The translations under genes and the position numbers were made by a program. From NCBI RefSeq assembly GCF_000374125.1, contig NZ_KB893643.1:193645-257644 (forward strand): DNA of 64,000 bases. The letters are read 5' to 3'. Positions within the stretch are counted from its first letter, which is position 1; the number at the start of each line of letters is the position of its first letter. Positions 1 through 64,000 of the stretch are shown piece by piece. A model generated the notes under the pieces. That model saw only the letters and a list, made by a program, of their open reading frames with translations. It was not told the DNA's origin and searched no databases. This DNA comes from Niabella aurantiaca DSM 17617. GTDB taxonomy: Bacteria; Bacteroidota; Bacteroidia; Chitinophagales; Chitinophagaceae.

Positions 1-121
1 AAAAGTAATTAAAAAGATATTTGCCGTATTTTACGCCTCAATCTATGCCTCAAATGGCAAAATTACGCCTAAAAAATAGACCTTATGGGTCAACTACTAA
101 AGTTGGCAATCAACAAATTGA
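1..121. other. Non-coding left edge with imperfect GCCTCAA-type repeats
   Basis: This AT-rich stretch carries three related short words (acgcctcaa, tgcctcaaa, acgcctaaa) spaced about 15 to 30 bases apart. No open reading frame resembling a known protein is visible. The repeats could be binding sites belonging to a gene left of the window, but nothing here proves that. Confidence 0.3.
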
Positions 122-158
122 GTGCAGGTCTGTATCAGATCCTGCACTTTTCTTTTTT
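122..158 (+). terminator. Rho-independent terminator
   Basis: A GTGCAGG/CCTGCAC stem (122-128 with 141-147) is extended by TCTG/CAGA with one bulged base. It has a three-base loop and is followed by TTTTCTTTTTT. It probably ends a transcript entering from the left, outside the window. Confidence 0.75.
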
Positions 159-230
159 AGCCCCTACTCACTTGCCATTTAGCCGCTCTCTCTATTTTTA
201 AATTATATCTTTTTTTCAAAACTGGAATCC

Positions 231-780
231 GGTGCGGTGAACAAACACATTATTACCGGAGCCTATCCCGAAATATGGGATCAGGGGCTGAATCCCGCCA
301 AATGGATGGCATCCTGTCTTCAAACCTATGTACAACGGGATGTAAGACTCCTGAGAGATATTTCATAATGAACCGGCATCAAAATTATTTTTATGAATTT
401 ATGAGCCGGGCAATGGGGACACTGCCCCAGGGCCCGGCAGCAGCACTCGAAAAACATCATCTGTACGGAAGTATTTTTGAAACCCGGATTATGACCGAAA
501 TTAAAAAGAACCGGTTTAATTCCGGCATCAATGAGGGCATGTATTTTTTCAGAGACAGTGCGGGAAAGAGATCGACTTATTACCGGAAAAAAGTGAACAG
601 ACGATCGCAATTGAAACAAAAGCTGCTAGAAAATTCAACCCGGATCTGCTCCGTAATTTCCGATACCGGAAAAAGAACACCAACAACGGTCCATGCATCC
701 TGACTTATGGCAGCGAGCAAAATGAAGAAAAAGCATTGGGGATACATACACTTAGCTGGAAGGCGATCGCCGAAATATAG
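231..780 (+). pseudogene. Decayed AAA+ ATPase with DUF4143 domain
   Basis: Three fragments in three different frames match successive parts of the ATP-binding DUF4143 family common in Bacteroidota. Frame A (231-368) reads GAYPEIWDQGLNPAKW and later TYVQRDVRLLRDI, the start of the DUF4143 region, then hits a stop. Frame B (about 370-560) reads YGSIFETRIMTEIKKNRF and GMYFFRDSAGK. Frame C (562-780) continues with GKEIDLLPEK and TIAIETKAARKF, the nuclease-like end of the domain, and stops at 778-780. The P-loop ATPase half is missing, and so are roughly 100 residues between fragments A and B. The gene therefore has a 5' truncation, an internal deletion and at least one frameshift. Family membership is recognised from motifs; the function of these ATPases is poorly known. 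Confidence 0.75.
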
Positions 781-823
781 TATGTATGAGTAATTGCATT
801 CAATTATCTTTGAACACACAAAT

Positions 824-1804
824 ATGCGTATGTTAAAAATAGGGATCGTTGGTGTAGGCCATCTGGGAAAATTTCATCTGAATAATTGGCTGGAGATCGA
901 AGGCGTTGAGGTCGTGGGTTTCTATGACCCGAATGAAGAAACTGCAAGCGAAATCATTGAAAAATACAACATCAGGCGTTTTTTTGATGCGGACGCCTTT
1001 TTGGCACTCTGCGATGCCATCGATATCGTAACCCCCACTACTTTTCATTATCAGTGGTGTGAGAAAGCCATCAAAATGGGCCGACATGTATTTGTGGAGA
1101 AACCATTTGCCGATACGATGGACGAGGCAAGGGAGCTGGTAAAGCTGGCTAAAGAATCCAATATCAAACTGCAGGTAGGGCACGTAGAACGGTTCAACCC
1201 TGCTTTTCTTGCACTAAAGGAGGTTGCCTTAAAACCCATGTTCATCGAAGTGCACCGGCTGGCACAGTTTAATCCCCGGGGAACAGAAGTAAGCGTGATC
1301 CTTGACCTGATGATCCACGATATCGATATCATCCTGAGCATTGTAAAAAGCGATGTAAAGCGCATATCGGCCAGCGGTGTGGCAGTGCTTACGGAAACAC
1401 CCGACATTGCGAACGTGCGGATAGAATTTGACAACGGCTGCGTGGCCAACCTCACCTCCAGCCGCATCTCCATGAAAAAAATGCGGAAAATGCGCCTGTT
1501 CCAGAAAGACGCTTATATCGGGATCGATTTCCTGAACAAGCAAACGGAGATCATTAAGCTGAAAGAGGCCGCAGACACCAATGTGTTTGCCTTCGATATT
1601 GATACCCCCGGGGGCAAAAAGACCATTGCCATGGCCAACCCCGCCGTTCCGGAAGTCAATGCCATCAAAAAAGAGCTGGAAGAGTTCCGGGATGCCATCC
1701 TGAACAATACCCAAACGGTCGTTTCAGAAATCGATGGATTAAAAGCCATGGATGTGGCACACCAGATACTGGAAAAAATTGGCAATAACACAATAAAGAA
1801 TTAG
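824..1804 (+). CDS. Gfo/Idh/MocA family NAD(P)-dependent oxidoreductase
   Basis: Cytoplasmic sugar dehydrogenase-like protein of about 326 residues without a signal peptide. The N-terminus has the Rossmann dinucleotide motif (GIVGVGHLGKFH). The family EKP motif follows (HVFVEKPFADT), with the Lys that normally helps catalysis, and then the C-terminal substrate domain (MIHDIDIILSIV). The start is set at the ATG at 824 (a second ATG lies at 830); the longer reading from TTG 794 has no support. Its stop TAG overlaps the GTG start of the next gene by one base, so the two are translationally coupled. The partner is a polyprenyl-phosphate sugar transferase. A role in making a nucleotide sugar for exopolysaccharide or lipopolysaccharide is therefore a reasonable inference, for example as a UDP-sugar 3-dehydrogenase, but the substrate cannot be read from sequence. 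Confidence 0.85.
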   Translation: MRMLKIGIVGVGHLGKFHLNNWLEIEGVEVVGFYDPNEETASEIIEKYNIRRFFDADAFLALCDAIDIVTPTTFHYQWCEKAIKMGRHVFVEKPFADTMDEARELVKLAKESNIKLQVGHVERFNPAFLALKEVALKPMFIEVHRLAQFNPRGTEVSVILDLMIHDIDIILSIVKSDVKRISASGVAVLTETPDIANVRIEFDNGCVANLTSSRISMKKMRKMRLFQKDAYIGIDFLNKQTEIIKLKEAADTNVFAFDIDTPGGKKTIAMANPAVPEVNAIKKELEEFRDAILNNTQTVVSEIDGLKAMDVAHQILEKIGNNTIKN

Positions 1805-3192
1805 TGGAAAAACCAAAAAGCATTTCCGCTGCGTGGTACCTGATGGCCGATTATGCAGGAGCTGCCCTGTCCTGGTTCATTTTTATCAGCCTGCTTCGCA
1901 GAGGTGCAGGAAACCTGGCAGCAGCAGATTGGCTGGTTACGCTGTTCATTGTTCCGGTACTGTGGCTGCTGCTGTTTACACTGGCAGGCAGCTATGGCAA
2001 TCTTTATAAAAAGTCGCGGGTAGAAGAATTTCTTGTTACACTGGTCTGTTCTTTTATCGGCAGCGCCACGCTGATCTTTATCTTCCCCGAATTAAAATAC
2101 CATTTATACATCGGTATTCTACATCTGCTATTCCGGTTGATCTTTTTACATTGTACGATCACCTGCATCTTCCGGGGAATGATCCTGGCGATCGTGAAAT
2201 ACCAGATCAAGCACCGGTCTGTTGTTTTTAATACCCTGCTCCTGAGCGATACGCCATCCGTAGACACCATTGTAACCAATACCCGCCAGGGATTATCGGA
2301 GGCGGCGTTCCATTATATCGGCTACGTAGAGCTAACGCCCGCACCTCACCTGAACGGTACTGCGCTATCCAGGCTGGGACCGGTGGAGGAGCTCGAAGCC
2401 ATCATTGCACAGCATCGTGTCCAAATGGTGGTCATTAACAATAACGGGTCGTCGCAGACATCCGTTGAAGACCTCCTGGCCCGTTTAAGCGAGCGCGATG
2501 TGGAAATAAACCTGATCCCGCAAACCCTGGATATCCTTTCCGGCTCTGTAAAGATCGGCAGTGTATTAGGAGGCGGCCTGGTACACATACCCAATACATT
2601 ACTGAGCAATTGGCAATCAAATATCAAACGGGTCCTTGACGTAGCCTGCGCATTCTGGGGCATCATCCTCCTGTTTCCGCTCTATCTTTTTGTGGCCCTT
2701 CGGGTAAAGCTCAGCAGCGGCGGCCCCGTTATTTACAAACAGGAGCGCATCGGGTATAAAGGAAAGCCGTTTATGCTTTACAAGTTCCGGTCGATGGTTG
2801 TGAATGCCGAAACCGGTACTCCCCTGCTTTCCTCAAAGAATGACCCGCGGATTACCCGGTGGGGAAAGATCATGCGGAAATGGCGCCTGGACGAGCTGCC
2901 CCAGCTCTGGAACATTCTGAAAGGTGATATGAGCCTGGTGGGCCCACGGCCGGAACGGGCTTATTTCATCCGGCAGATCGTACAGCGCTTTCCTTCTTAC
3001 AAATACGTGCTCAAAGCCCGCCCGGGACTTACCAGCTGGGGAATGGTTCAATTTGGTTATGCGGAGAACCTGGAGGAGATGATCGAGCGGAACCGCTACG
3101 ACCTCATGTACATTGAGAATATTTCCCTGCTCCTGGACCTTAAAATCTTACTGCATACATTCCGGATCCTTTTACAGGGAAAAGGGAAATGA
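1804..3192 (+). CDS. Exopolysaccharide undecaprenyl-phosphate sugar phosphotransferase (WcaJ/EPS family)
   Basis: Polyisoprenyl-phosphate hexose-1-phosphate transferase of 462 residues that starts glycan assembly on the lipid carrier in the inner membrane. The first 110 residues contain about four membrane helices. They are followed by a nucleotide-binding-like middle domain (about 110-250), a re-entrant helix near 275-298 and the Bac_transf catalytic domain. Diagnostic motifs are [47 protein letters not shown] and [16 protein letters not shown]. The start is GTG, forced by the overlap with the upstream stop (TAGTG). It forms a two-gene unit with the upstream oxidoreductase. The sugar transferred (glucose, galactose or an amino sugar) is not determinable here. 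Confidence 0.9.
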
Positions 3193-3207
3193 GCCGTTTT
3201 CAAAATG

Positions 3208-4143
3208 TTATCGCTTTAGCAACCGGAGCAATGCGGGCAGATCATTCATCAAAATCCTTGAATAACTCACTTTCCGGGATCCGAACTGTGCGTCAAAAAA
3301 AGCGATCCCCGGCACGTCGGATCCTTCAAACCGGAAGGTTTTACCGGTTCCTGCATACTCTTTTATGATCGCATCAATCATAAAATAAAAGGCTCCGTGT
3401 TTCTTTCCCGCATCTGTTGATCCGCCCAATACGGAATAAATAGCCCGCTGATCCCTGAACATCAGATAAAATGCAGCGACGCTGCCATCAGGAAACTTTA
3501 CAGAATAGGTTTCTGCCATGCCCAGGGCCCGCCCCTGCTCCGCGCACTGTGCCATACGCGCATACACTTGCGGGCCGATCTTTTTCAGTTGTTTTCCATA
3601 TTGAAAGCTGTAATGCCGAAGCAGTTCAGCAACAGGTATACCCTTTTCAACATAGAACGCCTGCGCTTCAATATCCCGGAGTACCCGTTTGGCAGAACGT
3701 TTATAGTTACACGCCAGCACCGGGTATGGATCGTTCAAAGACAGCAAATGGTTTGTCCGGGTAACAATTTTTACAGGCCTTTCCACCAGATCGCTCACCA
3801 ACGGATCCGTTTCCTTGAATGCGATATCCCAATACCGGAATTTTGATGGGACTGCGTTGATGAACCGCGCGATCATATCCGGGTGCAATGGTTCGCCAAA
3901 GACGCCCAGCGATATGGTAAAATATGGCTGGTAGAGATAGCGGACCCCGAACTTTCGGTTCCAGACCAGTGGCATTACAGCCTTATAATCTCCCCATACA
4001 AGGGCATCCCAGCAGGGTGCCATCGCATCGAGATAAAAACTGCGCCCGTAAACCGTTCCGTTTTTATCTGCATCCATACAGGCATCCCATTTGCCCGCAT
4101 CAATATCCGCGCGTTTTATGTATCGAATTGCTGCTGCATCCAT
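3208..4143 (-). CDS. GNAT/FemAB-like acyltransferase, uncharacterised
   Basis: Soluble protein of 311 residues beginning at an ATG. The C-terminal half has the layout of BioF2/FemAB-type N-acyltransferases: a strand-rich core (VAAFYLMFRDQRAIYSVLGG), a helix (AFYFMIDAIIKEYA) and the run FRFEGSDVPGIAFFDAQFG typical of this group in Bacteroidota. Such proteins transfer acyl or aminoacyl groups to cell-wall or polysaccharide precursors, but no substrate residues can be assigned. The gene is convergent with the sugar transferase, 15 bases away. A link to surface polysaccharide modification is only suggested by position. No signal peptide or membrane helix. Confidence 0.65.
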   Translation of the reverse strand: MDAAAIRYIKRADIDAGKWDACMDADKNGTVYGRSFYLDAMAPCWDALVWGDYKAVMPLVWNRKFGVRYLYQPYFTISLGVFGEPLHPDMIARFINAVPSKFRYWDIAFKETDPLVSDLVERPVKIVTRTNHLLSLNDPYPVLACNYKRSAKRVLRDIEAQAFYVEKGIPVAELLRHYSFQYGKQLKKIGPQVYARMAQCAEQGRALGMAETYSVKFPDGSVAAFYLMFRDQRAIYSVLGGSTDAGKKHGAFYFMIDAIIKEYAGTGKTFRFEGSDVPGIAFFDAQFGSRKVSYSRILMNDLPALLRLLKR

Positions 4144-4467
4144 TAACCTGCTTTTACAAACCTGAAATAAAATTCCGGTCTCGTTAATTGACGGACCCTC
4201 ATTCCTGCATATCCCAACAACAGTACTCTGTTTTCCCCTATATTCGTAATAAAATACCGTGTGATCTGTAATTCCAAAAATACAACATAAGGATGCTCAT
4301 ATCGCGCCATTTCCGGCAAGATGCAACAATTATTCCGCTGTGATCAGCATCTGCGGGACCAAGAAAAAAAATATTTTCCCGATTTGTCCAATTTCATACC
4401 AACCGGTTGTTATAAAAGTATAAAACATTTAATAACCATCCCGCCCTGCGGGAAAAAAATTGAAACC
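4144..4467. other. Intergenic region, divergent promoters expected
   Basis: About 320 bases separate the start of the minus-strand acyltransferase from the plus-strand ECF cassette. A short hairpin CCCGC-cct-GCGGG (4440-4452) lies 15 bases before the ATG at 4468. It could influence translation start. No convincing -33/-7 pair was recognised. Confidence 0.4.
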
Positions 4468-4929
4468 ATGGAACAAAGAATCAACGTACAGGAAGTAGGA
4501 AAAGAGGCATTTGCAGCGCTGTATCCGCTGGGAAAGTACCTGAAACAATCAACCCTTGATCAACAGCTTTTGCACCTGATCTATTTCCGTGTATCGCAGA
4601 TCAACGGCTGCGCCTTTTGCCTCGATATGCATGCAAAAGACCTGAGAGCCGCCGGGGAAACCGAACAACGCCTGTATGTACTGGACGCCTGGCGGGAAGC
4701 GCCGTTTTACAGCGACCGGGAGCGGGCCGCGCTGGCATGGGCAGAAGCGCTGACCAGGCTCACCGCCACACTGATACCGGATAGCATTTATGAAGAAGTA
4801 AAAAAGCACTTTACGGAAAAGGAGCTGGTGGCGCTGACCCTGGGGGTAACAGCGATCAACACCTATAACCGCATCAACATTGCCTTTGGGGCGCCTGTGG
4901 GCACTTACGAAGTTGGCCAGTTTGCTTAA
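4468..4929 (+). CDS. AhpD-like carboxymuconolactone decarboxylase family protein
   Basis: Alkylhydroperoxidase D-like protein of 153 residues. It carries the redox-active motif CAFCLDMH (CxxCxxxH) near residue 46, followed by the helical AhpD core (RERAALAWAEALTRL and FTEKELVALTLGVTAINTYNRI). Family members are small helical oligomers that reduce peroxides or act in related redox steps. The ATG at 4468 is chosen because homology begins there; the reading open from 4321 has no family-like residues. It is the first gene of a tight cluster: 25 bases to the YCII gene, then 5 bases to an ECF sigma factor. This context suggests a stress-response target or sensor of that sigma factor. Confidence 0.85.
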   Translation: MEQRINVQEVGKEAFAALYPLGKYLKQSTLDQQLLHLIYFRVSQINGCAFCLDMHAKDLRAAGETEQRLYVLDAWREAPFYSDRERAALAWAEALTRLTATLIPDSIYEEVKKHFTEKELVALTLGVTAINTYNRINIAFGAPVGTYEVGQFA

Positions 4930-4954
4930 ATAATAACATACAAAAAATAATACA

Positions 4955-5296
4955 ATGAAAGACTTTTTATTCCTGTTCCGCGCCGATTACGTCGAGTATG
5001 CCAAACGATCGCCGGAAGAACTGCAGTCCATGACCAAAAAGTGGATGGACTGGATCGGCGGCATCGCCGCACAAAATAAACTGGCCGACCGCGGCAACCG
5101 TTTGGAAACAGGCGGGCGGGTAGTGCGCCCCGGCAACCTGGTAACTGATGGCCCCTTTTGTGAGATCAAGGAAAGCCTGGGCGGGTACGTAGTGGTAAAG
5201 ACGGCCACCATTGACGACGCCACAGAAATTGCAAAAGGATGTCCGGTCTATGAGATCGGGGGATCGGTTGAAGTGCGTGAGATCAGTGTAATATAG
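4955..5296 (+). CDS. YCII-related (DGPF-type) domain protein
   Basis: Protein of 113 residues with the YCII fold. It starts with the strand MKDFLFLFRADY and contains the motif TDGPFCEIKESLGGY. That is the DGPF signature of the proteins found beside ECF42 sigma factors. The C-terminal half (DDATEIAKGCPVYEIGGSVEVREI) completes the ferredoxin-like fold. The biochemical role of DGPF proteins is unknown. The gene lies 5 bases before the sigma factor gene, which is the conserved arrangement for ECF42, so it is very likely co-transcribed and functionally linked. Confidence 0.9.
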   Translation: MKDFLFLFRADYVEYAKRSPEELQSMTKKWMDWIGGIAAQNKLADRGNRLETGGRVVRPGNLVTDGPFCEIKESLGGYVVVKTATIDDATEIAKGCPVYEIGGSVEVREISVI

Positions 5297-5301
5297 GCAT
5301 C

Positions 5302-6540
5302 ATGGAACAAGACGGCCTGCTTCCGCATTTATTCCGTACAGAGTACAGCAAGATCATCGCTGTACTCTGTAATCATTTTGGTATTAAATACATTGAAGTA
5401 GCAGAAGATATTGTAAGCGATACATTTTTAACGGCTACGGAGCTCTGGGGCATGAAGGGGGTACCGCCAAACCCGGTTGCCTGGCTGTATACAGTTGCCC
5501 AAAACAAGACCCGTAATTATTTAAAGCGCGATAACCTTTTTGAAAAGAAAATTATACCTGACCTGAAAAACCAGTCCGCCGGAACAGAAATCGATATCGA
5601 TCTGTCCAGCACGGCCATTGCAGACAGTCAGCTGGCCATGATCTTTACGGTTTGCCATCCATCCGTTTCAAAAGAAGCACAGGTGGCGCTGGCACTGAAC
5701 CTGCTCTGTGGTTTTGGCGTACAGGAAATCGCCGATGCCTTCCTGAGCAATAACGAAACGGTGTACAAACGGCTGAAACGCGCGAAAGAAAAGCTGCGGG
5801 AGGAGAACATCTCCATTTCCCCGCCTTCTGTACAGATGGTAGCAGAACGGATAGAAACCGTATTGACCACCCTTTATCTGTTATTCAATGAGGGCTATTA
5901 CTCGGTTTCCGGTCAGCATCCGTTAAAAAAAGAATGTTGCATGGAGGCAATGCGCCTTAACCTCCTGTTGCTGGCTAATACCGTCACCAACACACCCGCC
6001 GCCAACGCACTGATGGCATTGATGTGCTTTCATGCCTCCCGTTTTGAAGCGCGTACAAACAGCAAGGGAGCCGTCATTCTGTATGAAGACCAGGATACCC
6101 GCCTCTGGAACAGCGAGCTGATCGAAAACGGGCTCTACTACCTGAACCGGTCGGCAGGGGGCAGCGGCATCAGCAAATACCACCTCGAAGCGGGCATTGC
6201 TTACTGGCATACCCATCCGGAAGACAACAAAGAAAAATGGGAAGCCATCCTTCAGCTATACAATAAGCTGCTGATCCTTGAATACACCCCGGTGGCCGCA
6301 TTGAACCGCACCTATGCCCTGGCAAAGGCCAACGGAACGGAGGAGGCGATCGCAGCCGCTGAAAAGCTCCATCTTACCGACAATCATTTTTATTTTGTGC
6401 TGCTGGGAACCCTCTACCTGGATCAGAAAAACACCCGAAAAGCCCGCACACTTTTTCAGACCGCCAGGGACGTTGCCCGGTCGAAAAACGACCAGCAGCT
6501 CATACAGAAAAAAATAGATGAACTGAAAGATAAGCCCTAA
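5302..6540 (+). CDS. ECF42-type RNA polymerase sigma factor with C-terminal TPR-like extension
   Basis: Sigma-70 family factor of 412 residues, about twice the length of an ordinary ECF sigma. Region 2 is at residues 10-95 (VSDTFLTATELWG and AWLYTVAQNKTRNYLKR). Region 4 is near 115-170 (FGVQEIADAFLSNNETVYKRLKRAKEKL). A long extension follows that begins with the characteristic LYLLFNEGYYSV and ends in TPR-like helices (ALNRTYALAKANG and FYFVLLGTLYLDQ). This extension defines the ECF42 group, in which it is needed for activity in place of a separate anti-sigma factor. No anti-sigma gene is adjacent. The upstream DGPF gene is the usual ECF42 partner. The AhpD-like gene at the front is an extra member that recalls ECF41 clusters. 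Confidence 0.9.
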   Translation: MEQDGLLPHLFRTEYSKIIAVLCNHFGIKYIEVAEDIVSDTFLTATELWGMKGVPPNPVAWLYTVAQNKTRNYLKRDNLFEKKIIPDLKNQSAGTEIDIDLSSTAIADSQLAMIFTVCHPSVSKEAQVALALNLLCGFGVQEIADAFLSNNETVYKRLKRAKEKLREENISISPPSVQMVAERIETVLTTLYLLFNEGYYSVSGQHPLKKECCMEAMRLNLLLLANTVTNTPAANALMALMCFHASRFEARTNSKGAVILYEDQDTRLWNSELIENGLYYLNRSAGGSGISKYHLEAGIAYWHTHPEDNKEKWEAILQLYNKLLILEYTPVAALNRTYALAKANGTEEAIAAAEKLHLTDNHFYFVLLGTLYLDQKNTRKARTLFQTARDVARSKNDQQLIQKKIDELKDKP

Positions 6541-6642
6541 CTTAGACCAGGATCTGCCCCTTTCCGGCAGACAGATTCCCCGCTGCCGTTGATGATCCGC
6601 CACCCGGAACAGGCGGCTATATTTTTTTTCAAATGCAAGTAT

Positions 6643-7563
6643 ATGAAAGCAATCGTCCTTGAGCAATTCGGAAATATCGACAATCTTCAGTTCAAAGAAA
6701 TGCCGGTTCCGCAACCACAGGCCGGCGAGGTCCTGATGAAAGTGGTTTTTGCCGCTGTAAACCCGTACGACCGCAAGGTAATAGAAGTATATGGGAAAGA
6801 GGCGGGGATTCAGCTGCCGGTAATACCGGGCTCCGAGCTTTCCGGTATCGTGGAAGCTACCGGGGAGGGCGTTACCGGTTTTCAACCGGGCGATGCGGTT
6901 TGCGGCAACCCCGGAACTTTCGGTGGCTGTTATGCAGAATATGCTGTGGTAAAAGCAGCCGACATCGTGAAGAAACCGGATCCGGTTTCTTTTGAAGCCG
7001 CTGCGGCCATTCCTGTTGCAGCGCTTACCGCTTCCAAAGCCATCCTGGACGAGGGTGGGCTGAAGGCCGGTGAAAAGGTCCTTATTCACGGCGCATCCGG
7101 CAGTATCGGTTCTATGGCCGTGCAGCTGGCAAAAGCAGCCGGGGCTTATGTCCTTGCAACAGGTTCCGGAAAAAATGAACAGCGGATCAAAGAGTTGGGG
7201 GCCGATGTTTTTATCGACTACACCACACAGGATTTTAAAACAGTAGCAAACGGGGTGGATCTGGTACTCGATACCATCGGAGGCCAGACACAGGAAGATT
7301 CTTTTGCGGTGCTCAGACCGGGTGGCCGGCTGATCAGCCTGATACAACCCCCCTCGGAGGAAAAGGCGGTTCAACACCAGGTGCATGCAAAAATGATCTT
7401 TGGAGGGCCGAATGCAGACCGGTTGGAAAAAAGCCTGCAACAGCTTGCAGATGGTGTTTTGAAAATAACTGTGGAAAAAGTTTATGTACTGTCTGATGCA
7501 AAGGAAGCCCTTCTTGCTATGAAAAACGGGCACCGCACCGGGAAACTGTTGCTGAACCCCTGA
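6643..7563 (+). CDS. Quinone oxidoreductase-like medium-chain dehydrogenase/reductase
   Basis: NADPH-dependent reductase of 306 residues in the zinc-independent MDR family. The GroES-like N-terminal domain (AVNPYDRKVIEVYG, IPGSELSGIVEATG) is followed by the nucleotide-binding domain (VLIHGASGSIGSMAVQLAKA) and the C-terminal GHRTGKLLL end typical of these enzymes. The cysteine and histidine ligands of zinc alcohol dehydrogenases are absent. The ATG at 6643 is used; an upstream ATG at 6589 would add residues unlike the family. The gene is 102 bases downstream of the ECF42 cassette and in the same direction. It may belong to the same stress regulon, with quinones or enones as substrates, but this is inference. 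Confidence 0.85.
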   Translation: MKAIVLEQFGNIDNLQFKEMPVPQPQAGEVLMKVVFAAVNPYDRKVIEVYGKEAGIQLPVIPGSELSGIVEATGEGVTGFQPGDAVCGNPGTFGGCYAEYAVVKAADIVKKPDPVSFEAAAAIPVAALTASKAILDEGGLKAGEKVLIHGASGSIGSMAVQLAKAAGAYVLATGSGKNEQRIKELGADVFIDYTTQDFKTVANGVDLVLDTIGGQTQEDSFAVLRPGGRLISLIQPPSEEKAVQHQVHAKMIFGGPNADRLEKSLQQLADGVLKITVEKVYVLSDAKEALLAMKNGHRTGKLLLNP

Positions 7564-7692
7564 CACCTTTCCTGTACCCACTTCTACCGGTACAGCTGAA
7601 AGTGTTGAAAATGCGGCACAGCATCCGGGTAACGTATACATTGCGGGTTATGGTGTTTTATAATAATCGTTTGAAAAATTACAAAAAAGCGT

Positions 7693-8976
7693 ATGAGTTT
7701 ATTGATAAAAAGGACCGGCTTCTTTTTGCTGTTGTTCACTTATTGCAGTGCCGCCGCCCAGACCACGACTTCTGTAAGATCAGCGCAGGCGGCGGCGGAT
7801 AGTCTTTTCCGGCTTAAAAAATATGCCGAAGCCGCTGCCGGTTATACAACCGCGATTGATCTTGCAGATTTTAAAATAAAAAAAGCCGACCTGTATTACA
7901 ACCTGGCCAATGCGCTGGCGCTTTCCGGAAATGCAGACAGCGCCTTCAATGCACTCAAGCAGGCGGTTGGTCTGGGATACAACGACAAGGACCATATGGA
8001 GAACGACAAGGACCTCCTGACGCTTCATCAACAGCAGGGATGGCACCGTTTGGTGGCCGGCATTCCCAAAAGCAAACCACTGAATAGCGATCCGGAAAAA
8101 ACAGCATTCAGAACCGATGACATTCACCGGTTCTGGAGGGCGTATGACGCTGCCGGTCTTGACACGGCCAACTATACCAGGATATTTCAGCAGCTCTATT
8201 TCGATAGTGCCAGTTCAGGAATGGAAGATTATATGGCCTATAAAGTGAACAGCATCGATGACTTCATCGCGCATATCCGCTCCGCACCGGCATTTTATCA
8301 TTCCATAAGGGCCGCTACCTTCAAATCGGATGCCTTCAAACAGGATTTCCTGGCTTCGTTTAAAAAACTGAAAGCGCTTTACCCCGAAGCAAAATTCCCG
8401 GATGTTTATTTTGTCATCGGTGCTTTTACTTCCGCAGGTACCGTTACCGGGAATGGGCTGCTGATCGGCATCAACCAGATCTGCAAAACAGACAGCACCC
8501 GCACAGAGGAACTGAGCGACCGCTTAAAGACCCGGATGAACAATATCAGCTACCTGCCGAACATCATTGCGCATGAAGCTATTCATTTTCAGCAGGAAGG
8601 TATGAACAGCGATGACACCACCACCCTGCGATCGGTGATCGTAGAGGGTATGGCTGATTTTATAGGTGAACTGATCAGCGGAGCCACGGCCAATCCGGTA
8701 CTGTTCAGCTGGGCAAAGGGAAAAGAGAAAGCGATCTGGTCCCGGTTTCAAAAAGACATGTACCAAAGCCGGTACGGCAATTGGATCGCCAACTCCAAAA
8801 CATCGTCGCCGGACAACCCGCCGGATCAGGGCTACTGGGTCGGGTACCAGATCTGTAAATCATTTTACGAAAAGGCTGGTAACAAAAAGAAAGCAATTTA
8901 TGACATGCTGCACATCCGCGACTACCGGCAGTTCCTGAAACTGAGCGGCTGGGAGGAAAAACTGGCCGGTATATAA
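7693..8976 (+). CDS. Secreted DUF2268-type putative zinc metalloprotease with TPR region
   Basis: Exported protein of 427 residues. A signal peptide covers residues 1-22 (FFLLLFTYCSAAAQ). TPR-like repeats span about 30-110 (DSLFRLKKYAEAAAGYTTAI, YYNLANALALSGNADSAF). The catalytic region holds the zinc motif HEAIH (His294, Glu295, His298) and a downstream EGMADF (Glu318) that fits a gluzincin third ligand. This arrangement matches DUF2268 proteins, which are predicted Zn-dependent proteases. The substrate is unknown. It lies 129 bases after the oxidoreductase gene and is probably transcribed separately. Confidence 0.8.
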   Translation: MSLLIKRTGFFLLLFTYCSAAAQTTTSVRSAQAAADSLFRLKKYAEAAAGYTTAIDLADFKIKKADLYYNLANALALSGNADSAFNALKQAVGLGYNDKDHMENDKDLLTLHQQQGWHRLVAGIPKSKPLNSDPEKTAFRTDDIHRFWRAYDAAGLDTANYTRIFQQLYFDSASSGMEDYMAYKVNSIDDFIAHIRSAPAFYHSIRAATFKSDAFKQDFLASFKKLKALYPEAKFPDVYFVIGAFTSAGTVTGNGLLIGINQICKTDSTRTEELSDRLKTRMNNISYLPNIIAHEAIHFQQEGMNSDDTTTLRSVIVEGMADFIGELISGATANPVLFSWAKGKEKAIWSRFQKDMYQSRYGNWIANSKTSSPDNPPDQGYWVGYQICKSFYEKAGNKKKAIYDMLHIRDYRQFLKLSGWEEKLAGI

Positions 8977-9017
8977 ATTTTAAATAACTTCATGTTGTAC
9001 TAAACAGTCGGCTGATT

Positions 9018-9233
9018 ATGTCCGGTATCCAGTTATTGATCCCACTTTGTGTATTTCCGCTGATGTTATTTACGGGTATTTACCTGTACCGCCGCATCAA
9101 CGCCTGGTTGCTGGCTGCAGAAACCTGGCTGGGGATCATCAGTCTGGGATTGTTGTTATTTATGAGCATTGCCGCCACCCTGAGCGGGGGGCTGTTATTG
9201 ATGGCCTGGCTGTTCCAGCTCCATCAGCAGTAG
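9018..9233 (+). CDS. Small two-helix membrane protein, hypothetical
   Basis: Possible protein of 71 residues made almost wholly of two hydrophobic helices (LLIPLCVFPLMLFTGIYLY and LGIISLGLLLFMSIAATL) separated by a short RRINAW loop. The hydrophobicity pattern argues for a real membrane peptide. The start lacks a visible ribosome binding site, as usual in this phylum. Its stop codon directly abuts the stop codon of convergent ispD with no spacer. No family is recognised. Confidence 0.4.
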   Translation: MSGIQLLIPLCVFPLMLFTGIYLYRRINAWLLAAETWLGIISLGLLLFMSIAATLSGGLLLMAWLFQLHQQ

Positions 9234-9896
9234 TCAGGTAAGTAATTGCGCGGCCACTGCAAGATCCAGGGGGTGCGTGATCTTGATATTGTTCTTCTCG
9301 CCTTCTACCAGCGATACTTTCATACCAAATGCTTCCACCACGGAGGCTTCATCCGTGAATTTCTCTTTTTGTCCGATAGAAAACGCGGGGATCAGTATTT
9401 TGCTGTGAAATACCTGCGGGGTCTGCACCAACACGATCTTATCGCGCTCCAGCGCATCACTGCCGTCTTCAGTAAGCAACCGTACACTGTCGCTGGAAGG
9501 TACCACCGGTATGGCGCTGCCGGTTTCAACCGCCTGTTCATAACAGCGCCGGATCAATCCGGATGAGACCAGGCAGCGTACGGCGTCGTGTACAAAAATG
9601 ATCGCCTCTTCCTCTATCAGTTGCAGCCCGTTTTTTACTGATTCAAAACGGGTGGCACCACCAATGGTAAGACGTACCCGGTCCTTATCAAAATAGGCAT
9701 CGATAATTTCCTGGCCCATATCTGTATAGGCCTCGGGTAATACCAGCACGATGTCCAGGTCCTCGTAGGTTTTTAAAAATGTATCGATCGTATAATACAA
9801 CAGGGGTTTGTTCTTCAGCAATAAAAACTGTTTGGGTAGTTCTGTTCCCATTCGCACACCTGTTCCTCCGGCTACAATAACTGCAATTTTCTTCAT
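9234..9896 (-). CDS. ispD: 2-C-methyl-D-erythritol 4-phosphate cytidylyltransferase
   Basis: Enzyme of the non-mevalonate isoprenoid pathway that joins CTP and MEP to give CDP-methylerythritol. The 220-residue protein opens with the nucleotide-binding motif VAGGTGVRMGTELPKQFLLL. It has IFVHDAVRCLVS in the centre and LVQTPQVF and TDEASVVEAFG near the C-terminus, all hallmarks of IspD. Length is slightly below the E. coli protein. Start is the ATG at 9896. It is downstream of lepA on the same strand with a 131-base spacer and could be read from the same transcript. Confidence 0.93.
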   Translation of the reverse strand: MKKIAVIVAGGTGVRMGTELPKQFLLLKNKPLLYYTIDTFLKTYEDLDIVLVLPEAYTDMGQEIIDAYFDKDRVRLTIGGATRFESVKNGLQLIEEEAIIFVHDAVRCLVSSGLIRRCYEQAVETGSAIPVVPSSDSVRLLTEDGSDALERDKIVLVQTPQVFHSKILIPAFSIGQKEKFTDEASVVEAFGMKVSLVEGEKNNIKITHPLDLAVAAQLLT

Positions 9897-10027
9897 TCCT
9901 GTTCCTTTATTTCCTGTTATTAGCTGTTAGTTATCCGCCACAGCATTGCTGTTAACCGGCAGAGATCAAGTTACGATGCTGAAAGCTCAAAGCTGATAAT
10001 TTAAAACTGAAGGCCCACAGCTACTAC

Positions 10028-11821
10028 CTACTCATCCAGTTTCAACACTGCCAGGAACGCTTCCTGCGGAACTTCCACATTACCGATCTGGCGCATCCGC
10101 TTCTTTCCTTCTTTTTGTTTTTCCAGGAGTTTACGTTTCCGGCTGATGTCCCCGCCATAACATTTTGCCGTAACATCCTTACGCATAGCCGAAATATTCT
10201 CCCTGGCTACGATCTTGGCCCCGATGGCTGCCTGTATCGCGATCTGGAATTGCTGACGGGGCAATAGCTCCTTCAGCTTTTCGCAAAGCTTCCGTCCAAA
10301 TTCGTGTGCGCGGCTGCGGTGGATCAGGGCGCTCAGCGCATCCACCTTATCTCCATTCAGCAGGATATCCATCTTCACGATATCGCTGTCCTTATATCCG
10401 ATCGGATGATAATCAAAAGAAGCGTAGCCCCTGGTCTGGGACTTCAATTTATCGTAAAAATCAAATACGATCTCGGTCAAGGGCATTTCAAAGATCAGTT
10501 CCACGCGCGAGGTGGTAAGATAGCTCTGATTGATGAGGATGCCGCGTTTGCCCAGGCAAAGCGTCATGATGTTTCCGATATAATCCGGCTTGGTAATGAT
10601 CTGTGCCTTGATATAGGGTTCTTCGATCCGGTCCGTTTTCACCGGGTCCGGAAATTCGGTCGGGTTGTTTACAATAATCGTTTCGGCCTTTGTGGTATGC
10701 GCAATGAAACTTACGTTGGGCACGGTGGTGATCACCGTTTGTTTAAATTCGCGTTCCAGCCGTTCCTGGATGATCTCCATATGCAGCATTCCCAGGAAAC
10801 CGCAACGGAAACCAAATCCCAGCGCCTGTGAGGTTTCCAGTTCAAAGGTCAGCGAGGCATCATTCAGCTGAAGTTTCTCCATGCAATCCCGCAACTCTTC
10901 AAACTCATCCGTATTCACCGGGTAAATTCCGGCAAATACCATGGGCTTTACTTCTTCAAATCCTTTGATCGCCACGGGGTTGGTATTGCCGGCAAGTGTA
11001 ATGGTATCCCCTACTTTTACTTCTTTGGCATTTTTAATACCGGTGATGATATAGCCCACGTCTCCTGCGCGCACTTCGTTCCGTTCCGTCATTTTCAGCT
11101 TCAGGATCCCGATCTCATCTGCTTCATATTCCTGGCCGGTGCTTACGAACTTCACCTTGTTGCCCTTTTTCAGCGCTCCGTTGAGGATCCGGTAATAAAC
11201 GATGATGCCCCGGAAACTGTTAAAAACGCTGTCAAAGATCAGGGCCTGTAACGGCGCTTCCGGATCGCCTGCGGGCGCAGGTATTTTTTCCACGATGGCT
11301 TCCAGCACTTCGTCAATACCCAGCCCCGTCCTCCCGCTGGCCAGCAGGATATCCTCCGGCTTGCAGCCGATCAGGTCAATGATCTGGTCCTTCACCTCGT
11401 CGATCATGGCCCCGTCCATATCAATCTTATTGATTACCGGAATAATTTCGAGATCATTATCAATAGCCAGGTACAGGTTGCTGATGGTTTGTGCCTGGAT
11501 CCCCTGTGTGGCATCTACCAGCAGCAGGGCACCCTCGCAGGCTGCCAGGGCACGGCTCACTTCATAGCTGAAATCCACGTGGCCCGGGGTGTCGATCAGG
11601 TTGAGTGTATAGTTTTCGCCCGCCGGGGACCGGTAATCGATCTGGATGGCATGACTTTTAATGGTGATCCCCTTTTCCCGCTCCAGGTCCATGTCGTCCA
11701 GCACCTGGTCCATCATTTCCCGGTCGCTAATGGTATTGGTGGCCTGCAACAACCTGTCTGCCAGGGTACTCTTTCCGTGATCGATATGCGCGATAATACA
11801 AAAATTCCGTATATTCTTCAT
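10028..11821 (-). CDS. lepA: Elongation factor 4 (LepA), ribosome back-translocating GTPase
   Basis: Translation GTPase of 597 residues. The G1 motif [15 protein letters not shown] is near the N-terminus, followed by [13 protein letters not shown] (G3) and [10 protein letters not shown] (G4). The central EF-G-like domains and the LepA-specific C-terminal domain follow ([20 protein letters not shown] and [15 protein letters not shown]). The ATG at 11821 gives the canonical [17 protein letters not shown] start; the frame stays open upstream to 11932 but those residues are not family-like. LepA binds the ribosome and affects initiation and elongation under ionic stress. ispD follows downstream. 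Confidence 0.96.
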
Positions 11822-12139
11822 GCTGATGCCCCATTTTCGGGGCTGCAAAGGTACGCTTTTCAGAGGAAATTCCGGGGAATTTCCGGCTGCAGCGCCGGGC
11901 TCACTAACATTCCCTGCGGCAAACCGGTCCAATGCAACGTTTAGCGGATCAAAAATTTACAACATCATGTAAGCCTATTGTAAATAAACCCGTTACAATT
12001 GTTTAAAGCATTGTTTTTTTGCAGTTGTTAGAATTTTGAGATGGAGATCAATGATAAAGTTAAAATATTTTATACAAGTCAGAAACTCAAACCGGAAACC
12101 ACCTGGCGTAAAAAAAACTGTTGCCATAACCGGAACAGC

Positions 12140-12405
12140 TTTCAGTTCAATGATGAACGTTCCACCCTCCGCACCTGTACAGGTGAGATCAAAAATGGTT
12201 TTACGGTAATGTCTTGCCGCACCGCCATGCGCTTGCAGATGATACTCCAGATCGCGTATCACTTTCCGGCCCTGAAACAAGGCATTCAGAAATGCGATCA
12301 GCAGGCCCTTATCAGGGTCAGATCCAAATATCCTTTTGAAACCAAAATCAGTTAGGGGGTCGAGGTACCTATCGGCACGATCGGTGTGTCTTTCATATTA
12401 GCCAT
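12140..12405 (-). pseudogene. Rpn family recombination-promoting nuclease/putative transposase, remnant
   Basis: The N-terminal part of an Rpn (PD-(D/E)XK, TIGR01784-type) protein is visible. An ATG at 12405 gives MANMKDTPIVPIG and reaches a stop after 17 codons. A shift of frame continues with RYLDPLTDFGFKRIFGSDPD, then LLIAFLNALFQGRKVIRDLEY, HYRKTIFDLTCTGAEGGTFI and IELK at about 12140. After that the reading loses all similarity. The gene therefore has a frameshift near its start and lacks the C-terminal two thirds. Intact Rpn proteins are about 300 residues. No terminal repeats are seen, so this is a degraded copy rather than an active element. Confidence 0.75.
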
Positions 12406-12606
12406 CGTTAAAGATACAATTTTCTCAGCCCTCCATAAAATTGACCAGGGGCCTGTGTAATAACCGTCCGGCCCACCGATCACTGTTCTGTTAAAATTAC
12501 CCGCTGCCCCTGACAAAACCCCAAATTTAGCCAGCCGGTTTAAAATAAAATGAGTAGTTTAGGAGGATCAAACGATTCAAATTTATTCATTTATTAAACC
12601 GCCATC

Positions 12607-13482
12607 ATGAGTACGACAAATACGAACAATACCCCGCTGGCCAGTCTTGACGAATGGGAAGATGATTTGCTGCGCAGATACCCCGATCCTGAAACCATCG
12701 CCACTTCAAAGACCACGGATGAATACCGCAACTATGAAGATCCGCAACGGGATACTGTTAAAGAGTTTTACCGGCTGAACCACACCTTGCAGACACACGA
12801 TTTTGTGATGAAAAAAAGAGCTGATTTCCTGAAGTTCAACCGGAAGGAAATGACGGTCTGGAATGCTTTTGATTTCCTGAACCAGTTGGTGGATGATTCC
12901 GATCCGGACACCGACCTGGACCAGTTCCAGCACCTGCTGCAAACCTCTGAAGCCATCCGCAGGGACGGACATCCGGACTGGATGGTGCTCACCGGGCTTA
13001 TGCACGATATGGGCAAGGTTCTTTGTCTTTTTGGTGAGCCGCAATGGGCTGTGGTGGGCGACACGTTTCCTGTGGGATGTGCCTACTCGGATAAGATTGT
13101 TTACCCCGAATTCTTTAAAAGCAATCCCGACTACGATAATCCGACCTACAGCACCAAACTGGGCCTGTATGAAGCCGGGTGTGGTCTCCGGAACGTAACC
13201 ATGTCCTGGGGACATGACGAATATATTTACCAGATCATGAAGGAGCACCTTCCGGAAGAAGGCCTCTACATGCTTCGTTACCACTCGTTTTATGCCTGGC
13301 ACAGGGAGGGCGCTTACGAATACCTGACCGACGACCATGATAAGAAAATGCTGAAATGGGTCAAGCTGTTCAATCCGTACGATCTCTATTCCAAAAACCC
13401 CGAGCCCCCCGATTGGACAAAATTGCGGCCCTATTATGAAACCCTGGTAAGCAGTTACCTTCCCGAAACATTAAGATTTTAA
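12607..13482 (+). CDS. Inositol oxygenase (MIOX)
   Basis: Di-iron enzyme that cleaves myo-inositol with O2 to D-glucuronate. The 291-residue protein aligns end to end with animal MIOX. All six iron ligands can be placed: His109 (FQHLLQTSEAIR), His133 and Asp134 (LMHDMGK), His203 (WGHDEY), His226 (YHSFYAWH) and Asp259 (FNPYDLYSK). There is no signal peptide, so it acts in the cytoplasm. MIOX is mainly a eukaryotic enzyme with scattered bacterial homologues. The next protein gene is a sodium:solute symporter whose family includes inositol transporters. Import followed by oxidation is the likely scheme, with glucuronate entering uronate catabolism encoded elsewhere. Confidence 0.95.
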   Translation: MSTTNTNNTPLASLDEWEDDLLRRYPDPETIATSKTTDEYRNYEDPQRDTVKEFYRLNHTLQTHDFVMKKRADFLKFNRKEMTVWNAFDFLNQLVDDSDPDTDLDQFQHLLQTSEAIRRDGHPDWMVLTGLMHDMGKVLCLFGEPQWAVVGDTFPVGCAYSDKIVYPEFFKSNPDYDNPTYSTKLGLYEAGCGLRNVTMSWGHDEYIYQIMKEHLPEEGLYMLRYHSFYAWHREGAYEYLTDDHDKKMLKWVKLFNPYDLYSKNPEPPDWTKLRPYYETLVSSYLPETLRF

Positions 13483-13599
13483 AAAGCCGGGGTTGACGAA
13501 AAAGCGGCGAGCTAAAGATCAGGCGGAAAGGTATCGTATATCCATTATTCAGGGCTTTCCGCCTTACCAACTTGCCGGCCGAAAAATACTTTTTAGCCA

Positions 13600-13700
13600 C
13601 TCCCATATTCATAACCGGGGAACCCTGAACCAGCGATGGCGTTGCAGTGCCCTGAGTTAAGGAAGGAAGCACCCCTGCCGGGTATCCACCCGGGTAATCC
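13600..13700 (+). ncRNA. ffs: Candidate small signal recognition particle RNA (4.5S-like)
   Basis: The 243-base gap between the inositol oxygenase and symporter genes contains GGAAGGAAGCA (13661-13671), identical to the apical tetraloop/AGCA segment of bacterial SRP RNA. The flanks can pair: ACC and GGG at 13614-13619 with CCC and GGT near 13689-13695, then CCC (13623-13625) with GGG (13680-13682). The run TGCCGGG on the 3' side also occurs in E. coli 4.5S RNA. A TACTTTTT box at 13587-13594 resembles a -7 element and would place the RNA start near 13600. A weakness is that the three bases before GGAA (TAA) do not pair well with GGA after it. Ends are approximate. Confidence 0.5.
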
Positions 13701-13725
13701 TGTTTCATCTCCCAAACCATTCCCG

Positions 13726-15354
13726 ATGCATCAACTTCAGCCGCTGGACTATCTCGTTTTTCTGATCTATTTTATTGCCGTGTCTGCTTACGGGTATTAT
13801 GTTTACCGCCGGAAAAAATCAGCAACCCCCAGTTCCAAGGATTTCTTTCTTGCAGAAGGTTCACTTACCTGGTGGGCCATCGGGGCCTCTCTGATCGCTT
13901 CCAATATATCTGCCGAGCATTTCATCGGCATGAGCGGGTCCGGTTTTGCGCTGGGGCTGGCTATCTCCTCGTATGAGTGGATGGCCGCCGCTACATTGAT
14001 CATCGTTGCGGTATTCATCATACCGGTGTACCTGAAGAATAAGATCTTCACCATGCCGCAGTTCCTTTCGGTCCGTTACAATGACAAGGTCAGCACGATC
14101 ATGGCTGTTTTCTGGCTGTTGGTCTATGTATTTGTAAACCTGACCTCCATCATCTACCTGGGCGCACTGGCCATTTCCTCCATCAGCAGCCTGAGTTTCG
14201 AAGCCTGCATTGCAGGGCTCAGCCTGTTCTCTGTTATTGTAACCCTGGGCGGAATGAAGGTGATCGGTTATACCGACGTGGTGCAGGTGATCGTACTGAT
14301 TGTTGGCGGACTGATCACCGCCTACCTGGCCCTTTCCCTGCTGGCAGACCGGTTTGGATTTGAAGGCGATATCTGGAAAGCATTAGGCATTTTAAGAAAG
14401 GAGGCGCCTGCCCATTTTCACATGATCTTTAAAAAGGGCGATCCGCATTACTATGAGCTGCCGGGAATGTCGGTGTTGATCGGCGGAATGCTGATCAATA
14501 ACCTGGCTTACTGGGGCTGTAACCAGTACATTGTGCAACGCGCCCTGGGTGCCGATCTGAAAACAGCCAGGAAAGGGATCCTTTTTGCCGCTTTTTTAAA
14601 GCTGCTGATCCCCGTAATTGCGGTGCTGCCCGGTATTACGATGTTCGTATTGCACCAGAACGGAATGTTTCAGCAGGAAATGACCGATGCCTCAGGCGTC
14701 GTAAAACCGGATCATGCCTACCCTACGCTCATGAACCTGCTTCCCGCGGGTCTGAAGGGCGTTGCATTTGCGGCGCTTACAGCGGCAATCGTGGCTTCGC
14801 TGGCGGGTAAGGCCAACAGCATTTCTACTATTTTTTCGCTGGATATTTATAAAAAATTCTTTAACAGGGAAGCATCCGAGCGGAAACTGGTACGTGTGGG
14901 GCGCTGGGCCGTAATTACAGCCATGCTGCTGGCGGCGTTGGTTACCCCTGCCCTTCAATCGCTGGACCAGGCGTATCAGTTCATCCAGGAATATGTCGGC
15001 TTTTTTTCGCCGGGGGTGCTGGCTATTTTCCTGCTGGGTATGTTCTGGAAACGTACCACTGCCAATGCAGCACTGGCCGGCGCCGTGCTCACCATCCCCA
15101 TCTCCACGGTCCTTAAATTCCTGCCCGCATGGACCCACGGGGCCTTTCCCGATTACCCGTTCCTCGACCGGATGACCATTACCTTTTTTTGCGTGATCCT
15201 GCTGATGGTCGGCATCAGCCTCGCATCTCCCCGTACAGCCGCTCCGGATGCCATCGAAACGGATAAACGGCTTTTCCGGGTATCGCCGGGCTTCCTGATG
15301 GGGTCCGTGATCATCTGCGGTATTCTTGCCGCCTTATACACCGTTTTCTGGTAA
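13726..15354 (+). CDS. Sodium:solute symporter (SSS/SGLT family)
   Basis: Integral membrane transporter of about 542 residues with some 13-14 helices. Family landmarks are DYLVFLIYFIAVSAYGYYVY (helix 1), GASLIASNISAEHFIGMSGSG (the helix 1' sodium-site region) and YWGCNQYIVQRALGA. A further landmark is AALTAAIVASLAGKANSISTIFSLDIYKK. These fit the sugar/inositol SGLT branch. The ATG at 13726 is chosen; earlier in-frame starts lie within the candidate SRP RNA and add non-hydrophobic residues. It sits downstream of inositol oxygenase, so Na+-driven myo-inositol or related polyol uptake is the best guess. Related sugars are equally compatible with the sequence. Confidence 0.88.
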   Translation: MHQLQPLDYLVFLIYFIAVSAYGYYVYRRKKSATPSSKDFFLAEGSLTWWAIGASLIASNISAEHFIGMSGSGFALGLAISSYEWMAAATLIIVAVFIIPVYLKNKIFTMPQFLSVRYNDKVSTIMAVFWLLVYVFVNLTSIIYLGALAISSISSLSFEACIAGLSLFSVIVTLGGMKVIGYTDVVQVIVLIVGGLITAYLALSLLADRFGFEGDIWKALGILRKEAPAHFHMIFKKGDPHYYELPGMSVLIGGMLINNLAYWGCNQYIVQRALGADLKTARKGILFAAFLKLLIPVIAVLPGITMFVLHQNGMFQQEMTDASGVVKPDHAYPTLMNLLPAGLKGVAFAALTAAIVASLAGKANSISTIFSLDIYKKFFNREASERKLVRVGRWAVITAMLLAALVTPALQSLDQAYQFIQEYVGFFSPGVLAIFLLGMFWKRTTANAALAGAVLTIPISTVLKFLPAWTHGAFPDYPFLDRMTITFFCVILLMVGISLASPRTAAPDAIETDKRLFRVSPGFLMGSVIICGILAALYTVFW

Positions 15355-15523
15355 TGACCATACGCCGTCCGCGCCGCCGGGCCGGTATCAAAACCTGACC
15401 GGCGACAAGTAAGCAACCGTTTTCAGGCATTTCCGGGATTTTTTTAATCCCTGGATGTTGCGTTTCATTTCATAGCTGCGTTACCTCTATCAGAACAACA
15501 TTTATATCGCTCAAAATCTGAAA

Positions 15524-16234
15524 ATGATGAAAAAAGTTTTTCTGGGCAGCTTTTTATTGTTGACCCTGGTGTTTTTAAGCTCCTGTTTAAAAGATCGTGA
15601 CAGCTATTACGACAGCCCCGAGTTTCAAAACGCCGCCGCAGTAAGCATTATCAACGGTGCCCCGCTGGGGATGCCACTGGACATCCAGTTTAAAGGAACC
15701 CAGCGCTGGCTGCTGAATGAGTTTTATTATACTTACCGGACCAATTATACCCGCGTTTATTCCGGTGACCGGAAACTGTATGTGTTCAACCGGGGAGAAT
15801 CGGACAGCCTGTTTTCAAAGAACGTAACGTTCGAGCCCCGCAAACGGTATTCCATCTTTATTGTGGACACCCTGAGCAAAATGGATGCGGTACTGGTACG
15901 CGACAGTGTTATGACCCCCGTTGGCGATTCCATTTTGATCCGTTTTGCCAATATGAGCCCCGACGCCGGAGCCATTGACCTTTACATACAGGACAATCCT
16001 ACCGCAGTCGCAAAAAACATCGGGTACAAAAATGTAAGTACATTTGTCAGCTTCAAGTCGGCAAAAGACATCCGGTTTGAGGCAAGGGCAGCCGGTACGA
16101 ATACAGTACTGGCCACCTCGGAGGTAAAGAATTTATATAATGGAAATCAATATACTATTTGGACAACTGGTTTTAAGTCGATGAACACTACCAACGGAAA
16201 ACTGATTGTAGAAGCGATGGCGCACTATTATTAG
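15524..16234 (+). CDS. DUF4397-type lipoprotein
   Basis: Exported lipoprotein of 236 residues. The signal sequence ends in the lipobox LSSC with the acylated Cys at position 21. The mature part carries a DUF4397 immunoglobulin-like region (ILIRFANMSPDAGAIDLYI and later VSTFVSFKSAKDIRFEARAA). DUF4397 proteins are cell-surface or periplasmic and their role is unknown. The gene stands alone between the symporter and a terminator at 16255-16299. Confidence 0.82.
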   Translation: MMKKVFLGSFLLLTLVFLSSCLKDRDSYYDSPEFQNAAAVSIINGAPLGMPLDIQFKGTQRWLLNEFYYTYRTNYTRVYSGDRKLYVFNRGESDSLFSKNVTFEPRKRYSIFIVDTLSKMDAVLVRDSVMTPVGDSILIRFANMSPDAGAIDLYIQDNPTAVAKNIGYKNVSTFVSFKSAKDIRFEARAAGTNTVLATSEVKNLYNGNQYTIWTTGFKSMNTTNGKLIVEAMAHYY

Positions 16235-16254
16235 TAGATCCCATATATTTCCAT

Positions 16255-16299
16255 AAAAAGATCAGCCTCCGTTGCCCCAGCGCCGGTTGGCTGATTTTT
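16255..16299 (+). terminator. Rho-independent terminator after DUF4397 gene
   Basis: TCAGCC (16262-16267) pairs with GGCTGA (16289-16294). The stem is prolonged by an A-run before and TTTTT after it, which could also allow termination from the opposite direction. Confidence 0.65.
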
Positions 16300-16340
16300 G
16301 GTATATTTAGAAGAAGGTGTAAAAACATAACAAAGGGAAT

Positions 16341-16901
16341 TTGGGAATACAGGACGCCGAACTGGAACTGGTGCTGAAAAAATGCGGGCAGGACTCAGTA
16401 CCACACAAAGAAGCGCTTTATAAAAGCTATTATGGCTTTATAAAAGGCGTGGTGAGGCGTTATGTAAATGATTATCATGTAATGGAAGAGTTGGTGAATG
16501 ACTCTTTTGTGAAAATCTTTAGTCACCTGGATTCCTTTAAGGCACCCGGATATTCGGCGGATATTGAGCAGTCCTTTAAAGGCTGGGTAGCCAAGATCGC
16601 TTCAAGAACGGCGATCGATTTTCTCAGAAAGAAGAAAATGAATCTCTTACAGGAGGAACCGTCGGAGAACCATTTTCCGGAGCAGCACCCTTCCGGGGTG
16701 CAGTCCAGCGAAGTAAAGGACATTATGTCCCTGCTGAATCAACTGCCTGAAATCCAAAAAACCGTTTTTAGTTTATACGAAATCGAAGGATTCAGCCATG
16801 AAGAAATTTCCCGGATGCTACAGATTTCGGAGAATGTCTGCCGGGTTTATCTCTCAAGGGCGAAAAATAAATTGAAAGCGCTTTATATAAAAAATTTTTA
16901 A
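16341..16901 (+). CDS. ECF RNA polymerase sigma factor
   Basis: Sigma-70 family factor of 186 residues. Region 2 covers about 25-105 (YKSYYGFIKGVVRRYV, VMEELVNDSFVKIF, WVAKIASRTAIDFLRKKKM). Region 4 covers about 125-180 (LPEIQKTVFSLYEIEGFSHE and VCRVYLSRAKNKLKAL). The only usable start is TTG at 16341, since an in-frame TAA lies just upstream at 16320-16322 and no ATG precedes conserved region 2. The weak TTG start may keep its level low. Nine bases downstream begins the gene for a membrane protein with the features of its anti-sigma factor, so the pair is almost certainly an operon. Confidence 0.9.
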   Translation: MGIQDAELELVLKKCGQDSVPHKEALYKSYYGFIKGVVRRYVNDYHVMEELVNDSFVKIFSHLDSFKAPGYSADIEQSFKGWVAKIASRTAIDFLRKKKMNLLQEEPSENHFPEQHPSGVQSSEVKDIMSLLNQLPEIQKTVFSLYEIEGFSHEEISRMLQISENVCRVYLSRAKNKLKALYIKNF

Positions 16902-16910
16902 TGAAAAGTC

Positions 16911-18275
16911 ATGGAAGACCATCAGGATGATTTTTTAAAACATATTAAAGAGGTACTCCGGAACCACGAGGAGGACTACCGGCAGGGCGCCTGGGAACAG
17001 TTTTCCCAACAGCACCTGCAGGCTCCGGTAAAAGCTGCCCGGGTGATCCCTCTGTGGAAAAAGATCACGGCTGCCGCAGCTGTTCTTGCCGCTGTATTGC
17101 TGAGCGTCCAGTATTTTATAACAACACCTCCTGCCGGCGTTTCTCCGGCGATCGTGAAGGAGGATGGCGCACAGTCACCCTCCCAAAAGAACCATCCGGC
17201 CACCGGGAACAGTCAAATAACACTCCCCGTACCGGACACCCAGGCTCCGTTAACGGCAGACCGGTCCTCCGGGAACAACCCGGTATTTTCTCCGCAGGAA
17301 CAGCAAAAACCCGGAACGCCTCTTACCGCCAGCGGACAGGAACCGGTTGCACAAAATGATGTTCTGAAAGAAACACCCGTGTTGCCGGCGCCCCCGTCTG
17401 CAGGAACGGAAGTGACTGCAGGACACGGGCAAACACCAACAAGACAGAAGCCCGCCCCCAAACCATTTTGGCCCAACCCTGTTGCGCCCGGCAATGCAAC
17501 AGCAGGCCAGCAGCCACCGGTACGCCAGCAAAATCCCCTCTTCCTGGCCCGGGAATCCGCCCCGTCAGAACGGGAGAACAGCCGCTCAAAGAAATGGTCT
17601 CCCAGCGTCTTCATCTCGCCCATGTTCGGGGAAAGCGACGTAAATATGGGCTATGGAGTTTCGCTGGGTTATGCGGTAAATGATAAAATAAAGATCAGCG
17701 CAGGGGTCGCGCACAATAAAATGACGGCTTCACGTGATTTTGATGTTTCTTTCCCTTCTTCTAATGCGACGTTGAACAGTCCGGCAGCTTTCAGCGCTTC
17801 CGCCGCAAGAAGCCTCGTTAATAATGATGCTGCTGTGCCTCAGCAGCAACTCGAAAAGGTGAACGCTACTTTAAGTGGTTTTGACATCCCTATTGATATC
17901 AGCTACAATATTACCAACCGGCTGTATGCTACTGCCGGGGTATCCGGAATGGTGGTGGTCAGGGACAATGCCCTGTATTACTATAAAGACAGCGAAAACC
18001 AGCAGATCTCGGTCGAGAACAACCAGGGCATCCTGAAAGAAGACAAGAACATACAGGTCATAAAATCTTCGGTTTCCGATGCCGCTCCGGAAGCATCCGG
18101 AAAGGAACGGACGCCCTTCCTCGGGTTCTATAACGTTTCTTTCGGCTATAAACAGAAGATCACGCCCAAAAACAATGTGGCCATCGAACCCTTTCTGAAA
18201 GTGCCCATGAAGAACGTATCGGACCAGAAGCTGAACTATACCGGTATGGGCATCCGGCTGAAATTTGACTTTTAG
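16911..18275 (+). CDS. Probable dual-membrane-spanning anti-sigma factor with outer-membrane beta-barrel
   Basis: Protein of 454 residues in four zones. Residues 1-50 are charged and probably cytoplasmic (DDFLKHIKEVLRNHEEDY), where they would bind the sigma factor. Residues 52-71 form one inner-membrane helix (ITAAAAVLAAVLLSVQYFIT). Residues 72-226 are a Pro/Gln/Thr-rich disordered linker of about 155 residues. Residues 227-454 look like an eight-stranded outer-membrane barrel with alternating aromatic strands (FISPMFGESDVNMGYGVSLGYA) ending in LKFDF, the terminal Phe signature. One chain thus seems to cross both membranes, as described for the Dma anti-sigma factors of Bacteroides. It lies 9 bases after an ECF sigma gene. 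Envelope stress or vesiculation control is the likely role, by analogy. Confidence 0.75.
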   Translation: MEDHQDDFLKHIKEVLRNHEEDYRQGAWEQFSQQHLQAPVKAARVIPLWKKITAAAAVLAAVLLSVQYFITTPPAGVSPAIVKEDGAQSPSQKNHPATGNSQITLPVPDTQAPLTADRSSGNNPVFSPQEQQKPGTPLTASGQEPVAQNDVLKETPVLPAPPSAGTEVTAGHGQTPTRQKPAPKPFWPNPVAPGNATAGQQPPVRQQNPLFLARESAPSERENSRSKKWSPSVFISPMFGESDVNMGYGVSLGYAVNDKIKISAGVAHNKMTASRDFDVSFPSSNATLNSPAAFSASAARSLVNNDAAVPQQQLEKVNATLSGFDIPIDISYNITNRLYATAGVSGMVVVRDNALYYYKDSENQQISVENNQGILKEDKNIQVIKSSVSDAAPEASGKERTPFLGFYNVSFGYKQKITPKNNVAIEPFLKVPMKNVSDQKLNYTGMGIRLKFDF

Positions 18276-18301
18276 GATCTTGTTGCTTTAGTTATTCGTT
18301 T

Positions 18302-18328
18302 ATGCGGGACTGGTCATCCCGCATTTTT
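18302..18328 (+). terminator. Rho-independent terminator after the sigma/anti-sigma operon
   Basis: Perfect 8-base stem ATGCGGGA/TCCCGCAT (18302-18309 with 18317-18324), loop of seven, followed by TTTT. Confidence 0.8.
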
Positions 18329-18357
18329 ATGCAAAGATTCCTATCTTTAGAACAGCC

Positions 18358-19860
18358 ATGAAATTACTGAACGCAGCACAAATTAGGCAGTGGGACGAGT
18401 TCACCATGCAGTATGAACCGGTTGTTTCATTGGAACTGATGGAACGCGCCGCTAATGCCTGTGCCCGGTGGTTGCAGCAAAACACGCTTGCAGACAGCTA
18501 TTACGTTTTTTGCGGCAAAGGCAACAACGGGGGCGACGGACTGGCCATCGCCCGCCTCCTTTACAACTCCGGCAAGGCCGTAACCGTTTTTATACTGGAG
18601 TCGGAAGCAAAAGGATCAGAAGATTACATTTCCAATTTCAATATCCTGCACCATCTGTCCGCCATTCCCATTTACCAGCTCCGGTCGGAACAGGACTTTC
18701 CGCTGATCCCTGATGCATGTATTATTGTTGATGCGCTTTTCGGAACAGGGTTGAACCGGGGACTGACGGGGCGGGCGGCACTGCTGGTAGATCATTTAAA
18801 CAATGCCCCGGCACCCACCGTCTCCATCGATATGCCCAGCGGGCTGTTCTGCGATCAGTCTTCCCTTAACCAGCCAGTCATCCGGGCACGGCACACACTT
18901 ACATTCCAGGTACTGAAAATGGCATTCCTGGCTGCCGAGAACGAAGCGTTTTTCGGGCAGGTACACCTCATTGATATCAACCTCCATCCTGCGTTTCCCG
19001 AGCGCGTGGACACCCGTTTCCACCTCATCAACAAAACAATGGCCCGGCAGCTCTACCGGCCACGCACCGCCTTTGCACACAAAGGGAATTTTGGCCATGC
19101 CCTGATCGTAGCCGGCAGCTATGGGAAAACCGGGGCGGCCGTTTTAAGCACCCGGGCCTGCCTGAGAGCGGGCGCCGGCCTGGTAAGCGCCCATGTACCG
19201 GAACAAAGTGTTCCCATTCTGCAAACGGCCGCCCCGGAGGCAATGCTATTGCCCGATACTGAAGCGACCCATATTGCCCATCCCAACTATGCTCCGGACC
19301 TGTTTTCCGCAATCGGGGTCGGGCCCGGCATAGGAACAGCGATCAAAACAAAGTCCTTCTTACGGGAATTGCTCGAGCGGGAAACACGGCGTCTTGTACT
19401 GGACGCGGATGCCCTGAATATCATCGGGGAAAACCCCGGCCTTTTAAATCTGCTGCGGCCGGACAGCATCCTTACACCGCACCCAAAAGAATTTGCCCGC
19501 CTGTTCGGAACACAGGATCACAATTTTAAAAAAATAGAGGTAGCTGTCTCTAAGGCAATGGAATTAAATATTATAATCGTCTTGAAAGGGCATCATACCC
19601 TGGTGGCCCTGCCAGACGGAACTGGCTTTTTCAACATTTCCGGAAATGCCGGAATGGCAAAAGGAGGCAGTGGGGATGTGCTCACCGGCATCCTTACCGG
19701 TTTGCTGGCGCAAGGTTACCTGCCCAAAGAAGCGGCCATTATGGGTGTGTTCCTGCACGGGCTTGCAGGCGATCTTGCCGCCCAGAACAAAGGGATGGAT
19801 GCAATGCTGGCCACGGACATTATCGAAAACATCGGAAACGCTTTTCAGCAATTGTCATGA
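18358..19860 (+). CDS. nnr: Bifunctional NAD(P)H-hydrate epimerase/ADP-dependent dehydratase
   Basis: Metabolite repair enzyme of 500 residues that restores hydrated NADH and NADPH. The N-terminal epimerase domain (about 1-215) has FCGKGNNGGDGLAIARLL and DALFGTGLNRGL. The C-terminal ribokinase-like dehydratase domain has GPGIGT, LDADALNII, LTPHPKEFARLFG and the glycine-rich nucleotide site NAGMAKGGSGDVLTGIL. The fused form is the normal bacterial arrangement, and the length is as expected. The gene is monocistronic, starting at ATG 18358 just after a terminator. Confidence 0.95.
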   Translation: MKLLNAAQIRQWDEFTMQYEPVVSLELMERAANACARWLQQNTLADSYYVFCGKGNNGGDGLAIARLLYNSGKAVTVFILESEAKGSEDYISNFNILHHLSAIPIYQLRSEQDFPLIPDACIIVDALFGTGLNRGLTGRAALLVDHLNNAPAPTVSIDMPSGLFCDQSSLNQPVIRARHTLTFQVLKMAFLAAENEAFFGQVHLIDINLHPAFPERVDTRFHLINKTMARQLYRPRTAFAHKGNFGHALIVAGSYGKTGAAVLSTRACLRAGAGLVSAHVPEQSVPILQTAAPEAMLLPDTEATHIAHPNYAPDLFSAIGVGPGIGTAIKTKSFLRELLERETRRLVLDADALNIIGENPGLLNLLRPDSILTPHPKEFARLFGTQDHNFKKIEVAVSKAMELNIIIVLKGHHTLVALPDGTGFFNISGNAGMAKGGSGDVLTGILTGLLAQGYLPKEAAIMGVFLHGLAGDLAAQNKGMDAMLATDIIENIGNAFQQLS

Positions 19861-20052
19861 GCAACCGGCAGGTCCGTTCTTCCCAATTACACATGCAATA
19901 TTTTACCAGAACATCGCTTCTTTCACTTTCTTTTTCATAGCTTTCAAAAAAGCTTTATAAATGATTTAAAAGTTCAAATAAAAACGATTGACGGCTCAAA
20001 AAACCGCTGGTTGGCTCTCAAAAATAACAACTCACTTGTTGAATGCAACACT

Positions 20053-20060
20053 TATATTTG
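20053..20060 (+). promoter_or_regulatory. Candidate Bacteroidota -7 element upstream of hppA
   Basis: TATATTTG matches the TAnnTTTG consensus exactly, 43 bases before the ATG of the pyrophosphatase gene. No good TTG -33 element is found at the expected spacing, so confidence is limited. Confidence 0.4.
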
Positions 20061-20102
20061 CAACCTTGCTTATGCCTAATATATTAATGTAGAAAAATTT
20101 AT

Positions 20103-22331
20103 ATGCAACATCTGATCTATTTAGTACCTCTCATGGCCATCATCGGCCTCATTTACACTTTATTTAAATTTCGATGGGTTGTAAAACAAGATGCAGGAAC
20201 ACCAAGGATGAAAGAGATCAGCAATCATATTGCTGAGGGGGCCATGGCCTTCTTAAAAGCTGAATGGAGGATCCTTGCCTACTTTGTGGTGATCGTTGCA
20301 ATTTTACTGGGAGTGCTTGCCAATGCCAATCCACACTCCCACTGGATGATATCCATATCTTTTATCATTGGAGCCGTTTTAAGCGCTGTGGCCGGCTATA
20401 TCGGGATGAAGGCTGCTACCTTTGCAAACGTACGCACGGCCAACGCCGCAAGAACCAGCCTGCGCAAAGCGCTGAATGTTTCTTTTGGCGGTGGAGCCGT
20501 TATGGGAGTTGGCGTAGCCGGGCTGGCCGTGTTGGGCCTTGGCGGATTATATATTGTACTGAAACACTTTTTTGCACCGGATGCCGACCTGAATTCAGCG
20601 GAAATGCTGACCACTGTTGAAGTGCTGACCGGTTTTTCACTGGGAGCGGAATCGATTGCCCTTTTTGCCCGCGTAGGTGGTGGTATCTACACCAAAGCTG
20701 CCGACGTGGGTGCCGACCTGGTAGGAAAGGTAGAGAAAGGCATTCCGGAAGATGATCCCCGTAACCCGGCTACCATCGCCGATAATGTGGGTGATAATGT
20801 AGGAGACGTTGCCGGTATGGGCGCCGATCTTTTCGGATCTTATGTGGCCACGGTACTGGCAACGATCGTTCTGGGGCAGCAGATTGATGTGGCAAACGGT
20901 GCGGATTTCCTGGGCGGTTATTCTCCGGTAGTGCTGCCCATGCTGATCGCCGGGACCGGGATCCTGTTCTCCATCATCGGAACCTTTTTTGTAAAGATCA
21001 GTGAAAACGCAGGGATCAATACTCAAACCGTTCAGAAAGCACTGAACATGGGTAACTGGGGTTCTATTATCTTAACCGCCCTGGCATCCGCCGCACTGGT
21101 GTACTGGATCCTCCCGGAACAAATGGAACTGCGGGGCTTTCATTTTACCAAGAACGGCGTATTGGGCGCAATTGTGGTAGGACTGGCCGTGGGCGCGCTA
21201 ATGACCGTCATTACCGAATACTATACCGCAATGGACAAACGCCCGGTGAACTCCATCATTAAAAAATCCTCAACGGGGCATGCCACCAATGTGATCGGCG
21301 GTTTGGCCGTGGGTATGGAATCTACCTTTTTGCCCATTCTGGTACTGGCCGCTGGTATCGTGGCTTCCTACAAATGTGCAGGCTTATATGGCGTATCCAT
21401 TGCCGCTGCCGCAATGATGGCCACTACGGCCATGCAGCTGGCTATTGATGCTTTTGGCCCGATCGCCGACAACGCGGGCGGTATTGCCGAAATGAGCGAA
21501 CTGCCCAAAGAAGTACGGGAAAAGACCGATGTACTCGATGCCGTTGGAAATACCACCGCTGCTACCGGTAAAGGATTTGCCATCGCCTCTGCAGCATTGA
21601 CCGCATTGGCATTGTTTGCCGCATTTGTAGGGGTCGCCGGCATTACAGGCATCGATATTTATAAAGCCAATGTACTGGCCAGCCTTTTCCTGGGGGCCAT
21701 GATCCCCTTTATTTTTTCGGCACTGGCCATCCGCGCGGTAGGTGAAGCCGCCATGGCCATGGTAGAAGAGGTAAGAAGGCAATTCCGCACCATTCCGGGT
21801 ATCATGGAGGGAAAAGGAACGCCCGAATACGATAAATGCGTGGCCATCTCTACCGAAGCTTCCCTCAAAAAAATGGTGGTCCCGGGTGCCATCGCCATCA
21901 TTTCTCCCATCATTATCGGTTTTTTACCCGGTTTTGGCGCCGAAGCCCTGGGTGGCTTTCTGGCAGGTGCTACCGTATCGGGTGTATTGCTGGGGATGTT
22001 CCAGAACAATTCCGGCGGGGCCTGGGACAATGCCAAGAAATCCTTTGAAAAAGGCGTAGAGATCAACGGGGAAATGTTCCACAAAAAATCCGATCCGCAC
22101 AAAGCATCAGTGACCGGTGATACCGTGGGCGATCCGTTCAAAGATACTTCCGGTCCGTCCATGAACATCCTTATTAAACTGATGTCGATCGTTTCCCTCG
22201 TCATCGCACCTACCCTTGCACAGGTGGAAGGGAACGTGGCCAAACAGCCGGCCCCCGTTAAACAGGAAATGACAAAAAGCACTACGGCCTCCGGTAAGAC
22301 CGCTGCGCATTTTAGCAGCGTTTCAAAATAG
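20103..22331 (+). CDS. hppA: Membrane-bound ion-translocating pyrophosphatase, K+-dependent type
   Basis: Integral membrane pump of 742 residues that hydrolyses pyrophosphate and exports H+ or Na+. It has about 16 helices. The catalytic motif [20 protein letters not shown] is followed by [18 protein letters not shown], and a second site reads DNAGGIAEM and [18 protein letters not shown]. In the last motif Ala486 and Gly489 occupy the positions held by Lys and Thr in K+-independent enzymes, which places it in the K+-dependent group that contains Na+ pumps. Start is ATG 20103. The C-terminal tail is short and charged. A strong terminator follows. Confidence 0.95.
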
Positions 22332-22353
22332 CGGAGATTACAAAATATATTTG

Positions 22354-22383
22354 GAGTTGTTTCATTGGAAACAACTCTTTTCT
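22354..22383 (+). terminator. Rho-independent terminator of hppA
   Basis: A 10-base perfect stem GAGTTGTTTC/GAAACAACTC with loop ATTG is followed by TTTTCTTTT. Confidence 0.85.
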
Positions 22384-22431
22384 TTTCCGGGAATATCAAC
22401 GTAAAGAATGCCGCGCTTCTGCGACCACGGC

Positions 22432-22773
22432 CTACTTTATGTCTGCAAATACAAAATACACGGCACCGATCAGCAGCAAAAAGCTGACGAGGTATTTCCA
22501 GTGAAACGCATTGTTGGCAAAAGCCACGGCATAGATGGTAAATACCACCAGGGTGATCGCCTCCTGCGCGATCTTCAATTGAAATAAATTCATACCCGCC
22601 TTCTGCCCGAAACGATTCGCCGGTACAGCCAGGCAATATTCGAAAAATGCGATCAGCCAGCTTAGCAGGATCGCCTTCCACAGGGGCCAGTTCTCATTCC
22701 TGAGATGATGATACCAGGCCAGCGTCATAAAGACATTGGAGCAGATCAACAGGAGAATGGTTCTGTAAAACAT
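22432..22773 (-). CDS. DUF486 family small membrane protein
   Basis: Membrane protein of 113 residues with four helices, related to the drug/metabolite transporter superfamily half-units. The family signature runs from [17 protein letters not shown] through [18 protein letters not shown] to [19 protein letters not shown]. Function is unknown. Start is the ATG at 22773. It is downstream of cutC on the same strand with a 34-base spacer, so it may share the transcript. Confidence 0.85.
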
Positions 22774-22807
22774 AAATAAGGAACAAAGTTATGGCTGCCG
22801 CCACAGA

Positions 22808-23551
22808 TCAGACCAACGCTTTTTTAAAGGCAGTAACCTTAGCCGGGTCGATGCCCGAATGCCGGATGCTCTCTGCATCATTGACAAATGCGGGGGTACT
22901 GAATTTCATTTTTGAAGGGATCATTTCCCGGAGGGAGCTGTGAAACTGGGTGCAGCCGGTATCAGCAGCCAGCGCTTTTACATTGTCGGTGCGCACCCCG
23001 CTCCCGGGCATAATGATGATCCGCCCCGCGGCCTGCTCATTCAGCCGCCGGATCAACGGTGCGCCCTGTATGGCCGTAAGCTCCTGCCCGCTGGTAAGGA
23101 TCCGCTCACACCCTGCACCAATGATCTGCTCCAACGCTTCCAGCGGATCTCGGCACCGGTCAAACGCGCGGTGAAACGTAACACCCATCGGATAAACCGC
23201 TTCAACGATCCGGGCGGTGCGTTCTACATCAATTTCACCATTCGCTTTTAGAAAGCCCACCACCACACCATCGCAATCCAGATCTTTGCAATTAACAGCA
23301 TCCGCCAGCATGCATGCAAACTCTTCCTCCGTATATAAAAAATCGCCCCCCCTTACCCGGATGATCGGATAGATGGGAACATCAAATCTGTCCCGGCAGG
23401 TTTTGATCACTCCATAAGACTGGGTAGTGCCCCCCTCTCCCAGGTTGGCGCAAAGTTCGATACGGTCCGCACCTCCTGCAACAGCATTCTTCGTGGATTC
23501 AAAATCGGTCGTAGCGATCTCTATAGTAAATTCATTGTATATAGGGGACAT
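22808..23551 (-). CDS. cutC: CutC family protein (copper homeostasis-like TIM barrel)
   Basis: Cytoplasmic TIM-barrel protein of 247 residues. Family motifs are FTIEIATTDFESTKNAVAGG, ADRIELCANLGEGGTTQSYG, VTFHRAFDRC, RILTSGQ and GRIIIMPGSGVRTDNV. CutC was linked to copper tolerance, but that role is disputed and its enzyme activity is unproven. The ATG at 23551 is selected. An ATG at 23698 stays in frame but would translate a 15-base repeat and overlap the end of the upstream gene. The start lies 19 bases after that repeat (23570-23629). Confidence 0.88.
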   Translation of the reverse strand: MSPIYNEFTIEIATTDFESTKNAVAGGADRIELCANLGEGGTTQSYGVIKTCRDRFDVPIYPIIRVRGGDFLYTEEEFACMLADAVNCKDLDCDGVVVGFLKANGEIDVERTARIVEAVYPMGVTFHRAFDRCRDPLEALEQIIGAGCERILTSGQELTAIQGAPLIRRLNEQAAGRIIIMPGSGVRTDNVKALAADTGCTQFHSSLREMIPSKMKFSTPAFVNDAESIRHSGIDPAKVTAFKKALV

Positions 23552-23569
23552 GGGGGTTGTTTGGTGAGA

Positions 23570-23629
23570 GGTTTTAGTGAAATGCTTTTGAGTGAAATGT
23601 TGTTTAGTGAAATGTTTTTTAGTAAGATG
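23570..23629 (-). repeat. Four tandem copies of a 15-base repeat before cutC
   Basis: Read on the minus strand the units are CATCTTACTAAAAAA, CATTTCACTAAACAA, CATTTCACTCAAAAG and CATTTCACTAAAACC, followed by a decayed fifth (TCTCACCAAACAACC). They fill nearly all the space between the glycosylasparaginase stop (23631) and the cutC start (23551). The unit length is a multiple of three. Confidence 0.85.
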
Positions 23630-23630
23630 T

Positions 23631-24656
23631 TTATTGTCCGGATGTAAAATGATAATTGGCGTCAACAAGGGTTTCTTTTGTTTTTGTTTTGATGGCATAG
23701 TTAAACCCCTTGTGTATGGCGTAGGAACCTACCACCCCGTTCCTGTTGATAGCGATAAAAGCTACCTGGATCTTTTGCGCGTCCGCTTTCTTGATCTTTA
23801 CGATACGTTCAATGATCTTCCGGCAGGCCACTTCCGGTCCGTACCCCTGGCGCATCATTTCCACCACGCTGTGCGAACCGGCCACCCGGATCACATCCTC
23901 TCCCTGGCCGGTAGCTACGCAGGCGCCCGCTTCATTGTCTACAAACAGCCCCGCACCGATGATCGGCGAATCGCCCAGCCGGCCCCGCATTTTAAACCCC
24001 ATGCCGCTGGTGGTACAGCTGCCGCTTAGGTTGCCCATCGCGTCCATGGCCAGCATCCCGATGGTATCATGATTCCATTCACCATTATCGAACCGTTCGG
24101 GTGCAAACGGACCATGCCCCTTGTTTTCCCGGTTGATGGCGGGGGCATACTTTGAATCTTCCAGCCATTTCTTATAGGCTCTTTGCGCGTCCGCCGACAA
24201 TTCCTGGGGTTCCAGCGGAAAACCTTCTTCCACGGCAAATTGCTGTGCCCCGCTGCCCACCAGCATTACGTGCGGCGTTTTTTCCATCACGCGGCGGGCT
24301 ACGGAGATGGGATGTCTGATCCGCTCCAAAAAGCCTACGGCGCCGCAATTGAACTGATGATCCATAATGCTGGCGTCCAGCGTCACAATTCCATCCCGGT
24401 CCGGATTGGCGCCCAGGCCCACACAACAGTTCTGCGACGCTTCTGTTATCTTAACACCCTGCTCCACGGCATCCAGGGCACTGCCTCCCTTTGACAGGAT
24501 CTCCCAGGCACCTTTATTGGCGGCCAACCCCGCATCCCAGGTAGATATAACGACCGGCCCGTTTTGCGACACCACCTGTCCGCGGCCATTTTTGAGTAAT
24601 AACGACGTTACTCCGGAAAGGAGCCCCAGCTGAAGAAAACGTTTCCTGTTGATCAT
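23631..24656 (-). CDS. N4-(beta-N-acetylglucosaminyl)-L-asparaginase (glycosylasparaginase)
   Basis: Ntn-hydrolase of 341 residues that removes Asn from the GlcNAc-Asn stump of N-glycans. The precursor is expected to self-cleave before Thr198 in HDTIGMLA, giving the N-terminal nucleophile. Other family motifs are STWDAG, VGLGANPDRDG and GRLGDSPIIGAGLFVDN. The N-terminus (NRKRFLQLGLLSGVTSLLL) is an export signal that resembles a Tat signal but has RKR rather than RR. A periplasmic site is likely, as for the Elizabethkingia enzyme. It could complement the GH20 and NagB genes 1.3-5 kb away in degrading glycoprotein glycans. cutC follows. Confidence 0.92.
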   Translation of the reverse strand: MINRKRFLQLGLLSGVTSLLLKNGRGQVVSQNGPVVISTWDAGLAANKGAWEILSKGGSALDAVEQGVKITEASQNCCVGLGANPDRDGIVTLDASIMDHQFNCGAVGFLERIRHPISVARRVMEKTPHVMLVGSGAQQFAVEEGFPLEPQELSADAQRAYKKWLEDSKYAPAINRENKGHGPFAPERFDNGEWNHDTIGMLAMDAMGNLSGSCTTSGMGFKMRGRLGDSPIIGAGLFVDNEAGACVATGQGEDVIRVAGSHSVVEMMRQGYGPEVACRKIIERIVKIKKADAQKIQVAFIAINRNGVVGSYAIHKGFNYAIKTKTKETLVDANYHFTSGQ

Positions 24657-25274
24657 ACACCTATTTTTTTTCGAAATTAATCATTCCCGCGCATTTCATT
24701 CCGGTTAAACCTACCCTGGAAGCATAACCCTTTTTCTGACTCGTGAATACACCAATCAGGGCGGCCAGACACACTAATTATTCACACCATAAATGTGCGA
24801 ATAAATTCTGTCAAAAAAGAACGAAATCTGAACAGCTGTTTAAAAACGATCCGGGAGCATCCGTATAACCATTAAAAAGTACCAGCTTTTTATCGCCGCT
24901 ACTTAGGGAATCGCAGTAGCCGTCATCTATAAAAAGCGGGGATCAACGATCATTTTGGCAAAAAAGGCATGGCCTCGGAAGATCCGGCAAGAACGGGTTT
25001 CAACCCGTTTATACGTCCAAAAGAGCAACAGAGCGCCATGGGCCCCGGGCATAATAATGATCCGTGCCCATGGCACTTATGAAATTACGGCCTCGTTAAA
25101 GATGTATCAAAAGTCTTTCATTTGTCATTAGCAACTTGTTTCCGTATTTAATAATAGTTATCTATCAATAGATCCTGAAACAAGTTCAGAACGGCAACAA
25201 CGCGCCGGATGGCGCTTATAAGAAGATCAAGATTTTATTTTTAAATAGCTTCTGACGACACAGGGTGCCTGTGA
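24657..25274. other. 618-base intergenic region without a recognisable gene
   Basis: No coding sequence with family resemblance is seen on either strand. It contains several inverted repeats: AACGGGTT-tc-AACCCGTT near 24994-25011, a 9-base palindrome pair at 25035-25074, and GCGCC-ggat-GGCGC near 25202-25215. The last two share the flanks CAACA..GCGCC and ATGGC.CTTAT, so they may be diverged copies of one short palindromic element. Confidence 0.5.
25035..25074. repeat. Inverted repeat enclosing a 21-base cutC-like segment
   Basis: GCCATGGGC (25035-25043) and GCCCATGGC (25066-25074) are perfect inverted copies. The spacer 25044-25064 matches 20 of 21 bases of the cutC coding sequence at 23003-23023, which encodes the RIIIMPG motif. 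The resemblance may be chance or the trace of a small duplication. Confidence 0.5.
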
Positions 25275-25778
25275 TCAGGAAGCAGTACCCGGCGCATCGG
25301 GCAGTTGCAGCCGTTTTGTATCTGAAAACGCTTCCAGGCGCCGCTGGTACTCTTTTTGTACCCGCCGCTTCATAAAATTTGTCCACCCAAAAAACTCCCC
25401 TTTTATACCATAAGCCTGCGCGATCCATTTGGTAAGACTGAACCCGTCGCTGTGCTCAATGATCTGCTGATCGGCAAACCGCATGAACGATTTAGCTTCA
25501 AAACGGATCCGCCGGTTTGAACGGGAAGAACGCCAGGTGGCCTTCCATTTACAGGTAGCATATTCATGATCGATCTCTTCGGTTTTGATAACGGTCAGTT
25601 CAAATTCCCGGATCCCCATACAGACCATTTCCCACTTGTCCGCTACCTGCTCCCCTTCCAGCATTCCAAAAAGCGGATCACTGTAAATAATCTCCTTGCT
25701 GTAGAGCGCATTCATGCCCCGGTGATCCAGGCTTCCAAAGGCCGAAAAAAACAATTCAATAATTTCAATATTTGTCAT
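25275..25778 (-). CDS. NTF2/SnoaL-like protein
   Basis: Small protein of 167 residues with the nuclear transport factor 2 layout. An N-terminal helix (EIIELFFSAFGSLD) and YSDPLFGMLEGEQVADKWEM are followed by the curved sheet (EFELTVIKTEEIDHEYATCK and IRFEAKSFMRFADQQIIEHS). Such proteins are ligand-binding or isomerase-like; no catalytic residues can be named. The start is placed at 25778 (MTNIEII), with 25784 (MGMTN) as an alternative. The longer reading from 25856 adds a hydrophobic run that does not fit the family. No operon partner. Confidence 0.75.
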   Translation of the reverse strand: MTNIEIIELFFSAFGSLDHRGMNALYSKEIIYSDPLFGMLEGEQVADKWEMVCMGIREFELTVIKTEEIDHEYATCKWKATWRSSRSNRRIRFEAKSFMRFADQQIIEHSDGFSLTKWIAQAYGIKGEFFGWTNFMKRRVQKEYQRRLEAFSDTKRLQLPDAPGTAS

Positions 25779-25920
25779 CCCCATATTAAAGACACCGGTA
25801 ACTATATTATTTATACCCACCGCTGCGATGCACGAAAATAAGACAATCGTTTGCATTACTCCTTCTTAATTTCTAACTCAAAAAATCCTTAACTTGGCGC
25901 ACAAAACTCAAACCTTTGTT

Positions 25921-27549
25921 ATGCGCGCTATTTTATGCTTTATTGCTTGTCTTTTCGTATTCAATATCGGGGCCCAGGAAATCAGCATCATTCCGCAGCC
26001 ACAGTCCGTTGTTGTAAAAGACGGCAGCTTTACCCTTAACCGCTCCACACCCATTGTTGCCGTATCAAAAGATGATAAGAATATTGCAGCGCTTTTTAAC
26101 AGTTACCTGAAATCCTATTATGGGTTTTCCCTGCGGGTTGTTTCCAAAGGAACAAAGGGAATTGTCCTTACCACAAGGTCCGCCTCGGGAGATGGTTATT
26201 CACTGGAGGCCGACCCTTCGGCCATCCGCATCGCCGGCAATTCTGCAGCAGGCACTTTTTACGGAACCCAATCCCTGATCCAGCTGCTTCCGGTAGAAAA
26301 AGGCAGCACGCTCTCCATTCCGGCCGTATCCATTACCGATGCGCCGGACCTGGCATACCGGGGTATGATGCTGGATGTAGGCCGTCATTACTTTCCGGTG
26401 GATTTTGTAAAAAAATACATTGATTATATTGCCCTTCACAAAATGAACTATTTTCACTGGCACCTTACTGAAGACCAGGGCTGGAGGATCGAAATAAAAA
26501 AATATCCCAAACTTACCAGTGTGGGCGCCTGGCGTAATGGCACCATCATCGGCAATTTTCCGGGTAAAGGGAATGATCACAAAAAATACGGCGGGTTCTA
26601 TACCCAGGCCGAGGTAAAGGACATTGTAGCCTACGCAGCCAAAAGATACATTACTGTAATCCCGGAAATAGAAATGCCCGGGCACGGGGGCGGCGCCATT
26701 GCGGCCTACCCGTATTTAAGCTGCTTTCCTGATGAGCCTACACGTCCGGCCAAAGGCGTCAGCTGGAGCGGCGAGGTAAAAGGAAAACAGGTACAGCAGG
26801 CCTGGGGCGTGTATGAAGACGTTTTCTGCGCGGGAAAAGAAACCACGTTCAAATTCCTGGAAGACGTGCTGAATGAAGTGTTGCCCCTCTTCCCTTCCAA
26901 ATATGTACATATCGGCGGCGATGAGTGCCCCAAGAAACACTGGGAACGGTGTCCCAACTGCCAGAAAAGGATCAGAGAGCTGGGCATAAAAGGCGATGGC
27001 AAGCATACGGCTGAACATTACCTGCAAAGCTATTTCATCCAGCGCATGGAAAAATTCATCAATTCCAAGGGCAAGAACATCATCGGCTGGGACGAGATCC
27101 TGGAAGGTGGCCTGGCTCCCAATGCCACGGTAATGAGCTGGAGGGGTGAAAAAGGCGGCATTACCGCAGCACGCCAAAAACACCAGGTGATCATGACGCC
27201 AAACAACTATGTGTATTTCGACTACCAGCAATCGCCCAAAGAAGACTCCGTTACCATTACCAACAACCGCAATCATTTACCCATAGAAAAGGTGTACAAC
27301 TGGAAAGTCGTTCCCGACAGTCTCAGCACTGAAGAACGCAAACTGATCTGGGGCGGCCAGGCCAATTTGTGGACCGAATACATAAGCAATCCTAAAAAAG
27401 CAGAATACATGCTGTTTCCAAGAATGAGCGCACTCAGCGAAGCCCTGTGGAAACCGGTTCAGGACCGCAATTTCGACGATTTCAAAAAAAGGCTGGAAAC
27501 CCAAAAGAAACGGTACGACCTCTGGGGCGCCAACTATTTTGGGAAATAA
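25921..27549 (+). CDS. Beta-N-acetylhexosaminidase, GH20
   Basis: Secreted exo-hexosaminidase of 542 residues that removes terminal GlcNAc or GalNAc. A signal peptide is at residues 1-19 (LCFIACLFVFNIGAQ). The GH20b domain (about 20-150) is followed by the catalytic barrel: YRGMMLDVGRHYFPVDFVK, MNYFHWHLTEDQGWRIEI, IPEIEMPGHGGGAIAAYP and the catalytic pair Asp334-Glu335 in HIGGDE. A late WGGQANLWTEY motif follows. The ATG at 25921 starts the signal peptide; the frame is open to a TTG at 25894. It is 65 bases upstream of the NagB/PIG-L gene, so release of GlcNAc and its further use are likely co-regulated. Confidence 0.95.
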   Translation: MRAILCFIACLFVFNIGAQEISIIPQPQSVVVKDGSFTLNRSTPIVAVSKDDKNIAALFNSYLKSYYGFSLRVVSKGTKGIVLTTRSASGDGYSLEADPSAIRIAGNSAAGTFYGTQSLIQLLPVEKGSTLSIPAVSITDAPDLAYRGMMLDVGRHYFPVDFVKKYIDYIALHKMNYFHWHLTEDQGWRIEIKKYPKLTSVGAWRNGTIIGNFPGKGNDHKKYGGFYTQAEVKDIVAYAAKRYITVIPEIEMPGHGGGAIAAYPYLSCFPDEPTRPAKGVSWSGEVKGKQVQQAWGVYEDVFCAGKETTFKFLEDVLNEVLPLFPSKYVHIGGDECPKKHWERCPNCQKRIRELGIKGDGKHTAEHYLQSYFIQRMEKFINSKGKNIIGWDEILEGGLAPNATVMSWRGEKGGITAARQKHQVIMTPNNYVYFDYQQSPKEDSVTITNNRNHLPIEKVYNWKVVPDSLSTEERKLIWGGQANLWTEYISNPKKAEYMLFPRMSALSEALWKPVQDRNFDDFKKRLETQKKRYDLWGANYFGK

Positions 27550-27614
27550 CCTGCCGCGGCTTCTGCCGAAACAGGTGCGCCCATTCATTTATAAATCAAT
27601 ATAAAATCATACAA

Positions 27615-29546
27615 ATGCCTAAGTCACAAACTGCTAAGCAAAATCATCTGGATACATTGGAAAAAGTAGAAGTGCAGATCTTCCCCGATCTGAAAGCCGG
27701 CTCCCTGGCCATTGCCAAAGCCATCGCCGGGCTGATCCGCGAAAAGCAAAAACAGAAACAAAAATGCGTTTTAGGCCTGGCTACAGGTTCCAGTCCCAAA
27801 ACCCTGTATGCCGAGCTGGTGCGCATGCATAAGGAAGAAAAGCTGAGCTTCAAAAATGTGGTCACCTTTAACCTGGACGAATATTATCCCATTAGCAGGG
27901 AAGCCATCCAGAGCTATAACCGCTTTATGCAAACACATTTGTTCGATCATGTAGACATCCATCCAAAAAATATCCATATTCCCAATGGTGAAGTAGCCAA
28001 GGAAGATGTAAAGGCCGCCTGTACGGCCTACGAGCAACTGATCGAGAAGGCCGGGGGCATCGATCTGCAGATCCTTGGCATCGGTAACAACGGCCATATT
28101 GGTTTTAACGAACCCGGATCGGGCATTTATACAAAAACCCGGCTGATCAACCTGGACAATTCCACCCGGATCGCCAATTCCTACGAGTTTGCCAATATTT
28201 CCGAAGTGCCCCGGATGGCCATAACCATGGGTATCAGCACCATTTTAAAATCCAAACAGATCATCCTGATGGCCTGGGGCGCCGGCAAGGCGAAAGCCGT
28301 AAAAGCCGCAGTGGAAGAAGACGAGACCGAACACGTACCCGCCTCCCTGCTGCAAACCCATCCCGATGTGAAGTTCATTGTGGATGAACCGGCGGCATCC
28401 GAACTGACCCGTCTGAAATCTCCCTGGCTCACCGGGGAAGTGGAATGGACTCCTAAAATGATCAAAAAAGCGGTGGTCCATATGGCGCTGCAGCTGGAAA
28501 AACCGGTGCTTTCCCTTACCAACGAGGATTATAACGAGTACGGGTTGAGCGATCTGCTGGTGGAGAAAGGCAATGCATACGAGATCAACCTGGAAGTATA
28601 TTATATGCTGCGCGACAGCATTACCGGCTGGCCCGGCGGAAAGCCCAATGCGGTGATCCCTTCCCACCCGGAACGTTCCATCCCTTATCCAAAAAGAGTG
28701 CTGATCTTCTCCCCGCACCCGGATGACGATATCATCAGCATGGGCGGTACGTTTCAGCGCCTCCACGACCAGGGACATGACGTGCATGTAGGCTATCAGA
28801 CCTCCGGGAATATTGCCGTAACTGATGAGTTCGTAACCCGCTTTCTTGATTTTGCAGTGGGCTTTAACACCATTGCAAAAATAGATTCGGATAAGCCGGC
28901 CAGGATCCTGGCACAAACGCGCAAATATGTGGCCGGGAAAAAACCCAACCAGATCGATACTCCCACCATCCGCGAGATCAAGGGGCTGATCCGTCGCGGT
29001 GAGGCCAGCGCCACCTGCCGTTATGTAGGCATCCCTGACAGCAATATCCATTTTATGAACCTGCCTTTTTATGAAACAGGCACCATAGAAAAGAAACCCC
29101 TGGGCGAAAAGGACGTCAAGATCACCATGGAACTACTGCGGAAAATAAAACCGCAACAGATCTATTGCGCCGGTGATTTTGCAGATCCGCATGGCACACA
29201 CCTGGTATGCTTTAATGCGGTTGTGGCGGCCTTACAGCGGCTCCGCGAGGACGGCGACGAGTGGATCAGCGATTGCTGGCTGTGGCTGTACAAGGGCGCA
29301 TGGCAGGAGTGGAATATTGAAGACATTGAAATGGCCATCCCGATGAGCCCGGAGCAGGTGCTGAAAAAACGGTTTGGTATCTTCATCCACCAATCACAGA
29401 AAGATATGGTGCCCTTCCAGGGTTCCGACAACCGTGAGTTCTGGCAGCGTGCCGAAGAGCGGAACGCCAATACCGCAACGATCTACGCTGATCTCGGGCT
29501 GACGCACTACGCCGCAATGGAGGCCTTTGTGCGTTGGTATTATTAG
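27615..29546 (+). CDS. NagB-like glucosamine-6-phosphate deaminase fused to PIG-L deacetylase domain
   Basis: Cytoplasmic fusion of 643 residues. Residues about 12-280 form a NagB domain with LGLATGSSPKTLYAEL, VTFNLDEYYPI (the catalytic Asp) and GIGNNGHIGFNEPGS. The residue equal to E. coli Asp141 in GNDGH is Asn here. Residues about 360-640 form a PIG-L/LmbE zinc deacetylase domain with SPHPDDDIISMGG and DPHGTHLVC. The fusion is known in Bacteroidota (NagB-like proteins of about 650 residues) and could deacetylate and then deaminate amino sugars. The Asn change leaves the deaminase activity open. The ATG at 27615 starts the family-like sequence. It follows the GH20 gene. Confidence 0.9.
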   Translation: MPKSQTAKQNHLDTLEKVEVQIFPDLKAGSLAIAKAIAGLIREKQKQKQKCVLGLATGSSPKTLYAELVRMHKEEKLSFKNVVTFNLDEYYPISREAIQSYNRFMQTHLFDHVDIHPKNIHIPNGEVAKEDVKAACTAYEQLIEKAGGIDLQILGIGNNGHIGFNEPGSGIYTKTRLINLDNSTRIANSYEFANISEVPRMAITMGISTILKSKQIILMAWGAGKAKAVKAAVEEDETEHVPASLLQTHPDVKFIVDEPAASELTRLKSPWLTGEVEWTPKMIKKAVVHMALQLEKPVLSLTNEDYNEYGLSDLLVEKGNAYEINLEVYYMLRDSITGWPGGKPNAVIPSHPERSIPYPKRVLIFSPHPDDDIISMGGTFQRLHDQGHDVHVGYQTSGNIAVTDEFVTRFLDFAVGFNTIAKIDSDKPARILAQTRKYVAGKKPNQIDTPTIREIKGLIRRGEASATCRYVGIPDSNIHFMNLPFYETGTIEKKPLGEKDVKITMELLRKIKPQQIYCAGDFADPHGTHLVCFNAVVAALQRLREDGDEWISDCWLWLYKGAWQEWNIEDIEMAIPMSPEQVLKKRFGIFIHQSQKDMVPFQGSDNREFWQRAEERNANTATIYADLGLTHYAAMEAFVRWYY

Positions 29547-29599
29547 GATGCAAAAAAAAGAGGACCGTTTATTGAATCGCCTCTGTTTCATATTTATCA

Positions 29600-29632
29600 A
29601 AATGCGCCCATTCCGGATCGGCGCATTTTTTT
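29600..29632 (+). terminator. Rho-independent terminator of the GH20-NagB operon
   Basis: A 9-base perfect stem AAATGCGCC/GGCGCATTT (29600-29608 with 29620-29628) is followed by a T-run. A weaker GAGG/CCTC hairpin precedes it near 29559-29585. Confidence 0.85.
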
Positions 29633-29639
29633 ATGCGGG

Positions 29640-29952
29640 CACCAAATGATGTTGTTATAGTCGCCCACGGAAGTCACGGGCTACCTGTCTCATCTGTGAA
29701 GAGCCGCGAAATCTGTACGCTATAAAGACAAAAAGACATTGCGACAGGACTGTGGTGCAGGCTCAAAACTTATGCTATTTTTTTCATAAAGAATTGCTCA
29801 TATTTCAATAATTTTTATCCAACCTTTTTCTTTATTAAAAAGATACAAAAAAACAACGCTGTTTTTTTTAGTTATTTACCTGCTCAGCTTATCTTTAACA
29901 GCATCATGCATTTAACGGTTTACTAACTTCTTAAAGCCATTAAACATTTATA
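29640..29952. other. Intergenic region, promoter region of the MocA/DUF1080 operon
   Basis: AT-rich stretch of about 310 bases without coding potential. Its left part holds tctgtgaagagccgcgaaat followed by ctgt, similar in character to the CTGTG-rich spacer near 59.57 kb. TATCTTTA about 65 bases before the ATG could be a -7 element, but no clear -33 element is present. Confidence 0.35.
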
Positions 29953-31206
29953 ATGAATCGCAGAAAATTTATCAAGAACAGTGCTGCATCGTTTGCGGCA
30001 TTCACGATCGTGCCTTCCCATGTGCTGGGAGGTCCGCGGCATATTGCGCCCAGCGACCAGCTGACAAAAGCCATCATCGGTGTCGGTTCTATGGGTCAGG
30101 GCCATATTGGCTATCCCGGCGCGCGCCTGGTGGCTATTTGTGATGTGGACAAAAAGCACCTGGCACAGGCCTTGAACAAATCTCCGAAGGGTACCAAAAC
30201 CTATCACGATTACCGGGAGCTCTTGCAGGATCCGGCCATTGACGTAGTGCACATTGCCACCCCGCCACACTGGCACGGCATCATGAGTGTGGATGCGGCC
30301 AATGCCGGTAAGGACGTGTGGTGCGAGAAACCCATGACCCGTACGATTGGTGAAGGCAAACGCGTGCGGGAAGTGATCCAGCAGAATGAGCGCATGTTCC
30401 GGCTCAATACCTGGTTCCGTTTTAAAGATAATTTTTACGGGATGAATACCACGGTAAAGCCGATCAAAAAGCTGGTGGAAAGTGGTTTGCTGGGGTGGCC
30501 GCTGAAAGTGACCGTAAATGCAGCCACCGGCTTTAACTGGAAATTTTTCTGGGTGGGCAAGACCGCGCTCAACGTGCAGCCGGTGCCGGCGGAGCTGGAC
30601 TATGACTTCTGGCTGGGGCCCGCTCCCTTTAAGCCTTACAACGCGCACCGGGTACACCAGACTTTCCGCGGCTATTGGGACTACGACGGCGGCGGCCTGG
30701 GCGATATGGGCCAGCATTACCTGGACCCGGTACAATATTTTTTAGGAAAGGATCATACCAGCCCCGTAAGGATCGACGTAGATGCACCGGAGCAGGACCC
30801 GGACGCAGCGGGTACCTGGAAACGCATTGAGCTTACTTATGAGGACGGCTGCAAGATCATCCTGGACGGTGAGAACCGCGATACCAATGCTGCTTATATT
30901 GAGGGCCCGAAGGGAAAAGTATTCAACGGGTTCCGGACAACGATCCCCGACCTCGATAAGAAGCTGGCGGCAATGCCCGATCCGGAACCACAGCTGGACG
31001 ACTTTGCACAATCGGTAAAAACACGTCAGAAATTTGCATTGAATGAAGACAATGGCTTCCGGTCCGCCACCCTGGTGAACCTCTCTATTACAGCGGTAAG
31101 ACTGGGCCGGTCCCTGCAATTTGACCCGGTAAAACTGGAATTCGTAAACGATGCTGCGGCCAATGCACTCATTCACCAACCCATGCGCGGCCCCTGGTCC
31201 ATTTGA
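29953..31206 (+). CDS. Tat-exported Gfo/Idh/MocA family oxidoreductase
   Basis: Dehydrogenase of 417 residues with a Tat signal (MNRRKFIKNSAASFAAFTIV), so it is folded with its cofactor and exported to the periplasm. After a Rossmann region (IIGVGSMGQGHIG) come the EKP motif (VWCEKPMTRTIG), FNWKFFWVGKT and the GDMGQHYLDPVQYFLG segment of the C-terminal domain. This subgroup is often paired with DUF1080 proteins, and several members oxidise C3 of glycosides. It starts a two-gene operon; the HEAT/DUF1080 gene begins 20 bases after its stop. Confidence 0.92.
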   Translation: MNRRKFIKNSAASFAAFTIVPSHVLGGPRHIAPSDQLTKAIIGVGSMGQGHIGYPGARLVAICDVDKKHLAQALNKSPKGTKTYHDYRELLQDPAIDVVHIATPPHWHGIMSVDAANAGKDVWCEKPMTRTIGEGKRVREVIQQNERMFRLNTWFRFKDNFYGMNTTVKPIKKLVESGLLGWPLKVTVNAATGFNWKFFWVGKTALNVQPVPAELDYDFWLGPAPFKPYNAHRVHQTFRGYWDYDGGGLGDMGQHYLDPVQYFLGKDHTSPVRIDVDAPEQDPDAAGTWKRIELTYEDGCKIILDGENRDTNAAYIEGPKGKVFNGFRTTIPDLDKKLAAMPDPEPQLDDFAQSVKTRQKFALNEDNGFRSATLVNLSITAVRLGRSLQFDPVKLEFVNDAAANALIHQPMRGPWSI

Positions 31207-31226
31207 TGATCCCCAAAAAACAAACG

Positions 31227-34200
31227 ATGAAAAAATTTACAATACTGACTTTTCTGCTTCTTTTGATGGCTGGCTTTACCAATGCGCAGCAAAAAGGAGA
31301 TGTAAGAACCACAGCAACAAAAGTTGCAGACCTGCTGATGAAAATGCCTCCTCAAAGTTCAGCAGAGCTGGATGCTGCCATGAAGGAATTGACGGCAATC
31401 GGTGCACCCGGTTACCGGAGCATTATTGCTAAAATTCAGCCCCCGGGAAACCGGACCGACCAGGCAGCACGCTACGCGCTGAGCGGACTGACCAAATACC
31501 TGGGAAAAGGCAATGACCGCAGTGCCCAACGCATTGCAGCACTGGCGCTGGCTAATGGACTGAAGACCGTTCAAAACGATGAAATAAAAGATTTTTTGCT
31601 GCAGGAGTTGCAATACGTGGCGGGCGATGAAGTTGTGCCGGTAGTAAAAGGATACCTGCTTCATAAAAGGCTTACCGATCCTGCAGCCCGTGTTCTGGTT
31701 CGCGTAAACACCCGCAGCTCCGCTAATGCGCTCCTGTATGCGCTTTCCGCCGCAAAGGGTACACAGCAGATGATGCTGATAAAGGCCCTCGGCGATCTGA
31801 AGTATGCACCAGCGGCAAAAAAACTGCAGCAGCTGTATCCTTCTGTTCAGAACCTGAATACCCGGAAAGCACTGTTGTACGCGCTGGCAATGATCGGTGA
31901 CCCGCAATCTGCCGCCACGCTGAAAGCGGCAGCCCGGAAAACAGGCTATCAGCCGGAAGCATCCAACGCCGTAAATTCATACCTGCGTTATCTTTCAAAA
32001 ACAGCAGAGGGACCGGGCAGATCCGTTACGGAAAAAACGGCCCGCGAGCTACTGGCCATGAACGGGCTGCCCGTACAATTCCGCAACGCTGCACTGGGGC
32101 TGCTTTATAAAACAGCCGGCGAAAATGCACGTCCGGAACTGCTCGCGGCCCTCGCCTCTTCCGACAAACAATACCAGGCCGCGGCGGTCGCATTGCTTGG
32201 AGCATCTTACAACGAACAAATTTCCGGTGAGATCCGGAACGCAGTAAAAAATACATCGGATCCGGTACAACAGGCAAACCTGCTGCACGTGTTCGGTGAA
32301 CATAAGGACAAAGCCGCATTACCCCTGTTAACCAGCTTACTCAGTTCCGGAAATAAACAGGTACAGCTGGCAGCCATTGCAGCTATTGCACGCGCCGGTG
32401 AAGGCGAAGCCATCGCTCCCTTGCTGAACCTGATACGCACTGCCGATGAATCTCCCGCTAAAGACGCATCATCCACCACCACGCTTGATGCGGCCCAAAA
32501 GGCATTACTGACCATTAAGGGTACCGATGTAGCCAGCCAGGCTGCCGCCCTGCTCCCGCAAACCTCAGGCGCAGCACGTGCAACATTGATCGACATTGTG
32601 GCCCGCCGGGGCGGCGAAAAATACGCCGGTACTGTTTTTGCCGATGCCACCAATACCGATGCAGCGGTACGGCTTGCAGCCATCAAGGCCCTTCCCTACG
32701 TTGTTGCTCCGGGTGACGAAGCAAAGATCGCCGGCCTGTTGAACAACGTGTCCAATACCGGCGAAGCGAATGCCCTGCAACAATCTCTGTTTGCTGCCAT
32801 TAAAGAAAAGAAAACAAAGGCCAGCCAGGTAACCGCCGTAAAGGAGCTGATGAACAACGCCGGTGCCGGCAAGACCCATTATTATTCGGTGCTGGCTGAT
32901 ATTGGCGGCAAGGAAGCCCTGGATGTGGTACTGAATGATTTCAACACCGGCAACGCCGGTCAGAAAGCCGCCGCATTGAAAGCGCTTTCGGGTTGGAGCG
33001 ATGCCGCGGCACTGGACGCGCTTTATACCATCGCGAAAGATCCGGCAAATGCCCGCTTCAGGAACGATGCGCTGAACAGCTTTATAGCCGGCATCAACCG
33101 GTCTAAGAATCCGGTAGACCAGAAGGTGCTGATGTTCCGCAAAGCCATGCAGCTTGCGGTCAGCAACGGGCAAAAAACAAAGATCCTCAAGGGTATCGGC
33201 AGCAACAGCTCCCTCTTATCCCTTGTTTTTGTTTCCAGCTACCTGGATGATCCGGCATTGCAGCAGGCCGCAGTACAGGCCGTAATGGCGATCGTTACCG
33301 ATCATACCGATCTTTACGGGCCATTGGTGGAGGGCATTGTAAATAAAGCCATCTCCCTGAACAAAGACGGGGAAGCCGCCTACCAGAAAGCTGCCTGGGT
33401 AAAACAACTGGCCGGTCTTCCCAAAGATCCCGGCTATGTTTCCATGTTCAACGGTAAGGACCTCTCCGGCTGGAAGGGGCTGGTAGGCAACCCGCTGACA
33501 AGAGCAAAGATGACACCCCAGCAATTAGCAGCAGCGCAAAAGAAAGCTGATGAGCAAATGCGCAACGACTGGCGGGTAGAGAACGGCGTACTGGTGTTTG
33601 ACGGTAAAGGATTTGACAACCTGGTATCCACCAGGATGTATGAAGACTTTGAGCTTTTTGTGGACTGGAGAATGGAAGCCAAAGGAGACGGCGGCGTTTA
33701 TTTAAGAGGATCGCCACAGGTACAGACCTGGGATCCTTCCCGGACGGATGTGGGCGCACAGGTGGGATCCGGCGGCCTGTACAACAATAAGAAAAATAAA
33801 AGCACACCCCTCGTTTTTGCCGACAATCCCATCAACGAATGGAATACATTCCGCATTAAGATGGTCGGTAATAAAGTAACCGTTTACCTCAACGGCAAGC
33901 TGGTGACCAACAATGTAACACTGGAAAACTACTGGGACCGCAACATTCCTATTTTTGGAAAAGAGGCCATTGAACTGCAGGCCCATGGTACCCGCCTGGA
34001 GTTTCGCGATGTTTATGTGCGGGAAATTCCGCGGCCCCAGCCCTATGTGCTGAGCGAACAGGAAAAGAAAGATGGCTTTGAACCCCTGTTCAACGGAGTA
34101 GACATGAAGGGATGGACCGGCAATACCGAAGGCTATTTTGCCCAGGGCGGCACCATTATCTGCGATCCCTCTATTGCCGTTCCGGAAGGCGCCAATCGCA

Positions 34201-34673
34201 ATGTGTACACCGAAAAAGAATTCAGCGACTTCATCATGCGTTTCGAATTCCAGCTAACCCCGGGTGCCAATAATGGTTTGGGCATCCGTGCTCCTTTAAC
34301 AGGAGATGCCGCCTACGAAGGTATGGAACTGCAGATCCTGGATAATGAAGCCCCTATTTATAAAGACCTGCAGCCTTATCAATACCACGGATCCGTGTAT
34401 GGCATCATCCCGGCGCTGAGAGGTTATTTAAAACCGGTGGGGCAATGGAACTACCAGGAAGTAAGAGCGGTTGGAAACCGGATCACGGTAATTCTGAACG
34501 GCAAGACCATTGTAGACGGCGATATCGCCAAAGCAAGCAAGAACAATACCGATACGCCCGATCATAAAAAGCACCCCGGGTTGCTGAACAAAACGGGACA
34601 TATCGGGTTCCTGGGGCATGGTTCCTTTCTAAAATTCAGAAACCTGCGTATAAAGGACCTGAGCAAGAAATAA
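31227..34673 (+). CDS. Secreted HEAT-repeat protein with two C-terminal DUF1080 (3-keto-disaccharide hydrolase-like) domains
   Basis: Protein of 1148 residues. A signal peptide (LTFLLLLMAGFTNAQ) is followed by HEAT/Armadillo-like helical repeats to about residue 720 (for example LPLLTSLLSSGNKQVQLAAI). Two LamG-like DUF1080 domains follow: the first from about 735 (MFNGKDLSGWKGL, DWRMEAKGDGGVYLRGS), the second from about 948 (LFNGVDMKGWTG, FQLTPGANNGLGIRAP, QYHGSVYGIIPA). DUF1080 enzymes hydrolyse or eliminate 3-keto-glycosides. The HEAT part may bind polymer or partners. The ATG at 31227 gives the signal peptide; the ATG at 31203 overlaps the upstream stop. A strong terminator follows. Confidence 0.9.
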   Translation: MKKFTILTFLLLLMAGFTNAQQKGDVRTTATKVADLLMKMPPQSSAELDAAMKELTAIGAPGYRSIIAKIQPPGNRTDQAARYALSGLTKYLGKGNDRSAQRIAALALANGLKTVQNDEIKDFLLQELQYVAGDEVVPVVKGYLLHKRLTDPAARVLVRVNTRSSANALLYALSAAKGTQQMMLIKALGDLKYAPAAKKLQQLYPSVQNLNTRKALLYALAMIGDPQSAATLKAAARKTGYQPEASNAVNSYLRYLSKTAEGPGRSVTEKTARELLAMNGLPVQFRNAALGLLYKTAGENARPELLAALASSDKQYQAAAVALLGASYNEQISGEIRNAVKNTSDPVQQANLLHVFGEHKDKAALPLLTSLLSSGNKQVQLAAIAAIARAGEGEAIAPLLNLIRTADESPAKDASSTTTLDAAQKALLTIKGTDVASQAAALLPQTSGAARATLIDIVARRGGEKYAGTVFADATNTDAAVRLAAIKALPYVVAPGDEAKIAGLLNNVSNTGEANALQQSLFAAIKEKKTKASQVTAVKELMNNAGAGKTHYYSVLADIGGKEALDVVLNDFNTGNAGQKAAALKALSGWSDAAALDALYTIAKDPANARFRNDALNSFIAGINRSKNPVDQKVLMFRKAMQLAVSNGQKTKILKGIGSNSSLLSLVFVSSYLDDPALQQAAVQAVMAIVTDHTDLYGPLVEGIVNKAISLNKDGEAAYQKAAWVKQLAGLPKDPGYVSMFNGKDLSGWKGLVGNPLTRAKMTPQQLAAAQKKADEQMRNDWRVENGVLVFDGKGFDNLVSTRMYEDFELFVDWRMEAKGDGGVYLRGSPQVQTWDPSRTDVGAQVGSGGLYNNKKNKSTPLVFADNPINEWNTFRIKMVGNKVTVYLNGKLVTNNVTLENYWDRNIPIFGKEAIELQAHGTRLEFRDVYVREIPRPQPYVLSEQEKKDGFEPLFNGVDMKGWTGNTEGYFAQGGTIICDPSIAVPEGANRNVYTEKEFSDFIMRFEFQLTPGANNGLGIRAPLTGDAAYEGMELQILDNEAPIYKDLQPYQYHGSVYGIIPALRGYLKPVGQWNYQEVRAVGNRITVILNGKTIVDGDIAKASKNNTDTPDHKKHPGLLNKTGHIGFLGHGSFLKFRNLRIKDLSKK

Positions 34674-34694
34674 TCATTTATAGCAAAAAGTGAA

Positions 34695-34723
34695 AAGGGG
34701 TTACGGTTGTAATCCCTTTTTTT
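34695..34723 (+). terminator. Rho-independent terminator of the MocA/DUF1080 operon
   Basis: A 10-base stem AAGGGGTTAC/GTAATCCCTT with one G-T pair and loop GGTT is followed by TTTTT. Confidence 0.85.
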
Positions 34724-34770
34724 AGCGCATGTCATTTCAGCTACATACATTTTTCCGGGTGCGTGAGGAA

Positions 34771-34828
34771 CCCGGACCAGGGCGGCCGCCGCCGTATCTT
34801 CAGCAGAGCTACCGGTCCTTGGTCCGGG
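34771..34828. repeat. GC-rich inverted repeat
   Basis: CCCGGACCA (34771-34779) and TGGTCCGGG (34820-34828) are perfect inverted copies around a 40-base GC-rich spacer. They lie in the 260-base gap between convergent genes. No T-run follows and no gene is seen in the gap. Confidence 0.45.
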
Positions 34829-34983
34829 CCCGGGGTGTTTCCCTCCTGCAGGGACTGATGGAAAAGTAGCTTTGGCCGGTAAGGCGGTGAGTTCTTATCT
34901 CCCGGCCTGTGCGGAGCGGTCACTTAACCATGTTATTTTTAAACAGCTTCTTAGAAATCATTCTCTTAAAAAAGAATGCCCGC

Positions 34984-36060
34984 TCAGAGCTTCACCACCT
35001 GTCCTGTCTTTACCGATGCATCACAGGCAAATGCGATCCGCAAGCTGTTTACCGCATCATTCATATGATCCGTAAGATCTTCATCATTAACGATCGCATT
35101 GTAAAAATAGCGCTGCTGCCGGTTGCAGAGCTCCTGGTGATCCGGTTCATCCTGCATATCGATCCATTCATCTGCTTTGGTAAACTGATCGCTGGCATCC
35201 ACATCAGCGTGGTGCAATAAAATGGATTCGGTCTTTGTATGTGCATCAATATCGGACGAAGCGCCAGTTCCGCCTGCACGTTTCGCAACAATGGAAACCG
35301 ATCCTTTCGGTCCGATCACATCCTTTACAAAAAAAGCGGTCTCGCTGATCATCGGCCCCCAGCCTGCTTCATACCAGCCCACCGATCCATCTTCAAAACG
35401 GATCTGCAGCTGACCATAATTGTAATTATCCTCTGGCACCGCCTCGGAAAGTCGCGCGCCAATGGCTGTTACCTGTACCGGTTTTGAGCGCACCATCTGG
35501 CACATGACGTCAATATAGTGTACGCCGCAATCCACAATGGGACTCATATGGGAGAGGAATTTTTTATGCACCTGCCATGCATGCCCGCTGCTCTGCTGGT
35601 TCAGGTTCATCCGCATTACCAGCGGCCGCCCCAGACCCGAGGCCAGCTCAATAAATTTTTTCCAGGAAGGATGATGTCTTAAAATATAACCGACCACCAG
35701 TTTTTTACCCTGTTTTTTTGCAGCCTCCACCACACGGACCGCCCCCGCAACGGAGTCTGCCAGCGGTTTCTCAATAAATACATGCGCACCGGCTTCCAGG
35801 GCGCTGATGGCATACGCCTCATGTGTATCCTGGTAGGTGGCAATACAAACCGCGTCGGGCTGAACAGCCGCCAGCGCTTCATTAAAATCCGCGTAAAGCG
35901 GGTAATCCGTACCGAGCTGCCCGTTGAGCGCAGCATTGCTGCCGCCGCGCGATACCAACCCGCAGATCTCAAATGCCTCCATCTGATGATAGGCCGCAGC
36001 ATGGGAACTTCCCATATTTCCGCAGCCGGCAACCAGCACCCGTAAACGTTTTTCACTCAT
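34984..36060 (-). CDS. Cytoplasmic Gfo/Idh/MocA family oxidoreductase
   Basis: Dehydrogenase of 358 residues lacking an export signal. The Rossmann motif is VLVAGCGNMGSSHAAAYHQM. The EKP motif is HVFIEKPLADSVAG and the catalytic-region motif is SHMSPIVDCGVHYIDVMCQM, in which Asp and His are in the usual places. A short insertion near 265-300 (GGTGASSDIDAHTKTES) is rich in polar residues. It is convergent with the MocA/DUF1080 operon and may act on the released keto-sugar in the cytoplasm. That link rests only on position. Start is ATG 36060. Confidence 0.88.
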   Translation of the reverse strand: MSEKRLRVLVAGCGNMGSSHAAAYHQMEAFEICGLVSRGGSNAALNGQLGTDYPLYADFNEALAAVQPDAVCIATYQDTHEAYAISALEAGAHVFIEKPLADSVAGAVRVVEAAKKQGKKLVVGYILRHHPSWKKFIELASGLGRPLVMRMNLNQQSSGHAWQVHKKFLSHMSPIVDCGVHYIDVMCQMVRSKPVQVTAIGARLSEAVPEDNYNYGQLQIRFEDGSVGWYEAGWGPMISETAFFVKDVIGPKGSVSIVAKRAGGTGASSDIDAHTKTESILLHHADVDASDQFTKADEWIDMQDEPDHQELCNRQQRYFYNAIVNDEDLTDHMNDAVNSLRIAFACDASVKTGQVVKL

Positions 36061-36161
36061 ATGATCTCATTCATTTTTATACTCCGGTAAATATCCCAAA
36101 CTTACAGGAAATCAACGTAAAATTAAAGGCAGAATGCATGGGCCTTCCAAACCGCCGCATT

Positions 36162-36193
36162 GGGAGCGCCCGCTTTCGCGACGCCCGGGCTAC
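36162..36193 (-). repeat. REP-like element: GTAG plus imperfect palindrome
   Basis: On the minus strand GTAG is followed by CCCGGGCGTCGCGAAAGCGG and then GCGCTCCC. This folds into CGC-GAAA-GCG with an outer GGGCG/CGCTC stem around a small internal loop. A GTAG (or GTGG) head before an imperfect hairpin is the structure of REP sequences mobilised by RAYT transposases. Only one copy is seen here and no RAYT gene is in the window. Confidence 0.4.
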
Positions 36194-36244
36194 AGCCCCT
36201 TCTTTTGCCGGTTTTTCGTAAATTACCGGATCAAATAAACGCAT

Positions 36245-37768
36245 ATGGATTTTTTAAAATCGCTGAGCATCGAAAAAACAAACCGCGGCACCAGTACCGG
36301 CGGCACCTGGCTGGAACCGCTGTCGGAAGATATCGCGTCTTACTCGCCGGTCGACGGAGCTTTGATCGGTACTGTTTCGGCGACCACAGCCGGGCAGTAT
36401 GGGCTGGTGGCAGCACAGGCACAAAAGGCTTTTGCCGAATGGCGCAGCTGGCCGGCTCCCAGGCGTGGAGCGGTGGTACGCCAGATCGGTGACGCGCTGC
36501 GCCGACAAAAGGAATCGCTCGGAAGGCTGGTTTCTTATGAAATGGGGAAAAGCCTCCAGGAAGGCTGGGGAGAAGTGCAGGAAATGATCGATATCTGTGA
36601 TTTTGCCGTGGGGTTGAGCCGGCAATTGTACGGGCTGGCCATGCACAGCGAACGCCCGGGGCACCGGATGTATGAACAGTACCATCCGCTGGGCGTTGTG
36701 GGCATTATCTCCGCCTTTAATTTTCCCGTAGCGGTCTGGAGCTGGAATGCCATGCTGGCCCTGGTTTGTGGCAATACCTGCATCTGGAAACCCTCCGAAA
36801 AAACTCCGCTCTGCGGCGTTGCCTGTCAAAACATTATTTCACATATTTTTGAAAATAATAATGTTCCTGACGGAGTCTGTAATTTAATTACAGGCGATCG
36901 TTCGGCCGGCGAATGGCTGGCGGCCGATCCCCGGATCGCGCTTGTTTCTGCAACCGGTTCCACCCGGATGGGCAAGGCCGTAGCGGCAACCGTGGCAGGC
37001 AGGCTGGGCCGCTCCCTGTTGGAGCTTGGCGGCAACAACGCGATCATCATTTCAAAAGACGCCGACCTGGATATTGCCCTGCTCGGGGCTGTTTTTGGGG
37101 CAGTAGGTACCGCCGGGCAGCGCTGTACCACTACCCGCCGCCTCATCATTCACGAATCGGTTTATGAAGCGGTAAAAGCCAAATTAAAACAGGCATACAA
37201 CCAGTTAAAGATCGGCGATCCCCTGGATCCGGCCAATCATGTAGGCCCGTTAATTGACCAGGCCGCCGTGCAGTCCTACCTGAATGCCATTGAAAAATGC
37301 AGGGCTGAAGGAGGCCGCTTCCTGGTAGAGGGAGGTGTACTGGAAGGAGCATCTTTCAAAAGCGGATGCTACGTAAAGCCCTGTATTGCAGAGGTAGAAC
37401 CTCTATATACTATAGTAAAAGAAGAGACCTTTGCCCCCATATTATACCTGTTGAAATACCAAACGCTGGAGGAAGCCATCGTCATTCAGAACGGGGTACC
37501 CCAGGGATTGTCTTCTGCAATCATGACGCTCAACCTGCGGGAGGCAGAGCAGTTCCTGTCCTATGCCGGAAGTGATTGCGGGATCGCCAATGTGAACATC
37601 GGCACTTCCGGTGCGGAGATCGGTGGTGCATTCGGCGGCGAAAAAGAGACCGGCGGCGGCAGGGAGAGTGGCAGCGATGCCTGGAAGAATTATATGCGGC
37701 GGCAAACGAATACCATCAACTACAGTGCAGCGCTTCCGTTGGCCCAGGGTATCCGGTTTGACCTGTAA
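36245..37768 (+). CDS. Aldehyde dehydrogenase, ALDH7 (alpha-aminoadipic semialdehyde dehydrogenase-like)
   Basis: NAD(P)-dependent enzyme of 507 residues without a signal peptide. Motifs are GVVGIISAFNFPVAVWSWN, GSTRMGK, LLELGGNNAIII (general base Glu) and GTAGQRCTTTRR with catalytic Cys294. The C-terminal stretch EIGGAFGGEKETGGGRESGS and the YMRRQTNTINY end are those of antiquitin-type ALDH7. In bacteria this group oxidises aminoadipate semialdehyde (piperideine-6-carboxylate) in lysine breakdown. The gene stands alone between a REP-like element and a hairpin-rich spacer. Confidence 0.9.
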   Translation: MDFLKSLSIEKTNRGTSTGGTWLEPLSEDIASYSPVDGALIGTVSATTAGQYGLVAAQAQKAFAEWRSWPAPRRGAVVRQIGDALRRQKESLGRLVSYEMGKSLQEGWGEVQEMIDICDFAVGLSRQLYGLAMHSERPGHRMYEQYHPLGVVGIISAFNFPVAVWSWNAMLALVCGNTCIWKPSEKTPLCGVACQNIISHIFENNNVPDGVCNLITGDRSAGEWLAADPRIALVSATGSTRMGKAVAATVAGRLGRSLLELGGNNAIIISKDADLDIALLGAVFGAVGTAGQRCTTTRRLIIHESVYEAVKAKLKQAYNQLKIGDPLDPANHVGPLIDQAAVQSYLNAIEKCRAEGGRFLVEGGVLEGASFKSGCYVKPCIAEVEPLYTIVKEETFAPILYLLKYQTLEEAIVIQNGVPQGLSSAIMTLNLREAEQFLSYAGSDCGIANVNIGTSGAEIGGAFGGEKETGGGRESGSDAWKNYMRRQTNTINYSAALPLAQGIRFDL

Positions 37769-37841
37769 CTGCTAAATTTTGCCTAAAGAAAAAAGAGGGT
37801 GCAACCGCCGAAAACGGCAGCGCATCGTATAAAACGATACC

Positions 37842-37892
37842 GGATCCTGTTCTTAAGAATAATCTTTTTAGGATATTCTTAAAACCAGATCC
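37842..37892. repeat. Large imperfect palindrome upstream of the subtilase gene
   Basis: GGATCCTGTTCTTAAGAATA (37842-37861) and TATTCTTAAAACCAGATCC (37874-37892) are near-perfect inverted copies around a 12-base spacer. Two small hairpins precede it (GCCG-aaaa-CGGC and ATCGT-ataaa-ACGAT). The palindrome ends two bases before the putative -7 element. Confidence 0.7.
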
Positions 37893-37894
37893 GC

Positions 37895-37902
37895 TAAATT
37901 TG
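37895..37902 (+). promoter_or_regulatory. Candidate -7 element upstream of the subtilase gene
   Basis: TAAATTTG is an exact TAnnTTTG match 35 bases before the ATG at 37937. The expected -33 position falls inside the palindrome at 37842-37892, which could be an operator. No TTG is present there. Confidence 0.45.
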
Positions 37903-37936
37903 TAGCTTTTGCATAAGAAAACTCAATCTGAAGTAC

Positions 37937-39595
37937 ATGATGAAATTGTTGAAAAAGGCCGGATTGGCCCTGTTGAGCAGTGCGTTCCTGATTACCGGTT
38001 ACGGACAGTCGGATGTTCCGAAAGGATGGCACCTGAAAGACCTGAAAACCGATGGGTACTATGGTATCAGCGTAAATAAAGCCTATGATTTCTTGCGGTC
38101 GAAAAACAAAAAAAGCAGTTCCGTGATCGTAGGGATCATTGACTCCGGCATCGATACCACCCATGAAGACCTCCGGCCGGTGCTCTGGACCAATAAAGGA
38201 GAGATCGCGGGAAATGGCATTGACGATGACAGGAATGGCTATGTGGATGATGTGCATGGCTGGAATTTTATCGGCAGCCGGGACGGAAAGGAGAACGTGA
38301 CCAAGGACTCCTATGAAGCGGCCCGCGTATACTGGAAGCTGAAGGATAAATACGAAGGAAAGACGGTGAGCGAGGTTCCCGCTGCGGAACAGGAGACCTT
38401 TAAGACCTGGCAGCGCGCAAAGAAGGAAGTTCTTAAACCGGATGAAAACGGAACGGATGACATTTTCCTTGAAAGGATCTTCAAAATGATGAAAGTTGGT
38501 GACGAGATCATCCGCATCGATCTGAAAAAAGAAAAGTACACGGTCAAAGATCTCACCGATTACCGGGCGACCACCTTTAATGCCAACCAATTCAAGACCT
38601 TCCTGACCTCCATCAGCAAAGACAACAACAGCGACGACATCAGCAATAAAGACCTTCTTGAAAATATAGAGCAGGATATTGAAAAGATGAACAATAAAAA
38701 GCAGCCGCCGGAGCCCTTTCGCGATGAAGTGGTAAAAGACAATTACGACGACATCAACGACCGGTATTATGGCAACAACAACGTTCTGGTGAACGAGGAA
38801 TCGGCGATGCATGGTACGCATGTGGCCGGCATTGTAGGCGCAGCGAGGAACAATGATAAGGGGATGGACGGCGTGGCAGATAATGTACAGATCATGAGCA
38901 TACGCGCCGTGCCCAACGGGGACGAGCATGATAAAGACATCGCCCTTGCCATCCGCTATGCCGCCGACAATGGTGCGCGGGTCATCAACATGAGCTTTGG
39001 CAAAGGCTTCTCCCCCGAAAAAAAATGGGTGGATGACGCGGTGAAATATGCCGTAACAAAGGGGGTGCTTTTGGTACACGCTGCCGGAAACGATAAGCAG
39101 GACAATGACACTACGTTTAATTTTCCTTCGGCATATTACCTGGATAAAAGCAGGCCCGCAACCTGGATCACTGTTGGAGCCAGCGGCCCGGATGCCAAAA
39201 GCGGTCTCGTAGCCAACTTCTCCAATTACGGAAAAAAGGAAGTAGATGTTTTTGCGCCCGGCGTGCTGATCTACTCCACCCTTCCCGGTGGTGATACCTA
39301 TGGCAACCAGCAGGGCACCAGCATGGCCGCGCCTGTTGTTACCGGTTTGGCGGCGCTGATCATGAGCTACTATCCCGGCCTGAGCGCCGTTCAGGTAAAA
39401 GAGATCATCGAACGGTCGGTTTTAAAACCCGACACAAAGGTAACCAACCCCGAAACCCGAACGGAAGTACCCCTCTCCGACCTGTCGGTAACCGGGGGGA
39501 TCGTAAACGCTTATGAAGCCGTTAAATTAGCAGAAACTTATAAGGGCAGCAGTAATAAGGCCGTAAAACCCGCAGCCAGAAAAAGACACAAATAA
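37937..39595 (+). CDS. Secreted subtilisin-like serine protease (S8 family)
   Basis: Exported protease of 552 residues. The signal peptide ends near GYGQ (residue 24). The catalytic triad is Asp69 (VGIIDSGID), His292 (MHGTHVAGIVGA) and Ser462 (GTSMAAPVVTG), with Asn385 in HAAGND as the oxyanion residue. About 220 residues separate Asp and His, far more than the roughly 30 of subtilisin; the insert is Lys/Asp/Asn-rich and probably a surface domain. No C-terminal sorting domain is visible; the end is basic (AVKPAARKRHK). Start is ATG 37937, with a second ATG at 37940. Confidence 0.92.
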   Translation: MMKLLKKAGLALLSSAFLITGYGQSDVPKGWHLKDLKTDGYYGISVNKAYDFLRSKNKKSSSVIVGIIDSGIDTTHEDLRPVLWTNKGEIAGNGIDDDRNGYVDDVHGWNFIGSRDGKENVTKDSYEAARVYWKLKDKYEGKTVSEVPAAEQETFKTWQRAKKEVLKPDENGTDDIFLERIFKMMKVGDEIIRIDLKKEKYTVKDLTDYRATTFNANQFKTFLTSISKDNNSDDISNKDLLENIEQDIEKMNNKKQPPEPFRDEVVKDNYDDINDRYYGNNNVLVNEESAMHGTHVAGIVGAARNNDKGMDGVADNVQIMSIRAVPNGDEHDKDIALAIRYAADNGARVINMSFGKGFSPEKKWVDDAVKYAVTKGVLLVHAAGNDKQDNDTTFNFPSAYYLDKSRPATWITVGASGPDAKSGLVANFSNYGKKEVDVFAPGVLIYSTLPGGDTYGNQQGTSMAAPVVTGLAALIMSYYPGLSAVQVKEIIERSVLKPDTKVTNPETRTEVPLSDLSVTGGIVNAYEAVKLAETYKGSSNKAVKPAARKRHK

Positions 39596-39609
39596 AGATT
39601 TTTGTTATA

Positions 39610-39651
39610 GCAAGAGGCTGTTTCCATATATTTGGGGGCGGCCTCTTTGCT
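39610..39651 (+). terminator. Weak terminator-like hairpin after the subtilase gene
   Basis: AAGAGGC (39612-39618) pairs with GCCTCTT (39641-39647) across a 22-base loop, but only a short T stretch follows. Confidence 0.4.
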
Positions 39652-39711
39652 TAAAAGGGGTTAAATTGTTAATTCTGTAAGGCAAAAGGTTACATTGTGC
39701 CCCCTTTGCAA

Positions 39712-39719
39712 TAAATTTG
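39712..39719 (+). promoter_or_regulatory. Candidate -7 element upstream of signal peptidase gene
   Basis: TAAATTTG matches TAnnTTTG exactly, 23 bases before the ATG at 39742. A TTG lies 14 bases upstream, shorter than the usual spacing of about 19. Confidence 0.4.
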
Positions 39720-39741
39720 TTGATTAAAATAGTTTGAATCG

Positions 39742-41283
39742 ATGCCGGTACACCATTTAATTGTTGTCTATCTGATCAGTACGCTGTTGGTTTTTCTTCC
39801 CTCCTTTGGTTTGGCGCCCTTGTTTAAAAAGGCAGGATATGCACCCTGGAAAGCCTTTGTTCCGTTTTACAACACCTGGGTGATGCAGGAGATTGCAGGA
39901 CGGCCAAAGCATTGGGTGTTCTGGCAGTTCATCCCGGTTGTAGGCTGGTTCATCACCCCGGGGATCTTTATCGAGTTTGCAAAAGTATTCTGCCGGTTCT
40001 CCATTGCCGATCATTTTTTTGCCGCCATACTGGCGCCCTTCTACTTTCCCTGGCTGGCCCGCAATAAAGACGCACGCTTCATTAAGGCCGAGGGTGTAAA
40101 ACACCATCAGAAGCCGGCCTGGCGCGAGTGGGTGGATGCCGCCGTTTTTGCAGTTGTTGCTGCTACGCTGATCCGCATCTTCATCTTTGAAGCCTATGTG
40201 ATCCCATCCAGCTCCATGGAGAAGACCCTGCTCATCAATGATTATCTTTTTGTAAGCAAATTCAGTTACGGGCCGCGGATCCCCAATACCCCGCTCTCTG
40301 TACCTTTTGTACATAACTACCTACCGGGAAGCAGCGCAAAGTCCTATACCACGCTCATCGAGCTTCCTTATATCCGTTGGTTTGCAGCCCCGGTGAAACG
40401 GAATGACTGCGTGGTCTTCAACTTCCCCGAGGGCGATACGGTGATCAACAAGGACGGGTTCCAATCGGCCCAGCCCTATTATATGTTTGAGCGTATGCTG
40501 GGAAGGGACCGCGTCTTAAACGATCCGCAGTTTCAGCCACTGGCGGTGCACCCGGTCGATAAAACCGACAATTATATAAAACGTTGTATTGGTATTGCCG
40601 GCGATTCGCTCAAAATTGTGAACGGTATTGTTTACATCAATAACCAGCCGGGCAATATCGCTCCCACATCGGCCACATTCTATACCTTCCGTACAAAGAA
40701 CAATACGCCGGTTGATGCTGATTTTCTCCGGGAATCCGGAATACGGCTGAATATGGAGAGCAACAGCCCGGATTTTGCCATGCTGAACGGAGGCAATTAC
40801 AGCATTAACCTCACCCTGCCCGAACTGGAGATCCTGAAAAAGCTGCCCGTCATCGATCCGAACAGCATTGTAAAAGATGTTACGCCGGCCGGCCTTGTAG
40901 AGCAGGGCACCTTCCCTTTTGACACCCTCCACTTCAAATGGAACCGGGACAATTTCGGCACCATATGGATCCCCAAAAAAGGCGCTACCATTACCCTTAC
41001 AAAAGAGAACATTGCCCTGTATCGCCGGGCCATACAGGTATATGAAAAGAATACGCTCGTAGAGCATGCAAACGGCAGTTTTGCGATCAATGGCACCCCT
41101 ACGGATAAATACACGTTCAAAATGGACTACTACTGGATGATGGGCGACAACCGGCATAAATCGCAGGACAGCCGTTACTGGGGATTTGTACCGGAAGACC
41201 ATGTTGTGGGCAAAGCTGCCATGATCTGGTTCAGCTATGAAGACGGCCCCAGATGGCGCCGGTTCTTTAAGATCATTAAATAG
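39742..41283 (+). CDS. lepB: Signal peptidase I
   Basis: Inner-membrane protease of 513 residues that removes signal peptides from exported proteins. Three helices and an amphipathic region occupy residues 1-120, an N-terminal addition typical of the Bacteroidota enzyme. The anchor helix at 131-152 precedes catalytic Ser158 (IPSSSMEKTL). The general base Lys280 lies in YIKRCIGIAGDSL, and the late box GDNRHKSQDSRYWG is near residue 470. About 190 residues separate these last two boxes, a periplasmic insertion. Start is ATG 39742. A strong terminator follows. Confidence 0.95.
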   Translation: MPVHHLIVVYLISTLLVFLPSFGLAPLFKKAGYAPWKAFVPFYNTWVMQEIAGRPKHWVFWQFIPVVGWFITPGIFIEFAKVFCRFSIADHFFAAILAPFYFPWLARNKDARFIKAEGVKHHQKPAWREWVDAAVFAVVAATLIRIFIFEAYVIPSSSMEKTLLINDYLFVSKFSYGPRIPNTPLSVPFVHNYLPGSSAKSYTTLIELPYIRWFAAPVKRNDCVVFNFPEGDTVINKDGFQSAQPYYMFERMLGRDRVLNDPQFQPLAVHPVDKTDNYIKRCIGIAGDSLKIVNGIVYINNQPGNIAPTSATFYTFRTKNNTPVDADFLRESGIRLNMESNSPDFAMLNGGNYSINLTLPELEILKKLPVIDPNSIVKDVTPAGLVEQGTFPFDTLHFKWNRDNFGTIWIPKKGATITLTKENIALYRRAIQVYEKNTLVEHANGSFAINGTPTDKYTFKMDYYWMMGDNRHKSQDSRYWGFVPEDHVVGKAAMIWFSYEDGPRWRRFFKIIK

Positions 41284-41294
41284 CTCATAATCTT

Positions 41295-41338
41295 AAAAAA
41301 AGTCTTCGCAGGCAACCCGCTTGTGGAGACTTTTTTTT
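41295..41338 (+). terminator. Strong rho-independent terminator of lepB
   Basis: AAAAAAAGTCT (41295-41305) pairs with AGACTTTTTTT (41327-41337), and an inner CGCAGGC/GCTTGTG stem with wobble pairs prolongs the hairpin. The A- and T-runs allow action in both directions. Confidence 0.9.
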
Positions 41339-41508
41339 AACGGCCATTCGCCTACCTATTCATACGAAACTGAATGATCATTCAGGCCGGTACTTTCCCG
41401 TATAATGCTGATGTGATAGCCCTTCAGGCCAATGAAAGGGTCTGTTACGGATATCCAACCGGTATAAAATGTATTTTTACAGGATCTGCATAACGATAAA
41501 GCCACACC

Positions 41509-43197
41509 ATGACCGGAATTTCATCTGTAAAAAGAACCTTCTGTAAAGCGATCCGGAGCATTGCGCTCCCCTGTTTGTTCGTGATCTCCCTGCACTCCGT
41601 TGCGCAAAGTGGCCGTAGGTATGACATCGTTGTCTATGGAGGAACTGCCGCCGCTGTAATGGCCGCAGTTGAAGCCCGGATGTCCGGCAAATCGGTTGTT
41701 CTTATATCGCCCGACCGGCACCTCGGGGGGCTCTCCGCTTCCGGGCTGGGCTTTACCGATACCGGAGACAAATCGGTGATCGGCGGACTGGCCCGCGACT
41801 TTTACCATCGCATCTGGGAGCATTATAACGATCCCGCTGCGTGGAAATGGGAAACAAAAGCATCTTATGGGAACAAAGGACAGGGAACCCCGGCCATTGA
41901 TGGCGCTAACCGCACCATGTGGATCTTTGAGCCGCATGTAGCGGAAAAGATCTTTGAAGATTATATAAAAGAATACAGGATACCGGTATATCGCAATGAA
42001 TGGCTCGACCGGGAAAAAGGAGTGATCATTAAGAACCGGAAGATCCGCAGCATTGCAACACTTTCAAAAAAAAGATTTTCAGGGACCGTTTTTATTGATG
42101 CCACCTATGAAGGCGACCTGATGGCGGCTGCCGGGGTTTCCTATCATGTTGGCCGCGAAGCCGGCAATGTATATGGCGAACGCTGGAACGGGATACAGAA
42201 AGGTGTAAAACAGCACCGGCACAACTTTATGGTCCTGTCCGCCCCGGTAGATCCCTACAAAACGCCCGGTGATCCTTCCTCGGGGTTGCTGCCCGGCATC
42301 AGCGATGAGCCCCCCGGTAACAACGGTGAAGGAGATCACCGCATACAGGCCTATTGCTTCCGTGTCTGCATGTCGGCCAACCCGGCTAACCGGCGTCCCT
42401 TTCCAAAGCCGGAGCACTACAATCCGGATCAGTACCTGCTGCTGCTGCGGGTATTTCAAACGGGGTGGAACGAATGGTTCCAAAAGTTTGATGCCATTCC
42501 CAATAAAAAGACCGACACCAACAACCATGGTCCTTTCAGCACCGATTATATTGGCATGAATTATGACTACCCGGAAGCTTCGTACGAGCGCCGGAAAGCG
42601 ATCATCAAAGACCACGGGGATTACCAAAAAGGGTTGCTCTGGTTTGTTTCCAATGACCGGCGTGTTCCGGAAAAGATACGGCTGCGCATGCAGCAATGGG
42701 GATTACCGGAAGATGAATTCAGGGACAACGGCGGGTGGCCCTGGCAATTGTATATCCGGGAAAGCAGGCGTATGACGGGCAGTTATATCATGACAGAACA
42801 GGATGTGCTGGCCAGGAAAGAGACCCCGCATTCCATTGGAATGGGCTCCTATGCGATGGACGCGCATAATGCGCAGCGCTATGTAGATGAAAAAGGGCAG
42901 GTACAGAATGAAGGCGATATAGGTGTAGCTCCGGACCGGCCTTATAAGATCTCCTATGGATCCATCACTCCCAAACGTACCGAATGCACCAACCTGCTGG
43001 TGCCCGTTTGTCTTTCTGCCAGCCATATCGCCTATGGATCCATCCGGATGGAACCGGTGTTCATGATCCTGGCACAATCAGCGGCGGCGGCAGCCTCACT
43101 GGCCATTGACGCGCGCATACCCGTACAGGATGTACCTTACCAGCAACTGAGCCATGCGTTAAAAAAGCGGAAACAGGTGCTGGGCCCGGGAAATTAG
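41509..43197 (+). CDS. Secreted FAD-dependent oxidoreductase (FAD_oxidored family)
   Basis: Flavoprotein of 562 residues. A signal-like N-terminus (IALPCLFVISLHSVAQ) leads into the dinucleotide motif DIVVYGGTAAAVMAAVEARM. Further family motifs are SPDRHLGGLSASGLGFTD, FIDATYEGDLMAAAGVSYHVGR and YGSITPKRTECTNLLVPVCLSASH. The last ends in the typical AQSAAAAASLAI helix. This family is sometimes annotated as xanthan lyase, without good evidence. Members occur in polysaccharide loci and probably oxidise sugars or sugar acids. It is convergent with the DUF4091 gene, 75 bases away. Confidence 0.85.
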   Translation: MTGISSVKRTFCKAIRSIALPCLFVISLHSVAQSGRRYDIVVYGGTAAAVMAAVEARMSGKSVVLISPDRHLGGLSASGLGFTDTGDKSVIGGLARDFYHRIWEHYNDPAAWKWETKASYGNKGQGTPAIDGANRTMWIFEPHVAEKIFEDYIKEYRIPVYRNEWLDREKGVIIKNRKIRSIATLSKKRFSGTVFIDATYEGDLMAAAGVSYHVGREAGNVYGERWNGIQKGVKQHRHNFMVLSAPVDPYKTPGDPSSGLLPGISDEPPGNNGEGDHRIQAYCFRVCMSANPANRRPFPKPEHYNPDQYLLLLRVFQTGWNEWFQKFDAIPNKKTDTNNHGPFSTDYIGMNYDYPEASYERRKAIIKDHGDYQKGLLWFVSNDRRVPEKIRLRMQQWGLPEDEFRDNGGWPWQLYIRESRRMTGSYIMTEQDVLARKETPHSIGMGSYAMDAHNAQRYVDEKGQVQNEGDIGVAPDRPYKISYGSITPKRTECTNLLVPVCLSASHIAYGSIRMEPVFMILAQSAAAAASLAIDARIPVQDVPYQQLSHALKKRKQVLGPGN

Positions 43198-43272
43198 CCG
43201 GCAGCGCACGCAGCATCACCGTGCCGCATCAAAGATGAAAGGGTACACCTCGAACCTGAGATGACGCCTTCC

Positions 43273-45003
43273 CTACTGATTGATCAGCGGCTTCACTTTT
43301 GTTACCATATCCGCTGCAGCCTGTTGTGCCAGGTTTTTGATCTCAAATGCAGTAAGGGCGGCTTCGAGCTGTTTTAGTTTTGCGGCGTTGCCGTTTTCTT
43401 TGTACTTTTTTTTCAGAATGCGGATCTTTTCAAAATCCTGCACGCCTTCGATCATTTTTTCAAACCGGATGGAGGTAACCGGTCCGGGGTATACCTGGTA
43501 GGTATCTCCTGCAGGCCAGGTACGGAAACGGCTGTCGTTCACCGGATCCGCCGTCCAGCTGTTGTAGGCCCAGCGCAGGTAGCCTTTCATCCCTTTGGCG
43601 GCCGTGTACCAGCCGATCCAGACATGCTCTGCGGGCGGCGAGAAGGTGAACCCGTTCGGGTATTTTTCCGTGCAGCAGGTATACCAGGTACTCAGCTGTC
43701 CCCGTTGGTTCCGGGCCGCCAGCACATCTGCCGGGAACTGGTGCGCCGAAGCAATGCAGTAATCGTCAATATCTTTTTCTATTTCCGCATGATAGTCTCC
43801 TGCCAGCGCGATCTTCCAGTCCTTGTCAATTCCCTTCAATAATCTGATCACCGCTTTCATGGCATCCATGGGGCGCTCATCCATAGCAATGGTGGTCTTT
43901 TCAAACCAGCCCTTCGCCTTCAGGTGGCGGGTAAAATCCTTTAGCATGGGTGTCCAGAAAACATTGTATGCTTCTGACCCGATCTTGCCGGTAAATACCG
44001 TATCGCGGCCCAGGCCCTCATCATAATACTGAAAAGCCACCTTCCAGGGAACCATGCTGTAACAGTTGATGCGCTGGTTGATGCCCGTGCTCATTACGAA
44101 AGTGATGTACTTATCAAACAGGCTGTAATCAAAGCTCCAGCCGCCGTCCTTCTTCCTGGTCCATTTGATCAGGCTGGGATAATCGTCATAGGTCTGATGC
44201 CCCCAGGGCTCATTCACAATGCTGGCAGTGATGAATTTTTGTCCGGCCTTTGCCAGCATTGCATAGTATGGACGCATCCGTTCAAAATGCGCATCGCTCC
44301 ATAACGGTACATTATGCACGCGGGCCACTGCCGCCGGGTGCTGCCACAGATCAAGATGAAATGCCCACTGCGATGCCGGGGGCAACACTTTATCCAGCAC
44401 TTTAACGGTAAGCCTAAGCCGGTATTCTTTATCTGCCTTTATGGTGATCGGCCCTTCGTAGTTACCCGCCGGTGCATCTGCCGGCACATCGATGCTTACC
44501 CATATGGGCTGTACCTGGTTTGGTTTCAGAACGGCACGGGTCTTTCCAAAATCAATTGCATCCGCCACCAGCGATGAGTCAAAATCTACCGGTTTGCGAT
44601 GCCCGCAGCCGTTGCGGAACTCATCCGTCATGACATACCCCATAAACCCGGTCTGCACCCGGTCAGCAGGGATCTCCGCACCATTTTCAGATTTCAGGGA
44701 TCCGACAGCCGCTGCTACCGCTCCTTCTTTTGCGGACCATACGCCCAGCTGTGTATGCACCCGTTCCCCCTTCCAGGCTACCAGCGTTTCGGCGTTCTTA
44801 GCTGCTGCTTCCGGAATGCGGTCCTGCGGATACCGTTTATTACTGTTGAGGAAACCAACGGCCGTACCCCCTTTCAGGGTTTGCCAGCGGGCAGTTTTTT
44901 CCGCCGTGGTCATCGGAGGTTCTTTTTGAAGCGCAAGACTGATATCCTGTGCCGATAAGATACGAATGGTGCAAAGCAAGGCTGTTGTTAGAAGATAACG
45001 CAT
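43273..45003 (-). CDS. Secreted DUF4091 (glycoside hydrolase-like) protein
   Basis: Exported protein of about 576 residues. The signal peptide (YLLTTALLCTIRILSAQ) is followed by a beta-rich N-terminal domain (VWVSIDVPADAPAGNYEGPI-like strands to about 225). A TIM-barrel-like region follows (WAFHLDLWQHPAAVARV, MRPYYAMLAKAGQKFITASI, KTTIAMDERPMDAM, GWYTAAKGMKGYLRWAYNSW). DUF4091 lies at the end (VTSIRFEKMIEGVQDFEKIR). Such proteins are predicted glycosidases of unknown specificity. The start is 45003, with 45009 equally possible. It is downstream of the sulfatase gene on the same strand with a 111-base spacer. Confidence 0.82.
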   Translation of the reverse strand: MRYLLTTALLCTIRILSAQDISLALQKEPPMTTAEKTARWQTLKGGTAVGFLNSNKRYPQDRIPEAAAKNAETLVAWKGERVHTQLGVWSAKEGAVAAAVGSLKSENGAEIPADRVQTGFMGYVMTDEFRNGCGHRKPVDFDSSLVADAIDFGKTRAVLKPNQVQPIWVSIDVPADAPAGNYEGPITIKADKEYRLRLTVKVLDKVLPPASQWAFHLDLWQHPAAVARVHNVPLWSDAHFERMRPYYAMLAKAGQKFITASIVNEPWGHQTYDDYPSLIKWTRKKDGGWSFDYSLFDKYITFVMSTGINQRINCYSMVPWKVAFQYYDEGLGRDTVFTGKIGSEAYNVFWTPMLKDFTRHLKAKGWFEKTTIAMDERPMDAMKAVIRLLKGIDKDWKIALAGDYHAEIEKDIDDYCIASAHQFPADVLAARNQRGQLSTWYTCCTEKYPNGFTFSPPAEHVWIGWYTAAKGMKGYLRWAYNSWTADPVNDSRFRTWPAGDTYQVYPGPVTSIRFEKMIEGVQDFEKIRILKKKYKENGNAAKLKQLEAALTAFEIKNLAQQAAADMVTKVKPLINQ

Positions 45004-45114
45004 GATCATGAATTGAGTAGGAGGCAAAATACATCATTCTTCCCTTAAAACCAATGTTAGTGGAAACGATTGCACAGGGCCGGCAGCGGCTTCCGGCCAC
45101 CCTAAAGTGCTCTG

Positions 45115-46779
45115 TTACTGCTTCTTTTTGGGAAATACATTGTTTTGATGCGCCCACTCCTCCCATAAGGCGCCCAGGCGTTTGACCTGTTCCGGGTACC
45201 GGGCAGACAGGTCATGCAATTCCGAAGCGTCCTGCTGCAGATCAAAAAGCTGCCAGGGCTTGCCGGGTGCTGCTACCAGCTTCCAGTTCCCGTCCCGCAC
45301 ATAGCGTGCGCCAAAATGTTCATTAAAAAGCAGCCGCGATGAACGAGCGCCGCTATGTTTGAATGAAGGCACCAGGCTCATCCCCTGCATGGGCCGGATG
45401 GTACGACCGTTGTAGGTTTCCGGGTAGTCAGCTTTGGCCAGCTCCAGGAAGGTTGCCATAAAATCGATCACATGCCCGGTGGTGCGCGACACCCGGCCCT
45501 TGCCTTTGATCCCTTTTGGCCAGCAGGCGATCATGGGCGTGTGCACCCCACCTTCAAAAGAAGATGCTTTGGCAAAACGGTAAGGCGTATTGGCCACATT
45601 GGCCCAGGCTGCTCCGATAGAGGCGAATGTGGTCTGCGGGCCCGGCATTGCCCCCTTATTTACAGGGTAGCGGATGGGGTCACCCATACGGGTAGCGCCC
45701 GGGCGGTCGAACCCCGGCCCGTAGGCCATTGCATTTTCGGGGCTGGCGCCGTTATCGCTTAAAAAAATGATCAGCGTGTTGTCCAGCTTTCCTTCCTGCT
45801 TCAACGCGGCAATGATCCTTCCAATACCCTGGTCCATCCGGTCCACCATTGCTGCATGCACGGCCATAGCCCGGGCATCCCAGTCCTTATGCCGGTTAAG
45901 CTCCCAGCTGGCGGCGCCGGCCTCCCTTGGGGAAAGCTTTACGATATTGGTATCGATCAGGCCCAGCGCGGCCATCTTACGGTAACGCGCCTGGCGGATG
46001 GCATCCCAGCCCGCGGTGTAGGTGTGCGCATACTTGCGGATATCTTCCGGCAATGCCTGCAACGGCCAGTGGGGTGCGGTATGCGCCACGTAAAGAAAAA
46101 AAGGCGCTTTCTGTTTACTCAGTGTATGAATGTATTGAACGGCGGTATCATTGATGGCATCGGTATGATAATAATGGTCCGGTACCGTTTTTATTGGTGT
46201 GGTGCCGCTTACCAGGCTAAACGGATCAAAGTAATCCACCACGCCCCAGATATTTCCAAAATAGTGCTCAAAGCCGCGGTTTACGGGATATTGCTCCACC
46301 GGCGAAAAAAAAGGGTGGTCTTCCTGGTGATTGAGCCAGCGCAGCTGTGCTTCGGCGGTTGGCTGCTCCAGGGTATTGCTTACATGCCATTTGCCGGCCA
46401 TCGCTGTATGATAACCGGCTTTTTTCAATACTTCTGCCAGTGTAACGGTGTTTTCGGAAAGCGCTCCCCGGTAACCCGGCAGCCCCCGGTTGGTGGTCAT
46501 TTCGCCGATGCCGGCATTGTGATTGTACATACCCGTGAGCAAGGCCGCTCTTGTAGGGCAACAGCGCGAGGTGTTATAAAAGCTGGCGTACCGGACGCCG
46601 TTGGCTGCCAGCCGGTCGATATGGGGTGTGGCTATTTCCCCGCCATAACAACCCACATCCGAATACCCCAGGTCATCCGCCAGGATGAGGACTATATTGG
46701 GACGTTTGGACTGTGCAGTTCCGGAAGGCCGCAAGCCCAGACAGAAGATCACTATAAAGATGATGCGTAGGTATGCCAC
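45115..46779 (-). CDS. Secreted sulfatase (arylsulfatase family)
   Basis: Formylglycine-dependent sulfatase of about 554 residues. The proposed GTG start at 46779 gives a signal peptide (YLRIIFIVIFCLGLRPSGTA). Motifs are NIVLILADDLGYSDVGCYG (metal site) and SRCCPTRAALLTG. In the latter, Cys73 is the residue converted to formylglycine in the C-x-P-x-R motif. KWHVSN and FLSDNGASPEN (second metal site) follow. The frame stays open upstream to a TTG at 46863, without a credible leader. The Cys-type motif needs a maturase (anSME or FGE) encoded elsewhere. The substrate is probably a sulfated glycan; linkage is undetermined. Confidence 0.9.
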   Translation of the reverse strand: MAYLRIIFIVIFCLGLRPSGTAQSKRPNIVLILADDLGYSDVGCYGGEIATPHIDRLAANGVRYASFYNTSRCCPTRAALLTGMYNHNAGIGEMTTNRGLPGYRGALSENTVTLAEVLKKAGYHTAMAGKWHVSNTLEQPTAEAQLRWLNHQEDHPFFSPVEQYPVNRGFEHYFGNIWGVVDYFDPFSLVSGTTPIKTVPDHYYHTDAINDTAVQYIHTLSKQKAPFFLYVAHTAPHWPLQALPEDIRKYAHTYTAGWDAIRQARYRKMAALGLIDTNIVKLSPREAGAASWELNRHKDWDARAMAVHAAMVDRMDQGIGRIIAALKQEGKLDNTLIIFLSDNGASPENAMAYGPGFDRPGATRMGDPIRYPVNKGAMPGPQTTFASIGAAWANVANTPYRFAKASSFEGGVHTPMIACWPKGIKGKGRVSRTTGHVIDFMATFLELAKADYPETYNGRTIRPMQGMSLVPSFKHSGARSSRLLFNEHFGARYVRDGNWKLVAAPGKPWQLFDLQQDASELHDLSARYPEQVKRLGALWEEWAHQNNVFPKKKQ

Positions 46780-47114
46780 TGCTTTTTTATTTTTTTGATC
46801 CAATAACACGAGGAGGCCGTACCGGAGCTGCTCCACATGGCAAAGCAATATGATACGGCACAAATGTACAACGAAATCCTATCCCTTCTTTTTCTGCTTC
46901 CCTTTCAGGAAACAAGAAAAGAAAAATCAAACCCGCCTGGCATCTGATATTTTTTCATATTCAATTTTATTAAATACCGCACAATTTGAACCTGAGGAGG
47001 GCAAAATACAGCAATGAAAGCGGGTGGCGGGTGCATGATTTACGAATGAGCGGCGCTCTGTTAAAACGCAATACGACCAATGACCGCCTGCCGGCCCTCC
47101 TCCGGCAGCAGCGT
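46780..47114. other. Intergenic region between the PUL operon and the sulfatase gene
   Basis: About 335 bases with no gene recognised. A CTGCCGG/CCGGCAG hairpin at 47088-47108 lies just after the stop of the DUF1735/DUF4973-type gene and may end the SusCD transcript on the minus strand, although no T-run follows. The rest is AT-rich and should hold the sulfatase promoter. Confidence 0.45.
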
Positions 47115-48092
47115 TTACCACTGGATTGCCTGATCTTCATCCGGTATCTGTGTATTGATCTTTCTTTCCATAATCAGCGACCCACGAACGGTATAATCGA
47201 TGGACGCATTGGTTGCAGATGTATAATCGGTAAAATTGTAATCAATATTATTGATGGTAACATACCTGTGAACAAGATAGGGCTGAAGCTCGTCCTTAAC
47301 GTCTTCAACCGTATAATAAATTTTTTGATTTACCTTTAACTTCATGGAAGGATTATCAGAACCAAGTGTAACTTCTTTGGTCTGATCATCAAAATGGGCG
47401 TGTATTTTATAATACCTTCTATCCGTTTTATTCTCATCAACAGTACCGGCGTAGAAAAAGACTGAATTTTCGTCAACAACATAAGCCTCTATTTCGCTCT
47501 TCACTATTGCTGCCCCGTTTTCTTCTCCTTTTAAATAAATTTTGAGAGCCGTGCCGCTATAGACCCCGGAATAATCATTGAACGGTACAATCCTCAATAA
47601 TGCCTTGGAGTAATTCCTTCTTGGGTTTGGCGTGTAACCGTTGGAAGGCTGAATGGTCAGCGGAAGTATCCATTTATTTACCAGATCAATATTTTTAAGC
47701 GAGAACCCGATTTTTATCGTGTTTGTATTCACCTCTTTTGGAATAGACACGGTATCAGGAATCGTAAAATACTGACTTGTTAATTCTTTATAATAAAGAT
47801 CTGTTCTGTTTTGAAAATTCGCATTATTGAAGGCGCTCAGGGTATCGGGATCCACGCCGATATGCACCAGTAAATCGTTGTCGTTATCCGTTGAGCCGCT
47901 AACAATTACCGGCAATTGATAATTAACAACACCATCCGGTTTGTAGCGGATATAAACAGGCGTAACATCATCTCCATTTAAAGGTGCTTTGAAAGAGACA
48001 TAATGTTCAAATTGTTCAGAAACCCAATCCTTATTGCAAGCTATACTTCCGGAAACAAACAGGATGGACAGGAATGCAGCGATCTTTTTCAT
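47115..48092 (-). CDS. DUF1735/DUF4973-type PUL lipoprotein
   Basis: Lipoprotein of 325 residues with lipobox GSIAC (Cys19). The first half resembles DUF1735 (YVSFKAPLNGDDVTPVYIRY, then LVHIGVDPDTLSAFN and IPKEVNTNTIKIGFSLKNI). The second half has the SGVYSGTALKIYLKG start of a DUF4973-like calycin-type domain. These proteins follow SusD in many Bacteroidota loci and are thought to bind glycan at the cell surface. It is last in the operon, 15 bases after the SusD gene. Confidence 0.8.
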   Translation of the reverse strand: MKKIAAFLSILFVSGSIACNKDWVSEQFEHYVSFKAPLNGDDVTPVYIRYKPDGVVNYQLPVIVSGSTDNDNDLLVHIGVDPDTLSAFNNANFQNRTDLYYKELTSQYFTIPDTVSIPKEVNTNTIKIGFSLKNIDLVNKWILPLTIQPSNGYTPNPRRNYSKALLRIVPFNDYSGVYSGTALKIYLKGEENGAAIVKSEIEAYVVDENSVFFYAGTVDENKTDRRYYKIHAHFDDQTKEVTLGSDNPSMKLKVNQKIYYTVEDVKDELQPYLVHRYVTINNIDYNFTDYTSATNASIDYTVRGSLIMERKINTQIPDEDQAIQW

Positions 48093-48107
48093 TCGTAAAT
48101 ATTTTAA

Positions 48108-50156
48108 TTATTTATAAGTTTGCCAGCCCGGATTTTGCGTTAAACGGGCATCACGCCTCAATTCTTCGATTGCAATAGGCCAAAAATACATTTTGGATGC
48201 AAAGGTGCTTTGAAGGGCAAAAGCTGCCACCGGCTGATGAAATAAATCTCTTTGAGTGGCGGTCATAAGCGTATTGTAGCCATATATAGGAAGGGTCAGC
48301 TCAGTGGCGGCATCCTCCCATCTGCGCAAATCGTAATACCGCTGCTGTTCACCCATCAATTCAATCTGCCGTTCACGTTTTATCGCGGTGCGCAATTGAG
48401 CGTTGCTCGAATATACGGTACCGGGATAATCGGGCAATCCTGCCCTGATCCTGACAGGCCTGATTCCTTTGCGCATTTCTTCAGCGTCCCTGGTAATGGT
48501 ATAAACGCCCGAACTATCCCAAGTGGGTATAGAATAGGAGCCGTTTAATTCGTTTAAAGACTCGGCGTAGGCCAGTAATATGTCTGCATAGCGAATGGCC
48601 GGCTCGTACTTTGGTACCACTTTACTCAAATTCCCATTTTCATAAGTGTCCTGCGGGTTTACATATTTCATTACCCCGATACCGGTTCTCAGCCAAAACA
48701 TGGTATTGGTATACCCATTACCCGACCCACGATAATAAAAAACCTGCTTTTCCCTGTTATTGACCTGCGACTCATTGGTGAGGTGCCATACACTGCCATT
48801 ATAGGCTACCGAGGCATAAAACCTCGGTTCCCTGTCGGCAAATTGTAAGGATACGCCGGACGCCAGGGGCTTATATTTCCCACTTGTAACATCCTGATCG
48901 GTTACAAAGCCTCCTACCCGCTGGCTGCCATCTCCTCTTCCATACTCCATATCTTTCCCGGGCACATTGGCACCATCGTTCATATAATAGGCATCGCACT
49001 GTTTTAATGTTAAACCATGTGTGTTCCAGCCGGAGGCTATGCGTGGTAATTGGTGCACCACCATCACATTGATGCCTTCGGAGGATTGATTCTGCCCGCG
49101 TGTAAAGATCAGCTCCGGGTTTGAAGAAGCAGGAACTTCACCATCAAACAGGGCACGATAAGAATCAAACGGGTCTATATCCGCCCATCCCTCAGGCCAT
49201 GCTTTGTCTGAAAATTCAGCGTTATATGGCGGCGTTATGGTAGCAGGATGGGTTATGGTACCTGATGATTTATATGGTGCAACAAACAGGGAATAAACGC
49301 CCAACTGCATCACATCTTTTGCCGCAGCGGCTGCCCGGGCCCATTTTTGCTCATCATAAGTAAGCGAAAGCAGGGGCGTTCCTTTATCATCTACCAATTG
49401 CGCTTTATAGTCCATACTCCGCTCACCTCCATTCATCAAAGGACTTGCCGCATACAAAAATACTTTAGCACGGGTTGCCAATGCTGCACCTTTGGTTGGC
49501 CGGGCTATGGCCAGTTGACCGCGATTCTGTGGCAGATCCCTGGCCGCAAGCACCATTTCTTTGCCAATATATTCAGCGCATTGTTCATAAGAGTTCCTGG
49601 GCAACGCTAAATCGGCATAGCTATCCGTATAATCGACTCCATCATCAGGAAGAATGGGAACAGGGCCGTACTTCCTGAGTAAAAGCCAATAACAATAAGC
49701 GCGTAAGAACCGGGCCTGTGCCTTGTAATCCGCCTTCCTGCCCGCATCGATTACGGTGGACTGGTCAATATTTTGTATAAATATAGAGGCGCTCCTGATG
49801 CCCTGGTAGCATTTTGTCCAGGACTGAACATCCCCCTCATGATAGTTGCCAAGACTAAATTTGTTATAATTCAAAGAGCTGGCATTCTGTGGGTCATACG
49901 CCCCATCCCTGTCTCCGTAATACATATCATCGCCAAAGTTGAACGGCTCGTAGCCTTTACTTGCCACATCGGCATTTATCCCGGTAATGGATGAGTAAGC
50001 ATTTGCCAGCCATTCTTCAATGTAATTTTCATTATTAAATGCTTTATCCAGGGTCATCCGATCCTTAAAATACTGGTCGGTGGTCAGATATTTTTTGCAG
50101 GAAATCAATAGCGTCACCACCGCAATAAAAATGGATATGGTTGTTATTTTTTTCAT
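48108..50156 (-). CDS. SusD-like glycan-binding lipoprotein (RagB/SusD family)
   Basis: Outer-membrane lipoprotein of 682 residues with lipobox LLISC (Cys20). The N-terminal helices with TPR character (WTKCYQGIRSASIFIQNID, AQARFLRAYCYWLLLRKYG, ALATRAKVFLYAASPL) and the C-terminal DILLAYAESLNELNGSY and KRERQIELMGEQQRYYDLRRW are classic SusD signatures. It closes over the SusC channel and captures oligosaccharides. It is longer than the usual 500-650 residues. Start is ATG 50156, 16 bases after the SusC stop. Confidence 0.95.
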   Translation of the reverse strand: MKKITTISIFIAVVTLLISCKKYLTTDQYFKDRMTLDKAFNNENYIEEWLANAYSSITGINADVASKGYEPFNFGDDMYYGDRDGAYDPQNASSLNYNKFSLGNYHEGDVQSWTKCYQGIRSASIFIQNIDQSTVIDAGRKADYKAQARFLRAYCYWLLLRKYGPVPILPDDGVDYTDSYADLALPRNSYEQCAEYIGKEMVLAARDLPQNRGQLAIARPTKGAALATRAKVFLYAASPLMNGGERSMDYKAQLVDDKGTPLLSLTYDEQKWARAAAAAKDVMQLGVYSLFVAPYKSSGTITHPATITPPYNAEFSDKAWPEGWADIDPFDSYRALFDGEVPASSNPELIFTRGQNQSSEGINVMVVHQLPRIASGWNTHGLTLKQCDAYYMNDGANVPGKDMEYGRGDGSQRVGGFVTDQDVTSGKYKPLASGVSLQFADREPRFYASVAYNGSVWHLTNESQVNNREKQVFYYRGSGNGYTNTMFWLRTGIGVMKYVNPQDTYENGNLSKVVPKYEPAIRYADILLAYAESLNELNGSYSIPTWDSSGVYTITRDAEEMRKGIRPVRIRAGLPDYPGTVYSSNAQLRTAIKRERQIELMGEQQRYYDLRRWEDAATELTLPIYGYNTLMTATQRDLFHQPVAAFALQSTFASKMYFWPIAIEELRRDARLTQNPGWQTYK

Positions 50157-50172
50157 CAAAATACGTTTTATA

Positions 50173-53100
50173 TTATAAACCGATTGTTAGTCCAACAGTA
50201 ACCGACTTGGGTAAAGGATACGTTTCGCCTCTCGGGTTTGTTGTTTCCGGATCCCATAATTTAAAAGGCGCCCAGGTTAACAAATTAGTGCCCAAACAAT
50301 ACACGCGCAAACTGCTCATATGAATTCTATTGAGCATTTGTTTAGGAAGCGTATAACCAATATCCACATTTTTAACCCTTAAATAAGCCCCGTTACGTAA
50401 CCAATAGGTAGAATTACGATAGTTATTGCCATTTCCATTATAACTTAACCTGGGATAGGAAGCATTTGGATTTTCGGTTGCCGGATCTCCGGAAATATCT
50501 GCCGATATCCACCGGTCTTCAACCATACCTTTCAGGATGTTGCCCCATTCGCCTTCGCTGAATGCATACACTGTTTTTCCATATATAAAGAAACTGGATT
50601 CTCCTGCACCCTGGAACCGTACACCCACATCTAATCCCTTCCAGCTGACGGAAGCGGCCATGCCATATATTAAATTCGGGGTACTGGTTGAACCAATGGC
50701 AACGACGTCATCATCATTGATGACGCCATCTCCATTTACGTCTTTATATTTAATATCGCCGGGTTGATAGACTCCATATGTCTGCGCAGGGCTGTTCCTG
50801 ATATCCTCATAATCTTTAAACAGGCCCAAAGCAATTAAACCTCTTGTCTGATTAACCCGGTATCCTTTTTGCATCTGGTAGCGATATACACTTTCTTCCT
50901 CATCCCGGTCCAGTATTTCATTTTTGCTATACGTTATATTACCGCGCAGGGTTACATTGATTTTATTGAAATTATGCTTCACCGTAACATTTCCGTCAAC
51001 GCCCATGGAACGGACAGCGCCTACATTTGCACTTGGTGTGCTTGTGAGACCAACATAACCAGGTAAGAAATTTCTTTCCATATAAATTCCTGTGCGCTCA
51101 TCCTTAAAGGCATCAACAGTCATTGAAAATTTGTCATTCCAAAGTGATAGGTCCAAACCAATGTCTTGTTTGGTCGCAACTTCCCAGGTTACATACGGCG
51201 ATGCCACCTGAGTAAATCCTAATCCTCCATAGGTCTTTTTGTTGCTAAATTCGGCCCATTCATATCCGTCCAGCCCCTCGGCGATCGTATATAAATACGG
51301 GAACCTGTTATTTCCCAGGTTATCGTTGCCCGCCCGGCCATAAGAATAGCGGATCTTAAAGAAATTGATCCACTTTAAGTTATTTTTAATAAAGTCTTCT
51401 TCAGCAATATTCCAGGCAACTGAGCCCGCAGGAAAGAAACCGAACTGGTGCCCGGGACTAAAGTTTTCTGATCCTGTATAGCCGAAATTAAAATTCGCAT
51501 AGTATTTATTTCTCCAGTTATAGGATGCCTGTCCTGCAACCCCCTGGTTCTTCTTTGAGATCCCGTTCTTAATATCCGTTCCCAGGTTTTGCGTAAATGT
51601 ATTGGCTTCGTTCGTGTACCTCAGATCCACACCTATATTATGATCATTTTTTATAGTGCGGTAATAATTGAGCAAAGCAATAATGAATTCCCTGCGGCTG
51701 CCATCAGAGCTACTGGACTGATGCAGTTCGCTTGGGCCAGACATGTTGGTAAAAACCAGGTTCCCCTCCCTGTCCCTATACCGTTCCGCCCTCCATTGTT
51801 CCGGCCATTTGCGGCGTTCAATAGTACTGGAGTTATAGGTATCGTAACCAAAACTGCCTTCAAATTTTAATCCTTTTGTTATAAAGTTCAGATCCTGGTT
51901 TACTGTAAAATTTGTTTGAATATTATTTTCCCAGGTTTCATTAAAACCGGTCTGAGTGGCCGCTACCCAGGGATTCGTTTTATTGCCGGTACCCACAGCA
52001 GGCACATATCCATTGGAGTAATAAATGGGCGTGCGGACGGGGGTATAACCAAACAGCTCTCCCCACACATCCGCATCTCCCAAACCGGGGCTGTTTCTTT
52101 TTCTTAAAGAGCCGGATACCCCTAATTTCAAAACAGTCGTTCTGGTTACATTCACATCGGTATTGAGTCTGTATGTCCATTTTTTATAATCGGCATTCGT
52201 ATTATAATCCCTTTTTATCGCATCATCTGTTTTATACATGCCTTTCTCATCCAGGTAACCGCCGGATACAAAATACCGGGCTGTAGTACCGCCCCCGCTC
52301 AGGTTAAGATTTGCGTTATAGGTCATTGCTCCGTCTTTTAACAGCTGACGAGACCAATCCACATTCGGATACAGATCAGGATCCAGGCCCAAACGTAATA
52401 TTTCCAGCTCAACAGGACTATATATGGGAGCACGATTCCGTGTTATCTGCGCTTCATTAATTAAATGGGCGTAGGTGTTCCCGTCTACAAATTCAGGAGT
52501 GATGGTACGGGTGTTATAAGAGGATTCGACCTTGGCGTTGATATTGGTTTTACCAATGATTCCGTGCTTTGTGGTAATCAAGACCACACCATTTGCCCCT
52601 TTCGACCCATACATGGCCGTAGCAGAAGCATCTTTGAGTACAGAAATTGATTTAATATCGTCAATATTCACTTCATTAATGTCTCTTTCAAATCCATCTA
52701 TCAGCACCAGCGCGCTATTGTTGGCTCCAAATGTAGAGATGCCCCGGATCCAAAAGTTCGAGATATCTTTTCCGGGCTGCCCGGAAGTTTGCATAGCCAT
52801 AATTCCCGGCACATTGCCCGCCAATGAATTTACGATACTGGCGCTTGGAGCCGATTTCCCGATTGCTTCCATATCTACCGTAGTAATGGCACCGGTAACG
52901 TTAATTTTTTTCTCAAGGCGGGTACCTGTAACAACAATTTCGTCCATAACGCTGTTACTTGATTTTTGCATCAAAACATTCACGTTATCCTGATCGGTTA
53001 TCTGCACTTCTACTGTATCATAGCCCACATAGGAGAACAATAATTTATGGTAGGCCTCTACCTTAATGGTGTATACGCCTTCTTTTTTTGAGAACGTACC

Positions 53101-53280
53101 CAACCCGGCTGAGTTAATTACCGAGATGCTTACTCCCGACAAAGGTTCTCCACTTTCCCGGTCGCTTATTTTTCCATGAACAGTCATCCGGTTGTTTTGG
53201 GAAAAGGCCGTCATCACGGTAAAAAACAGCAGGAAAAAAACAGCAACTTTTTTCATCAGCAATTTCTTCATAGCAATCAT
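50173..53280 (-). CDS. SusC-like TonB-dependent outer-membrane transporter
   Basis: Outer-membrane channel of 1035 residues for TonB-powered oligosaccharide import. A signal peptide (VAVFFLLFFTVMTAFSQ) is followed by a carboxypeptidase-regulatory-like domain (VHGKISDRESGEPLSGVSIS), a TonB box region (MDEIVVTGTRLEKK) and the plug (LVLIDGFERDINEVNIDDIK, AMYGSKGANGVVLITTKHG). The 22-stranded barrel ends in SVTVGLTIGL. There is no N-terminal STN domain, so direct signalling to an anti-sigma factor is not expected. That fits control by the neighbouring sensor kinase. Start is 53280 or 53271. Confidence 0.96.
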   Translation of the reverse strand: MIAMKKLLMKKVAVFFLLFFTVMTAFSQNNRMTVHGKISDRESGEPLSGVSISVINSAGLGTFSKKEGVYTIKVEAYHKLLFSYVGYDTVEVQITDQDNVNVLMQKSSNSVMDEIVVTGTRLEKKINVTGAITTVDMEAIGKSAPSASIVNSLAGNVPGIMAMQTSGQPGKDISNFWIRGISTFGANNSALVLIDGFERDINEVNIDDIKSISVLKDASATAMYGSKGANGVVLITTKHGIIGKTNINAKVESSYNTRTITPEFVDGNTYAHLINEAQITRNRAPIYSPVELEILRLGLDPDLYPNVDWSRQLLKDGAMTYNANLNLSGGGTTARYFVSGGYLDEKGMYKTDDAIKRDYNTNADYKKWTYRLNTDVNVTRTTVLKLGVSGSLRKRNSPGLGDADVWGELFGYTPVRTPIYYSNGYVPAVGTGNKTNPWVAATQTGFNETWENNIQTNFTVNQDLNFITKGLKFEGSFGYDTYNSSTIERRKWPEQWRAERYRDREGNLVFTNMSGPSELHQSSSSDGSRREFIIALLNYYRTIKNDHNIGVDLRYTNEANTFTQNLGTDIKNGISKKNQGVAGQASYNWRNKYYANFNFGYTGSENFSPGHQFGFFPAGSVAWNIAEEDFIKNNLKWINFFKIRYSYGRAGNDNLGNNRFPYLYTIAEGLDGYEWAEFSNKKTYGGLGFTQVASPYVTWEVATKQDIGLDLSLWNDKFSMTVDAFKDERTGIYMERNFLPGYVGLTSTPSANVGAVRSMGVDGNVTVKHNFNKINVTLRGNITYSKNEILDRDEEESVYRYQMQKGYRVNQTRGLIALGLFKDYEDIRNSPAQTYGVYQPGDIKYKDVNGDGVINDDDVVAIGSTSTPNLIYGMAASVSWKGLDVGVRFQGAGESSFFIYGKTVYAFSEGEWGNILKGMVEDRWISADISGDPATENPNASYPRLSYNGNGNNYRNSTYWLRNGAYLRVKNVDIGYTLPKQMLNRIHMSSLRVYCLGTNLLTWAPFKLWDPETTNPRGETYPLPKSVTVGLTIGL

Positions 53281-53283
53281 ATT

Positions 53284-54699
53284 TTAGTTTTCTAAAGAAA
53301 TTTTCCGAACACAACGATTCATCCAATCGCCCACATAAAACACCTGGTTTACCGAGTCATAGGCTAACCCCTCCGGCCGGTCAAACCGGGCTTCTGTGCG
53401 AAGCCCTCCATCAATATGACCCCACGGATCAGGATTGATACTGGAGCTGCCCCTTCCTGCAAAAGTGGTTACTTTTCCTTCGGGAGTGAGGATACGGATA
53501 TCATGATTGAGCTGTTCGGTGAAATAGAAATCGTACTCATCTTTTTTCCCCGCGTAGTCCGGATTTTTGACAAATACCCCTTGATAGGGATTAGATAATC
53601 TGGCCGTTGTACCTACTCCATCAACCCACCCCGCCGAACGCGGCTTCCCGCAAACAACATAGGGCTGCGTAAAGGTTTTGCTATTCCAATCATAATCGGT
53701 CCTTAATATATATTGCTGGTTGATGACAATAATATAAGCATAGTCGCCGGTCGGCGCGATGTTAATATTAAACTCCCAGTTATTGTCCTGGATCTTAAAC
53801 AGCTCCTGGTAATCTTTAATCCCCAGGTCATGATCTGCGAGATACCGGTTCAGGTCAAACCTGTAAAACTGTCCTTTTTCATAGCTGTTAAAATACAACT
53901 CTCCGTTTACAGGATGTATAGAGGCCCCGTTACATTGCCTATAGGAAGTGAGCACCTGCGGGTCTTTAAAGCCACTTGCCCGGGATAATATGGAAGTGCT
54001 TTTGCCATTCACATCGCCCTGGTCATTGGCAATAATCATATATTTCTTATCCGGCGTAAAAGCGATTGTCCGGATGCGCTCCCAACCACCCATGCCTCGC
54101 GTAATAGGGGTCGTAACCGTTTTGTTCTCAAAATTCAGCAACCTGATATCGCCCCCGTCCTGGCCCATATACAACAGGTTGGGGTTATCCGGATCGAAAG
54201 TCAGCCATGAAGGATTATAAAAGCCCCCGCAATCCTCAAAAGTGCCGTCTTTTATATCATAATTATCCCTTTCATCTTTCTTGCCGGCCAGGGTCGTCAC
54301 CACCATTCTTTTCTGATAATTGAACGCCTCGCTTGCCATAACAACCCCCTGCCTGGTTCCCGTTCCCACTTTTACCTGTATCTCACCTGTATAAGCCTTG
54401 TCAGGAACAATACAATAAATGGCATCGTGGTGCACATTGATTATTGTAGCATCCTTGTCGCCTATTTTGACAGAAACGATGGACTTATCATCCCCAAAAT
54501 TTTCCCCGTAAATTACGAGCTGCTGCCCGCTACCACCTGTTTTCGGGAAGAAATCCTGTACAACTACGTCTTCTGTCGGGTTATATGGTGTTCCGTTTGC
54601 AGGATCCACAATACCTTTTTTCTTGCAGGCAAGGATCATAACCATCACCGCCAGCAGGCCAAACAGCCATTTGAATAATAATGAACCAGATCTTTTCAT
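53284..54699 (-). CDS. IPT/TIG-domain and NHL-repeat lipoprotein
   Basis: Lipoprotein of 471 residues with lipobox ILAC (Cys25). A TIG immunoglobulin-like domain (about 50-130; FFPKTGGSGQQLVIYGENFG) leads into an NHL-type propeller: VVTTLAGKKDERD, NPSWLTFDPDNPNLLYMGQ, GKVTTFAGRGSSS and DRPEGLAYDSVNQVFYVGD. This layout is found in surface glycan-binding proteins of some PULs, but its ligand is unknown. It is first in the operon with SusC three bases downstream. The ATG at 54699 is used; the frame is open to GTG 54723. Confidence 0.88.
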   Translation of the reverse strand: MKRSGSLLFKWLFGLLAVMVMILACKKKGIVDPANGTPYNPTEDVVVQDFFPKTGGSGQQLVIYGENFGDDKSIVSVKIGDKDATIINVHHDAIYCIVPDKAYTGEIQVKVGTGTRQGVVMASEAFNYQKRMVVTTLAGKKDERDNYDIKDGTFEDCGGFYNPSWLTFDPDNPNLLYMGQDGGDIRLLNFENKTVTTPITRGMGGWERIRTIAFTPDKKYMIIANDQGDVNGKSTSILSRASGFKDPQVLTSYRQCNGASIHPVNGELYFNSYEKGQFYRFDLNRYLADHDLGIKDYQELFKIQDNNWEFNINIAPTGDYAYIIVINQQYILRTDYDWNSKTFTQPYVVCGKPRSAGWVDGVGTTARLSNPYQGVFVKNPDYAGKKDEYDFYFTEQLNHDIRILTPEGKVTTFAGRGSSSINPDPWGHIDGGLRTEARFDRPEGLAYDSVNQVFYVGDWMNRCVRKISLEN

Positions 54700-55326
54700 T
54701 TGTATGTATTTTATTTTTATCACTATTTACGGGCGAAGCATAAAAGCCGCGGGCCCGGCTGCGGGATGTCGGAAGGATGTCCATTATTTATGACGGACCA
54801 CCCGGTAACCGGATCCCCGGCCAGGCCTGTCTGCGGCATTACAAAGTTCATTCCGGGCTGGTTGGCTGTAAGCGGATCCCTCTCTTTTCCTGTACAGGCA
54901 GTAAGGGACAGCTTCCTAACAGCAATCGTATGTCCTGACTTTATCATATCGTTAAACATATTTATTGTACGGGCCTCAAGAAGGAATAACCGCCCCGGAA
55001 ATGCGGGCTGCAGCCCAATCACTTACTATGGAACAAATCATGCAGTATAAGCAGTACAGTCACAATCCCTAAAGGAGTGCTCCCTTTCATATGCAAGAAA
55101 TTCAGTTTATTTAATCATTCGCCACTTACGGATCAAAATTAACCCGTCGTTAAAAAACTGTTAATTCATTTCTGATCAAAAACATTTCAAATTGTCTCAA
55201 TCTTTACTATTTCCCCTGATATGATTAACTTACGCTGCCTTTGTATGGAAGGGAGCCTTTATATGGTTGAATAAAGGCCGGCATCGTTAACAGCTGCACA
55301 GCGGATCCCATTTATAGTTAGAATTG
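54700..55326. other. Divergent regulatory region between the PUL operon and its sensor kinase
   Basis: About 627 bases separate the two starts. A minus-strand reading (54723-55022, 99 codons) contains LSLTAC and NQPGMNFVMPQTGLAG and could be a degraded lipoprotein, but it has no recognised family. GC-rich palindromic sequence (CCGCGGGCCCGGctgCGGG) lies near 54750. AT-rich DNA from 55080 to 55215 is the likely promoter area for both directions. The regulator binding site should lie here. Confidence 0.45.
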
Positions 55327-58300
55327 ATGAACGTATTACGTGCTCATTGTTTGCTACTTTTTGTTTTGACTGCTGTCTGTGGATACAGCCAGTCATTTTA
55401 TTTCCGGCATTACGAGGTGGAAAACGGGCTGTCGCACAATTCGGTGATCGCCGCCTTGCAGGACCGGAACGGCTTTATGTGGTTTGGTACGCCGGATGGT
55501 CTCAACCGGTTCGACGGCTATGCTTTTAAAATATACCGGAGCGGCGGCGCGCACAGCCTGGCCAGCAACGCCATTTATTATCTTCATGAAGACAAGCGCG
55601 GTACCCTATGGGTGGGAACGGAAAAAGGGATCTATTCATTTAACGCAGCAGGCGAGAACTTTATGCGTTTGCCGGGCACGCGCGGCAAAACAGTACGGGC
55701 CATACAGGATGATGCCCGGGGCAACCTCTGGTTTTCCGAAGATACCGGGCTTTATAAATATCATTTCCCAACAAAAAAACTAACGTGCTACAGCAGCAAT
55801 GAAATACATCATGTATCCTCCATTCTCCGCGCCAAAAACGGAACTGTCTGGATCGGTTACGGCAACGGCCGCCTGGCGCGTTATAATGCCCTTACAGACC
55901 GCTTTGATCCGCAACCACCCATCCCCGCAGCGGAGCATTCCAACTCGATCGAAAAGATCTATGAAAGTGCGGATGGTGTATTGCTGATCGGCACTTCCCG
56001 GGAAGGATTAAAACAATTTAATCCCGTTACAAGCTCGTGGAACGATGCACAATTGGCAGCCCGGGGCAATAATGCTTTATTTATAAGAGGCATCCTTCAC
56101 GCCCGCAATGATGACTACTGGATCGCTACGGAATCCGGGCTTTACATTTATGACCTGAAAAAGAATACGGCAAAACATATTCAAAAGATCAGCAATCATC
56201 CTTATGCACTTTCCGACAACGCTGTCTATTCCCTGTGCAGGGATACCGAAGGCGGGATCTGGGTGGGCACCTATTTTGGCGGCATCAACTACTATCCCAA
56301 TACCATCCTTCATTTCGAAAAGGATTTTCCCGCGCCGGGAAAGCACTCCATTGCCGGGAACGTGATCCGGGAGATCACCGAAGACCGCCGGCACAATCTC
56401 TGGATCGGGACCGAGGATAAAGGGCTGATCAAGCTGAATGCCCGCACAAAACAGTTTGAGAACCTTATCGAGCGCGGGATGAAACCGGCCATTGCTTCTA
56501 CCAATATTCACGGCTTGCTGGCCGACGACCATTACCTTTACATTGGCACTTTTGAGCACGGGCTTTACATCATGGACCTGAACGGAGAAAAGATCGTGGC
56601 GCACTACGAAGCAGACGAAGATCAAAAAAATATCCGGAGCAACTATATCAATATCATCTATAAAACAAGCGCCGGGCCCATTGTGATCTGTACGGCAAAC
56701 GGACTGTTCCGGTACCATCCGCAAACAAAACGGTTCACGCGGTTCGCCGGGCTGCCTTCCCAGGCGTTCTATTCTGCAGTAATGGAAGATTCGCGGCATC
56801 GCCTCTGGCTGGGCACGCACACGGAAGGTGTATTCTATCTTGACCAGGATCAGCGGCTGATGCGGCTTTCCATTAATACCCATGGTACAGACCTGCTTCG
56901 GGAAAGCCGCATCCTGAACATCTTCGAAGATCAGCAGCAGCAGATATGGATCTGTACGGAAAACGGACTGTTTGTGACCAGCCCCGATAAAAAGACATTC
57001 CGCCTGTACAATACCAACAACGGCCTGCCGGGCAACATGGTATATGCCCTTCTGCAGGACTCGGGATCCAATATATGGGCCAGCACCTCCATGGGACTTG
57101 TCCGCATCGATCATCAAACCGGCGCCATCAAGGTGTTTAAAAAGACGGATGGGCTGATCAGCGAGCAATTCAACCACCGTTCTGCCTATAAAGACAAGGA
57201 CGGCTCTATGTACTTCGGAAGTGTAAAAGGGCTCATTAAGTTCGATCCCGATACTTATTACATAGATACCCACGCTCCTTCCATTTACTTTACCCGGCTG
57301 CAGATGTTCAACAAAAATATGGAACCGCAGACGCCGCAATCGCCACTGCACACATCGCTTTTGCATACCAAAAGTATCCGGCTCAGGCATGACCAGGCCA
57401 CATTTAGCTTTGACTTTGCCGCTCTTAGTTATACCTCGCCCGACAATCTGCAATACGCTTATAAGCTGGAAGGGCTGGACAAGAACTGGAATTTTATCGG
57501 CGCTGAAAAAAGGGTGCATTTTAATAACCTGGCCCCCGGAAGCTATGTTTTTAAGGTACGGTCAACCAACAGCAGCGGAATATGGGTGCCCAACGAAAAA
57601 TCCATCCTGCTGGAGATCAGCCCGCCGTTCTGGAAATCGCAGGGTGCCTATCTGATCTATTTTATCCTTGCAGCGCTATTGCTGCTGGGAACGCTGCAGT
57701 TCATCAGTAACCGGCAGCAGGAAAAACAACGGCGGCAAATGCAGCTGTTTTCACTAAACAAGGAAAAAGAGCTCAGCCAGGCCAAGATCGATTTCTTTAC
57801 CACCGTTGCGCACGAGATCCGCACACCGCTCACACTGATCAAAGCCCCTATGGATAAGCTGTTAAAAATGACGGACAAGATACCGGAAGCGGAAAAGGAA
57901 CTGACGGTCATGAACAGGAATACCGAACGGCTGTTGAGGCTTGCCAGCCAATTGCTAAACTTCCGGAGGATCGAGTCCGGTAATTACACCATTCATTTGG
58001 GTCCGGTAAATATAGCGGCGTTGGCGGAAACGACCTGGGAAAGCTTTCGCCCCGCGGCTGATCAAAAACAGATCAGCTACCGGTTTTACAAAAGCAGCGC
58101 AACGATGATCCTGCAGGCAGATGAAGATGCACTTATAAAAATATTGAGCAATCTCCTCGACAACGCCATTAAATACGGCCGCTCCCTGGTATGTTGCGAA
58201 GTGCAGATGAAAACCGATGCCGGAAAAGAAGCGGTGCTGATCACTGTAAAGAATGACGGCCGGATGATCTCCCCCGATGCCGGTGCCCGGATCTTTGAGC

Positions 58301-58461
58301 CTTTTTTCCGTTCAAAAGAGAACGGGAATATCCCCGGCGCAGGCATCGGTCTGCCTTTTGCACGGTCATTAGCCCTTCTGCACCGGGGCTCCCTTACCTA
58401 CCACGAGGAGGACCATATGAATGTGTTTACACTTATATTGCCGCTGGCCCCGGGATCATAA
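55327..58461 (+). CDS. Two-component sensor kinase with periplasmic propeller (HTCS-like, lacking receiver and AraC parts)
   Basis: Histidine kinase of 1044 residues. A signal peptide (LLFVLTAVCGYSQ) is followed by about 14 Reg_prop repeats forming two propellers (for example GFMWFGTPDGLNRFDGYAFK and LWVGTEKGIYSF) and a Y_Y_Y domain near 700-765. One helix lies at about 773-794. The HisKA domain has phospho-acceptor His829 (FFTTVAHEIRTPL) and the HATPase has LSNLLDNAIKYG and GAGIGLPFARSLALLH. The chain stops right after the ATPase domain, whereas typical HTCS proteins continue with a receiver and AraC domain. Those occur in a separate convergent gene at 58616. It probably senses an oligosaccharide from the adjacent PUL. 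Confidence 0.93.
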   Translation: MNVLRAHCLLLFVLTAVCGYSQSFYFRHYEVENGLSHNSVIAALQDRNGFMWFGTPDGLNRFDGYAFKIYRSGGAHSLASNAIYYLHEDKRGTLWVGTEKGIYSFNAAGENFMRLPGTRGKTVRAIQDDARGNLWFSEDTGLYKYHFPTKKLTCYSSNEIHHVSSILRAKNGTVWIGYGNGRLARYNALTDRFDPQPPIPAAEHSNSIEKIYESADGVLLIGTSREGLKQFNPVTSSWNDAQLAARGNNALFIRGILHARNDDYWIATESGLYIYDLKKNTAKHIQKISNHPYALSDNAVYSLCRDTEGGIWVGTYFGGINYYPNTILHFEKDFPAPGKHSIAGNVIREITEDRRHNLWIGTEDKGLIKLNARTKQFENLIERGMKPAIASTNIHGLLADDHYLYIGTFEHGLYIMDLNGEKIVAHYEADEDQKNIRSNYINIIYKTSAGPIVICTANGLFRYHPQTKRFTRFAGLPSQAFYSAVMEDSRHRLWLGTHTEGVFYLDQDQRLMRLSINTHGTDLLRESRILNIFEDQQQQIWICTENGLFVTSPDKKTFRLYNTNNGLPGNMVYALLQDSGSNIWASTSMGLVRIDHQTGAIKVFKKTDGLISEQFNHRSAYKDKDGSMYFGSVKGLIKFDPDTYYIDTHAPSIYFTRLQMFNKNMEPQTPQSPLHTSLLHTKSIRLRHDQATFSFDFAALSYTSPDNLQYAYKLEGLDKNWNFIGAEKRVHFNNLAPGSYVFKVRSTNSSGIWVPNEKSILLEISPPFWKSQGAYLIYFILAALLLLGTLQFISNRQQEKQRRQMQLFSLNKEKELSQAKIDFFTTVAHEIRTPLTLIKAPMDKLLKMTDKIPEAEKELTVMNRNTERLLRLASQLLNFRRIESGNYTIHLGPVNIAALAETTWESFRPAADQKQISYRFYKSSATMILQADEDALIKILSNLLDNAIKYGRSLVCCEVQMKTDAGKEAVLITVKNDGRMISPDAGARIFEPFFRSKENGNIPGAGIGLPFARSLALLHRGSLTYHEEDHMNVFTLILPLAPGS

Positions 58462-58615
58462 AACAGCGCCGGCATCAAAACTTTCTTAAATCCGGAACAG
58501 GGTGCAGGCAAAATGATCCGTGGCAATCAGTGAGGCCCGGCCGGGGTGCCGGAAGAAGGTCTGTGCCCTCAAACCGTTTGAGATGGAGTACATTTTTATA
58601 AAATTGATACCGGAA

Positions 58616-59434
58616 TTACTCGTCCTCCGGGTGCTTGTTGAATGCTGCCGTAACCTTATCGATATACGCAGTGGGACTGATCTTAAACTGCTTCAGAAAA
58701 TTTCGCTTAAACTGGCTGGGCGAATTGTACCCGACCAGCTCGGCCACTTCGTTGATCCGGAGATTTCCTTCATTGATAAGGATGGCCGCTTTTTTCAACC
58801 GGGTAAGGTTGATGATATCATGCGGTGCCAGGCCGGAAATGGATTTGATCTTTCTGTATAAAGTAGGGCGGCTCACGTTCATCAGCAGGGCCAGCTTTTC
58901 TACATCCAGACCGGCATCTTCAAGATTCCGGACAATATGCCCGTGCAGGTTTTCCAGAAAATCCTGGTCCATTTTTGAATGCGCCATGCTGTTGATATGC
59001 GCCAGTGGCGACCGGGCATAAAAATCTTTTAGCCGGGCCCGGTTTTCCAGGAGGTTCTCGATCTGCACATAGAGATGCTCCAATGAGAACGGCTTTTCAA
59101 TATAGGCATCCGCCCCGGTCTTTAACCCCTGTATCTTTGACTGGAGTGTGTCTTTTGCGGTCAGTAAAATCAACGGAATGTGATTAAATTCCAGGCTGGA
59201 ACGGATCTTTTCGCAGAATGCGAACCCGTCTATATGCGGCATCATAACGTCGCTCACGATCAGCTGAACAAATGCGGTATCCAGTACCCGGAGCGCTTCA
59301 GCCCCGTCATGCGCGGTAAGTACCGTATAGCGGCTTTTCAGATCACCGGCAAGATAGTCCAGGATCTCTTCGTTGTCATCAACCAGCAGCACTACCGGCT
59401 TTTGCTCCTTTTGGTCGGCGATCCATTCTTCCAT
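58616..59434 (-). CDS. Response regulator with AraC-type DNA-binding domain
   Basis: Regulator of 272 residues. The receiver (about 13-125) has the acidic pair in VVLLVDDNEE, phospho-acceptor Asp62 (LIVSDVMMP) and Lys114 (IEKPF). The AraC/XylS HTH domain covers about 165-265 (VEKLALLMNVSRPTLYRKI and INEVAELVGYNSPSQFKRNF). The ATG at 59434 is chosen: AAAGGA lies 7 bases before it, and the longer frame begins only at TTG 59476. This is the domain pair missing from the sensor kinase encoded convergently 154 bases away, so it is its likely partner. It lies downstream of the GH92 gene on the same strand. Confidence 0.9.
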   Translation of the reverse strand: MEEWIADQKEQKPVVLLVDDNEEILDYLAGDLKSRYTVLTAHDGAEALRVLDTAFVQLIVSDVMMPHIDGFAFCEKIRSSLEFNHIPLILLTAKDTLQSKIQGLKTGADAYIEKPFSLEHLYVQIENLLENRARLKDFYARSPLAHINSMAHSKMDQDFLENLHGHIVRNLEDAGLDVEKLALLMNVSRPTLYRKIKSISGLAPHDIINLTRLKKAAILINEGNLRINEVAELVGYNSPSQFKRNFLKQFKISPTAYIDKVTAAFNKHPEDE

Positions 59435-59635
59435 ATTAAATCCTTTGCCCTGATCGTTTTTGGTTGTTTTGAACAAGCCTGTAAATTACGAAAACCGCCG
59501 GATTCTTCCAAGTACGGGTTCCCGGGCCGTTTCCCGCTGTGGTAATGGCGCACCGATTTCGCAGATTTTCACAGAAGTCTGTGGCATTCTGTGGTTTCTG
59601 TGAGAACAATAACAACATAACACAAAGCCCGGAGT

Positions 59636-61921
59636 TTATGGTGACGCCAGGCTTACGGAAAAAGGCTGATCGCCCTGCTCCACTCCTCTTTTTTTATTGG
59701 GCGTTGCACTCATTTCAAAATAAAGATGCCCGCCTTTTACAATGTCCTGGTAGGTAATGAAGTTTTTGGAATATGCTTTTTGGTTAAGCTGCGCCTTGCT
59801 GATATATACATTTTTTTCCGAATTATTCCGCGCCTCAATGATGAATTGTTTACCGTTCTCCAATGTAATGGTCGCTTTTTTAAACAGCGGGCTCCCGATC
59901 ACGTATTCACAGGTACCGGGCGTAACGCTGTAAAGCCCCAGGGCGCTCAACACATACCAGGAAGACGTTTGCCCCTGGTCCTCATCCCCGGGATACCCGT
60001 TCTCCGACGCATTGTACAGCCGCTTCATTACCGTACGCACATGATACTGGGTCTTCCAGGGTTCGCCGGCATAGTTGTACAAATACGCCATATGCTGGAT
60101 GGGCTGATTGCCGTGCGCATACTGCCCCATGTCCGCCATTATCATCTCCGACATCTCATGGATCATGCCACCGTAAGTGCCCACTTTAACGGTACCGGGC
60201 ACCGAAAAGACCGAATCCAGCTTTTTGATGAATTGCCGGTCACCGCCCAGCAACCGCTTTAACCCGGCCACATCGTGAAACACCGACCATACCCAGTGCC
60301 AGGCATTGCCTTCAGTATAAGGGCCGCCCCATTCTGTGGGATCAAAATCCTTTACCCAGTTGCCATTGGCATCCTTTCCCAGCATGAACCCGCTTATGGG
60401 TTCAAACAGGTTCTTGTACTGGAACATCCGGGCGCCAAACTGCTCCATGTATTTTTTATTTCCGATCGCTTTTGCGAGCGCATAACCGCAAAAATCATCA
60501 TAGGCATATTCCAGCGTTTTTGCGGTAGCCTCCCGGTATTCGGGATACGGCACATAACCCAGGGTATTGTATTCTTTATAGCCATCCCTGCCATTGGCCG
60601 GCCCCCAGGGCCCTTTGTGGTTGGCTTCATGATCATATGCCTCCAGCGCTTTAACAGGATCAAAGGTCCGGATGCCCTTGGCCCAGGCATCGGCCAGCAA
60701 AGAAATGGCATGATTGCCGATCATGCTTCCCTGCTCATTGGGAAACGACCAGGAAGGCAGCCAGCCGCACTGTTCCCGGGCATCCAGCAACGCATGCATA
60801 TACCGGCCGTGCATGGCAGGATGCAGCAAGGCATTCAGGGGAAACTGCGCCCGGAACGTGTCCCAGAAACCGGTGTCTGTATAAAGATATCCTTCATGTA
60901 CCTTACCGTCGTAGGGACTGAAATAATAGGGATGCCCGTTCTTATCCAGCTCATAAAATTTCCGGGAGAACAGGCTGGCCCGGAAAAAACAGGAATAAAA
61001 TGTCGCTTTATCCGCTTCTGAATCGCCTTCGACAAGGATCTGCGACAAATGATCGTTCCAGATCTTTGCGGCCTTTTCTTTTGTTTGCTCCAATGTTGCG
61101 TCAGCGCCCAGCTCTCTTTCCAGGTTCAGCTCCGCCTGCTCCGGGCTGATATAGGAAGAGGCCACTTTCGCCTGTACTTTCACACCATCTGCAAACTGAA
61201 GATAAGCGCCCCTTCCTGCGCCTTCTGCCTTTAATGTGCCGGTGCTGATATCGTTGTTCCGGTTCTCCCAGGTGCCATAGCCGGTAAAGGGCTGATCAAA
61301 CCGGATCACAAAGAAATTCTTCCATCCCTTTTGAAATCCATGTCCATTGTTGACATAGCCGGTAATGCTGCGCGCTGCAGGATGTATCTCCACACCGCTC
61401 AGACCGGTATATCCATCCAGCACCAGGAAGCTTTTGTGTCCCCGGGGAAAGCTGAACCGCAGATGGGCCCCTCTTTCTGAAGGAGCGATTTCCACCGCAA
61501 TACCGTTCTCCATGGCAACTTTATAATAGTGCGGGCCTGCTACCTCTTTTTCATGCCGGAAAACCGTTGCCCGGTCCTGCTCATTTACCACCAGGTTATC
61601 GGCTACCGGCATGAGGGAAAAAACAGCATAATCGTTGGTCCAGGAGCTGCATTGATGCGCCTGCTGAAATCCGCGGATCGTATTTTTTGCATACTGATAC
61701 TTCCAGCCATCACCATTGCGCCCCGTCTGGGCCGTCCAGGTATGCATGCCAAAGGGCAATGCAACGGTAGGATAGGTATTGCCGCGGGTAAGCGCATGCG
61801 ATGAATTGGTTCCCTGCAGTGTGTTAACATACTGAACAAGCTGCCTGGATTGCGAAAAAACCGCACCGGGAATGATCCCGTATAATAAACCTGTAAAGAG
61901 AAGCCTTTTCCAGACAGTCAT
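59636..61921 (-). CDS. GH92 family exo-alpha-mannosidase
   Basis: Secreted calcium-dependent glycosidase of 761 residues. A signal peptide (LLFTGLLYGIIPGAVFSQ) precedes the N-terminal sandwich (YVNTLQGTNSSHALTRGNTYP, GWKYQYAKNTIRGFQQAHQC). The (alpha/alpha)6 barrel carries DTGFWDTFRAQFPLNALLHP, GGPYTEGNAWHWVWSVFHDV and YPGDEDQGQTSSWYVLSALG, the active-site stretch of GH92. These enzymes trim alpha-mannose from N-glycans, yeast mannan or related glycans. The gene lies 71 bases downstream of the GH127 gene and is probably co-transcribed with it. Confidence 0.93.
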   Translation of the reverse strand: MTVWKRLLFTGLLYGIIPGAVFSQSRQLVQYVNTLQGTNSSHALTRGNTYPTVALPFGMHTWTAQTGRNGDGWKYQYAKNTIRGFQQAHQCSSWTNDYAVFSLMPVADNLVVNEQDRATVFRHEKEVAGPHYYKVAMENGIAVEIAPSERGAHLRFSFPRGHKSFLVLDGYTGLSGVEIHPAARSITGYVNNGHGFQKGWKNFFVIRFDQPFTGYGTWENRNNDISTGTLKAEGAGRGAYLQFADGVKVQAKVASSYISPEQAELNLERELGADATLEQTKEKAAKIWNDHLSQILVEGDSEADKATFYSCFFRASLFSRKFYELDKNGHPYYFSPYDGKVHEGYLYTDTGFWDTFRAQFPLNALLHPAMHGRYMHALLDAREQCGWLPSWSFPNEQGSMIGNHAISLLADAWAKGIRTFDPVKALEAYDHEANHKGPWGPANGRDGYKEYNTLGYVPYPEYREATAKTLEYAYDDFCGYALAKAIGNKKYMEQFGARMFQYKNLFEPISGFMLGKDANGNWVKDFDPTEWGGPYTEGNAWHWVWSVFHDVAGLKRLLGGDRQFIKKLDSVFSVPGTVKVGTYGGMIHEMSEMIMADMGQYAHGNQPIQHMAYLYNYAGEPWKTQYHVRTVMKRLYNASENGYPGDEDQGQTSSWYVLSALGLYSVTPGTCEYVIGSPLFKKATITLENGKQFIIEARNNSEKNVYISKAQLNQKAYSKNFITYQDIVKGGHLYFEMSATPNKKRGVEQGDQPFSVSLASP

Positions 61922-61992
61922 TATAAAGCCAATTTAAAGGGCCGCCGGCCCGGGTGAAACACAATCTTTAGCAGTTGAAAATACAATTAAAA

Positions 61993-63990
61993 TCAATATA
62001 CCGGAAATTGTGCGATCCTCAGCTGTGTAGCGCCATAAGGCACCAGGGTAACCGGTTCTTCTTTATCCAGCAGCGAGCCGTAGGCCACACTGTATGGCAA
62101 TGGCCCGGCAGATTCATGATACAATTGCCAGTTAAGGAAGCGTTTTCCCCGGGCACGGATGGATATGGGCACGGTTGACAGGGTCCAGGGATCACCGCCC
62201 CCGGGGGACCGTTTTTCGACAACAAAACGCTCATTCAGCTGTGCCTCCGAAAGATTTGGCAACCCGTAATTCCAGGGGGTAACCGGGCGCAGCTCAAAAT
62301 AGGATGTTCCGTTGGCCACCGGGTCTTTTGTATTGATCACTTCCTTTTTCTCAGCCCCGATCTTCAACGCATAGGTAAGCGGCCCCCGCTCAATGGACAC
62401 GGAATTCTGCTGCCAGGTATTCTTTTTAATGCGCATGGGCAGTTCCAGGGTAACGGCATCTCCGTTTTTCCAGCTGCGCGCTATCTTTAAAACCGTATCG
62501 CCCTTTATATTCCCGTAATGGGTTCCGTTTATGCTCACAATGGCCGTATCACACCAGGCCGGTATGCGGAGGTAAAACGGGAACGGAAGCGCTTTCTTTG
62601 ATCCTGACTCCAGTGTAAAACGGATCCTTTCATCAAACGGGTATCCCGTCTGCTCTTTAATGGTGACCTCGGTGCCGTCCGCCACTTTCGCTGTTACCGC
62701 CGAAGGGGCATACACCAATGCAGCTAATCCTTTGTCTGCTGTAGCATACCAGAGATTCTGGGTAAATTTAGGCCAGCCCTGGTGCATATTGGAGGTACAG
62801 CAGGCGTAGCCGGTCAGCAACCCAAAGCAGATATCCGCACCGTCGTGGTCCACGCTGAAATTCCGCGCGTGCCGCGTTATCATTACCTGGTTGACCTGCT
62901 GGTAATACTGGCGGTTCATAAACTGCGCATCGATCTGGGCCGGCAGCGCATTAAAAGCGATCTTCTCCAGCCGGTCCGCATATTTTACATCACCGGTCAC
63001 GTTCAAAATGCTTTCAAGCGAAAACATCATCTCCACCGCCGTGCAGAGCTCCGATCCAAATACCGGGTCGTTGCCATGCAGCGCCTCATCTCCGCCAAAC
63101 AAGCCGTTTGCAAGACCATTGTATTTACGCAGGTCGTCAAATCCCTTATCCACTGCAGCCAAAAAGGATTGCTCCGGCTTCCGCTGGTAGTACACCACCG
63201 GTTCCTTGATCCCCTGCGCCAGGTTGACGCAATGAATGCTCCCCGGCTGTTTCAGGAGGCCGGTCTGTAAAAAGGCATGTGTATAATCAAATGTTTGCTT
63301 ATGGATCAGATCCGCAAGATCCAGCAGGAAGGCCTCTCCGGTAATATTATAGAGCCAAAGTACGACCATGAGGTTGTCCCCCGCCCGGTAGCGTGCCCAA
63401 AACGTCCAGTGGTCCAGCGGCTTTGCGGGAAGGGTCTTCAACTGGTACCGGAAATAACGGCTCATCAGGTGGATCACCCGCTTGTCGCCGGTTGCGGAAT
63501 AATATTGTTGCAGTACTTTCAGCATGACCATTTTGGGCCACCAGTCCCGGCTGTTGTTCCGCTGGATGCCGGGCTCGCCGGGATAATCTTTTGCAGGTCC
63601 GAAATAGCCATCCGGCTGCAGACTGTTCAGGGACCACTCTACCCAGGGCTTCACTTTTGCGATCAGCTCCTGGTCCCGCAGCAGGTATGCCAGCGGCAGC
63701 AGCCCGTCGATCCAGTAGGGTCCCCGCTCCCACTGATCCCCATCACCGCCCAGCCAGCCGTTGCGCTTCCCCATTACCAGCGGGTACAGTTGATCAAGCC
63801 TGCCCGTGGCCCCCTTCTTCTGGCGTACCAGCATCGCTTTCAGCCAGCCTTCGGGAGCTATGGCGCCGATCGGCAATTTCAGGAACTGAAGGGATTTTAA
63901 CGGGGCCCTGTTGTTCCGGTACAGACCGGCTTCCGTTGCGGGCGCCTGGGCCCTTGCCATACCGCCGGCCAGCAAAACAAGGCCAAGCAT
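61993..63990 (-). CDS. GH127-type beta-L-arabinofuranosidase (DUF1680), 5' end possibly outside window
   Basis: Exported enzyme of at least 665 residues. The visible N-terminus is part of a signal peptide (LGLVLLAGGMARAQAPA). The frame is open past the ATG at 63990 to the window edge, so the true start may lie upstream. The zinc-thiolate site of GH127 is present: Glu and Cys in GSELCTAVEMMFSL and the Cys pair in YACCTSNMHQGWPK, where the first Cys is the expected nucleophile. GH127 enzymes remove beta-L-arabinofuranose, for example from hydroxyproline-rich plant glycoproteins; the family has other specificities. It is the first visible gene of the GH127-GH92 pair. Confidence 0.88.
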   Translation of the reverse strand: MLGLVLLAGGMARAQAPATEAGLYRNNRAPLKSLQFLKLPIGAIAPEGWLKAMLVRQKKGATGRLDQLYPLVMGKRNGWLGGDGDQWERGPYWIDGLLPLAYLLRDQELIAKVKPWVEWSLNSLQPDGYFGPAKDYPGEPGIQRNNSRDWWPKMVMLKVLQQYYSATGDKRVIHLMSRYFRYQLKTLPAKPLDHWTFWARYRAGDNLMVVLWLYNITGEAFLLDLADLIHKQTFDYTHAFLQTGLLKQPGSIHCVNLAQGIKEPVVYYQRKPEQSFLAAVDKGFDDLRKYNGLANGLFGGDEALHGNDPVFGSELCTAVEMMFSLESILNVTGDVKYADRLEKIAFNALPAQIDAQFMNRQYYQQVNQVMITRHARNFSVDHDGADICFGLLTGYACCTSNMHQGWPKFTQNLWYATADKGLAALVYAPSAVTAKVADGTEVTIKEQTGYPFDERIRFTLESGSKKALPFPFYLRIPAWCDTAIVSINGTHYGNIKGDTVLKIARSWKNGDAVTLELPMRIKKNTWQQNSVSIERGPLTYALKIGAEKKEVINTKDPVANGTSYFELRPVTPWNYGLPNLSEAQLNERFVVEKRSPGGGDPWTLSTVPISIRARGKRFLNWQLYHESAGPLPYSVAYGSLLDKEEPVTLVPYGATQLRIAQFPVY

Positions 63991-64000
63991 ACCAACCGGA

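Follow-up and report, generated by a model that had tools for sequence, protein, structure and literature searches.

In Niabella aurantiaca DSM 17617, a putative anti-sigma factor tethered to the outer membrane probably controls a lipoprotein regulon through the neighbouring ECF sigma factor and promoters sharing a conserved motif. The new element is a divergent subfamily of sigma/anti-sigma pairs, headed by a DUF4397 lipoprotein gene and possessing its own promoter and a candidate lipoprotein regulon. Among the open-licence titles and abstracts listed by searches for this architecture outside Bacteroides, none dealt with a DUF4397-linked subfamily. We analysed a 64,000-nucleotide stretch (hereafter the window) of the 5.93 Mb genome of this bacterium, and all the features given below lie on its forward strand.

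We infer the following working scheme. The module would consist of three genes, encoding the DUF4397 lipoprotein, the ECF sigma factor and the barrel-tethered anti-sigma factor (the partner). The first ~36 residues of the partner would retain sigma at the inner membrane. A single helix, the long disordered tether and a barrel of eight strands would form a physical connection from this N-terminal domain to the outer membrane. A cue at the barrel, with outer-membrane stress or a ligand (from the surface or a lipoprotein) as the most likely candidates, would free the sigma factor, either by a conformational change or by proteolysis. Free sigma would then transcribe TGTWGCGTTT-N13-CGTTW promoters, namely those of the DUF4397 gene, of small lipoprotein genes and of one probable outer-membrane barrel gene, and, if transcription can pass a terminator-like hairpin, it would extend to the module's own sigma and partner genes.

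The first gene of the cluster is the DUF4397 gene (15524..16234), the only one found in the genome, which encodes a 236-aa lipoprotein with a lipobox (...LSSC) and matches PF14344 (E 1.6e-27). The ECF sigma factor gene (16341..16901, 186 aa) matches the ECF model TIGR02937 (E 3.2e-24) as well as Pfam Sigma70_r2 and r4_2, both over cut-off, and the partner gene (16911..18275, 454 aa with a terminal Phe) starts 9 nt downstream of it; both genes are intact. The named relatives found belong to Niabella, with a top partner identity of 66% in N. drilacis. A preliminary description of positions 16341-18275 had reported a TTG-initiated ECF sigma gene followed by a 454-residue protein ending in Phe, and both open reading frames agree with it. 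The TTG of the sigma gene aligns with a TTG in 14 of the 16 Niabella orthologues (some positions being extrapolated), and in the window no ATG lies between this codon and the preceding in-frame stop. With a weak TTG on sigma and an ATG on the partner, translation may favour a surplus of the partner. Lying beyond the coordinates of the preliminary description, the DUF4397 gene, the motif of its promoter and the candidate regulon were missed there.

Homology of the DUF4397 protein to NigD was considered and dropped, as the match to the NigD1/NigD2 model was weak (E 0.041, under the cut-off) and involved the signal peptide only. Our search of the open-licence literature found no paper that mentions both DUF4397 and lipoprotein. 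The spacer between the DUF4397 and sigma genes contains a terminator-like hairpin with a T-run (16277..16299, stem 16277-16290), which comes from a consensus scan alone and is not evidence of function; judged by eye, the corresponding spacers of relatives hold inverted repeats of similar look. A scan of the locus for sigma-70 promoters gave 4 matches against 3.8 in shuffles, thus no excess.

The preliminary description had divided the partner into a short N-terminus, an inner-membrane helix at 52-71, a 155-residue Pro/Gln-rich linker and a C-terminal barrel. The best AlphaFold2 model of the partner contains helices at residues 4-18, 27-36 and 48-71 and strands at 229-239, 244-255, 260-276, 311-333, 338-369, 375-389, 403-416, 422-432 and 445-453. 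Its mean pLDDT is 62; the other four of the five models range from 55 to 34, and the models disagree. In the best model, the barrel strands (229-453) mostly reach 85-95 with weaker outer loops, and confidence is low over residues 71-221, the linker staying at about 30-41. We read the C-terminal part (residues 227-454, 17589..18272) as a predicted outer-membrane barrel of eight strands, its periplasmic turns being short and its outer loops at 277-310 and 352-402 long. A Foldseek search of this model against the PDB returned 42 matches at E <= 0.001 with OmpA on top, and the best 50 PDB rows were all outer-membrane or designed barrels. The superpositions are loose, with an rmsd of 9-13 Å and a TMt of 0.30-0.60 in the OmpA/OprF rows and 20 Å for the NMR model 2ge4. 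Nothing over cut-off was obtained for the partner in Pfam and NCBIfam, and weak matches to TBSV_P22 and ArtJ were judged to be due to chance. Both the helix near 52-71 and a barrel within 227-454 are thus predicted, and the observation of a sigma factor gene paired with a four-part partner is confirmed.

An alignment of 17 orthologues, from which the partner copy of the Niabella genome G149, broken by stops, was left out as it was from the trees, shows a conserved N-terminus, a helix, a conserved barrel and no conserved columns in the linker. Mean pairwise identity in the barrel is 0.49-0.73 for the strands, 0.17 for outer loop L2, 0.35 for L3 and 0.51 for L4. This profile bears on the nature of the signal. 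The barrel might serve as a folding sentinel: if its insertion by BAM failed, the un-inserted barrel would be degraded, the N-terminus lost and the sigma factor released, so that the module would respond to assembly stress and to no ligand. Conserved strands beside a variable L2 are expected if insertion outweighs ligand binding, and the available text of two reports on the related Reo/EcfO system proposes an envelope-stress response (PMC9308784, PMC13114119). However, L3 and L4 are moderately conserved, and we regard this variant of our scheme, which differs from it in the signal, as a serious but tentative possibility.

We now turn to the gene that distinguishes this subfamily. A DUF4397 gene lies upstream of sigma in 24/24 inner-clade loci: those of all 16 Niabella genomes that carry the pair, of 6/6 genomes from another order and of 2/2 genomes from a further genus of the family. 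None was found in the 4 kb upstream of the 17 other pairs (8 sister or outgroup and 9 canonical). The linkage coincides with one clade in the sigma and partner trees alike.

Upstream of the DUF4397 genes, in otherwise divergent DNA, we identified the motif TGTWGCGTTT-N13-CGTTW, of which the 13 spacer bases are free. It sits 24-78 nt before the DUF4397 start codon, where the start could be called. With two mismatches allowed, the window contains a single match, against a chance mean of 0.39. This match is exact and lies 5' of the DUF4397 gene (15456..15483, TGTTGCGTTT-N13-CGTTA), and we predict that it is a sigma-dependent promoter. Among 25 inner-clade loci (the 24 linked loci and the cut locus of genome G158), the motif is present at DUF4397 within two mismatches in 24, 19 of them exact, and was not found within this limit in G116. 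The pattern was written from 16 loci, and the remaining nine, whose upstream DNA was unseen at that time, all match within two mismatches. We gave up the idea that G158 has kept the motif without the system as unproven, since the DUF4397 gene of G158 runs into the contig end. Across 396 genomes of the class, exact sites occur in 7 of the 8 genomes with an inner-clade sigma versus 23 of the 388 others (Fisher p 5e-8); the eighth genome, G022, gave no exact site, and three of the 23 carry sister or outgroup sigmas. A reversed control pattern had a match in about 27 of the 396.

The motif also precedes the sigma gene itself in 5/8 sister or outgroup loci, which are without DUF4397, when a spacer of 12 or 13 is allowed, a variable spacer chosen after the first results. 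Elsewhere, it precedes sigma in 1/40 canonical and phylum-wide loci and in 22/2400 mononucleotide shuffles. In the sister or outgroup loci L129, L135 and L136, a search up to 315 nt from sigma gave no match, and the L129 genome holds an exact site about 400 nt upstream. Directly before the inner-clade sigma gene, it was found in 0/15 cases, so autoregulation there would require read-through of the terminator-like hairpin. In the sister lineages, the sequence pattern is in our view a likely trace of ancestral autoregulation, the DUF4397 gene having since come to lie between the promoter and sigma; we infer that the motif is the promoter recognised by the window sigma.

The host genome contains five exact motif sites. 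Besides the one at DUF4397, three precede lipoprotein-like genes (155, 144 and 361 aa, with starts 19, 21 and 172 nt off), and the fifth precedes a GTG-started gene for a 208-aa protein matched, below cut-off, by an outer-membrane barrel model. Four one-mismatch sites likewise precede lipoprotein-like genes; in all, an overlap with another predicted ORF is seen at three of these nine sites. Seven of the candidate target proteins of this genome were scanned against Pfam and gave no match at E <= 0.1. In Niabella, at least 30 exact non-DUF4397 sites exist. Of the 30 fetched, 23 have a lipoprotein-like start within 250 nt under a relaxed rule set after the first results were seen, and 17 under a strict rule; the 30 are not independent, since they include sites that are orthologous in different species. 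Exact sites in the other order have such a start in 5/11 cases, sites in genomes without the sigma in 1/20 and sites in the three genomes whose sigmas are of the sister or outgroup type in 0/4; for 2680 random positions, the share is about 3%. These counts leave out DUF4397 sites (9 and 1), repeated sites and the loci L214-L217 of the Niabella group; L246 and L273 were assigned by hand as DUF4397, and the group without sigma represents 20 of 23 sites, one being left out and a tandem triplet counted once.

A further idea, which we consider rather unlikely, concerns the DUF4397 lipoprotein: it could be both the first target of the sigma factor and the ligand of the barrel, docking on it or threading through it and closing a loop. 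If so, the module would gauge the arrival of lipoproteins at the outer membrane or surface and adjust lipoprotein gene expression, with sensor, tether and sigma inhibitor all in a single polypeptide.

The motif might also belong to another lipoprotein-controlling ECF sigma, the window sigma working elsewhere. The same genome encodes at least two more ECF sigmas related to that of the window, and the inner-clade sigma gene carries no motif copy of its own, both of which would fit. But the motif co-occurs with this sigma subfamily across the 396 genomes, and in sister lineages it precedes the sigma gene itself; both make such an assignment improbable.

We then considered the part of the partner that would contact the sigma factor. 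The putative sigma-binding N-terminus (residues 1-36, 16911..17018) has a mean pairwise identity of 0.54, and E20, Y23, G26, W28, E29 and F31 are invariant in the alignment of 17. We joined sigma to residues 1-80 of the partner by read-through, leaving a link of 4 residues, and folded the resulting fusion. Block pLDDT rose from 73 in the partner alone to 89 in the fusion for residues 11-20 and from 58 to 92 for residues 21-30, a comparison made without a sigma-only control. In the PDB, the fusion comes closest to sigma chains of anti-sigma complexes: SigW-RsiW (TMt 0.58-0.62), CnrH-CnrY (0.57) and RpoE-NepR (0.57-0.58), with sigmaE-RseA and AlgU-MucA at 0.45-0.51. RNAP-bound ECF sigmas fit worse among the matches listed, with a TMt of about 0.31-0.41. 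The gain in confidence beside sigma is suggestive of a binding N-terminus, and it lends indirect support to the sigma interface that the preliminary description had placed there.

The putative N-terminal domain is followed by a predicted inner-membrane helix (residues 48-71, 17052..17123), whose block pLDDT rises from about 60 in the partner model to 89 in the sigma fusion, and by a disordered, presumably periplasmic tether (residues 72-226, 17124..17588). This linker of 155 aa contains 18% Pro and 10% Gln, in agreement with its first description. Over 17 proteins, its mean pairwise identity is 12% while its length is 155 +- 12; in a set of 29 proteins the length spans 131-216. The sequence is therefore free and the length far less so, which is the pattern expected for a tether.

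The two genes travel together. Sigma and partner are adjacent in 16/17 Niabella genomes, the cluster of the 17th meeting a contig end, and the interrupted copy of G149 is the one mentioned above. A profile search of 147 genomes of the family gave matches in 73, many of which fell in the Pro-rich linker, were judged spurious and were not used; a single-sequence search gave matches in 6/147. Sigma lies directly upstream of the partner in 20/20 family regions hand-picked for barrel matches. A phylum-wide search of 296 genomes yielded 99 with a match, a tally that includes linker-only matches judged spurious, and sigma is adjacent in 28/28 new loci from this search, other classes included (one of them being a region picked earlier). 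Conversely, a barrel partner is present at 16/16 loci returned by sigma similarity, four of which overlap the earlier sets. The dual-membrane sigma/anti-sigma architecture is widespread in Bacteroidota, and since such pairs are common across the phylum, the architecture itself is not new. The searches link the window pair by homology to these loci of the phylum. The preliminary description had stressed its occurrence in a different Bacteroidota lineage; the pair is indeed outside Bacteroides, but its presence there is no surprise.

The sigma and partner trees of 76 pairs, built after removal of L094 (same place as L078) and L071 (a run of N), look largely congruent as compared by eye on part of the sigma tree. 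In six genomes with several pairs, the distance profiles of matched sigmas and partners beat swapped ones in 8/8 comparisons for both the N-terminus and the barrel, one N-terminus comparison being nearly tied (1.40 vs 1.39). The linker likewise favours matched pairs in 8/8, so the test points to whole genes being inherited together and not to an interface. Distances of the sigma correlate with those of the N-terminus (r 0.83), the barrel (r 0.89) and the linker (r 0.42).

These data also bear on whether the partner crosses the inner membrane at all. The helix is Ala-rich and its confidence in the partner model is only about 60, as could be the case for a cleaved signal peptide on an ordinary outer-membrane barrel with an odd leader, which would occupy one membrane only. 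Such a leader is very improbable given that the N-terminus is far more conserved than the tether (0.54 vs 0.12) and falls in the range of the strands, with invariant residues, that its distances track those of the sigma, and that the nearly constant tether length fits a span.

The reading of the partner as a dual-membrane-spanning anti-sigma after the Dma concept is supported by published descriptions of such proteins, with which both the four-part architecture and the pairing with an ECF sigma agree. In the available text of the report, Dma proteins form a Bacteroidota family with an N-terminal sigma-binding domain, one membrane helix, a disordered tether, a C-terminal barrel and a neighbouring ECF sigma, and loss of Dma1 in Bacteroides thetaiotaomicron increases NigD1 expression and vesiculation (PMC13088901). 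Compared by published description, Dma1-Das1 and Dma2-Das2 of this species have the same architecture as is predicted for the window pair, which differs by the DUF4397 gene at its head and its own promoter motif. In EcfO-Reo of B. fragilis and P. vulgatus, as far as the available text of the reports describes it, the anti-sigma spans from the cytoplasm to an outer-membrane barrel, the regulon holds three NigD surface lipoproteins and an envelope-stress signal is proposed; in P. vulgatus, the sigma gene itself is strongly induced (PMC13114119, PMC9308784). By published description again, the window pair would share with this system the span to a barrel and the lipoprotein targets. However, EcfO targets NigD, whereas the candidates of the window system comprise the DUF4397 protein plus small lipoproteins for which Pfam gave no match (seven scanned), and the window sigma, unlike that of P. 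vulgatus, has no motif directly upstream. By analogy, the window system seems to operate in the manner of Dma/Das and EcfO-Reo.

Closer to home, canonical pairs of the family, including a second pair in the host genome (L059), show the same gene order, helix, tether and barrel, and invariant Gly/Pro positions. Their partners, though, share 13-18% identity with that of the window and have an N-terminus of another type. Their sigma and partner genes overlap (19/19) whereas those of the window are 9 nt apart, and they differ further in DUF4397 linkage (0/9 within 4 kb upstream) and in the motif before sigma, at 1/40 when counted with the phylum-wide loci. In the FecI-FecR-FecA system, an outer-membrane protein signals through an inner-membrane regulator to an ECF sigma; sensor and regulator are separate proteins there, whereas the window system would unite them in one chain. 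Some FecR-type regulators are required for the activity of their sigma. That the partner is likewise a co-activator or chaperone needed by the sigma is the least probable of the alternatives, as mutant studies report Dma1, Dma2 and Reo as inhibitors in the available text (PMC13088901, PMC13114119, PMC9308784).

Barrel-tethered anti-sigmas are a recently discovered class of regulators. Far from Bacteroides, the subfamily described here offers a readable promoter motif, lipoprotein-rich candidate targets and a single-copy lipoprotein partner gene. Taken with EcfO and NigD and with Dma1 and NigD1, the DUF4397 subfamily suggests that regulators of this class may serve quite generally to control lipoproteins, an idea that it opens to direct testing.

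At the junction between the ECF sigma factor gene and that of its partner, the putative barrel-tethered anti-sigma (window 16899-16913), the sigma stop codon TAA is immediately followed by an in-frame TGA, then by two codons and the partner ATG. The two genes share the same frame in the close relatives, and they overlap or closely abut in more distant Niabella. The own genome (G000) contains a second, canonical sigma/barrel-anti-sigma pair on the minus strand (L059, G000:C2:288500-293500), whose genes overlap and whose 421-residue partner matches PF13568 with 46 bits. We looked for a DUF4397 gene within 4 kb upstream of this pair and found none. Elsewhere in this genome, an exact copy of the promoter motif predicted for the window-type sigma factor (G000:C24, 92402-92429) lies 17 nt before the GTG start of a 208-residue protein (L191:903-1574) with a signal-peptide-like N-terminal start and a weak match to a barrel model.

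In G149, the partner copy is broken by stop codons (L025, L028-L030; G149:C1:4455387-4456839), which may correspond to sequencing error or to decay, the two being indistinguishable since the completeness of this assembly is rated 72%.

Window-type triads, in which a DUF4397 lipoprotein gene accompanies the pair, are present in G116 (L010/L137) and G018 (L011/L138), from a second genus of the window's family. In both the sigma and partner trees, they cluster with triads of another order, a grouping that hints at horizontal transfer. G278, a genome of another order, carries three pairs of differing subtypes (L128, L136 and L112); of the two loci examined for DUF4397, it adjoins L128 and is absent beside L136. 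Finally, the phylum-wide search identified, in genomes of another class of the phylum, full-length pairs of family f23 (L098, L100-L102, L106, L114-L117, L119, L120), with an N-terminus of their own type (DPLE..F.KK...YDI.Y.E.DW..LE). The sigma/barrel-anti-sigma architecture therefore either predates the window's class or has spread.
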